Shown here: piece by piece, positions 1-32,319 of the stretch
How the letters are laid out: each line of letters begins with the position of its first letter
How positions within the stretch are numbered: position 1 is the first letter of the stretch
Virus record (IMG/VR): IMGVR_UViG_3300034374_004719
Location: 1 to 32,319 of that record
DNA length: 32,319 nt
Origin: a virus
Strand: one strand, 5' to 3'
The notes under the pieces: generated by a model
What the model was told of the DNA's origin: nothing
The model's database searches: none
Seen by the model: only the letters and a program-made list of their open reading frames with translations
Translations under genes and position numbers: made by a program

Positions 1-2
1 CT

Positions 3-1151
3 CCTTCAAAGAGGCGAGGCGGTGCTATTTCTTGGATAGAATTAGAAATACCCGACGCCCCAACGGGAGACGCTACTATAGAATTAGACTCTCAGTCTTT
101 TATAGAGTCTTTAAATGATATAACGGTTTCAACCCCTATTAACGAGTCTTTTACTATAGATTCGTTAAGCTATTCAGAGACTATTAATAATATAGACGTA
201 ACTATATCGACGAGCGTAGCTACAGATTTAGAGTCAATATCTTTAGTAGAAAATATCAACGATATAGCGGTAACCTCTACAGAGAATATATCTACAGACT
301 TAGACTCACTATCTTTAACGGAGGTAGTTAATGACATAAGCGTAACTTCTTTTGCAAATGTATCTACAGATATAGACTCCTTATCCTTAGTAGAAAATAT
401 TAACGATATAGACGTAACTATATCTACAAATGTGTCTACGGATTTAGACTCATTATCTTTAGTAGAAACGGTTAACGATATAGGCGTCTCGGTTTCTGTA
501 AATATATCTACAGATTTAGACTCGTTATCTTTAGTAGAAGGAATAAATAACATAACCGTAAACACTACAGAGAGTATATCTATAAGCTTAGACTCTTTAG
601 GTTTTGCGTCTTCATTAGAGGATTTGTCTGTTATTACTGAAGGGAGCTCTGTTACAGAATTAGATTCATTATCTTTAGTCTTATCTCAATTAGATATAGC
701 CGTAGTTAGCTCAGGAGCTACTACTACCTTATTAGATTCTATTTCGTTTAGTGAAGACATAAAAGATATATCTGTAGAGACAAGTTCTAATATAGATTTG
801 GAGCTTTTAAGTTTTGATTTAATTTTAGATGACATAAGTGTAGACTCAATAACTGAGGTTAATATAGATTCTATAGACTATATTTTTGCATCTAACAATA
901 TAGATGTTTTTAGTGTAGCTAATATATCGGAAGACCTAAACGCTATAAGCTATAATATAGACTTAGGAGCATTATCAGTGTCAGTACCTACAGTATCAAA
1001 CTCAATAACACATATTTCAGAGTCTATACCGTATCCTAATTTTTATAAAAATGTATTAAAGCAAAAAGAAATTAAAGTAAAGACAGATAACAGAGTCGTT
1101 AAGAAAAAAAGAGGTAAGACCTACAAAGAGCTTACGGGACAAAATTATTAA
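3..1151 (+). CDS. Repetitive structural (fibre-like) protein, 5' truncated
   Basis: The reading frame is open from the left edge, so the N-terminus is missing; 382 residues are visible. After about 26 residues a strict 24-residue repeat begins (core like DLDSLSLVE-x-x-NDI-x-V, then a Ser/Thr-rich spacer). It runs for at least ten units, then decays, and the protein ends in a basic tail (KKKRGKTYKELTG). The repeats are acidic, Ser/Thr/Val-rich and Lys-poor, and alternate in a way that suggests stacked beta strands. The gene lies just upstream of scaffold and capsid genes, so a virion protein such as a head fibre is likely, but this is inference. I do not recognise a named family. It could be the 3' part of a larger gene that begins outside the window. 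Confidence 0.75.
   Translation, partial: PSKRRGGAISWIELEIPDAPTGDATIELDSQSFIESLNDITVSTPINESFTIDSLSYSETINNIDVTISTSVATDLESISLVENINDIAVTSTENISTDLDSLSLTEVVNDISVTSFANVSTDIDSLSLVENINDIDVTISTNVSTDLDSLSLVETVNDIGVSVSVNISTDLDSLSLVEGINNITVNTTESISISLDSLGFASSLEDLSVITEGSSVTELDSLSLVLSQLDIAVVSSGATTTLLDSISFSEDIKDISVETSSNIDLELLSFDLILDDISVDSITEVNIDSIDYIFASNNIDVFSVANISEDLNAISYNIDLGALSVSVPTVSNSITHISESIPYPNFYKNVLKQKEIKVKTDNRVVKKKRGKTYKELTGQNY
81..800 (+). repeat. 72-bp tandem repeat array inside the truncated CDS
   Basis: Units begin at 81, 153, 225, 297, 369, 441, 513, 585, 657 and 729, spaced exactly 72 bp (24 codons). The middle units (225-584) are the most alike at the DNA level, with the shared core gatttagactcattatctt and small changes. 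The outer units are diverged, and the next recognisable unit at about 795 is six bases early. Exact phase with diverged flanks suggests growth of the array by unequal exchange in the centre. The array also creates a long open frame on the opposite strand, which is an artefact. Confidence 0.9.
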
Positions 1152-1217
1152 TACTTTTTAATAATTGATATATAATAGATTAATAGACGTTTTATTACTA
1201 ATTAAACAAATGTAAAT

Positions 1218-1817
1218 ATGAACACAAACACAAAAAAGAGACTTAATAAACTCTTAACCCTTTTGGGGGCGGATGTTTTCTTAGAGAGTGCTAAATTAGA
1301 CAACGGTACTGTTGTAGAAGCAGAGAGCTTTGAGGCGGGAATGGAGGTCTTTATAGTGTCAGAGGGAGATAGAGTAGCTCTTCCTATTGGGGAGTACACT
1401 TTAGAAGACGGTAGAGAGTTAGTCGTATCTGAAGAAGGTCTTATCGGAGAAATTAAGGAAGCTTCAAGCGAAGAGGATTCTGTAGAGCCTGAGGTAGCAC
1501 AAGAAGAGGAGCTTCAAGACGAAGTTAAGACTCAACCTAAAAAAGTAGTAGAGACTACTGAGGTACATTTTACTCAAGCTGACATCGACGCTAAGGACAA
1601 AAAGATAGCTGAGTTAGAAGCTAAAATCATAGAGCTATCTGAAGTTTCAGTATCTGAAGACGTAGTGTCAGAGGAAGCTACAGAGGAAGCTACAGAGGAA
1701 GAGACTAAGTTAAACTTTCACAACCCTTTAAAAAATATGAAGCTAAGCAAAGAAGAGGCTTCTAAACCAAAAACAAAACTACAATTTATTCACTCACAAA
1801 TTAGAAACAACATTTAA
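1218..1817 (+). CDS. Putative capsid scaffolding protein
   Basis: This is a 199-residue acidic protein directly upstream (2 bp gap) of the major capsid gene, the usual place for a scaffold. The first ~75 residues have alternating hydrophobic positions (KLDNGTVVEAESFEAGMEVF, then a VALPIGEYTLEDGRELVV segment), a pattern I know from proteins preceding the capsid gene in Bacteroidetes phages. Residues ~80-170 are very Glu-rich, with a predicted coiled coil around DAKDKKIAELEAKIIELSE and a small EEATEEATEEE repeat. The C-terminus is basic (KPKTKLQFIHSQIRNNI), as expected for a tail that docks to capsid protein. Function is inferred from position and composition. Confidence 0.65.
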   Translation: MNTNTKKRLNKLLTLLGADVFLESAKLDNGTVVEAESFEAGMEVFIVSEGDRVALPIGEYTLEDGRELVVSEEGLIGEIKEASSEEDSVEPEVAQEEELQDEVKTQPKKVVETTEVHFTQADIDAKDKKIAELEAKIIELSEVSVSEDVVSEEATEEATEEETKLNFHNPLKNMKLSKEEASKPKTKLQFIHSQIRNNI

Positions 1818-1819
1818 TT

Positions 1820-2746
1820 ATGCCTACAACAACAAATATTACAACAACTTATGCGGGAGAGCATGCGGGTAAGTTTATTTCGGCTTCTTTACTTACAGCT
1901 AATACCATTATGGGAGGCGGTATCGAAGTTAAACCTAATGTAAAATACAAAGAAGTTATTTCTGTATTAAATACAGACGACTTATTAAAAGACGGAACTT
2001 GTGACTTCACAGCGACCTCTACAATTACTAAAACAGAAGCTATTTTAGAGCCTAAGTCTTTACAAGTTAACTTGCAAATCTGTAAGGAAACATTAAGAAG
2101 CGATTGGCAAGCTGTAGAAATGGGCTACTCAGCTCACGACGAAATCCCTAAGAGCTTTAACGAGTACTTAATCGGATACGTAAGCGACAAGACAGCCTCA
2201 GCGGTAGAGACTGCTATTTGGCAAGGAACAGCGGGAGGAGACGGTTCTTTTGCGGGGTTTGAGACTTTATTGAGCCTTGACGCTAATTTACCTTCAGCTA
2301 ACGAGGTAACGGGTACTACTGTAACTTCAGCTAACGTAATTGCTGAAATGGGTAAAGTCCTTGACGCTGTGCCTGATACTATGTTCGGTAAAGAGAATTT
2401 ATATTTATATATCTCTCAAGACGTTTACAGAAAATACGTTAGAGCTTTAGGAACTGCGGGACATCTTGACAGATTCAATAATCAAAGTTTAGATAACGTA
2501 GTATTCGACGGAGTTAAGGTTTTTGTAGCTAACGGAATGTCAGCCAATACAATGATTTGTACTTATAAAGAGAACTTGTTTTTTGGTACGGGATTATTAG
2601 CAGACCATAACGAAGTGTCTGTTATTGATATGGCTATGATTGACGGTTCTCAGAATGTAAGATACGTAGCTCGATTTACTGCGGGAGTAGTTTACGCTAA
2701 CGTAGAAGACATCGTGACTTACGGAATTGTTAACGCCTTGAATTAG
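1820..2746 (+). CDS. Major capsid protein
   Basis: This 308-residue protein is the main shell subunit by context and by its resemblance to Bacteroidetes phage capsid proteins. It follows the scaffold-like gene and is followed by a strong terminator. Features that fit an HK97-type fold include an N-terminal arm (TTTYAGEHAGKFISASLLTANTI), a long helix-containing centre (FNEYLIGYVSDKTASAVETAIWQGT), and a C-terminal beta region (NVRYVARFTAGVVYANVEDI). Its codons are richer in C than those of its neighbours (gacgct, aac), consistent with high expression. No maturation cleavage site can be identified from sequence alone. Confidence 0.8.
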   Translation: MPTTTNITTTYAGEHAGKFISASLLTANTIMGGGIEVKPNVKYKEVISVLNTDDLLKDGTCDFTATSTITKTEAILEPKSLQVNLQICKETLRSDWQAVEMGYSAHDEIPKSFNEYLIGYVSDKTASAVETAIWQGTAGGDGSFAGFETLLSLDANLPSANEVTGTTVTSANVIAEMGKVLDAVPDTMFGKENLYLYISQDVYRKYVRALGTAGHLDRFNNQSLDNVVFDGVKVFVANGMSANTMICTYKENLFFGTGLLADHNEVSVIDMAMIDGSQNVRYVARFTAGVVYANVEDIVTYGIVNALN

Positions 2747-2774
2747 GATTAAATAATAATTAACTAACAAAGAC

Positions 2775-2813
2775 AAAGGGGAGGTTTATCTAAAGATTTT
2801 CCTTCCCTTTTTT
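2775..2813 (+). terminator. Intrinsic terminator after the capsid gene
   Basis: A ten-pair stem (aaaggggagg with ccttcccttt, including one G-U pair) and a 16-base loop are followed by a run of T. It separates the capsid transcript from the tail-tube genes; partial read-through is likely because no clear promoter is visible before the next gene. Confidence 0.75.
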
Positions 2814-2836
2814 AATAACAAATAATATTTTTTTTT

Positions 2837-3358
2837 ATGGCGTGTGATTTAACAACGGGAAGAGGGATAGCATGTAAGAGTATAGGAGGCATCAAACATA
2901 TAGAGTTAGCTAACTTTAACGGAGCGTCAGCTACCTTTTCAGCAGAGGGCTCTATAAGTGCTTTCGATACAGCTACAACCTTCTATAAATTTAACCTTAG
3001 AGGAGCTAACAACTCAATAGACGAGACGGGAGAGTCTTCAAGAGATAATAATACAAGTTTTCAGACTATATCAGGCTCTATACAGCTTCCTTATCAAGAG
3101 GAAGACACTCGTAAAGAGTTGGAAACCTTGTCTAAAGCGAGAGTTTACGTTATTGCCGAAGACTATAACGGAGTCCGTAAATTATACGGATACGACGACG
3201 GTTGCGATATTTCAGTAAGTACTAACTCGGGTTCAGGTATGGGAGACTTTAACGGCTACACTTTAAACATATCGGGAGTTAATACTACATTAGCTCAAAT
3301 AGTTTTAAATGGAGCTACTAATATTTCATTATCAGCAACACAAATAACTCCTAACTAA
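2837..3358 (+). CDS. Tail-tube-like structural protein, first of two paralogues
   Basis: This 173-residue protein begins MACDLTTGRGIACKSIGGIKHI, an N-terminus I recognise from a Bacteroidetes phage structural family usually placed as the major tail (tube) protein. Conserved blocks are FNLRGANNSIDETGE, the RKELETL segment and TNSGSGMGDFNGYTLNISG near the C-terminus. The following gene is a clear paralogue, joined by a TAATG one-base overlap, so the two are translationally coupled. The tube assignment rests on the family pattern and on position after the capsid gene; a head decoration role is the main alternative. Confidence 0.6.
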   Translation: MACDLTTGRGIACKSIGGIKHIELANFNGASATFSAEGSISAFDTATTFYKFNLRGANNSIDETGESSRDNNTSFQTISGSIQLPYQEEDTRKELETLSKARVYVIAEDYNGVRKLYGYDDGCDISVSTNSGSGMGDFNGYTLNISGVNTTLAQIVLNGATNISLSATQITPN

Positions 3359-3891
3359 TGGCGTGCGATATTTCAAAAGGTCGTTTAGTTGGCTGTAAGA
3401 CAGTAGCGGGACTAAAAAGCATAAGTTTTATAAATTATGCTGAGGGGATTTATGGAGATTTAGAGATTAATGTTACTACAGAGTTAGTAGAAGGTACGAG
3501 CTCAGGTAATATAACGATGTATAAGTACGATTTAAGAGGTGCTAATACTATGGACGAAACGGGAGAAACTAACGGAGATAATAATACGGCTTTTTGGTCG
3601 GCTTCGGGTTCTTTAACCCTTGCCTCTCAAGACGCAGTAACTCGTAAAGAGTTGAAGTTATTATCTTATGGTAGACCTATAGTAATAACTGAGGGTTGGG
3701 ACGGCGTTTTTAAGCTTTATGGAGCTCAAAACGGTTGCAATGTTTCAGTAAACACTAACTCAGGTTCGGGATTGGGAGATTTTAACGGATATACATTAAC
3801 TATATCAGCCTCAGAAAAAGAGCCCGCTTTTATAGTTGACTCAGCTATTATAGATGACGGGATTAACTTTACTACTGTAGAGGGAGTTTAA
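3358..3891 (+). CDS. Tail-tube-like structural protein, second paralogue
   Basis: This 177-residue protein is homologous over its whole length to the preceding gene: MACDISKGRLVGCKTVAGLK matches the N-terminus, YDLRGANTMDETGE and RKELKLLS match the middle, and TNSGSGLGDFNGYTLTIS matches the C-terminus. Differences concentrate in residues ~25-55 and at the extreme C-terminus (FIVDSAIIDDGINFTTVEGV), which would be surface or subunit-contact variation. Two adjacent copies suggest a tube built from two subunits, or one tube plus one decoration or terminator version. It ends just before an intrinsic terminator. Confidence 0.6.
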   Translation: MACDISKGRLVGCKTVAGLKSISFINYAEGIYGDLEINVTTELVEGTSSGNITMYKYDLRGANTMDETGETNGDNNTAFWSASGSLTLASQDAVTRKELKLLSYGRPIVITEGWDGVFKLYGAQNGCNVSVNTNSGSGLGDFNGYTLTISASEKEPAFIVDSAIIDDGINFTTVEGV

Positions 3892-3913
3892 CAGAAACTT
3901 TATTTATATATTG

Positions 3914-3942
3914 AAAGGAGGCTTATATAGTCTCCTTTTTTT
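3914..3942 (+). terminator. Intrinsic terminator closing the capsid/tube operon
   Basis: A seven-pair stem (aaaggag with ctccttt) with an 11-base loop is followed by an unbroken T tract. It lies 22 bases after the second tube-like gene and just before the conserved element A, so it insulates the next operon. Confidence 0.8.
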
Positions 3943-3955
3943 GTGCCAAAAAGAC

Positions 3956-4067
3956 GTTTTAAAACGTGACACTTTTAATATTTTTGTCACGATTCAAAAC
4001 AACGTAAATAACTGTCGTTAAGATAGTTATCTAAAAAGTGAGTTACTTAAATATATTAACTAATAAA
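3956..4067 (+). promoter_or_regulatory. Conserved 112-bp regulatory element, copy A
   Basis: This stretch aligns without gaps to 17855-17966. Common parts in order are: a GTTTTAAAAC-type palindrome, GTGAC, 15 unrelated bases, GTCACGATT, AAACAACGTAA, a variable middle, GTTA--TAAAAA, and a nearly identical 3' block (TTACTTA, one variable base, then ATATATTAACTAATAAA). GTGAC/GTCAC is an inverted repeat with the same 15-base spacer in both copies, and a TTTGAAACA-like motif recurs 36 bases apart (3957 and 3993). In copy A the first palindrome is perfect (3954-3967, ACGTTTTAAAACGT). It sits before the portal/lysis operon. A promoter with operator sites is the simplest reading; an origin or packaging signal is possible. 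Confidence 0.7.
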
Positions 4068-4072
4068 TATAT

Positions 4073-4126
4073 AAAAAGGTATCCTCAAAAAATAAAAAGC
4101 TGAATTAACGGGGGGATTCTTTTTTT
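4073..4126 (+). terminator. Terminator-like hairpin in the leader of the portal operon
   Basis: Arms 4073-4086 (aaaaaggtatcctc) and 4111-4124 (gggggattcttttt) pair with one mismatch and two G-U pairs, and the right arm runs into seven T. It lies after element A and 35 bases before the first start codon of the operon. Such placement would let it act as an attenuator; termination of transcripts from the left is the alternative. Confidence 0.5.
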
Positions 4127-4161
4127 ATGATATATTAATACTAAATTCTCGTTATATTAAT

Positions 4162-4554
4162 ATGATATATATAAACGATTCGGGACTCTCTCAGAGTATA
4201 AACTATATAGGAAGAGACGGAGACGCTTACTTATTCGAGTTTACGGATGAGCAGTCTAACGAGAGTTTTTATAAATTAGCTAACGGGTTTGTAGTAGCCT
4301 CTCAGGACTTTAATACTTTTACGGATGTTTTTGATTTCGCTATATTAGACCATGTTTATAATGTAAAGGTATATTCTGAAGGGGTTATTCCTTTTCTCGA
4401 AGTAGATAATTCTATAAATGATAAGAGGGCTTCGGATGAGTTTATATTATATAGAGGTCTATTAAGGGTGGTGTCAGCTTCAGAGAATACTTCAGGGAAC
4501 TTTAGCGATATAATAGAACATAAAAGCTCTAACGAATATATAATACTAAATTAA
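4162..4554 (+). CDS. Unknown small protein at the head of the portal operon
   Basis: This 130-residue protein belongs to no family I recognise. It is acidic and beta-rich in appearance (alternating hydrophobics in YLFEFTDEQSNESFYKLANG and YNVKVYSEGVIPFLEVDNS), has no signal peptide, membrane segment or Cys, and ends in a TAATG overlap with the portal gene. Coupling to the portal suggests a virion or head-assembly role, by context only. The upstream leader is A/T-rich with no Shine-Dalgarno, normal for Bacteroidetes. Confidence 0.6.
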   Translation: MIYINDSGLSQSINYIGRDGDAYLFEFTDEQSNESFYKLANGFVVASQDFNTFTDVFDFAILDHVYNVKVYSEGVIPFLEVDNSINDKRASDEFILYRGLLRVVSASENTSGNFSDIIEHKSSNEYIILN

Positions 4555-6311
4555 TGAAAAACGATAATATACATTTTATAAACTTGTCATCTTACGAAGC
4601 TCCTTCTATTGTCGAGAACGCAAGGGAAGGTATTATAGAGTATGGGGAAGACAATAACTACTTTCAATATTTAATAGATAGATATATAGGAAGCACTACA
4701 AATCAAGTTATAATCTCTCAAATATCAAAAAAGATATACGGTAAAGGATTAGACGCTACCGACTCCAATAGAAAGCCCGAACAATACGCTCAAATGATGA
4801 GTTTGTTAAAACCTAAAGACCTTAGAAAGATAATTTTCGATAGGAAACTTTTAGGTATGGGAGCTATTCAGGTTGCTTATAAAAATAAAAAAGTCTCTTC
4901 TGTGTCTCATTTCCCTATGAATACATTAAGAGCGGGAACTCCTAACGATAAAGGGGATATAACTCGTTGGATGTACCACCCTAATTGGTTAGAGCGAAAG
5001 CGAAGCGATAAACTAAAACCTATTCCCGTATTCGGAACTACAAATAAAACACAAACAGAGGTTTATATAATATCCTCTTATATTTCGGGGTACGTTTTTT
5101 ATCAGCCCGTAGATTACGTAGGAGCTCTTCCTTATGCTTACTTAGAAGAGCAAATTTCAGAGTATTTAATCAACGACATAGATAACGGTTTCTCGGGAAC
5201 TAAGATTATAAACTTTAACAACGGTGTCCCTAACGAAGACCAACAAAGAAGGATAAAAACAGAGACCAAAAACAAGTTCACTTCAGCAAAAGGAGATAAG
5301 GTAGTTATTGCTTTTAACAATAATAAGGAGTCAGCGTCAACTATAGATAACATCCCTTTAGATAACGCTCCTGAGCATTATAGGTATTTATCTGAAGAGT
5401 GTAGGAGTAAGCTAATTACAGCTCATGCTGTAACCTCTCCTTTACTATTAGGGGTTAGAGACGGAGGTAATGGGTTAGGCTCTAACGCTGACGAGATTAA
5501 AAACGCTTCTTTATTTTTTGATAATAGCGTAATAAAATCTTATCAAGAGGAGCTTATAGACGCTTTAGATGAGATATTATCTGTAAACAGTATATCTTTA
5601 AATATGTACTTTAAGACTATTCAACCTTTAGAGTTTATTGATTCTGAAGGTATGGACGGCGAAACAAAAGAAGAGCAAACGGGCGTTAAAATGGCTAAGG
5701 AAAACGAAGGTTTTAACGATAAGGATATGTTAGACTCTTTAGCGGGAGAGCTTTTAGATTTAGAGGAGTGGGAGTTAGTGGATTCGAGAGAATACTCGGA
5801 GGATAACGAAGACTCGGAGGATTGGGCTAACAGATTAATTAAAGAAAAAAGCTCTGTAATTAATAAGCTGTCGGCTTTTATAAAGTCTAAACCAAATGAA
5901 AAAAGCTTTTTAGATAAATCCTTTTACAAGATTAGATATACATACCAAGAAAAATACAGCTCAGATAATAGTAGAGAATTTTGCAAAACTATGATGAACA
6001 GAACAGCTAAAGGTGTTGTATATCGTAAAGAAGACATAGACCAAGCTTCCTTCTCGGGAGTTAATAAATCTCATGGGCATAAAGGACAGAATTATAGTTT
6101 GTTCAAGTACAAAGGCGGGGTTAACTGCGGACATTTTTTTCAAGAGGAGCTATATAGATTAAAATCTAAAACAGAAAAACATATATCTAAAGGGGAAGAG
6201 GTTAACTCTATTCCTAAAACATACACTCCAAAAGGCAAGGAGTACGAGACCTCAACTGTAGCTCCAAAAGATATGCCAAGAAACGGACATCACCCAAAAT
6301 ATAAAGGATAA
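4554..6311 (+). CDS. Portal protein with fused gpF/gp7-like C-terminal domain
   Basis: This 585-residue protein would form the dodecameric DNA channel of the head. Residues ~1-390 have the portal pattern: an N-terminal segment with SSYEAPSIVENAREGIIEYG, YFQYLIDRYIGSTTNQVIIS, a GMGAIQVAYKN core strand, and a clip/wing region ending near SPLLLGVRDGGNGLGSNADE, typical of Bacteroidetes phage portals. After an acidic linker (~395-425), residues ~455-555 form a separate domain with REFCKTMM, GVVYRKEDID and KGGVNCGHFF. The Cys and the N-C-x-H pattern resemble the C-terminal module of Mu gpF/SPP1 gp7-type minor head proteins. The tail is basic and low complexity. Portal identity is fairly secure; the C-terminal match is by motif only. 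Confidence 0.75.
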   Translation: MKNDNIHFINLSSYEAPSIVENAREGIIEYGEDNNYFQYLIDRYIGSTTNQVIISQISKKIYGKGLDATDSNRKPEQYAQMMSLLKPKDLRKIIFDRKLLGMGAIQVAYKNKKVSSVSHFPMNTLRAGTPNDKGDITRWMYHPNWLERKRSDKLKPIPVFGTTNKTQTEVYIISSYISGYVFYQPVDYVGALPYAYLEEQISEYLINDIDNGFSGTKIINFNNGVPNEDQQRRIKTETKNKFTSAKGDKVVIAFNNNKESASTIDNIPLDNAPEHYRYLSEECRSKLITAHAVTSPLLLGVRDGGNGLGSNADEIKNASLFFDNSVIKSYQEELIDALDEILSVNSISLNMYFKTIQPLEFIDSEGMDGETKEEQTGVKMAKENEGFNDKDMLDSLAGELLDLEEWELVDSREYSEDNEDSEDWANRLIKEKSSVINKLSAFIKSKPNEKSFLDKSFYKIRYTYQEKYSSDNSREFCKTMMNRTAKGVVYRKEDIDQASFSGVNKSHGHKGQNYSLFKYKGGVNCGHFFQEELYRLKSKTEKHISKGEEVNSIPKTYTPKGKEYETSTVAPKDMPRNGHHPKYKG

Positions 6312-6312
6312 A

Positions 6313-6822
6313 ATGAAAGCTCTCTTTATCAGTATTCAAGACATAAAAAGACATAGTCTAATTGACGGAAACTTAGACGCAACTAAGATAACTCCTTACA
6401 TAGAGAAGGCTCAAGATATTCACGTACAGTCCTATTTAGGGACTGACTTGTACGAGAAATTTCAGAGTATAATAATAGCTCAGACTATGGATGAAGTAGA
6501 AAACGCAGACTATAAACTACTAATAAATAATTATATAAAACCTATGTTGGTCGAGTGGTCGTTAGTTATGTATCTGCCTTTCGCTTCTATTACAATCGCT
6601 AACGGTGGTGTATTTAAGCATAGCTCAGAGAACTCTGAAACATTAAGCAAAGACGAAGTAGATTATATACAAGAGCAAACGAGAATTAACGCTAACTTCT
6701 ATACTGATAGATTGGTTAAATATCTATGCGACAACTCTACTAAATTCCCTGAATATAAAACTAACTCGGGCTCAGATATATCTCCTACGGGATACGTAGA
6801 CTACTTAACTTGGTTAACTTAA
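6313..6822 (+). CDS. Putative head-tail connector (gp6/DUF6712-like)
   Basis: This 169-residue, mostly helical protein starts one base after the portal stop. The pattern ISIQDIKRHSLIDGNLDATKITPYIEKAQDIHVQSYLGTDLYEKF resembles head-tail connector proteins (gp6-like, including the Bacteroidetes DUF6712 type) that begin with a helix, a D-x-x-K-I stretch and a Q-x-x-x-x-x-x-LG-x-x-LY segment. Later helices (LLINNYIKPMLVEWSLVMYLPF) fit the same fold. Position after the portal supports a neck role. The family assignment is from memory of the pattern. Confidence 0.6.
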   Translation: MKALFISIQDIKRHSLIDGNLDATKITPYIEKAQDIHVQSYLGTDLYEKFQSIIIAQTMDEVENADYKLLINNYIKPMLVEWSLVMYLPFASITIANGGVFKHSSENSETLSKDEVDYIQEQTRINANFYTDRLVKYLCDNSTKFPEYKTNSGSDISPTGYVDYLTWLT

Positions 6823-6832
6823 AAGTGATAAA

Positions 6833-8605
6833 ATGATAAAAAGACCGTCTTTAGAGATACTCCCTATAGCTTACAAAAATAATAGAGTTTACTCTCCTAT
6901 TCCTAACGAAGCTCACGCAGACCAATTTTCTACAATATCTACAGCCTCTACAAAAGTTAATAAAGACGGTTATATAGAAACTATTGGCGTTAACGAGCCC
7001 CAAATAGATTGGAGGAATAGTTATCAGATTCCCTATAGAAATTTACTTATTGATACAGTAAACTTTAACGGTATTACTTTCGGAGCGGGAGTAACAGCAA
7101 GCATAAATACAGACGATACGACTCCTTTAGGGAATACAGTAGCTGAAGATAAAGGCTTGCTTTTAGATATATCTTTATCAGGAACTACCAACCACCAAAT
7201 AACACAAGATTTAACCGAAGCTTTAACAGTAGGAGAAACTTATACGGCAAGCGTATGGATTAAGACGTCTTTTACGTCTCCGTTTCAAATTGCTTATTAT
7301 AATTCGGGTAGTGCTGTAATATCTGATACGCTTATACCTGAAGGAACGGGAGATTGGGAAAAACTCACATATACTTTTACAGTCCCTTCGGGAGTGGTAT
7401 CTACTCCTAATATTAGATTCAATGGCTCTTCTAATGGAGCTGACGGAGATAATTATCAGCTATGGGGTATGCAATTAGAGGTAGGTAGTAATTCTACAGA
7501 ATACCAACCAAGAGGGAATTATGGATATTATTACGACAACTCTGTAAGTGACTGCCCTTGCCTTATTTTAGAAGACGAGAGAATTAATACCGCTGACTAC
7601 GGACAAACTTTTAACAATGCTCTTTGGGTTGAGTCGAATTTAACTAAAGAGTATAATAAAGCTATAGCTCCAAATGGATTAAACGAAGCTACTAAAATAA
7701 CAATTTCAGGAGCATCTACTTCAAGCACATTAGTCAACTTTGGGACTATAGACTTAAATAGCGACGCTGTAGTTAGTTTATTTGTAAAAAAAGATACAGC
7801 TCAATATATTTTAATTGACGTTCAAGGGGTTTACGGTGTTACTTTTGACTTTTTGAACGAAGCTGTTTTTCCTTTGGGAGCTGTAGATAATTATGGAGTC
7901 GAAAAGTATAACGACGGTTGGTTTAGGATATGGTTTTATAAAGCGTCTACGGGAGCGGGTTCTCAAACTTACTCTATAAGATTTTCAGACGGAGTAGGGG
8001 TTTTTGGTTTTTCAGGAGGAGATTCTCCTATAGGTAAGTCTGCATATATTTGGGGAGCTCAAGCCACTATCGGAACTTATCCCGTTAATTATATTCCTAA
8101 CGATACCTCAGGAAGTGTAACAAAAGCACGAGCAAACTTCTCTAACGGAGCAATGGATTTTACTAAAGATTATTTCGATACGTCTGCGGGGATTTCAGTT
8201 GTTTTAGAATTAGCTCCTTCTTACATTAATGCTTCGGGCACAAGTGTAGTCCCTTTATTAGTGAGAAACCAAACCAATACGGATTATATAGGTTTCGGTA
8301 GTTCTGCGGGTTATTGGAGAAACAGAATACAAATCGGAGGGACAGCTATATTAGACACTCATATACAGACAGAGCCTACTTTTTCAGGTACTCAAAAAAT
8401 ATACGTAGGAGCTAATCAATTTGGCTTTTACAATGGTGCAAACGGAACTAATACAGATTCGGGGACTAACGACTGTTCGGTTATAAATAATATAGAAAAT
8501 ACGAGTTGGTACGGGTTCGAAACTACGGGGCAATGGAGAGTTAAAAGGTTCAGAGTTTGGAACGAAAAACTCCCCGAAACAACCTTACAAGAATTAACAA
8601 GATAA
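6833..8605 (+). CDS. Tail fibre / receptor-binding protein with carbohydrate-binding-like domains
   Basis: This is a 590-residue beta-rich protein. Residues ~1-60 (RPSLEILPIAYKNNRVYSPI) look like an attachment segment. Two jelly-roll-like modules follow: ~65-225 (YTASVWIKTS, then YQLWGMQLEVGSNSTEYQPRG) and ~255-425 (VVSLFVKKD, then AYIWGAQATIGTYPVNYIPN). Both end in the W-G-x-Q-x-x-x-G-x-x-x-x-Y-x-P signature common in phage fibres and CBM_4_9-type domains. Residues ~430-590 resemble a concanavalin/LamG domain (GISVVLELAPSY, ending VKRFRVWNEKLPETTLQELTR). The likely role is binding host surface glycans. Its place between connector and lysis genes is unusual for a fibre but seen in related phages. 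No catalytic motif is visible. Confidence 0.7.
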   Translation: MIKRPSLEILPIAYKNNRVYSPIPNEAHADQFSTISTASTKVNKDGYIETIGVNEPQIDWRNSYQIPYRNLLIDTVNFNGITFGAGVTASINTDDTTPLGNTVAEDKGLLLDISLSGTTNHQITQDLTEALTVGETYTASVWIKTSFTSPFQIAYYNSGSAVISDTLIPEGTGDWEKLTYTFTVPSGVVSTPNIRFNGSSNGADGDNYQLWGMQLEVGSNSTEYQPRGNYGYYYDNSVSDCPCLILEDERINTADYGQTFNNALWVESNLTKEYNKAIAPNGLNEATKITISGASTSSTLVNFGTIDLNSDAVVSLFVKKDTAQYILIDVQGVYGVTFDFLNEAVFPLGAVDNYGVEKYNDGWFRIWFYKASTGAGSQTYSIRFSDGVGVFGFSGGDSPIGKSAYIWGAQATIGTYPVNYIPNDTSGSVTKARANFSNGAMDFTKDYFDTSAGISVVLELAPSYINASGTSVVPLLVRNQTNTDYIGFGSSAGYWRNRIQIGGTAILDTHIQTEPTFSGTQKIYVGANQFGFYNGANGTNTDSGTNDCSVINNIENTSWYGFETTGQWRVKRFRVWNEKLPETTLQELTR

Positions 8606-8609
8606 AATA

Positions 8610-8816
8610 ATGAAAACCTTTGAAACCCTTATTTATAAAATGGGCACATTTGATACGATTAAAATATACAGCATTAATACACTCGCCTTTTTATCAACGC
8701 TTAGCAATATTGACGCTTTACTTAAAACTGCTTTGCTTATGGTATCTATTGCTTACACTATTTTCAAGATAATAGCTATAATAAAAAACGATTTAAGAAA
8801 TAAAAAACAAAAATAA
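8610..8816 (+). CDS. Small membrane protein, possible second holin-like protein
   Basis: This 68-residue protein has one clear membrane helix (~38-57, LLKTALLMVSIAYTIFKIIAI) and a weaker hydrophobic stretch before it (~22-33), then a very basic C-terminus (KNDLRNKKQK). Size, topology and position between the fibre gene and the endolysin fit a small holin or a lysis accessory, but the better holin candidate is at 11154. It is preceded by a 4-base gap and followed by a 2-base gap, so it is co-transcribed with its neighbours. Confidence 0.5.
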   Translation: MKTFETLIYKMGTFDTIKIYSINTLAFLSTLSNIDALLKTALLMVSIAYTIFKIIAIIKNDLRNKKQK

Positions 8817-8818
8817 AG

Positions 8819-9412
8819 ATGAAAAAAATTATTACGATTCTATTATTAGCATTTTCTTTAAGTGCGTTATCTCAAACATCTATAGGAGATGTGTTAAATG
8901 ATTTACAATGGGACTTACGATTAGGTTGCTGTTCTACAGATGACGACAACCATTCTGACTTTCCTGAATGTATTTATTCTGAATATCAAAATTATTATAC
9001 TAACGGAGACGTTAATATAAATGACAATCATTTAAGACTTAGTAACACTACACTAACAGTTAACGGAGACTTTTACGCTTTAAATACTGAAAGCCAAGTG
9101 ACATTTAGCAATAATTGTACGAGCGAATTAATTATAATGGGCAATTTAATAATAACGTCAGGAGCTGTAGATACTGAAGCTGAAGGCTTAATTGTTTACG
9201 GAGATATAATTACAGATGCCTCTCTAAGCGTTTTAGAGCACTCTAAGAGCCTTAAAACTGATGAGCCTTATATTATATACGATTTATTAGGAAAAGTCGT
9301 TAAAAAGGGCTTATATAGGTCTAAGGAGGATTTATTTAGTAAAGAGCCTATGATAATATTATTTCCAAAACTTAACCTATCATTTAAAACCGTAATAGAT
9401 GCGTCTAACTGA
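8819..9412 (+). CDS. Exported beta-repeat protein with a T9SS-sorting-like C-terminus
   Basis: This 197-residue protein starts with a clear Sec signal peptide (MKKIITILLLAFSLSALS, cut before QT), the Gln-after-cleavage style of Bacteroidetes. A Cys/acidic segment follows (GCCSTDDDNHSDFPECIYS), then short strand repeats (NGDVNIND, VNGDFYAL, IMGNLII, VYGDIIT), which suggest a small beta solenoid. The C-terminus contains YIIYDLLGKVVKKG, close to the y-D-l-l-G-k-v-x-x-G core of type IX secretion sorting domains. If real, the host machinery would place this phage protein on the cell surface, for example for superinfection exclusion. It overlaps the endolysin start by 14 bases. Function is inferred. 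Confidence 0.6.
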   Translation: MKKIITILLLAFSLSALSQTSIGDVLNDLQWDLRLGCCSTDDDNHSDFPECIYSEYQNYYTNGDVNINDNHLRLSNTTLTVNGDFYALNTESQVTFSNNCTSELIIMGNLIITSGAVDTEAEGLIVYGDIITDASLSVLEHSKSLKTDEPYIIYDLLGKVVKKGLYRSKEDLFSKEPMIILFPKLNLSFKTVIDASN

Positions 9413-9782
9413 GAACTTTAACTTATGGGAGTTTGAATGTTCTTGCGGTTGCGATATGCCTGAAGATGTTTTAGATAATATAAAAAACTTAGCTAAAGAG
9501 CTTCAAAAAATAAGAGAACATATAGGCAAGTCTATAAGAGTTAACTCGGGCTATAGATGTATAGAGTATAATAGGCATATAGGTTCTAATGATAGTTCTC
9601 AGCACGTTAAAGGCAAGGCTTCAGATATAGCTGTAGAAGGACTGAGTCCTGAAGAGCTATTAGATGAGGTTCGATATTTAAAAGACTGCGAGGACTTGAA
9701 TATAAAAGGTATAGGTATATATAACACTTTTTTACATTTAGACACTCGAAAAAACCCCGCTTATTGGGACTATAGAACATAA
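9399..9782 (+). CDS. Endolysin: peptidase M15A-type (L,D- or D,D-endopeptidase)
   Basis: This 127-residue single-domain peptidase of the Peptidase_M15_3 type cleaves cell-wall peptides. The zinc site is complete: SQHVKGKASDIAV (~67-79) gives His69 and Asp76, and FLHLDTR gives His113 with Asp115. VNSGYRCIEYNRHIGSN just before is the usual family block, and the N-terminal F-x-x-x-E-F-x-C-x-C-G module is common in this group. No signal peptide is present, so export depends on the holin. The start at 9399 lies inside the end of the preceding gene. Exact bond specificity cannot be decided from sequence. Confidence 0.9.
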   Translation: MRLTENFNLWEFECSCGCDMPEDVLDNIKNLAKELQKIREHIGKSIRVNSGYRCIEYNRHIGSNDSSQHVKGKASDIAVEGLSPEELLDEVRYLKDCEDLNIKGIGIYNTFLHLDTRKNPAYWDYRT

Positions 9783-9827
9783 ATTAAAAAAAATCGTTTT
9801 AAATTAGAATATGAATAGTTAAATTAT

Positions 9828-9986
9828 ATGAAGATGTACACAGACCACATAAAAGAAGAAATACGCTTTGTTGCTTTATATAAGCCAAATGAAAAAATAA
9901 AGTGTCTTGTGAAAACGTATTACGGAAGCCACAATAAAAATAGTAATTATCACTACGCTTATAAAATAGAACATAAGCCAATATAA
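9828..9986 (+). CDS. Small unknown protein (52 aa)
   Basis: The frame from ATG 9828 gives MKMYTDHIKEEIRFVALYKP and ends HYAYKIEHKPI. It has clean beta-like alternation (CLVKTYYG, YHYAYKIE), basic charge, no membrane segment and no recognisable family. It begins 45 bases after the endolysin and lies just upstream of the attC-like folded sequence, so it may belong to the same acquired cassette. An opposite-strand frame over the same bases is much less convincing. Confidence 0.45.
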   Translation: MKMYTDHIKEEIRFVALYKPNEKIKCLVKTYYGSHNKNSNYHYAYKIEHKPI

Positions 9987-10006
9987 TTTTATTATTTATA
10001 TTCTGT

Positions 10007-10038
10007 GTTGTGCGTATGTACTTGTATTACGACACAAC
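10007..10038. repeat. Imperfect palindrome next to the attC-like site
   Basis: GTTGTGCGTA (10007-10016) pairs with TACGACACAAC (10028-10038) with one bulged base and an 11-base loop. Its right arm overlaps the left end of the next larger palindrome at AAC, so the two structures compete or are alternative folds of one site. Confidence 0.55.
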
Positions 10039-10125
10039 GTTGAGTATATGGTTTTGTAAGCCATAGCAGAAATTACAATTAAATGAATATAAACTTAGTG
10101 GGCTTATAAACTATATACATTGTTA
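10036..10125. other. attC-like long imperfect palindrome
   Basis: The left arm 10036-10062 (AACGTTGAG, then GTATATGG, then TTTTGTAAGCC) pairs with the right arm 10101-10125 (GGCTTATAAA, CTATATACA, TTGTTA), with a few unpaired extra bases and a 38-base loop. AAC at one end and GTT at the other, extrahelical bases and a cruciform-like single-strand fold are the properties of integron attC sites. The 7-base core boxes match the RYYYAAC/GTTRRRY consensus only partly. I recall similar sequences between small genes in flavobacterial chromosomes. No integrase is seen in the window. Confidence 0.45.
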
Positions 10126-10362
10126 CCCACTTTTAAAATTACGTATTATGAAAATAATTATTGAAAGAAACCAAAGTGAAAGCCAAACTCCAATAGTAAC
10201 AATAGATACTAAAACGTGCCATTACCCTTATGCTATTAGAAACGCAATAGAATTAGCATTAGAGATAGATGGATATACTAAAGAAACAATTAATGAGGTG
10301 TTTGGTATAATGCCCGATGTTGAATGTAAAGCAGAAAGTGAGTAATTTTTATTGTGGGTAAC
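10122..10362. repeat. 20-bp inverted repeats flanking a one-gene cassette
   Basis: GTTACCCAC followed by ttttaaaatta (10122-10141) is the inverse of taatttttattgtgggtaac (10343-10362), with 17 of 20 positions complementary. The arms bracket the 65-residue gene exactly: the right arm contains its stop codon. This could be a cassette boundary, or a hairpin joining the two ends of its mRNA. Confidence 0.6.
10148..10345 (+). CDS. Small unknown protein in a cassette (65 aa)
   Basis: The product begins MKIIIERNQSESQTPIVTID and ends GIMPDVECKAESE. One beta strand pair and one helix (YAIRNAIELALEIDGYTKETINEVF) are predicted by eye. There is no signal peptide, membrane segment or known motif. Codon choice is more host-like than in neighbouring structural genes (gaa, aaa, cca rather than gag, tct, aga). 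Inverted repeats bound the gene and an attC-like sequence precedes it, so it was probably acquired as a unit. Confidence 0.55.
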   Translation: MKIIIERNQSESQTPIVTIDTKTCHYPYAIRNAIELALEIDGYTKETINEVFGIMPDVECKAESE

Positions 10363-10365
10363 TGT

Positions 10366-10965
10366 ATGATATATTTAAAATGGTTTTTAGTTATGTTAGT
10401 TAACCTATTCGGGTTTTTAACAGCTCCTTTCGTGTTTCCTTTTGTTTATCTGTTAAGGGAAGTAGATTTATTTAGAAACTGCCTTCTTTGGATATACTAC
10501 GATGACGAGGACGGTTTCGGATATGGCGTAGATTGGTGGATGAGAGGTAGAAGTAGAGGTTTTTGGACTGCTTTTAAATGGACGGCTATAAGAAACCCCG
10601 CTTGGAATTTACATACATTAAGCATGTTAAAAGGTTCTGACATGGATTATGTATTCTTAAAGCCAAAAGGCATACTTCAGAGAGAGGGTAAAATACTAAA
10701 ACCAAATCTATATTATATAGGAGGGCTCAAGTATGAAGACGAATACGGCTCTTATTTAGATAATAAAGGCTCTATATTATCTTTAAAGTACTCTATCATA
10801 GGTTCGCAGTTTGTTAAGTTCTACAGCATAAAGACAGACAAAGAGTATTGGAGATATTCTTATGCAAATAGATTAATAGATAATATTTGGGTTGAATTAC
10901 AGATAGGATATTCGACGAGAGCTACATTTAGGTTAAAAATCAAAAAAATAAAAAGAGTAAATTAA
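10366..10965 (+). CDS. Membrane-associated protein, DUF7338-like
   Basis: I start at ATG 10366 (MIYLKWFLVMLVNLFGFLTA) rather than the in-frame GTG at 10354, which lies inside the inverted repeat; product ~199 residues. The N-terminal ~30 residues form a hydrophobic membrane segment. A Trp/Tyr-rich central region follows (LLWIYYDDEDGFGYGVDWWM, then FWTAFKWTAIRNPAWNLH), with a basic C-terminus (FRLKIKKIKRVN). This Trp/Asp pattern is that of a phage family I know as DUF7338, often near lysis genes. The biochemical role is unknown. Confidence 0.6.
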   Translation: MIYLKWFLVMLVNLFGFLTAPFVFPFVYLLREVDLFRNCLLWIYYDDEDGFGYGVDWWMRGRSRGFWTAFKWTAIRNPAWNLHTLSMLKGSDMDYVFLKPKGILQREGKILKPNLYYIGGLKYEDEYGSYLDNKGSILSLKYSIIGSQFVKFYSIKTDKEYWRYSYANRLIDNIWVELQIGYSTRATFRLKIKKIKRVN

Positions 10966-11157
10966 ATGGAAGAGGATATTGAGATATTAGAAGAGGAGCT
11001 TTTAAGTATGACTCCAAAAGAGTTTTATAAATGGATTCATCTCTTGCACTCAGAGATAGAGATTACAGATATAGAAGAGATTATAAGCCTATTCAAGAGA
11101 GAGCAAAAAGAAGAGCTATTAGGTATAGCTTATAACTTTAAAAATAATATGCTATGA
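10966..11157 (+). CDS. Small acidic protein in the lysis cluster (63 aa)
   Basis: It begins MEEDIEILEEELLSMTPKEF and is almost entirely helical in pattern, very acidic at the N-terminus and with KREQKEELLG near the end. It starts immediately after the preceding stop and overlaps the holin gene by ATGA, so it is translationally coupled to the holin. A holin-modulating role is possible but rests only on context. Confidence 0.55.
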   Translation: MEEDIEILEEELLSMTPKEFYKWIHLLHSEIEITDIEEIISLFKREQKEELLGIAYNFKNNML

Positions 11158-11633
11158 GCAAAGATAAATTAATTAAAAACGGAGGAGAAGGCACTAAAGT
11201 AGGAAACTTCCTTAGAAGTATAAACTTCAAGGATGTTGCGGGAGTTGTAGGGAGCGTTGTAACGGGAGATATTAAAGGAGCTATAAATATACTAACCAAT
11301 AGCGGAGATTTGTCGCCTCAGCAGTTACAAATGGCTTTAAAACAGCTCGAAATGGACGTTGTAGAGATGCAAGAAGTAACTAAAAGGTGGCAGTCAGATA
11401 TGAACTCTGACTCTTGGCTAAGTAAAAATATAAGACCTTTGTCTTTAGCTTTTTTAACGCTGTCATTATTTATATATATTATATTAGACAGCTCTATAGG
11501 AGGTTTTATTATAAAAGAGAGTTGGATAGAGTTACTTAGTTCTTTGTTGCTTTTAGTTTACGGGGGTTATTTTGGTATGCGTTCTGTAGAGAAGGTAGCC
11601 CAAACTTGGAAGGATAAAAACAAAAACAAATAA
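11154..11633 (+). CDS. Holin, three-transmembrane (GTA_holin_3TM-like)
   Basis: This 159-residue protein has an N-terminal amphipathic region (FKDVAGVVGSVVTGDIKGAINIL), a helical linker with EMQEVTKRWQSDMNSDSW, then LSKNIRPLSLAFLTLSLFIYI and LLSSLLLLVYGGYFGMRSVE membrane helices, and a basic tail. The order W-x-x-D-x-x-S-D-S-W-L-S-K-x-I-R-P-x-x-L-x-x-L followed by a final YGGYFGMRSVEK helix is the hallmark of the three-TM holin family found in gene transfer agents and many phages. It would form membrane lesions that release the M15 endolysin encoded 1.4 kb upstream. Confidence 0.75.
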   Translation: MSKDKLIKNGGEGTKVGNFLRSINFKDVAGVVGSVVTGDIKGAINILTNSGDLSPQQLQMALKQLEMDVVEMQEVTKRWQSDMNSDSWLSKNIRPLSLAFLTLSLFIYIILDSSIGGFIIKESWIELLSSLLLLVYGGYFGMRSVEKVAQTWKDKNKNK

Positions 11634-11661
11634 ACTTCGTTATACTTATATACTTAAAGTT

Positions 11662-11745
11662 ATGACACAAAAAATGAAAAGAGCCTTAGTTTGGTTAGTA
11701 TTAGCGGGGCTTATTATTACGGGCTTTATAGCTTTCACGAGCTAA
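11662..11745 (+). CDS. 27-residue membrane peptide
   Basis: ATG 11662 opens MTQKMKRALVWLVLAGLIITG and ends in FIAFTS: a basic N-terminus and one membrane helix. It lies between the holin and the terminator at 11811. Its size and place suit a lysis accessory peptide, but a frame this short could be chance. Confidence 0.35.
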   Translation: MTQKMKRALVWLVLAGLIITGFIAFTS

Positions 11746-11810
11746 AGAACAAAAACAAACTATAATCGTATTACTATTGGTAATTTTGTATTCATTTAGT
11801 TGATTTTAGA

Positions 11811-11845
11811 GGGGGGGTAGGTTTTAGTTCTTACCTCCCTTTTTT
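11811..11845 (+). terminator. Intrinsic terminator at the end of the lysis cluster
   Basis: A G-rich left arm (ggggggtagg) pairs with cttacctccc with G-U pairs, an eight-base loop, and then six T. It ends only two bases before the start codon of the RusA-like gene, so it is both the end of the late operon and the 5' leader of that gene; see findings. Confidence 0.75.
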
Positions 11846-11847
11846 AT

Positions 11848-12246
11848 ATGGAATATCTAATAACATCTCCTTTAAAAATAGCCCTTCCAAGAGTAAGGAC
11901 TCCCGACCGTATTATGTATCTAAATATGAATTCCTACGGCAATACTAATACCTTCACTAATAACGAAGCTAAGAAGGTATATAAAGAGCTTATGACTCCT
12001 ATACTGTCTAACATATATATAGATAAACCCGTAGAGATAACTTATAAGGTATATAAAGCCTCTAATAGACGCTTGGATAAAATGAATGTCGTAGGGGTTA
12101 TATCTAAATATTTAATGGATGCTCTTGTAGAGCTTCGATGTTTAGAGGACGATAATGACGACTTTATAAAGACGGAAACAATACTTCCTACAGAAGTGGA
12201 TAGGCATAACCCAAGATGTGAAGTTATTATAAAAGAGCTTCCATAG
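11848..12246 (+). CDS. RusA-like Holliday junction resolvase (putative)
   Basis: This 132-residue protein fits RusA in size and motif order. There is an N-terminal strand, a basic-aromatic segment, RRLDKMN (~74-80) in the place of the D-x-D-N motif, then LMDALVELRCLEDDNDD (~89-105) matching the family's l-l-D-a-L-x-x-x-x-x-x-D-D block, and a final strand CEVIIKE. RusA enzymes cut four-way junctions during recombination and clear branched DNA before packaging. The first acidic motif is D-K-M-N rather than D-x-D-N, so one acidic residue is atypical. It stands alone between a terminator and the 650-base non-coding region. Confidence 0.6.
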   Translation: MEYLITSPLKIALPRVRTPDRIMYLNMNSYGNTNTFTNNEAKKVYKELMTPILSNIYIDKPVEITYKVYKASNRRLDKMNVVGVISKYLMDALVELRCLEDDNDDFIKTETILPTEVDRHNPRCEVIIKELP

Positions 12247-12278
12247 TAAAAAAATCTCATATAAAAAAGCTTTTTTAC
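12247..12278 (+). terminator. Weak A/T hairpin after the RusA-like gene
   Basis: A taaaaaa stretch directly after the stop pairs with ttttttac at 12271-12278, and the region ends in T-rich sequence. The stem has little GC, so termination efficiency is doubtful. Confidence 0.35.
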
Positions 12279-12609
12279 AATTATATTCAAAATATGTCTA
12301 TTTCGCATTTTAAAGCGTTTTAAAGATAGGTTTATGTCTTCTATAAGTCCTAAGACCTAAATTTCGAGAAAGTTCAGCAAACGTAAATTTGGGGTATTTT
12401 TACACTTTGGCACGTTTTTTGGTGCATATCAAAACTCATAATAAAAAAATTAATATAAACAAAAAAATAAGTGTTAAAGTTTTGTGTATTTCATCGGTGT
12501 TTTTTTATCTCAATATAAGAGATTTCTTACACTTTATAACACTTTATCTTATTTTTTATGCATTTCATCGAAAAGACAACCCATTTTTTTAGTGTATTGT
12601 TTTTTTTAT
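12279..12609. other. Non-coding A/T-rich region upstream of the early promoter
   Basis: No convincing gene lies here; the short frames present are Phe/Ile/Tyr-rich translations of T-tracts. Visible elements are a TAAATTTG box at 12384-12391 (a possible second promoter -7 without a good -33 partner), a GCAC/GTGC inverted repeat near 12411-12425, two copies of ATTTCATCG at 12488 and 12562, and a small atctc/gagat hairpin between them. Its position before the early leader suggests operators or an origin, but nothing proves either. Confidence 0.5.
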
Positions 12610-12617
12610 TATATTTG
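12610..12617 (+). promoter_or_regulatory. Bacteroidetes-type promoter -7 box of the early operon
   Basis: TATATTTG matches the TAnnTTTG -7 consensus of the Bacteroidetes primary sigma factor. A good TTTG -33 box is not visible at the usual spacing; a TTG at 12597 is too close. Transcription would start near 12624, giving a leader of about 270 bases. Confidence 0.5.
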
Positions 12618-12700
12618 CATATGTTCTTTTAAATACAACAGCGGACTTAAGGTTATCGAGCGAGCTGAAAATTTATTACCCTACTAAAGTTCGGTAGGTG

Positions 12701-12713
12701 GTTCTTTGACATA
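12701..12713 (+). promoter_or_regulatory. boxA-like antitermination motif
   Basis: GTTCTTTGACATA resembles the rRNA-operon boxA of Gram-positive bacteria (TGTTCTTTGAAAA) and the form I recall from Bacteroidetes rRNA leaders. BoxA RNA binds NusB/S10 and makes RNA polymerase ignore terminators. Here it sits ~80 bases after the inferred start and before a terminator-like hairpin. Confidence 0.5.
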
Positions 12714-12792
12714 CAGCTCAAGCTTAGAGCGAAAAAACGGCAAAGGGCTCGGAATAACTACCCGAGTCTCCGTTCACTACAAAAAAATATAT

Positions 12793-12863
12793 AAAGCTTC
12801 TGAAGTAATAAGGTCTGACGTCTTGTTATAACAAAAGAGTCCGCTTATTGAAGGAAGCTTTTT
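12793..12863 (+). terminator. Terminator-like attenuator hairpin before the first early gene
   Basis: An eight-pair perfect outer stem (aaagcttc/gaagcttt) is followed inward by aataag/cttatt and an inner ttgttataacaa palindrome. The outer arm ends in five T. It lies 30 bases before the first early start codon, so read-through or refolding would control the whole operon. Confidence 0.5.
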
Positions 12864-12893
12864 AATTAAATATTAACAACTAAAACAAACAAA

Positions 12894-13118
12894 ATGAAAA
12901 CTTACATTAAATTAAGCGAATTAGATAAAAACAAAACGTATTATAGCTACGTAGATGTGGCGGTTAAATTTCGAGATAAAGACTCTCGATTTATGGAAAA
13001 ATTACCTTCTAATAAAAAAGAGATGACAAGTATTGTAAAAATGCTAAATCCAAATAATGAAATAATAAATATTGAGATTATAAGAAAATATTATAGATTA
13101 AAAGATAAGTGGCTATAA
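12894..13118 (+). CDS. First early gene, unknown small basic protein (74 aa)
   Basis: The product begins MKTYIKLSELDKNKTYYSYV and is Lys/Tyr-rich and basic, without membrane segments. MEKLPSNKKEMTSIVKMLNP looks like a short helix-turn region, but no DNA-binding signature can be claimed. As the first gene behind the structured leader it is a candidate host-takeover protein. Its leader carries the AATATTAACAAC block also found before the next gene. Confidence 0.55.
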   Translation: MKTYIKLSELDKNKTYYSYVDVAVKFRDKDSRFMEKLPSNKKEMTSIVKMLNPNNEIINIEIIRKYYRLKDKWL

Positions 13119-13149
13119 AAATTAATATTAACAACTAAAAAAAAACAAA

Positions 13150-13368
13150 ATGACACTAACGTACAACACAGAAAAAGACCTCGTGGTCAGCAAAGAAGAG
13201 TATAGAAATCTTTTAAATGTTTTTAATGCAACAAAAACCTTGTTACAATACAAAGAAATGGATAAACAAACGCCTTCTAAATTTTCAAAAGATATGATTG
13301 ACTTTTGCCTTGAAAGAGTTCAAAAATACATTGAATTACAAGACCAATATGAAAACAGTAACAGTTAA
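13150..13368 (+). CDS. Unknown small early protein (72 aa)
   Basis: It begins MTLTYNTEKDLVVSKEEYRN and is helical and charged, with two amphipathic helices (KEEYRNLLNVFNATKTLLQY; FSKDMIDFCLERVQKYIELQ) that could form a helical hairpin. No family is recognised. It shares with the preceding gene the leader block AATATTAACAAC about 14 bases before its ATG. Confidence 0.5.
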   Translation: MTLTYNTEKDLVVSKEEYRNLLNVFNATKTLLQYKEMDKQTPSKFSKDMIDFCLERVQKYIELQDQYENSNS

Positions 13369-13379
13369 ATATAGAAATT

Positions 13380-13568
13380 ATGACTTTATTAGAAAAGTAC
13401 CAAGAAGCGTTTAAAGACTTAAAAACAGAAATAACAATTAAAAAAGATAGAATTGTATTATCTGTATGGTCTGAGGCATTACTCTCTAAAAGAGAGTGTA
13501 AAAATAATTTACTTTTTAATCTTGACGGTTCAGAACATATAGAGTGTAAAACCGTTGTTAATTTTTAA
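13380..13568 (+). CDS. Unknown small early protein (62 aa)
   Basis: It begins MTLLEKYQEAFKDLKTEITI and ends DGSEHIECKTVVNF. There is an N-terminal amphipathic helix followed by beta-like strands (DRIVLSVWSEALLS; NNLLFNLDG). It starts 11 bases after the preceding stop. No motif links it to a function. Confidence 0.45.
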   Translation: MTLLEKYQEAFKDLKTEITIKKDRIVLSVWSEALLSKRECKNNLLFNLDGSEHIECKTVVNF

Positions 13569-13587
13569 ACTAAAACAATTAGAAAAT

Positions 13588-13800
13588 ATGGAAGCATACA
13601 TTAATAAGTACGGAGTTAAAACATCTAAAAAATTAGACAAGATAGTTAATTTGGCTTGGGATTATATGAATAATGGAGACAAGAAAACTTGGTCTGAAAA
13701 AATGGCTACAAAAAAAATGCAAACACTTAGAGATAGATTTGAAAAGGAAGTTAAAAACATTGGCGGAGTTGATTACACCTTTGGAGACTCTCTTTGTTAA
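13588..13800 (+). CDS. Unknown small basic protein (70 aa)
   Basis: I start at ATG 13588 (MEAYINKYGVKTSKKLDKIV), because the longer frame would need a TTG inside the upstream gene. The protein is Lys-rich with Trp pairs (LAWDYMNNGDKKTWSEKMAT) and ends with Cys. It is mostly helical, with no membrane segment and no recognised family. Overlapping frames in other phases here are poorer. Confidence 0.45.
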   Translation: MEAYINKYGVKTSKKLDKIVNLAWDYMNNGDKKTWSEKMATKKMQTLRDRFEKEVKNIGGVDYTFGDSLC

Positions 13801-13820
13801 TATGGATAAAAAGAAACAAA

Positions 13821-14012
13821 ATGAGAAACGAATTAACAATAAAAGAAGTAAAGAGAAAAGGCAAACCTACTCGAATAGTAGTAAATACTAAAAAAGAGAT
13901 TGAGCAAAAACAAAAGATAAAGGAAGTAATGGAAGACTTTTTATTATGTACTTTAATCGGGTTAGCTATGGTTTGCGTAGCATTAAGTATAATTTTTATA
14001 ACTAAAATCTAA
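13821..14012 (+). CDS. Small tail-anchored membrane protein (63 aa)
   Basis: From ATG 13821 the product begins MRNELTIKEVKRKGKPTRIV. A basic N-terminal half (~1-38) is followed by one membrane helix (~43-61, LLCTLIGLAMVCVALSIIFI) and a two-residue end, so it would be C-terminally anchored with its basic part in the cytoplasm. It lies directly upstream of the ERF gene; a functional link is not evident. Starts further upstream use TTG and lie in the previous gene. Confidence 0.45.
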   Translation: MRNELTIKEVKRKGKPTRIVVNTKKEIEQKQKIKEVMEDFLLCTLIGLAMVCVALSIIFITKI

Positions 14013-14022
14013 AACAAAAACA

Positions 14023-14556
14023 ATGAAAACAATTCAAGAGAAGTTAGCTTATATTCAAGCTAATTTAAAAGTAAGTAAAAACAGAGTAAACAATTTCGGA
14101 AAATATAACTACAGAAGTGCTGAGGACATCTTAGAGGCTTTAAAGCCCTTTATAGAGTCTCATAAGGTTATTGTAACAATAAAAGAGAAACTATTAGGAG
14201 ACGGCTTATTAATGAGTACAGCTAAGATTACTTGTACTGAGGACGGGCGTAGTATAAAAGCGACCGCTGTAGTTGGCGTAGACTTTGAACAAAAAGGAAT
14301 GGCTATGAGTCAGAGATACGGAGCTTCGTCTTCGTATGCTAAGAAGTACGCTTTAGGAAACTTATTCCTAATAGATGACACAGCGGACGCAGACGCTGTT
14401 AATACTCATGGTAAAACGGAAGGCAAGAAGCCGAATATAACCAAAGAGCAGTTGAGTAAAGCTAAAGCCTTTTTAGATAAAGGAGGCTCTATAAACGCTA
14501 TTAAGCAGAAGTATAACTTATCTAAATCAGACGTAGACTTCTTGACAGTCAAGTAA
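14023..14556 (+). CDS. erf: ERF-family single-strand annealing recombinase
   Basis: This 177-residue protein matches the ERF superfamily. MKTIQEKLAYIQANLKVSKN and NNFGKYNYRSAEDILEALKP are the family's N-terminal block. MAMSQRYGASSSYAKKYALG with LFLIDDTADADA is the diagnostic G-A-x-x-x-Y-x-x-x-Y-x-L-x-x-x-F-x-I-x-D-x-D-x-D block. The C-terminal ~50 residues form a separate helical Lys-rich module (ITKEQLSKAKAFLDKGG). ERF rings anneal complementary strands and pair with a 5'-3' exonuclease; the RecE-like gene at 15466 would be that partner. Repair, genome circularisation and concatemer formation are the likely uses. Confidence 0.85.
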   Translation: MKTIQEKLAYIQANLKVSKNRVNNFGKYNYRSAEDILEALKPFIESHKVIVTIKEKLLGDGLLMSTAKITCTEDGRSIKATAVVGVDFEQKGMAMSQRYGASSSYAKKYALGNLFLIDDTADADAVNTHGKTEGKKPNITKEQLSKAKAFLDKGGSINAIKQKYNLSKSDVDFLTVK

Positions 14557-14569
14557 ATAGAAAAAATTG

Positions 14570-14606
14570 ATACGGGGATATGAACGAAAAAGTAATATCC
14601 TCGTAT
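14570..14606 (+). promoter_or_regulatory. Strong hairpin in the leader of the SSB-like gene
   Basis: ATACGGGGATAT (14570-14581) pairs with ATATCCTCGTAT (14595-14606) over 12 pairs with one G-U and a 13-base loop. There is no T tract after it, so it is not a classic terminator. It could stabilise a processed mRNA end or be a binding site for regulation of the small protein encoded downstream. Confidence 0.55.
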
Positions 14607-14654
14607 TACTATAGTAAAAAGTAAATATTAACAATTTTTAAAAACAATTAAATT

Positions 14655-14921
14655 ATGAGTGCAATTATTAACTTTTCAGTAGATTTAAACAAATTAAAAG
14701 ATTTGCCTTCTTTTGAAGGTAAGAACGGAGCGAAGTGGATTAACTTATCGGGCTACGTAAACGACGAGAGCAAGTTCGGTAATAATGTCTCTATAGCTGT
14801 AAGCCAAACTCAAGAGGATAGATTGTCTAAAGAGCCTCGAAAGTATTTAGGTAATGGTAAAGTAGTTTGGACTGACGGAACTATAAAAACAGCATCTTTA
14901 GAGGAAACTGTAGATTTTTAA
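14655..14921 (+). CDS. Putative small ssDNA-binding-like protein (88 aa)
   Basis: The product begins MSAIINFSVDLNKLKDLPSF, continues with GAKWINLSGYVNDESKFGNN and ends SLEETVDF. In Bacteroidetes phages a protein with this layout (I-x-F-S-V-D-x-x-K-L, then G-x-x-W-x-N-L-x-x-x-x-N-D-x-x-x-x-x-G-N-x-x, ending acidic with a final Phe) lies directly after the ERF/annealing gene. The acidic tip resembles SSB tails, and the core could be an OB fold. Hairpins precede and follow the gene, so it may have its own message. I hold the SSB idea as inference. Confidence 0.5.
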   Translation: MSAIINFSVDLNKLKDLPSFEGKNGAKWINLSGYVNDESKFGNNVSIAVSQTQEDRLSKEPRKYLGNGKVVWTDGTIKTASLEETVDF

Positions 14922-14942
14922 AATAGATTATTTAACACTATT

Positions 14943-14968
14943 AAGCCTTCAGAAATGAGGGCTTTTTT
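14943..14968 (+). terminator. Intrinsic terminator after the SSB-like gene
   Basis: aagcct pairs with agggctt (one U-G pair) around a ~9-base loop and runs into six T. The next gene begins 12 bases later, so read-through or antitermination must be needed for the rest of the operon. Confidence 0.7.
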
Positions 14969-14980
14969 AATACAAAAAAT

Positions 14981-15292
14981 ATGGATACAAAATTAATGAG
15001 AAAAAATACGCCGATATACTCGGGATTTTTAAAGTACTTTCCTAACGCTATAGCTGAGGTAAGTAGGTTGTCGCTTATAGCTAATGAGCAACACCATAAA
15101 GGAGAGCCTTTACATTGGGATAAAGACAAGTCTACAGATGAGTTAGACGCCTTAATGAGACATTTAACAGACCACGCTTCGGGGGAGCATTTTGACGATG
15201 ACAACTGTTTGCATTTAACGAAAGTGGCTTGGAGGAGTTTAGCAATGTTAGAGAGGATATTAACTGATAATGTTAAGGACTATGACTATTAA
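14981..15292 (+). CDS. dATP/dGTP diphosphohydrolase N-terminal-like protein (DUF5664)
   Basis: This 103-residue protein carries the pattern of the DUF5664/dGTP_diPhyd_N family: IYSGFLKYFPNAIAEVSRLS (helix with Pro-x-A), then KGEPLHWDKDKSTDELDALM (the W-x-x-x-x-S-x-x-E-x-x-x-A-x-x-R block), RHLTDHASGEHFDDDNCLHL with H-x-x-x-x-x-x-G-E-x-x-D-x-D, and a final helix WRSLAMLERIL. Acidic and His residues fit an all-alpha NTP pyrophosphohydrolase. The role would be to remove dATP or dGTP or shape the nucleotide pool. No PurZ-like gene is visible, so DNA base modification cannot be claimed. Confidence 0.6.
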   Translation: MDTKLMRKNTPIYSGFLKYFPNAIAEVSRLSLIANEQHHKGEPLHWDKDKSTDELDALMRHLTDHASGEHFDDDNCLHLTKVAWRSLAMLERILTDNVKDYDY

Positions 15293-15464
15293 GGAGAGAG
15301 CTATTAATAAGGTTAACGCTAAGATAGAAGCGATTATACAAACTAAAGAGATAATAAGGAAGTCTTTAGAAGGTATAGTATCTGAGGACGTTATAGAGAA
15401 GGTTATAAAATCTGAAGAGGCAGAGCTTGAGGTTTGGAAGTTTATAAAATCAAAAATAGAATAG
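15270..15464 (+). CDS. Small helical protein (60-64 aa)
   Basis: The frame overlaps the preceding gene; starts at 15270 (MLRTMTIKERAI) or 15282 (MTIKERAI) are both possible. The product is a charged helix bundle (NKVNAKIEAIIQTKEIIRKS; DVIEKVIKSEEAELEVWKFI), probably coiled coil, with no recognised family. It stops one base before the RecE-like gene and is clearly co-translated with it. Confidence 0.5.
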   Translation: MLRTMTIKERAINKVNAKIEAIIQTKEIIRKSLEGIVSEDVIEKVIKSEEAELEVWKFIKSKIE

Positions 15465-15465
15465 A

Positions 15466-16212
15466 ATGGATATTAAATTATTAAACAGAGAGATTTTCGA
15501 AAAAAGCTACTTGCTTAAACAAATGGAGGAGGATGCCTTTTATTACGGCTTCTTAGGAAAGCACGCATTAAGTAGCTCATCTCTTAAAACTATATTAAAG
15601 TCTTGGGACGATTATCTTTTAGAGATAAGCGGATTGGCTAAGCCTATTCCCGTTCAAGCTTTAAGAGACGGGAGGTTAGTTCACTTAGCAGTATTAGAGC
15701 CTCACAGATTAAAGGATTTAACTATAATAGACTCGACTAAAGGCAGTAAGCTTTTTAAAGAGGCTGTAGAGCTTAAAAGCGAAGCTGAGGTATATACCTC
15801 AAGAGAGTTAGAGAAGTGTCTTAAAATAGCGAGCTACGTAGATAAGAGCTTCGACTCCTTTCTAATATTAGACGGCTCAGAAAAAGAAGTTCCCGAGATA
15901 ATGACATATAGAGGGCTTCCTTTTAGAGGTAAAGCTGACTGTTTAACTGAAGACGCAGTAGTCGACTTAAAAACTACTTCGGATATTAATAGGTTTGAGT
16001 CTTCTATAGATAATTTCGGCTATGATTTACAAGGAGCTTTATATTTGAAACTCTTTAATAGAGATAGATTCTCTTTTATAGTTGTAGACAAGACAACGGG
16101 AGAAGTAGCAGTTAGAGAGCTTAGTCCTGAAGAGCTTTTAAGAGGAGAGCAAAAGTTAGAAAAAGCAATAGATATTTTTAAAAAAAACACAAATGAGAAA
16201 AAAGACAATTAA
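15466..16212 (+). CDS. RecE/Exo8-like PD-(D/E)XK exonuclease
   Basis: This 248-residue protein has the DUF3799/Exo8 C-terminal nuclease layout: ALSSSSLKTILKSWDDYLL (the S-x-S-x-L-K-x-h entry motif), RDGRLVHLAVLEP (~67-79, G-x-x-x-H-x-x-x-L-E-P), FRGKADCL with Asp158, VVDLKTT with Asp167 and Lys169, and YDLQGALYL (~186-194) with the Gln of motif IV. It would resect DNA 5' to 3' and load the ERF protein. Length equals a stand-alone nuclease domain, without the large N-terminus of E. coli RecE. All catalytic residues are present. Confidence 0.8.
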   Translation: MDIKLLNREIFEKSYLLKQMEEDAFYYGFLGKHALSSSSLKTILKSWDDYLLEISGLAKPIPVQALRDGRLVHLAVLEPHRLKDLTIIDSTKGSKLFKEAVELKSEAEVYTSRELEKCLKIASYVDKSFDSFLILDGSEKEVPEIMTYRGLPFRGKADCLTEDAVVDLKTTSDINRFESSIDNFGYDLQGALYLKLFNRDRFSFIVVDKTTGEVAVRELSPEELLRGEQKLEKAIDIFKKNTNEKKDN

Positions 16213-16354
16213 AACAAAGTGTGAATTAATAAAGGATAGCAGTAACGAATACTATCATATAACCTTTACAACTCACGACCAAACCTTAGAGGCTAAAGTT
16301 GATAAGGAGAATTTAAGACATATGATAGAGACAATAGATAATTCTATATGTTAA
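16193..16354 (+). CDS. Small basic unknown protein (53 aa)
   Basis: ATG 16193, inside the end of the nuclease gene, opens MRKKTIKTKCELIKDSSNEY and ends ETIDNSIC. It reads as a beta hairpin (YYHITFTTHDQTLEAKVD) plus a helix. It overlaps neighbours on both sides (20 and 7 bases), the same tight style as the rest of the operon, which supports it being real. No family is recognised. Confidence 0.5.
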   Translation: MRKKTIKTKCELIKDSSNEYYHITFTTHDQTLEAKVDKENLRHMIETIDNSIC

Positions 16355-16536
16355 TAAGAGAAACCAAAGACTACAAAGACGCTTTTATAAGTACTATAGC
16401 AGACCTCTCTTCGGGATATAAAGAAGAGTATTTTGCTTCGATATTAAAGCTCTTTGAGGAAGAGGAGAGGTTCGAGGCTTGCTTAGGTATTAAAGAGGCT
16501 TTAGAACGCTTTAAAACGCTAAAAGATGTACAATAA
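16348..16536 (+). CDS. Small helical unknown protein (62 aa)
   Basis: It begins MLIRETKDYKDAFISTIADL and is rich in Glu, Phe and Leu with three short helices (EEYFASILKLFEEEERFEAC; GIKEALERFKTL). The start overlaps the preceding stop, and its end overlaps the next gene by 11 bases. No motif suggests a function. Confidence 0.5.
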   Translation: MLIRETKDYKDAFISTIADLSSGYKEEYFASILKLFEEEERFEACLGIKEALERFKTLKDVQ

Positions 16537-16732
16537 AGAAGACGCTAAAAATATGAGAGCTTGCTTAGATAAAGGCATTAAGGTTGTCCCTATACCTTTA
16601 AATACTCTCGGAACTGAACTTAGATTAGAGATACATAGGAGAGGTAAAAAGCCCCAAGTAGGGAAGGGGATATATACTCCCGATAATATGACTCAAAAAA
16701 TAACGGAATTATACCGTATGTTAAACAAATAA
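16526..16732 (+). CDS. Small basic unknown protein (68 aa)
   Basis: It begins MYNKEDAKNMRACLDKGIKV and contains TLGTELRLEIHRRGKKPQVG and YTPDNMTQKITELYRMLNK. The fold looks like strand-helix-strand with a basic loop, and I have seen similar short proteins in replication regions of Bacteroidetes phages, but no function is known to me. Confidence 0.5.
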   Translation: MYNKEDAKNMRACLDKGIKVVPIPLNTLGTELRLEIHRRGKKPQVGKGIYTPDNMTQKITELYRMLNK

Positions 16733-16739
16733 ATAAATT

Positions 16740-16898
16740 ATGGATATAAAAAAGAGTAAGTATAAACATACCTTCAAGGTTGACTTAAACAGCGAAAAAA
16801 GAAAAGAACAATATAATAAAGACATTGAGCTAATAAACAACGCACCTTGTAAAGTGTATATTTATGACGGGGACAACTACATTGAGCTAAAGCCTTAA
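16740..16898 (+). CDS. Small unknown protein (52 aa)
   Basis: ATG 16740 opens MDIKKSKYKHTFKVDLNSEK and ends KVYIYDGDNYIELKP. The C-terminal half reads as a beta hairpin and the N-terminal part is basic. It begins eight bases after the preceding stop. From here to 17.8 kb genes are spaced more loosely and codons are less like the phage core, suggesting acquired accessory genes. Confidence 0.5.
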   Translation: MDIKKSKYKHTFKVDLNSEKRKEQYNKDIELINNAPCKVYIYDGDNYIELKP

Positions 16899-16951
16899 TG
16901 TTTTACAACGGCAAAGTGTAAATTTCAGTGCGAATTATTAAAACATAAAAT

Positions 16952-17230
16952 ATGAACGAAGCAGAAAAAATATTAGAAAAGTTTGCAAGAAAGAATATGG
17001 TTCAGTGGAATCAAGAATCTTTCAAAAGAACTCACAGCCGACTACACAAAAGTATAATCGAAGCCATAAACGAAGCATTGAATTTACACAATGTTGTAGA
17101 GCGAAGCGAACAGTTGGTTTGCCCTTATTGTGGTGTTGTGAAATCGTCTTGCGACTTAACAGACATTGAGTTAAAGAATAAAATTAGACTTGCAGATATT
17201 GATTATCACTTAAAAAAAGAACGTAGTTAA
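16952..17230 (+). CDS. Unknown protein with a C-x-x-C zinc-like motif (92 aa)
   Basis: The N-terminal ~60 residues are helical (MNEAEKILEKFARKNMVQWN; RLHKSIIEAINEALNLHN). Then EQLVCPYCGVVKSSCDL carries a C-P-Y-C-G knuckle plus a third Cys; a fourth ligand is not obvious, so zinc binding is uncertain. It is preceded by a short tttaca/tgtaaa hairpin (~16903-16923). The bases gagcgaagcgaa and the host-like codons suggest an origin different from the phage core. Confidence 0.5.
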   Translation: MNEAEKILEKFARKNMVQWNQESFKRTHSRLHKSIIEAINEALNLHNVVERSEQLVCPYCGVVKSSCDLTDIELKNKIRLADIDYHLKKERS

Positions 17231-17289
17231 GCAATATGTTTCACAACTACTGATAAAACAACCTTTTAACTTAAATAATTAAAAATCAA

Positions 17290-17643
17290 ATGACAATAAA
17301 AAAACATATAGGTTATATATTACTTATTTCAGCCTTTAGCTTAAACGCTCAAAACATGGTAATAGATTGTACTGAAACTATAATAACAGCACATTTTAAA
17401 AGCGTTTCAGATACATTAAAAGGTTATAATAGCGTGGTTATGTTACAAAGTAAAAGCGGATTAAAGATTAATCATGCAGAAGATGTTACGTTTATTCATG
17501 GCTTTTTAGCAAGAGAAGAGGAAAACGATTATATAAAACCTTATATATATATAGGCAACTGTAATGGCAATGTAAAAGTAAGTAGTAGAATTAATTTAGA
17601 AGTTGGAAATAAAAATTGCAAAGTAAAAATTATCGAACAATGA
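17290..17643 (+). CDS. Exported small protein with signal peptide (117 aa)
   Basis: A Sec signal peptide (MTIKKHIGYILLISAFSLNA, cut before QN) is followed by a ~97-residue mature domain, mostly strands (VIDCTETIITAHF; VVMLQSKSGLKINHA; PYIYIGNCNGNVKVSS), with three Cys. It is periplasmic or surface-exposed by prediction. It lies in the early half of the genome, so it acts before lysis; altering the cell envelope or blocking superinfection is a reasonable but unproved guess. It overlaps the next gene by ATGA. Confidence 0.55.
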   Translation: MTIKKHIGYILLISAFSLNAQNMVIDCTETIITAHFKSVSDTLKGYNSVVMLQSKSGLKINHAEDVTFIHGFLAREEENDYIKPYIYIGNCNGNVKVSSRINLEVGNKNCKVKIIEQ

Positions 17644-17798
17644 CAACTAAACAAAAAGGTATTAATAGAGTTCTAAAAGAGAATTTAACCGATAAACAAA
17701 AAAGAGACTTAAAGCTTTTACAATATACTTTTAGTTTTTTAAATATTAGAGTAACAGAGTCAAGATTAATAATTATTTTAAAATCGTTTATAGATTAA
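17640..17798 (+). CDS. Small basic unknown protein (52 aa)
   Basis: I use ATG 17640, which forms an ATGA overlap with the preceding stop, rather than a start 24 bases upstream. The product begins MTTKQKGINRVLKENLTDKQ and is helical and Lys-rich, with a hydrophobic C-terminal half (LLQYTFSFLNIRVTESRLII). It is the last gene before element B. No family is recognised. Confidence 0.45.
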   Translation: MTTKQKGINRVLKENLTDKQKRDLKLLQYTFSFLNIRVTESRLIIILKSFID

Positions 17799-17854
17799 CC
17801 TTTTTTTGCCCAATTGAATATCATGCTTAACCTACTTAACCTACTTATTTTAAT

Positions 17855-17966
17855 GTTTGAAACAGTGACAAAAATGCCAAAAGTGTCACGATTTGAAACA
17901 ACGTAAGATGCACTCCTTTAGTCGGTTACATAAAAAACGACTTACTTATATATATTAACTAATAAA
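17855..17966 (+). promoter_or_regulatory. Conserved 112-bp regulatory element, copy B
   Basis: It aligns without gaps to 3956-4067: TGTTTGAAACA palindrome, GTGAC (17865), 15 bases, GTCACGATT (17885), AAACAACGTAA, a variable middle, then TTACTTATATATATTAACT and AATAAA. TTTGAAACA occurs twice, 36 bases apart (17856 and 17892), at the same positions as the weaker copies in A. It lies between the accessory genes and the HNH/helicase operon, 61 bases before the next start codon. A 3' flanking hairpin (ccctttt with aagaaggg, ~17972-17995) follows it. Confidence 0.7.
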
Positions 17967-18027
17967 CTTCCCTTTTAGTACCCCACAAAGAAGGGCGGAT
18001 GACATAGGGAGGCTCAAAAAAAACTAA

Positions 18028-18540
18028 ATGAAAGTATGTATTAAATGTAAAAAAGAAAAAGATAAAAATGACTTCCATAAGAACAGCAGAAGTAAGGACG
18101 GGCTTCAGATTAAGTGTAAGGACTGTTTTAAAGAGTATAGTCTAAAGAATAGAGAACAGATAAGACTATACAATAAGAATTGGAGAAGCAAAAACAGAGA
18201 TAGGGTTAACCTATACAGACGCAACCGCTCAAAAGAAAATCCTTTATATAAAATAAAGACCTCTCTGTGTTCGTTAACATATTTAGCGACCGTAAGACCT
18301 TATAAGAAGAGCTCTAAGACTTTTAGGGTTATAGGAGTAACTCATAAAGAACTTATGAGACATCTTGAGAGCGTAAATTATACTGACGTAGATTTGAATG
18401 GAGATAGGTCTAAATGGGCTGTAGACCATATAACACCATTAAGCTCAGCTAATACTAAGGAGGAGCTTTTAAGATTATGTCATTATACGAACCTTCAGCC
18501 TTTAAGTATTGAGGATAATCTCAAAAAATCAAATAACTAA
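18028..18540 (+). CDS. HNH endonuclease (homing-type)
   Basis: This is a 170-residue protein. An N-terminal zinc ribbon C-I-K-C...C-K-D-C (residues 4-34) is followed by a basic linker with repeated N-R-x-R-x-x-L-Y-N/R-x-N motifs (~45-75). The catalytic domain is WAVDHITPLSSA, then LCHYTNLQPLSIEDNLKKSN, with the D-H, N and N-x-x-K-x-N positions of the HNH fold. Free-standing HNH genes like this are often mobile and sit beside replication genes, as here before the helicase. A packaging-nick role is less likely because the terminase genes are 4 kb away. Confidence 0.8.
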   Translation: MKVCIKCKKEKDKNDFHKNSRSKDGLQIKCKDCFKEYSLKNREQIRLYNKNWRSKNRDRVNLYRRNRSKENPLYKIKTSLCSLTYLATVRPYKKSSKTFRVIGVTHKELMRHLESVNYTDVDLNGDRSKWAVDHITPLSSANTKEELLRLCHYTNLQPLSIEDNLKKSNN

Positions 18541-18550
18541 AATACACTAA

Positions 18551-20902
18551 ATGAATATAATAAGATACAACCCCGTAAACAGTTTGGGCGTAGCTGAGAA
18601 AAATGCCAAATATTTACCTAAAGATGTCTTCTTGAAATGCTTTAAAGACGGAGAGTTGCTTCATATAGATAAGACTATAGCGGGCTCGGGAATGTCTCAC
18701 TCTTTTTTAAATATGCTACCAAAAAGACAAGGCTCTATAAATATACTAATAGCCCCAAATAGACAAGTAGTATTATCTAAGGAAGAGAGTTATCATAAAA
18801 ATAGGTCGAACTTTTTAACGGATATTCAGTTCTTTTGTAGTGGCTCAAATGACTCTATTTTGCTTAAAAAGACTAATGTAGTAGTAATTACTACGGATAC
18901 ATGCTTAAAGATGTTCGATGAGTTATCTAATAGAGATAAGGAGTATATCTTAATTGACGAGTACCATAGTACTATACAAGGCTCTCTATATAGGAAGTCT
19001 CTTAGAGGGTTCTTAGATATTATTAAGGACTCTTGGTTAAAAAAAGGCACTTCTATAAGTACTGTATCAGCTACTCCGTTATTATTTAGCGATGTAGATG
19101 TAACATTAATACCGACGTCTTATAATATGAGGTATGATATAATTTGCAACGACAACTATAAATCTGTAATAGACGAGGCGAAGCATTATATAAACAATAC
19201 TGAGGAAAGCGTTATAGTATTTACTAACTCTATAAGAGTTATATCTCACTTTGCTACAAAGAACTCAGAAGGAAAGTTAGAGTTAAAAGCAGACCTAAAG
19301 ACGGGCTCCAAGTTATTAGAGACTATTTGCAAAAAGTTCTTAATATCTAATAACCCTAAATTTATAATAGGGAGCTCTCAAGCTTTTGAAGGTTTCGATA
19401 TACAAGAGCCTAATATAAGGGTTTACTTTTTTCAAGACTTAGACAATGACTCTGAAGACTCTTTTAACGCAGGGAATATATACCAAGCTATAAACAGAAC
19501 TCGGAACGGATATAACTCCGCTACTTATTGCAAGTCTCCTAAGAGGGAAGTATTAAGTAGTATAGAAGGAATAATACATAAGATAAAAAACAGTAAGGTC
19601 TCGTCCTCAGATTGGGGTACATACTCAAAACTGAGTAAAGTACCTAACCTAACTCACGAAGACAGATTTAGATTTTTAAAGCTTTTAAATGTAAAGAGGA
19701 CTCATTTAGGGTGTAGGTATAGTATAAATAAAGACCTATTGGATTTAGAGAGAGAAAAAGAGGTTATGATTAATAAAGGTTTGTTCGCTTCGGAGTATAG
19801 TGGTTTTCTTAGGAATAGGAATATAAATCTAATAAGTAGCAAAGAGGTTTCTAAGACTATTAAAATGATTAACACAAGACAGACGGAGTATTACTGTTAT
19901 GTTAATAGGGACTTAATATTAGAGCATAAGTTAAATGAAAGGTTTTTTAGTTTTAAAGTTCCAAGCGACTACCACAAAGATAGTACACTCGATAAGATTT
20001 TATCCTCTTTTTTAAGTCAATACAAAGAACATCTATGTTATATTAATTATATGCAGTACGAGGATAAGAGTATAATCTATGCAACACAAAAACAAATGCA
20101 GATATTAGATAATGCTTCAAATGGCATTTTAAAGGGGTTTTTAGAGCGTTTAAAAGATTCTTATAGGTTAGACAAGAAAGAAGAGTTAAGAGCTCTTAGA
20201 AACTCTCCTACGAGGAAAGCGGAGTTAATTGATAAAATACAGCGATACGAAAAAAATATATACGCTTGGGCTCTATCGTTGATAGGTATCCTATCTAATG
20301 AAGAGTATATTTTCCCTGAGAACTACGTAGGCAATAGAGACTACAACTTACTAACAAAAATAAATATAGATACGATAGTAGAGATATGTTCTTTTGTAGG
20401 GGTTTCTGTTAGAGAGTTCGATATAAAAAGCTGTGCTCCGAGAGTTATTTACGCTTCAGTAGGTTTAGAGTTACCTTCGGATTTTTACGGAGAGAATAAG
20501 GTTAATAAAGATAAGATTAATACATTATTGAACTTAATATCTAACGAGCATAGAGGCAGTAATACTGAGAGCAGACATAAAGCAAACCTTAGATATAATT
20601 TAAAGAGCTTGGGTTTCGATAGTATGGTAATATCTTTTTTATTGAGAGAGTTTTATAATAGAGAGAAGGGAGCTATATTTCAGTACTATACCTTCCACGA
20701 AATGAATATATGTAATAACGTAAACGATTGGCTTTTTAATGGAGTAGGAGTAAGAAGGCACGACTCTATTATACTATTCGACAGCTTATTCCCTTCAGAC
20801 GATTTAGATAAGTTCAGATACTTAGGGCAAAGGGGTTGGTTTATAGCTCAGGCAAAAACAGAGAAAATAATAACAAATAATCAATTAAAGTTAGAATTAT
20901 GA
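18551..20902 (+). CDS. Replication protein: SF2-like helicase fused to a palm-like C-terminal region
   Basis: This is a 783-residue protein. The N-terminal ~330 residues have SF2 helicase order: a degenerate Walker A (DKTIAGSGMSHS, 40-51, Met where Lys is expected), ILIAPNRQ, DEYH (136-139), SAT (173-175), VIVFTNS, and QAINRTRNG (312-320) as motif VI. Residues ~330-600 are helical. Residues ~620-745 contain FDIKSCAPR (623-631), GLELPSDFYGENK, a Lys-rich helix (SRHKANLRYNLKSLGF) and GVRRHDSIILF (733-743). These resemble in order motifs A, B and C of a family-A-like palm (D, K/R helix, H-D). It probably unwinds, and may prime or copy, phage DNA. The palm reading is inference. Confidence 0.65.
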   Translation: MNIIRYNPVNSLGVAEKNAKYLPKDVFLKCFKDGELLHIDKTIAGSGMSHSFLNMLPKRQGSINILIAPNRQVVLSKEESYHKNRSNFLTDIQFFCSGSNDSILLKKTNVVVITTDTCLKMFDELSNRDKEYILIDEYHSTIQGSLYRKSLRGFLDIIKDSWLKKGTSISTVSATPLLFSDVDVTLIPTSYNMRYDIICNDNYKSVIDEAKHYINNTEESVIVFTNSIRVISHFATKNSEGKLELKADLKTGSKLLETICKKFLISNNPKFIIGSSQAFEGFDIQEPNIRVYFFQDLDNDSEDSFNAGNIYQAINRTRNGYNSATYCKSPKREVLSSIEGIIHKIKNSKVSSSDWGTYSKLSKVPNLTHEDRFRFLKLLNVKRTHLGCRYSINKDLLDLEREKEVMINKGLFASEYSGFLRNRNINLISSKEVSKTIKMINTRQTEYYCYVNRDLILEHKLNERFFSFKVPSDYHKDSTLDKILSSFLSQYKEHLCYINYMQYEDKSIIYATQKQMQILDNASNGILKGFLERLKDSYRLDKKEELRALRNSPTRKAELIDKIQRYEKNIYAWALSLIGILSNEEYIFPENYVGNRDYNLLTKINIDTIVEICSFVGVSVREFDIKSCAPRVIYASVGLELPSDFYGENKVNKDKINTLLNLISNEHRGSNTESRHKANLRYNLKSLGFDSMVISFLLREFYNREKGAIFQYYTFHEMNICNNVNDWLFNGVGVRRHDSIILFDSLFPSDDLDKFRYLGQRGWFIAQAKTEKIITNNQLKLEL

Positions 20903-21354
20903 ATATAGAAGACAGAATTAAGAGTCTATATCCTTTAGTAGAGGATATAAGGAAAGTAAGTAGGAAAGCTCATTATATTAATGCTCGGATGCTTTACGCT
21001 AAATATAAGCACTCAATAGAAGGCAAGAAGCTTGAGGAGATTGCTAAGGATTTAGGGTATAAAGAACACTCGACTATAATAAACCTATTAAGGAGGTTCG
21101 ATTCTTTTTGGGATACTGAAGAGGGGTTTATTCAAGATTGGTATTTCATATCGGGAGACTCAGAATTAGAGGAGACGAATAAGCTTAAAGAAGAGATTAA
21201 GGAGCTAAAAGCCAAACTCTCTAAAGTTGAAGAGGTTTTCCCCGACATATACAAGTTAAGCGAGACAAGAAGGGAAGAGGTAGTTAATAAGGTTAATATA
21301 ATAATAAAAGCAACTTTAAAAAATGAATTGGGAAGACAAAAAGAAATTAGATAG
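20899..21354 (+). CDS. DnaA-domain-IV-like DNA-binding protein
   Basis: This 151-residue protein overlaps the helicase gene by ATGA. Residues ~20-67 read as the DnaA C-terminal helix-turn-helix: HYINARMLYAKYKHSIEG (helices), LEEIAKDLGYKEHSTI (signature with H-S-T at 57-59) and INLLRRF. In DnaA this domain binds DnaA boxes, so the protein may mark the phage origin or recruit the host replisome. The C-terminal half is a coiled coil (LEETNKLKEEIKELKAKLSK). The ATPase domain of DnaA is missing. Similar stand-alone domains are common in Bacteroidetes phages. Confidence 0.65.
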   Translation: MNIEDRIKSLYPLVEDIRKVSRKAHYINARMLYAKYKHSIEGKKLEEIAKDLGYKEHSTIINLLRRFDSFWDTEEGFIQDWYFISGDSELEETNKLKEEIKELKAKLSKVEEVFPDIYKLSETRREEVVNKVNIIIKATLKNELGRQKEIR

Positions 21355-21877
21355 CAGTATAGAACTTAATAGGATGTTTAGTACTAATAACGTCGGGAGC
21401 TGTATTAAGCTTCTTAGAGAGCTTAAAAACAGTCTTAAAAGACCTCCCTCTTTTGAAGAGTGGAGGGGGTATTACTTTAAAAAAGTAGACTTAACTAAGT
21501 TATCTGAGATTAAGGCTTATATAATGTCTTTAGGATATTCGGAGAAGGTCTCTAAAGAGTATGTATTTACGAGAACAGTAAAGCAGACATATAACGGCAC
21601 TTTAATGGAGGCTAAAGCTAAAGAGCACTTAGAAAAAGAGAGGGGACTTAATCTTAGGTACTCTACAGAGGAAGAGGATACGGTTTACTGTATAGACTTA
21701 GTAGATGACGCTAAGAACTTAGCCTTTCAAGTAAAGCCTATATCTTATTTACATGGGAGCAACCCTTCACTAAATAAAGACAAAGAGAGAAATAAAGAAG
21801 CTCATATAAAAAGTAAATTTAAAGTAGAATTTATCTACTACAGTAAAAAAAGAAACCAAATAACCTTTACCTTGTGA
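21323..21877 (+). CDS. MjaI-like PD-(D/E)XK endonuclease (putative)
   Basis: This 184-residue protein overlaps the preceding gene by 32 bases. The central region has TYNGTLMEAKAKEHLEKERG (Glu96), RYSTEEEDTVYCIDLV (Asp125) and KNLAFQVKPISYL (Gln136, Lys138), which is the E...(I)D...Q-x-K arrangement of restriction-endonuclease-like folds. It resembles proteins annotated as MjaI-family restriction enzymes in Bacteroidetes phages. No methyltransferase lies beside it. In a phage replication module it is more likely a repair, resolvase-like or host-DNA-degrading nuclease than part of a restriction system. Confidence 0.55.
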   Translation: MNWEDKKKLDSSIELNRMFSTNNVGSCIKLLRELKNSLKRPPSFEEWRGYYFKKVDLTKLSEIKAYIMSLGYSEKVSKEYVFTRTVKQTYNGTLMEAKAKEHLEKERGLNLRYSTEEEDTVYCIDLVDDAKNLAFQVKPISYLHGSNPSLNKDKERNKEAHIKSKFKVEFIYYSKKRNQITFTL

Positions 21878-21879
21878 TT

Positions 21880-22425
21880 ATGAATAAATTAGATATTTTA
21901 AATAAACAGTACAATAAATGGGAGAGAACAGCTTACTCTTTTATAAGTAGTTCTAACGGAGTATTAGAAGCTTCTGATATAGTTCAAGAGGCTTATATTA
22001 AAATAGTTAATACAGATAAGTTAGACCATATAGTAAACGACGAAGGGAAAGTTAACCCTTCATATATGTATTTAACTATAAGGTCTGTAGCTACTGACTA
22101 TCTTAGAGTAAATCAAAGAGACACTAAAAGGACTAATAGATTAGACGAGGACGAAAACGTCTTTCAATTAGAGAGCGTAGGTTATTGCGAGCACTCAGCT
22201 AAATTTAATGAGCTAATCGATAAAATGAATGAAGAGGTTAACTCTTGGGCTTGGTACGATAAACAACTATTTAAGCTGTATAAAGATACGGGCTTCTCTA
22301 TGCAGAAGCTATCAGAAGAGACTAAGATAAGTAAGACATCTATATTTACAACTCTAAAGAACTGTAAGGAGAAGCTGTTAACAGTCATAGGGGAGGACTA
22401 TTATAATTATCTGAGAGGCATATAA
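21880..22425 (+). CDS. Phage-encoded sigma factor (sigma-70/ECF-like)
   Basis: I start at ATG 21880; a GTG six bases upstream overlaps the previous stop. The product has ~181 residues. Region 2 is visible in RTAYSFISSSNGVLEASDIV and ASDIVQEAYIKIVN (D-x-x-Q-E motif), with MYLTIRSVATDYLRVNQRDT covering 2.3/2.4. A short linker leads to region 4: WYDKQLFKLYKDTGFSMQKL, then LSEETKISKTSIFTTLKNCK as the recognition helix-turn-helix. It could redirect host RNA polymerase to phage promoters, and the duplicated elements A and B are candidate targets. The operon ends with a terminator six bases later. Confidence 0.75.
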   Translation: MNKLDILNKQYNKWERTAYSFISSSNGVLEASDIVQEAYIKIVNTDKLDHIVNDEGKVNPSYMYLTIRSVATDYLRVNQRDTKRTNRLDEDENVFQLESVGYCEHSAKFNELIDKMNEEVNSWAWYDKQLFKLYKDTGFSMQKLSEETKISKTSIFTTLKNCKEKLLTVIGEDYYNYLRGI

Positions 22426-22430
22426 ATAAG

Positions 22431-22465
22431 AGGGGCTTTTGTATTGAATACATTAGCCCTTTTTT
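22431..22465 (+). terminator. Intrinsic terminator after the sigma factor gene
   Basis: aggggct pairs with agccctt (one G-U pair) around a 17-base loop that itself contains a gtatt/aatac pairing, and is followed by a T run. It ends the replication/sigma operon; the packaging operon starts 30 bases later. Confidence 0.8.
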
Positions 22466-22494
22466 CGTTATATATATAATTAAAACTTCAATAT

Positions 22495-22629
22495 ATGGCT
22501 AAGGCAAAAAAACTAACCACAACTCAAAGGATAGCTCAATTAGAGTCTTTATTTGTAGACTTAACTGTGACGCTAATGAATATGGCTCAAGAGATAAAAA
22601 ACTTAAAAACAGATAAAAAAAATGATTAA
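22495..22629 (+). CDS. Small coiled-coil protein before the terminase (44 aa)
   Basis: ATG 22495 opens MAKAKKLTTTQRIAQLESLF and ends with EIKNLKTDKKND. The product is a single amphipathic helix with basic ends, and it overlaps the next gene by 8 bases. Short proteins of this pattern precede the terminase genes in several Bacteroidetes phages. Function is unknown. Confidence 0.5.
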   Translation: MAKAKKLTTTQRIAQLESLFVDLTVTLMNMAQEIKNLKTDKKND

Positions 22630-23041
22630 AGACGAAGCTTACTATCTATCTTTAGATAAAAGAACTAAGGAGTTCAAGCAATGGAAACAAAACTACCAAG
22701 CCTCTAAAGGAGTCGGGGACGTAGTAGCGGATATTACAAAGATGAGCGGTATTGATTATATGGTTAAAAAACTATTCGGAGAGGACTGCGGATGTAAAGA
22801 GAGGCAAGAGGCTCTTAATAAATACTACGGCAGACCGATTAACCCACTAACAGAAGAGGATTATATTTTTTTAGATAGCGTTATAAATGGAGGTCAGAGA
22901 ATAAACCCTAAGCAACAACTAAGGATGCGAGAGATTTACGAAAGGGTTTTTAATGTCTCTTTAAAAGGAGCTTGCTTAAGCTGTTCTTTTGTTAAAACTA
23001 TTTACAATCCTATGGAGAAACTATTCAATAAGTATAAGTAA
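22622..23041 (+). CDS. Unknown Cys-containing protein upstream of terminase (139 aa)
   Basis: Recognisable parts are SKGVGDVVADITKMSGIDYM, EDCGCKERQEALNKYYGR, then LTEEDYIFLDSVINGGQRIN and KGACLSCSFVKTIYNPMEKL. C-G-C and C-x-x-C could together bind a metal. I know the G-x-G-D-V-V...G-I...C-G-C-x-x-R-x-x-x-L-N pattern from proteins near terminases of Bacteroidetes phages, always without function. Position suggests a packaging or head-assembly accessory. Confidence 0.6.
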   Translation: MIKDEAYYLSLDKRTKEFKQWKQNYQASKGVGDVVADITKMSGIDYMVKKLFGEDCGCKERQEALNKYYGRPINPLTEEDYIFLDSVINGGQRINPKQQLRMREIYERVFNVSLKGACLSCSFVKTIYNPMEKLFNKYK

Positions 23042-23077
23042 AATCTATATTAATAATAATTTTAATTAATTTTTTCT

Positions 23078-23371
23078 ATGAGCGATAAGATAGACAAGAG
23101 GATTTTCAACGGAGGACATAAGACAGCGGGAAGGAAGAGTAAATCTGAGGAGCTACAGCTTATAGAGAGACTAACCCCTTTAGAGGCTACTGCGTTTCAA
23201 AAGTTAAAGATAGGTATCGAGTCGGGGGATTTTAAGTTTATTAAATTATTTTATGAATACTACTACGGAAAGCCTAAAGAGACTAAGGACGTAAGGATAA
23301 CTCAAGAGCAACCTATATTCAATATAGACTATAATAATATATCTGAAGACATAGAGGGAGATGAGATTTAA
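23078..23371 (+). CDS. Putative terminase small subunit (97 aa)
   Basis: It begins with FNGGHKTAGRKSKSEELQLI, a basic loop typical of the short small-terminase proteins in Bacteroidetes phages, followed by helices LTPLEATAFQKLKIGIESG and FIKLFYEYYYGKPKETKDV (the Y-G-K-P motif seen in that group), and an acidic tail. It overlaps the large subunit gene by 11 bases. It would recognise the packaging site and load the large subunit. The N-terminus lacks a clear helix-turn-helix, so the assignment depends largely on position. Confidence 0.65.
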   Translation: MSDKIDKRIFNGGHKTAGRKSKSEELQLIERLTPLEATAFQKLKIGIESGDFKFIKLFYEYYYGKPKETKDVRITQEQPIFNIDYNNISEDIEGDEI

Positions 23372-24536
23372 AGTAACTACAGCTGTAGAGAAGCTCTTAA
23401 AGTTAACTAAAAGGAAGAGGGTTATTCAAGGGGGTACTTCTGCGGGTAAGACTGTAGGGATACTCCCTATATTAATAGATAAGGCTATTAGAGAGCCTAT
23501 GTCTGAGATAAGCGTAGTGTCTGAGTCTGTACCTCATCTAAGGAGAGGAGCTTATAAGGACTTCTTAAAGCTAATGGTTAGCTTAAATAGATTTAACGAC
23601 TCTCAGCTTAATAAGTCTACTATGACTTACACCTTCACAAACGGAAGCTATATAGAGTTCTTTTCAGTAGAGCAGTCGGATAAACTTAGAGGAGCTCGAA
23701 GGACTGACTTATACATTAATGAGGCTAATAACATATCTTTTGACGCTTACAAGCAATTATCTATTCGTACTTCGGGGACGATATGGATTGACTTTAACCC
23801 TACTTCTCGCTTTTGGGCTCATGATGAGGTGTTAAAGGATAACGACTCTGAGCTTTTAGTAATAACATATAAAGACAACGAAGCTTTACCTCAGACTATA
23901 GTAGATGAGATTGAGTCGGCTAAAGAGAAGGGTAAAGATTCTGAGTATTGGGCAAATTGGTATAACGTCTACGGACTTGGTAAAATCGGCTCTCTTCAGG
24001 GAGCATGTATAACAGAGTGGTCTGAGATTGACTCGTTACCTAAAGAAGCTAAATTAGTTAGTGCGGGTTTAGACTTCGGGTTTACTAACGACGCTTCGAG
24101 CCTTATATCAGTATATAAATACAACGGGCAGTATATTGTAGATGAGGTCTTCTATCAAAAGGGGTTATTGAATAGCGAAATAGGAGCATTAATTAAAGAT
24201 AGTAATTTAGAGGAGATATGTATCTACGCTGACTCCTCAGAGCCTAAGTCTATAGCTGAGCTAAAAACCTACGGGATTAATATAGACTCTGTATCTAAAG
24301 GGCGTGACTCTATAGTCTACGGGATTAACCTGATAAATCAAGAAGGTATATTAGTAACTAAGAGAAGTAAAAACCTTATAAAAGAGTTAGGTAATTATAT
24401 ATGGAAAGTGGATAAGACGGGAGCTACTATTAACGTCCCTATCGACGCTTTTAACCATTGCATCGACGCTCTTAGATATGCTATTGTAAGCCTATTAGAG
24501 AATAAACATAAAGGAGAGTATAACATATGGTTTTAG
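23361..24536 (+). CDS. terL: Terminase large subunit
   Basis: This 391-residue packaging motor has both domains. The ATPase shows Walker A GGTSAGKT (24-31), Walker B LYINEAN (117-123) with the catalytic Glu121, and a C-motif region around SIRTSGTIWIDFNPT (~134-148). The nuclease domain has SAGLDFGFTNDAS (first Asp, ~235-246), IYADSSEP (~288-295) and the final H-x-x-D-A-x-R-Y-A helix (NHCIDALRYAIV). It resembles the phage PBSX/Terminase_6-type group of short subunits. It translocates DNA into the capsid and cuts concatemers. Confidence 0.93.
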   Translation: MRFKVTTAVEKLLKLTKRKRVIQGGTSAGKTVGILPILIDKAIREPMSEISVVSESVPHLRRGAYKDFLKLMVSLNRFNDSQLNKSTMTYTFTNGSYIEFFSVEQSDKLRGARRTDLYINEANNISFDAYKQLSIRTSGTIWIDFNPTSRFWAHDEVLKDNDSELLVITYKDNEALPQTIVDEIESAKEKGKDSEYWANWYNVYGLGKIGSLQGACITEWSEIDSLPKEAKLVSAGLDFGFTNDASSLISVYKYNGQYIVDEVFYQKGLLNSEIGALIKDSNLEEICIYADSSEPKSIAELKTYGINIDSVSKGRDSIVYGINLINQEGILVTKRSKNLIKELGNYIWKVDKTGATINVPIDAFNHCIDALRYAIVSLLENKHKGEYNIWF

Positions 24537-24542
24537 CGGGCG

Positions 24543-24572
24543 TTATAATATAAAAGTTATATCGTATTATAA
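24543..24572. repeat. Perfect 8-bp inverted repeat before the chaperone gene
   Basis: TTATAATA (24543-24550) and TATTATAA (24565-24572) are exact inverses separated by 14 bases, in the 40-base gap after the terminase gene. They could mark a promoter/operator or be a chance A/T palindrome. Confidence 0.4.
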
Positions 24573-24576
24573 GAGT

Positions 24577-25077
24577 ATGGAGATAACTATAGGAGATTAT
24601 ATAAAATACAGTAAGCTACCTGAAGACGCAAGCGAAGACAGAGTAGTTTCTACTTTGTTAGGTTTTGATATTAAGAGCTTACCTATAGATAAAGCTGAAG
24701 CATTGCTTAAAGAGGCAAGAGAGTGGTTCTTTTTAGAGGAGCGTCCTTTTTTTCAAACCTTCACTCACAAGGGGGTAGAGTATGGCTTTATTCCTAATTT
24801 AGACTCTGAAATTACATACGGAGAAAATCAGGATTTATGTAAGTATATATCTAACGCTGAGGATTTACATAGAGCTATGGCTGTAGCTTACAGACCTATA
24901 ACTTCAAAACAAGGAGGTAAGTATTCTATAGAGAAGTACGAGGGCTCTTCTAAATATGCTAACGAGATGTTAGACGTAGATGTTAATATAGCTTTAGGGA
25001 TGAGGGTTTTTTTTTGGACTTTAACAAGGGAATTACAGAGTTATATCCTGAGATATACGACTACTCAGGAGAGGTAA
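24577..25077 (+). CDS. Tail assembly chaperone, short form
   Basis: This 166-residue protein resembles tail assembly chaperones of Bacteroidetes phages: EITIGDYIKYSKLPEDASED, helices around LLKEAREWFFLEERPFFQTF, IPNLDSEITYGENQDLCKYI, MAVAYRPITSKQGGKYSIEKY and DVDVNIALGMRVFFWTL. The last block normally ends the short form, here followed by TRELQSYILRYTTTQER. Near its end, in the codons GTT TTT TTT TGG, lies a slippery T run from which the -1 frame continues for 76 codons. The short form would coat the tape measure before tube assembly. Confidence 0.65.
   Translation: MEITIGDYIKYSKLPEDASEDRVVSTLLGFDIKSLPIDKAEALLKEAREWFFLEERPFFQTFTHKGVEYGFIPNLDSEITYGENQDLCKYISNAEDLHRAMAVAYRPITSKQGGKYSIEKYEGSSKYANEMLDVDVNIALGMRVFFWTLTRELQSYILRYTTTQER
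25008..25014 (+). promoter_or_regulatory. Candidate -1 ribosomal frameshift site T TTT TTT
   Basis: Within a run of nine T (25007-25015) the zero-frame codons are GTT TTT TTT TGG. Slippage by one base back gives TTT TTT TTG GAC. This is the ideal X XXY YYZ heptamer. A cctgag/ctcagg hairpin begins 32 bases downstream (25047-25069), farther than the usual 5-9 base spacing for a stimulator. Confidence 0.6.
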
Positions 25078-25244
25078 CTTCTTTTGGTCAAAAGTGGGGA
25101 AGCTATAGAGGATTATATACTTTAGCTCAAGGAGACGTTAGGAGATTTAATGAGATAACCGAATTACCTTTGCATCAGTGTCTAATGTATTTAGCTTATG
25201 AGAGCGATAAAACAGCAGAATTTAACAAGAAGATAAAAAAATGA
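25014..25244 (+). CDS. Tail assembly chaperone, -1 frame extension
   Basis: This frame has no ATG; it would be read only after frameshifting, giving a ~222-residue fusion (146 + 76). The extension reads LDFNKGITELYPEIYDYSGE, then SFGQKWGSYRGLYTLAQGDV and RRFNEITELPLHQCLMYLAY. The W-x-x-Y-x-x-L-Y-x-L-A-x-G-D-x-x-x-F-x-E-I-x-x-L-P-L block is the C-terminal pattern of long chaperone forms, which bind the tape measure. A sequencing error in the nine-T run would give the same picture, but both ends look functional. It overlaps the next gene by ATGA. Confidence 0.6.
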   Translation: MDFNKGITELYPEIYDYSGEVTSFGQKWGSYRGLYTLAQGDVRRFNEITELPLHQCLMYLAYESDKTAEFNKKIKK

Positions 25245-25699
25245 CGGGATTTTATAATTTTTTAGACAAAATAAAAGAAGCTTTAGAGAGCTCTAACTTT
25301 GTTAATACTGTTACTTATGGGGATATAACCCGAATAGACTTAAACAAAACTACTAACTTTCCTTTATCTCATTTTATGGTTAACAATATCTCCTACGGAG
25401 AGAGTACTCTAACCTATAATGTTAGCTTGCTTTGTATGGATATAGTAAATGAGTCTGATTCTGATACTGTAGACTTATTCGTAGGCAACGATAACGAACA
25501 CGATATATTCAACACTCAACAAGATGTTGTTATTAGTGTGTTAGATAATTTATTATTAGGAGACTTATACGCTTCTAAGTATCAGTTAGCGGAGGGTAGT
25601 TCGACTATAGAGCCTTTTGTAGATAGATTTGAGAATAGGTTAGCGGGTTGGGTTGCGACTTTTGACGTATTAATAGTAAACGACCGAAGCTGTGAATAG
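25241..25699 (+). CDS. Putative tail terminator / completion protein (152 aa)
   Basis: An N-terminal helix (MTGFYNFLDKIKEALESSNF) precedes alternating strands: VNTVTYGDITRIDLNKTTNF, SHFMVNNISYGESTLTYNVS, LLCMDIV, and the end strand GWVATFDVLIV. This alpha-plus-beta layout, together with an internal helix after FNTQQDVVISVLDNLL, is that of tail terminator or minor tail proteins in Bacteroidetes phages. Neighbouring genes (chaperone before, gp10-like after) fit a tail completion set. Family-level assignment is from pattern only. Confidence 0.5.
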   Translation: MTGFYNFLDKIKEALESSNFVNTVTYGDITRIDLNKTTNFPLSHFMVNNISYGESTLTYNVSLLCMDIVNESDSDTVDLFVGNDNEHDIFNTQQDVVISVLDNLLLGDLYASKYQLAEGSSTIEPFVDRFENRLAGWVATFDVLIVNDRSCE

Positions 25700-26216
25700 T
25701 GTAGAGGATGTTTTAAATGAGTTTAAGGCTCGGGTTATACAGCAAGCGAGAACGAGGCTAACTAAGGGAGGTAAAAACCACACTAAAGAACTCTACGACT
25801 CAATCTCAGGGACTGTAACCGTATATCCCAACTCATTTTCTTTAGAGTTTTATATGAGCCCTTACGGGGTTTTTCAAGATAGAGGGGTTAAGGGTACTGA
25901 TTCGGGTAGGTCTCTCTCGGGTTTCTCTTACAAACCCTCATCTAATTTAGTAGGGGTTGAGTATCATACGGGAGCTTTATCTAAGTGGGCTAAATTTAGA
26001 GGCATAAGACCAAGAGATAAAAAAGGTAGGTTCGGGAGTTATAGGACTATGGGATATATCTTAGCTAACAGTATTAAGAAAAAAGGAATAAAGCCGAGTC
26101 TGTTCTTTACTAAGCCTTTCGAGGAAGCTTTTAAGGATGTCGATAATGAGCTGATAGAGGCTTACGGATTAACAGTCGAAGGGCTATTAAATGAAGCATT
26201 AAATATAAAAACATGA
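25692..26216 (+). CDS. HK97 gp10-like neck / tail completion protein
   Basis: This 174-residue protein starts with GTG at 25692, overlapping the preceding stop; no in-frame ATG lies near. SPYGVFQDRGVKGTDSGRSL is the Y-G-x-x-x-D-x-G-x-x-G-x-x-S-G block of gp10-type proteins, and GIKPSLFFTKPFEEAFKDVD matches the closing p-F-x-x-P-x-x-x-A helix. YHTGALSKWAKFRGIRPRDK between them is a basic insertion found in Bacteroidetes members. It would sit at the head-tail interface or tail end. Confidence 0.65.
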   Translation: MNSVEDVLNEFKARVIQQARTRLTKGGKNHTKELYDSISGTVTVYPNSFSLEFYMSPYGVFQDRGVKGTDSGRSLSGFSYKPSSNLVGVEYHTGALSKWAKFRGIRPRDKKGRFGSYRTMGYILANSIKKKGIKPSLFFTKPFEEAFKDVDNELIEAYGLTVEGLLNEALNIKT

Positions 26217-27337
26217 ATAGATTAAAATCTCGCTCCCCGTACTTAGTGACGTATAATATAGCTAACTTAACCTCAGCGGTTATAGAGCTATTTGTTTATG
26301 AGGGGACTCAAACAACGAGTAGACCTCCTACGGCTACTGTAACTCTACAGATAGAGGCTTATAACGACACTATTAACGCTGATTTATCTCCGTTTGTAGA
26401 GGATGCTTTAGAGGTTTCTTTTGACGGGGCATATAACTCTTTAGTCGTTTGGGTAGATTATCAGATAACTCCGTATGTCTCGGAGGTAGCTCAGACTCCT
26501 TTAACTATGGTTCAGTTAAGCGGGTTCTCGGGGTTTAGAGACTTTACTGAGGGAGCTCAGAATATCTCTTTAGCAGACGATACTAATAAAGTATTAATTA
26601 GTAACCGTAAGATATATATTCCTAAAGACAAGTATATTAACTTGCCTATAGTTAAAGACAGCTCTTACTATGTCTCTTTTATTGATAAAGATAATAAGGT
26701 CTCATATAGTGAGAGTATTACTTCTACTACAGCGTCAGCCAATAGGATGTATTGTATAAGTAATTCGGGGACTGCGGGGATTGATAGCTTTATAGATAGG
26801 GTTACTCAAGACGGAGGAGTAGTAGAGTCTATTGACTGTTTAAACAACTCTCTTTGTGTTTACAGTTTCGACCTTAGTAAGATTATAGTAGATGACGAAG
26901 TTATAACTATAGAAGAGTTACCTCCTTCTATATACCCTTATTACAAAGTGACTTTTATAAATAAGTTCGGAGCTCCCCAAGACGTATGGTTTACGGGCAA
27001 GTCTGACATTAAGTTAAAAACAACTCAGACTAATACATTTAAGAAAAATATACTAACTAACGACTCCTACAGTATTAGCGACCACTCTAACGAGACTCAG
27101 AGCAAGAACGGTATAGAGTCTATTAGTTTGTCTACGGGGTTTTTAGACGAAGGACATAACGAGGTATTTAGACAGATGCTTTTATCAAAATACTCTTGGG
27201 TAGAGATTAACGGGGATACCTTACCGATAACTATAACTGATTCAAGCCTATCTTATAAGACTATAGCTAATGATAAGCTTATAGTATTCAGTATAAAAGC
27301 GGACTTCTCTTTTAACACTATTAACGATATAAGATAA
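26213..27337 (+). CDS. Tail structural protein, possibly distal-tail-like (374 aa)
   Basis: This beta-rich protein has no signal peptide. It includes RSPYLVTYNIANLTSAVIEL and an early strand series, YPYYKVTFINKFGAPQDVWF (a block I have seen in proteins between the chaperone and hub genes of Bacteroidetes phages), and the C-terminal SLSTGFLDEGHNEVFRQMLL followed by strands. It joins the next gene by a TAATG overlap. A distal tail or baseplate role fits the order, but I cannot name a family. Confidence 0.5.
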   Translation: MNRLKSRSPYLVTYNIANLTSAVIELFVYEGTQTTSRPPTATVTLQIEAYNDTINADLSPFVEDALEVSFDGAYNSLVVWVDYQITPYVSEVAQTPLTMVQLSGFSGFRDFTEGAQNISLADDTNKVLISNRKIYIPKDKYINLPIVKDSSYYVSFIDKDNKVSYSESITSTTASANRMYCISNSGTAGIDSFIDRVTQDGGVVESIDCLNNSLCVYSFDLSKIIVDDEVITIEELPPSIYPYYKVTFINKFGAPQDVWFTGKSDIKLKTTQTNTFKKNILTNDSYSISDHSNETQSKNGIESISLSTGFLDEGHNEVFRQMLLSKYSWVEINGDTLPITITDSSLSYKTIANDKLIVFSIKADFSFNTINDIR

Positions 27338-29973
27338 TGAGTAAGTTAGCACTATATATAGACGGTATTAAAGCCGAGTTATTTGAGGATGAGACTATAA
27401 CTATAACTCAGACTATTAGGAATATAAGAAAATTAGATACCGTCTTCTCAAACTTCTCACAAGACTTTACGCTTCCCGCTTCGTCTAAAAAAAACCAAGC
27501 TATATTCAAGAGGTATGAGAATATAAATGTAATAGGAGGCTATGATAACAGAGTTAAACACTCAGCCTCATTAACTATAAACGGGGCACTATTTAAGAAG
27601 GGATATATTCAGATTAATAAAGTAAATTTAAAGAACAATAAAGCAGACTCTTACTCGGTTAGATTTGTTGGAGGCTTATCTAATTTAAAGTCTAAACTAA
27701 AAGAAAATAAGTTAACGGCTTTAACTGTCTTGGATACTGAGGCTAATAGTTTTTCTTTATCTGCAAGCTCTGTAAAGAGTTTGTTAAAGAGAGACTCAGC
27801 TTTTACTTCTACTGAAGTCCCTAACGGATTCGACTTATTAGCGTCTCTAATAACTACAGAGGGAGGGGTTTTTTATCACTCAACAGTACACGCTAACGAC
27901 ACTCCTAACGCCCACTATAACGGAGCTACAGACAACGGGTTATATTATAAGAACATAAAGCCTTCTATTAGGCTTAACGCTATTATAAGAGCTATAGAGA
28001 CTACTTACGGAATAGAGTTTTCTAATGATTTTTTTAAGAACGATTCTATTCCCGAAATGAATAGGCTCTTTATGTATCTTAACAAGGAGAAAGGAGAGAT
28101 TAAGTCTTCAGATGAAACCGACTCTTATTTGCAGTCTAACTATATCTTTAGAAATTGGTCGGACAGCTCAGGGGTTAACGCTGACTCTTCTACATGGAGT
28201 TTAGCTGAAGGAGATAACGGCATTATCTACGCTTTACCTAACCCGTTCCCTGATTTTTTAAGTAGAGCTGAGGTAAGGATAACTCCTGAAGACACGAGTT
28301 TAGAGTATCAGGTAAGGATATATAAATTAGATACGGGAGAGTCATTAATAGATGAGTGGCGAACGGGAGAGTACACCCTTAATTTTGGAGGAGACTCTTT
28401 AACGGGTAGAATAGGGTTCGCTTGCGGAATTGAAGGCGATAATAATATAAGCTTAGATATAGAGTATTTTATTAATGGAGTAGATAATAACTTCACTCTA
28501 TCGGGCTCGGCTCAGTCGTTAGAGGATATTCCTTACTCTATAGCTAATAACCTTCCCGATATGTCTGTAATAGACTTTTTAAAAGGGCTCTTTACTTTAT
28601 TTAATTTAGTGGCTTATGAGGATAACGAAGGCGTTATAGTAGTAGAGCCTTTAACAGATTATTTGTCTGCGGGTACTGATATTGATATTAGCAGATATGT
28701 AGATGAGTCTTCGTATTCTGTAGACGGAAGCTACCAATACTCAGGGGTTAGGTTAGAATATAAAGAGAGTAAAGACAAAAACTCTTTGTTATTACGTAAC
28801 TTTCAAGGCAAACCTTACGGAGCTTATTCGTATTCAGCTGTTAATATAGATACGGGAGGGAGTGAGTTCTCTATAAAGACTCCTTTTACCTTGCTGAGAT
28901 ATAGGAAGCTTACAGATAACTTAGACGGCTCGGGTACTGATATTCAGATAGGAGAAGTTGTAGACGAGAATAACAACCCTATAACAACGAGCCCTATAAT
29001 TTACTACCCTCAAAAAGTAGACATAACCTTCTCTTATAGAACTTCTGTAAGTACTTCGGAAGAGTTTACGGGAGTTAATATTCCTTCTAATAACTTAGAG
29101 CTATACTCCGCAGACTCAGATAAAACTTTAACCTTTGGAGTCGAAGAGGATTCGTATACGAGAAGTAGAGGTTTTACGGGTACACTATGGGACAGATACT
29201 ATAATAGATTTGTATCTCCTTTATTTAATTTAAGAAGTAGGCTTATTAATATAGATGCGTTTCTACCTACTACAGTTATATTAACCGCTACTTTAAGAGA
29301 TAGATTTGTAATTAAAGGCATCCCTTACAGAATAAACTCTATAAAAACAAACCTACAGACGGGTAAGAGTAGCTTAGAGCTTTTAACGGATTCTGTTTTT
29401 CAAAATGAAGAGTTCTCTGTAGCCACTATAGGAGACGCTCCCGTTATAACTATCTTAGGTTCAAACCCCGATACAGTTAACGCTTCAGGTATTAGTTACA
29501 TAGACTCGGGGGCTACAGCTACAGACACTGAAGACGGAGCTCTATCAGTAACAACTATACAAGACTTAACAGATATAAGCTCTGTGGGGACTTATTACGT
29601 TAGATATAAAGCTGTAGATTCAGATAATAATATAACTATAGCGACGAGGACAGTAATAGTAGAGGACACTACAAACCCCGTTATTTTTACTTGGGCTTAT
29701 GACGTAAAAACATCGAGCACAGTACGAATAGATTATAGTATAGAGGATTCGGGCTCGGGATTAAATAAGGTAGTTTTTCAGTATAAAAAAGCTGTAGACT
29801 CAGATTGGATAACGGCAAAAGTAACCTCCTTTGGAGACACTAAAGTAAACCAAACCTCAGAGATTACTTACAAAGGTTTAGACTCAAGTACTTCTTATGA
29901 TTTTAGATGTTTAGCTTACGATAGCGTATTAAATGAAACCATATCGAGTACGGTAACACAAACGACGCTATAA
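27337..29973 (+). CDS. Tail hub / baseplate protein with Ig-like and FN3-like C-terminal domains (878 aa)
   Basis: Residues ~1-130 (KLALYIDGIKAELFEDETIT; RNIRKLDTVFSNFSQDFTLP) match the N-terminal pattern of large hub-like tail proteins of Bacteroidetes phages, and ~130-700 is a long beta-rich body. Residues ~705-785 form a DUF5011/bacterial Ig-like domain: APVITILGSNPDTVNASGIS, YIDSGATATDTEDG, then VGTYYVRYKAVDSDNN. Residues ~787-878 look like a fibronectin type III domain (RIDYSIEDSGSGLNKVVFQY; YKGLDSSTSYDFRCLAYDSV). These end domains would be exposed and could bind host glycans. Gene order (chaperone, completion, hub, tape measure) places the hub before the tape measure. Confidence 0.65.
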   Translation: MSKLALYIDGIKAELFEDETITITQTIRNIRKLDTVFSNFSQDFTLPASSKKNQAIFKRYENINVIGGYDNRVKHSASLTINGALFKKGYIQINKVNLKNNKADSYSVRFVGGLSNLKSKLKENKLTALTVLDTEANSFSLSASSVKSLLKRDSAFTSTEVPNGFDLLASLITTEGGVFYHSTVHANDTPNAHYNGATDNGLYYKNIKPSIRLNAIIRAIETTYGIEFSNDFFKNDSIPEMNRLFMYLNKEKGEIKSSDETDSYLQSNYIFRNWSDSSGVNADSSTWSLAEGDNGIIYALPNPFPDFLSRAEVRITPEDTSLEYQVRIYKLDTGESLIDEWRTGEYTLNFGGDSLTGRIGFACGIEGDNNISLDIEYFINGVDNNFTLSGSAQSLEDIPYSIANNLPDMSVIDFLKGLFTLFNLVAYEDNEGVIVVEPLTDYLSAGTDIDISRYVDESSYSVDGSYQYSGVRLEYKESKDKNSLLLRNFQGKPYGAYSYSAVNIDTGGSEFSIKTPFTLLRYRKLTDNLDGSGTDIQIGEVVDENNNPITTSPIIYYPQKVDITFSYRTSVSTSEEFTGVNIPSNNLELYSADSDKTLTFGVEEDSYTRSRGFTGTLWDRYYNRFVSPLFNLRSRLINIDAFLPTTVILTATLRDRFVIKGIPYRINSIKTNLQTGKSSLELLTDSVFQNEEFSVATIGDAPVITILGSNPDTVNASGISYIDSGATATDTEDGALSVTTIQDLTDISSVGTYYVRYKAVDSDNNITIATRTVIVEDTTNPVIFTWAYDVKTSSTVRIDYSIEDSGSGLNKVVFQYKKAVDSDWITAKVTSFGDTKVNQTSEITYKGLDSSTSYDFRCLAYDSVLNETISSTVTQTTL

Positions 29974-29975
29974 TT

Positions 29976-30143
29976 ATGGAGATAGATATTGTAGAAACAT
30001 TAAAGCTATTAAGAGAGCATCCTTATTACGGAGGAGGAGAAAGTATAGAGATAGCAAAGGGTAGATTTTCTCAACCGAAAACAATAAAAGAAGGAATTGA
30101 ACAAATAAAAAGAGAGTATAAATGGCTGACAAAAAGAAAGTAG
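29976..30143 (+). CDS. Small protein between hub and tape measure (55 aa)
   Basis: ATG 29976 opens MEIDIVETLKLLREHPYYGG and ends EGIEQIKREYKWLTKRK. The pattern helix-PYYGGG-helix and basic C-terminus suggest a compact helical protein. It starts two bases after the hub stop and overlaps the tape measure start by 22 bases, an arrangement that favours a real coupled gene. No family is known to me. Confidence 0.55.
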   Translation: MEIDIVETLKLLREHPYYGGGESIEIAKGRFSQPKTIKEGIEQIKREYKWLTKRK

Positions 30144-32158
30144 TAGAGTTAGAAGTAAAGTCTAACTTAAAAGAAACTACTAAAGACGTAGACAACCTAA
30201 ATAATAAGCTAAAAGAGAATAGCGACGCTAATAAAGATGCTTCTAAGTCTTTAGGAGGCTTATCTAAAAGCTCTGAATTAGCCTCTAAAGGGATTAAAGG
30301 TATAGGGACAGCTATGAAAGTAGCGGGAATAGGGCTTATAGTTTCATCTATTGCGGGGCTTATGGCTGTTTTTTCTAAAAATCAGAAGGTAGTAGATACG
30401 CTAACTACGGCAATGAATACCTTGCAGTTAGGTTTTAACGCCGTATCTGACGTAATTTCGGGTGTATTTAAGAGTGTTTCAGAGGCTACGGGTGGTTTTG
30501 AGTCTTTAAAAAAGGTAGGTTTAGGGCTTATAACCTTAGTATTAACCCCTTTACGTCTTCAGTTTAACGCTTTAAAGTTAGGACTTCAAGGTCTTAAATT
30601 AGCTTATGAGAAGGTATTCGGGGACGACGAGGGCGTAGAGAAGGCTAAAGCCGACATAGAGGAGACAAAAAAAGCTATAAAAGAGTTAGGAGAAGGCTTT
30701 GTTAAGGCGGGAAAAGACGTAGTGAAAGAATTTGGAGGAGCTGTTAGCGAGGTAGGTAAGTTAGCTGTAGGGGTAGCTGACGGTATATCTAAGATAAACC
30801 CAAAAAAGCTTTTAGACTCAGCTAAAGCTATGACTGAGTTAGCTAATAACTCTCAGTTAGCCGAAGCTCGTATAACGGGATTAATAGAGGAGTACGATAG
30901 GCAAGCTGAAAAGCTTAGACAGATAAGAGACGAAGAGAGAAACACTATAGACGAGAGAAGAGACGCTAACAACAAACTTAAAGAGGTTTTAGAGGAGCAG
31001 ACTAAAGCTATGCTAAGGCAAGCTGAGGTAGTAGTAGCCAACGCTCAAGCTCAATTCAACGCTAATAAGAGTATAGAGAACGAAGTCGCTTTAATAAACG
31101 CATTAAACGAAAAAAAAGGAGTCTTAGCTCAAATAGAAGGCTTCATATCTGAGCAAAAGGCAAACGATTTAGCTTTAGATAAAGAAGCTATAGAGTTAGT
31201 TCAAACGAAAGCAGAGGCAGAGAACTCCTTAGCTATACAAAAAAAGAGATTTACAGCAGAGCAGATAACTAACGACGAGATGAGGTTAGAGGCTTTAAAG
31301 TCTGTTTTAGAGGAGGAGAAACTTATAGAGCTTCAGAGGTTAGAGGATAAAAAAGCATTATATAAAGAAGGGACTCAGGCTTACGTAGATGCGGAGATAG
31401 AGTTAAATGCTAAAAAGCAAGAGTTTTACGAAGCTGAAGTAGAGTTAGAGAACGAAAGGAAGGAAGCTAAGGCTCAGAAGGAAGCGGAAGAGAAGGAAAA
31501 AGCAGAGGAAGAGAGATTAGCAGATTTAGAGAGAAGGAAGACTATACAAGAGGAGAGAATAGCTTTAGAAGAGGAAGAGTCTCAAAAGAAAAAGCAAATT
31601 AACGAGCAATATATAGGGTTTGCTCAAGGATTAACGGGATTACTTAGTCAGATAACGGGCAAAAATAAAGCTGTTGCTTTAGCGGGCTTATTAGTAGAGA
31701 AGGGCTCAGCTATAGCTAAGGTTATAACTTCAGCTCAGGAGTCTATAGCTCAGCAAGTGGCTCAAGAAAGTAAGATACCCGCTCTTATTCCTACGCCTTC
31801 GGGGTTAGCTGTACCTAACCCTACTAAGGTAGCTTCTGCGGGGAAAACCTTAGCGTCAATATCTAAAACAAAATTAACAGCGGGGTTATCTATAGCTCAG
31901 ATAGGAGCTACTACTTTAAGTTCTACGGGAGGTAGTGTTTCGGGTGGTGGCGGAATTAGTGGCGGAGGAGCTTCCGCTACATTTTCTCAAGGAGCTCAAG
32001 ACAATACATTTGACGGTCTTAATAACGATACTAACTCTCAAATAGCTATAGCAAATGCTAATAACTCAGGGCAACCCGTTCAAGCTTATATAACTTCGAC
32101 GGAAGTAGCATCGGCTCAAGCTTTAGAACGAAACAGAATTGAAGGAGCGGGGTTTTAA
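30122..32158 (+). CDS. Tape measure protein (678 aa)
   Basis: Hallmarks are length, an almost all-helical make-up and position after the tail genes. The N-terminal 60 residues are a charged coiled coil (VKSNLKETTKDVDNLNNKLK), followed by hydrophobic helices (GTAMKVAGIGLIVSSIAGLM; FNAVSDVISGVFKSV) that could enter the membrane at DNA ejection. Residues ~235-500 are very long coiled coil rich in Glu/Lys/Arg. The end has a second hydrophobic part (GKNKAVALAGLLVEKGSAIA) and a Gly/Ser-rich stretch (STGGSVSGGGGISGGGASAT). By the ~1.5 angstrom-per-residue rule the tail would be roughly 100 nm. Confidence 0.85.
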   Translation: MADKKKVVELEVKSNLKETTKDVDNLNNKLKENSDANKDASKSLGGLSKSSELASKGIKGIGTAMKVAGIGLIVSSIAGLMAVFSKNQKVVDTLTTAMNTLQLGFNAVSDVISGVFKSVSEATGGFESLKKVGLGLITLVLTPLRLQFNALKLGLQGLKLAYEKVFGDDEGVEKAKADIEETKKAIKELGEGFVKAGKDVVKEFGGAVSEVGKLAVGVADGISKINPKKLLDSAKAMTELANNSQLAEARITGLIEEYDRQAEKLRQIRDEERNTIDERRDANNKLKEVLEEQTKAMLRQAEVVVANAQAQFNANKSIENEVALINALNEKKGVLAQIEGFISEQKANDLALDKEAIELVQTKAEAENSLAIQKKRFTAEQITNDEMRLEALKSVLEEEKLIELQRLEDKKALYKEGTQAYVDAEIELNAKKQEFYEAEVELENERKEAKAQKEAEEKEKAEEERLADLERRKTIQEERIALEEEESQKKKQINEQYIGFAQGLTGLLSQITGKNKAVALAGLLVEKGSAIAKVITSAQESIAQQVAQESKIPALIPTPSGLAVPNPTKVASAGKTLASISKTKLTAGLSIAQIGATTLSSTGGSVSGGGGISGGGASATFSQGAQDNTFDGLNNDTNSQIAIANANNSGQPVQAYITSTEVASAQALERNRIEGAGF

Positions 32159-32197
32159 TATATTGATATAAACTAAATAAAAAAGCGTTTTAATATT

Positions 32198-32319
32198 ATG
32201 AAAGGATTAAAATTAATAGAGTTATTTATAGACGATAACGAAAAAAACGACGGGATATTTGCTATAAGCTTTGTAGAACAACCCGCTATAGAAGAGGACT
32301 TTATTCACTTGAATAAGCA
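32198..32319 (+). CDS. XkdF-like head protein / putative protease, 3' truncated
   Basis: Forty codons are visible before the window ends: MKGLKLIELFIDDNEKNDGI, then FAISFVEQPAIEEDFIHLNK. The f-a-I-s-F-V-x-x-P-A-I-E block is the conserved start of XkdF-type putative prohead-protease domains in phages. Finding it after the tape measure, while scaffold and capsid genes lie at the left edge, suggests that the map continues from here towards the first gene of the window, possibly on a circularly permuted genome. Confidence 0.65.
   Translation, partial: MKGLKLIELFIDDNEKNDGIFAISFVEQPAIEEDFIHLNK

Follow-up and report, generated by a model that had tools for sequence, protein, structure and literature searches.

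An integron cassette begins with sequence complementary to the R box that precedes its own attC site; in the inverted integrons of Treponema, the integrase reads towards the cassettes. The recombinase XerA resolves chromosome dimers at dif-like sites. In its available text, the IntegronFinder 2.0 survey finds few integrons in Bacteroidetes, formerly In0 elements only, followed by a single complete integron (Salinibacter), apart from those of Chlorobi and Ignavibacteriae (PMC9024848); the insertion that is specific to IntI integrases is held to be essential for integron function in the accessible part of another study (PMC8138268). Qi et al. (2023; PMC9892861, available text) have published phage CALINs, including one in Polaribacter phage P12002L, and phage attC sites active with IntI1, so the remark in the first-pass annotation of our locus that cassettes of this sort are little described in phages was fair only with that reservation.

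The locus lies in an IMG/VR phage record of 32,319 bases (the window, that is, the whole stretch of DNA that we analysed). Positions 9804-10362 very probably consist of two tandem integron-type cassettes that lie between a phage endolysin gene and the next gene and whose site family is coupled, in Bacteroidota genomes, to a tyrosine recombinase; the action of the enzyme on them is our inference (Table 1). The first-pass annotation had proposed a mobile cassette in the lysis region; the insertion is indeed absent from three relatives (L186-L188), but it comprises two cassettes, not one, and the palindrome that had been noted as a separate element is the end pair of cassette 1.

Table 1. Features of the cassette insertion and its neighbours in the window.
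Feature	Position	Strand	Evidence
Left neighbour, phage peptidase M15 endolysin gene	9399..9782	+	Pfam PF08291, E 6.7e-21; PHROG endolysin, E 6.8e-37
Cassette 1, 235 bp	9804..10038	+	235/235 identical to L284/L282 amid unrelated flanks
Divergent hairpin, candidate site of cassette 1, with ORF in loop	9806..10004	+	Arms 9806-9829 / 9981-10004, 24 nt, 88% complementary
52-aa ORF in the loop of cassette 1	9828..9986	+	ORF list; no Pfam or PHROG match
End pair of cassette 1, GTTGTGCGTA (R') and TACGACACAAC (R''), ~10 nt apart	10008..10038	+	Sequence; palindrome fold; identical in L284
Cassette 2, 324 bp, hairpin site and 65-aa gene	10039..10362	+	316/325 aligned columns identical to L221
attC-like site of cassette 2	10036..10124	+	R1 match 10032-10128, 66.3 bits, E 2.9e-10; covariation over 53 sites
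Parts of the attC-like site	AAC 10036-10038; spacer GTTGA 10039-10043; arms in 10044-10062 and 10101-10118; spacer ATT 10119-10121; GTT 10122-10124		
R' end, where the gene-bearing part of cassette 2 begins (GTTACCCAC...)	10122..10142	+	21 nt, 86% complementary to 10342-10362
65-aa cargo gene, phage gene family	10148..10345	+	16 viral loci; no Pfam match
R'' end (...GTGGGTAAC, then the edge), right boundary of the insertion; no hairpin follows	10342..10362	+	
Right neighbour, phage gene, weak DUF7338 similarity	10369..10965	+	PF24027, E 0.0011, below the Pfam cut-off

The site of cassette 2 belongs to a family. A first scan of viral contigs with a 14-base pattern returned 119 stretches that were mostly chance by eye, several of which had the full layout ACAACGTTGAGTATA - arm - loop - arm - TATACATTGTT; two gapped patterns gave nothing (viral contigs with a gap of 30-60, genomes with a gap of 40-70), and a later one identified 44 genome loci and 25 loci of viral contigs. 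By name, the genome records belong to Bacteroidota or related groups (Ignavibacteria, Chlorobiota, Neomarinimicrobiota, Cloacimonadota), and a single one bears the label Archaeon BMS3Abin17. The layout of the family is AAC-GTTGA-GTATA...TATAC-ATT-GTT. When 53 sites (the window's included) are aligned with the stem assigned by hand, 91.9% of the cells are paired in a 22-pair structure; 189 cells are double-changed vs 69 in shuffles, changes occur on both sides in 13 of the 22 pairs, and none of 500 shuffles reaches the covariation score. Two pairs are kept as G-U, in 47/53 and 44/53 sites. The family therefore has what characterizes an attC-type hairpin, that is, paired arms, unpaired spacers and a variable loop.

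We built a model (R1) from the 53 sites; it gives 193 matches at E≤1 in 684 kb from 81 sources. The cassette-rule and polarity counts below use 177 of these; the 16 excluded were, as far as can be reconstructed, opposite-strand copies of palindromes, matches in a near-identical contig (L185), one cut-off match and the weakest matches. AAC and GTT are present in 172 of the 177 sites, with a purine after GTT in 171 of the 172; the R box in its strict form is rare (GTTRRRY in 23/172 sites, RYYYAAC in 23/172). The first-pass annotation expected similar hairpins in genomes of the host group, and they occur there: besides the 44 loci, 68 of 247 Bacteroidota genomes carry R1-family sites at E≤1e-6. 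Sites are also present in 38 of 39 virus records, with up to 13 per record. In several phage sites (L170, L044, L072 and L166), a short ORF begins in the loop, runs through the 3' arm and GTT and yields, by eye, a repeated LYTLL or VYTLL peptide.

The stem in the window has ~17-19 pairs with one extra base (10044-10118), and AAC and GTT lie outside it. Folded as DNA, this hairpin is not beyond chance (z -1.13; 24/200 shuffles equally good); folded as RNA, it exceeds chance only weakly (z -2.30; 3/200). Fold energy was therefore dropped as proof, and the case for the hairpin rests on comparison, that is, on the R1 score and the covariation; on these grounds the hairpin of the first-pass annotation is real, and its attC-like nature is borne out, the site travelling together with the 65-aa gene. 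The palindrome at 10007-10038 is present as described (DNA z -2.05; 6/200 shuffles equally good), and the inverted repeats around the 65-residue gene are slightly longer than had been claimed (10122-10142 / 10342-10362). An Rfam search of 9600-10600 matched no family.

The sites obey a cassette rule. In 59 of 92 adjacent site pairs (those usable among 104), the sequence after GTT is complementary to the sequence before the next AAC, with four bases after GTT scored; shuffles give a mean of 3.8 and a maximum of 11 in 1000 runs. At GTT and the seven bases that follow it, 66-87% of the pairs are complementary at each position; position 11 is a conserved mismatch (3%), after which three further positions match again. 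The two halves of one site are far less complementary over the same positions (25-68%). The complementary cassette ends of integrons are thus found here, although 33 of the 92 pairs fall short of the full rule; in some of these an intervening site was perhaps missed. The rule explains both repeats in the window: the inverted repeats that enclose the 65-aa gene are both ends of a single cassette, and a different cassette has the palindrome as its end pair.

The comparison of presence and absence that the first-pass annotation had proposed identifies an empty gap in the relatives. The distance from the endolysin stop codon to the next start is 13 bp in L186, L187 and L188 vs 586 in the window, and the relatives of the right neighbour that start there are 57-62% identical to it. 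Of the two edges, the left is the less secure, because the best alignment to L186 joins 9803 to 10363, whereas L187 and L188 favour a left edge at 9787. Blastn against named phages matched only Nonlabens phages P12024S and P12024L, in the lysis region; the 3.9 kb fetched from P12024S contain no R1 match.

Each window cassette also occurs separately in other contigs. The identity of cassette 1 with L284 ends at AAC; in the L284/L282 copies the edges fall immediately after ACAAC and CACAAC, and the window copy has apparently lost 2-3 bases at its start. The inverted repeat that surrounds the 52-aa ORF, overlooked by the first-pass annotation, makes up cassette 1 together with the palindrome. The R1 model does not detect it (best local scores 6.9 and 6.7 bits), and its position suggests that it is the recombination site of cassette 1. 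The 52-aa ORF is seen in five viral loci, 100% identical throughout, two of which end at a contig edge. For cassette 2, the blastn match 10036-10362 in L221 and L222 ends at AAC on both sides (97.3% over 328 bp, AAC included); the flanks of the window and L221 differ (8/40 and 10/40 matching), and L221 and L222 have a common left flank (60/60) and different right flanks (11/60). We had considered a right-hand cassette that has lost its hairpin; this was dropped, as L169/L173 and L221/L222 place the hairpin before the gene in phage cassettes. An R' partner was found for 13 of 24 viral last sites (control mean 2.0, maximum 7). Judged as a CALIN (at least two attC sites, integrase absent), the window has one R1 match, one divergent site that the model does not detect, and no matching recombinase.

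Whole units are gained and lost between phage contigs. L169 and L173 have 352 bp in common at 100%, from AAC to AAC, with other DNA on both sides; L181 and L183 have identical flanks (100% over 609 and 1153 nt), and L181 contains one extra cassette of ~950 bp where the join in L183 is clean at AAC. With the window vs L221 and L284, these are the cases of single-cassette gain or loss, all of them in phage contigs. Of four records checked against PHROG, G300 (terminase, portal, tape measure), G302 (portal) and G298 (virion proteins) are phage-like, and G287 is doubtful. Such exchanges could in principle need no site-specific enzyme: the hairpins would be shared repeats at which phages recombine by homology, and the cassettes would be mosaic modules. 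Phages are mosaic, sites recur along their contigs (up to the 13 in one record), and few virus records carry the recombinase described below (3/39). We nevertheless regard this explanation as unlikely, because there is scant homology outside the 3-nt AAC at which the breakpoints lie (L181 and L183 differ after the two AACs), the left edge in L169 vs L173 joins unrelated DNA, and neither the complementary unit ends nor the arrays that adjoin a recombinase are accounted for.

The site-specific reading, that is, cassettes moved by a dedicated enzyme, draws on the genomes. All 40 genomes searched have sites at E≤1e-3 (1 to 58 each), and beside the arrays we find a tyrosine recombinase, ~360-390 aa long (34-65% identity among the seeds). 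In 8/8 loci, 33-156 bp separate the end of the nearest cassette from the stop codon of the recombinase, and 9-10 of 10 bases are complementary at that end; all eight thus have an attI-like junction, and the half-site TATA is present in 5/8 vs 64/642 control AACs. The proteins contain Pfam domains PF13495 and PF00589; the catalytic R, K, H, R, H, Y are invariant in 14/14 sequences. The XerA model NF040815 is the top-scoring named family for three of the four recombinases scanned, and all four score below the integron-integrase cut-off. Where VchIntIA has 65 residues the recombinase has 22 (~43 fewer), so an IntI-family integrase with the specific insertion is not what adjoins these arrays. In a predicted structure of moderate quality (mean pLDDT 76, pTM 0.50), Foldseek identifies the integron integrase 2a3v as the best match (E 2e-16), with XerA next. 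The recombinase is related to both XerA and IntI and is without the IntI-specific insertion.

Site and enzyme are also coupled across genomes. Among the 247 Bacteroidota genomes, 40 have enzyme and sites, 33 enzyme only, 28 sites only and 146 neither (p 1.8e-9; enzyme at E≤1e-90, sites at E≤1e-6), counts that are not independent because related genomes share ancestry; at these thresholds, 28 of 68 site-bearing genomes are without the recombinase and 33 of 73 recombinase genomes without sites. Among the matches listed on large chromosome contigs, a listed site lies no more than 20 kb away for 11 of 17 recombinases (mean at random 0.6, maximum 5). On one such contig (G238:C1:2692469-2731162), at least seven listed sites on one strand end near a long-form recombinase. 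A short form of ~280 aa, without the N-terminal part, seems by eye to be in the classical divergent layout (e.g., G222, G078, G094, G106, G236). The N-terminal part itself has no Pfam match in the four proteins scanned; residues 1-75 (L150) are predicted to form a small beta-beta-alpha-beta-beta-alpha-beta domain, which may bind arm sites.

Alternatively, these could be conventional attC sites of integrons on which canonical IntI enzymes act. The cassette logic is the same, and according to the available text of PMC9892861, IntI1 recombined attC2 of Polaribacter phage P12002L in E. coli; that phage carries R1-family sites, with none of which the tested attC is equated. We consider this very unlikely: an integron integrase scores above the cut-off (NCBIfam TIGR02249) in only 3 of 40 genomes, all of which have sites, the 2.5-3.9 kb fetched at the four best IntI-like loci contain none, strict GTTRRRY is rare, and the recombinase that does adjoin the arrays is short of the IntI residues noted above. 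Canonical IntI is thus unsupported as the enzyme of these arrays.

With the adjacent recombinase as the likely enzyme, the arrays resemble chromosomal integrons (IntI-attI-attC) and CALINs in their AAC/GTT-ended hairpin site with a variable loop, their one-gene units with complementary ends, and their position beside a tyrosine recombinase with an attI-like junction. Unlike chromosomal integrons, they have longer end complementarity (about 14 nt) and seldom the strict GTTRRRY, and their recombinase, below the integron-integrase cut-off, does not have the IntI-specific insertion; its long form possesses an additional N-terminal part, and the gene for it is oriented the same way as the cassettes. 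As in the inverted integrons of Treponema, whose enzyme is a different one, the 3' end of the long-form integrase gene adjoins the array. The closest sequences among solved structures are XerA-type recombinases (PDB 5hxy, 4a8e), from which the long form differs by ~95 more N-terminal residues.

Only three of the 39 virus records carry a related recombinase, two of which score well (231 and 170 bits); because of this the enzyme that acts on phages is inferred, although the records may be fragments, and most phages probably rely on a host enzyme in trans. One phage record (locus L269, G298:C1:39060-39836) contains nine sites and a 279-aa short-form recombinase (231 bits) near several of them, a possible phage-borne cassette enzyme.

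Gene polarity separates the two settings. In genome cassettes the gene is on the strand opposite to the site as written (31/34) and ends at the hairpin; in viral cassettes it is on the strand of the site (22/23) and its start is mostly 18-46 nt after GTT. The count is limited to cassettes with at least 8/10 end matches and an ORF of at least 40 aa; the samples were 37 genome cassettes (31 with the gene on the minus strand, 3 with it on the plus strand and 3 lacking an ORF of that length) and 33 viral ones (22 plus, 1 minus and 10 lacking such an ORF), the latter including near-duplicates (L181/L183, L172/L182). The recombination unit is the same in phages and genomes, and the gene is turned round inside it. 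In the cultured Polaribacter phage P12002L, three R1 matches (38876-39713) and the surrounding annotated genes all have minus-strand orientation. Qi et al. (2023; PMC9892861) likewise describe cassettes in phages, this one included; unlike our study, theirs uses existing attC models and IntI1, and its available text does not describe the R1 family, the recombinase, the boundaries or the opposite polarity. One of the three matches (L219:39512-39713, minus strand) contains an annotated small gene (39530-39664) in its loop, like the 52-aa ORF of the window. That the hairpins are mainly RNA elements (leader, terminator) before small phage genes, not recombination sites, is hardly credible: the two G-U pairs are strongly kept and the phage hairpin sits just before the start codon, but in genomes the same hairpin follows a gene on the opposite strand, no Rfam family matches, and the AAC boundaries and exact gain and loss are left unaccounted for.

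The first-pass annotation derived the 65-aa gene from a flavobacterial chromosome; this is unsupported, and the cargo resembles a phage gene rather than one of the host, because its relatives occupy 16 viral loci vs one weak match (E 9e-4) in the 247 Bacteroidota genomes. Relatives with the gene and without the hairpin, which that annotation named as evidence against a cassette, exist (L226, L230-L234); they show that the gene family lives also outside cassettes, and the cassette status of the window copy is not thereby excluded. In one Labilibaculum array, two cassettes (L143:1483-2286 and 3550-4329) encode similar proteins that are, by eye, penicillin-binding or class D beta-lactamase-like.

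Each mobile unit extends from just past one AAC to the next. It contains a hairpin site and one short gene, and the part that follows the hairpin has complementary ends. For the mechanism we propose that the recombinase would bind the folded single-stranded hairpin and cut it at AAC/GTT beside the 5-nt spacer; most phages would depend on the host recombinase in trans; and the cassettes of the window would have been inserted when a TTAAC-like sequence in the gap between the two genes served as the recombination point.

In the literature examined (PMC9892861, PMC9024848, PMC8618304, PMC8138268 and PMC9668308, in their available text, with preprints and most subscription journals outside its scope), we found no description of the R1 site family, its recombinase or the opposite polarity. 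Bacteroidota probably have a widespread second type of integron, with a XerA-like integrase that is without the IntI-specific insertion, and their phages their own pool of cassettes, that is, very short phage genes, turned to the opposite strand relative to the hairpin and traded between unrelated phages by host enzymes, occasionally by one that a phage itself carries. Bacteroidota have been treated as nearly integron-free, yet more than a quarter of the sampled genomes (68/247) carry R1-family sites. If the recombinase is confirmed, the IntI-specific insertion would not be the sole solution to cutting folded sites; for phage biology, the cassettes would offer a concrete route by which single small genes pass between unrelated phages with base precision.
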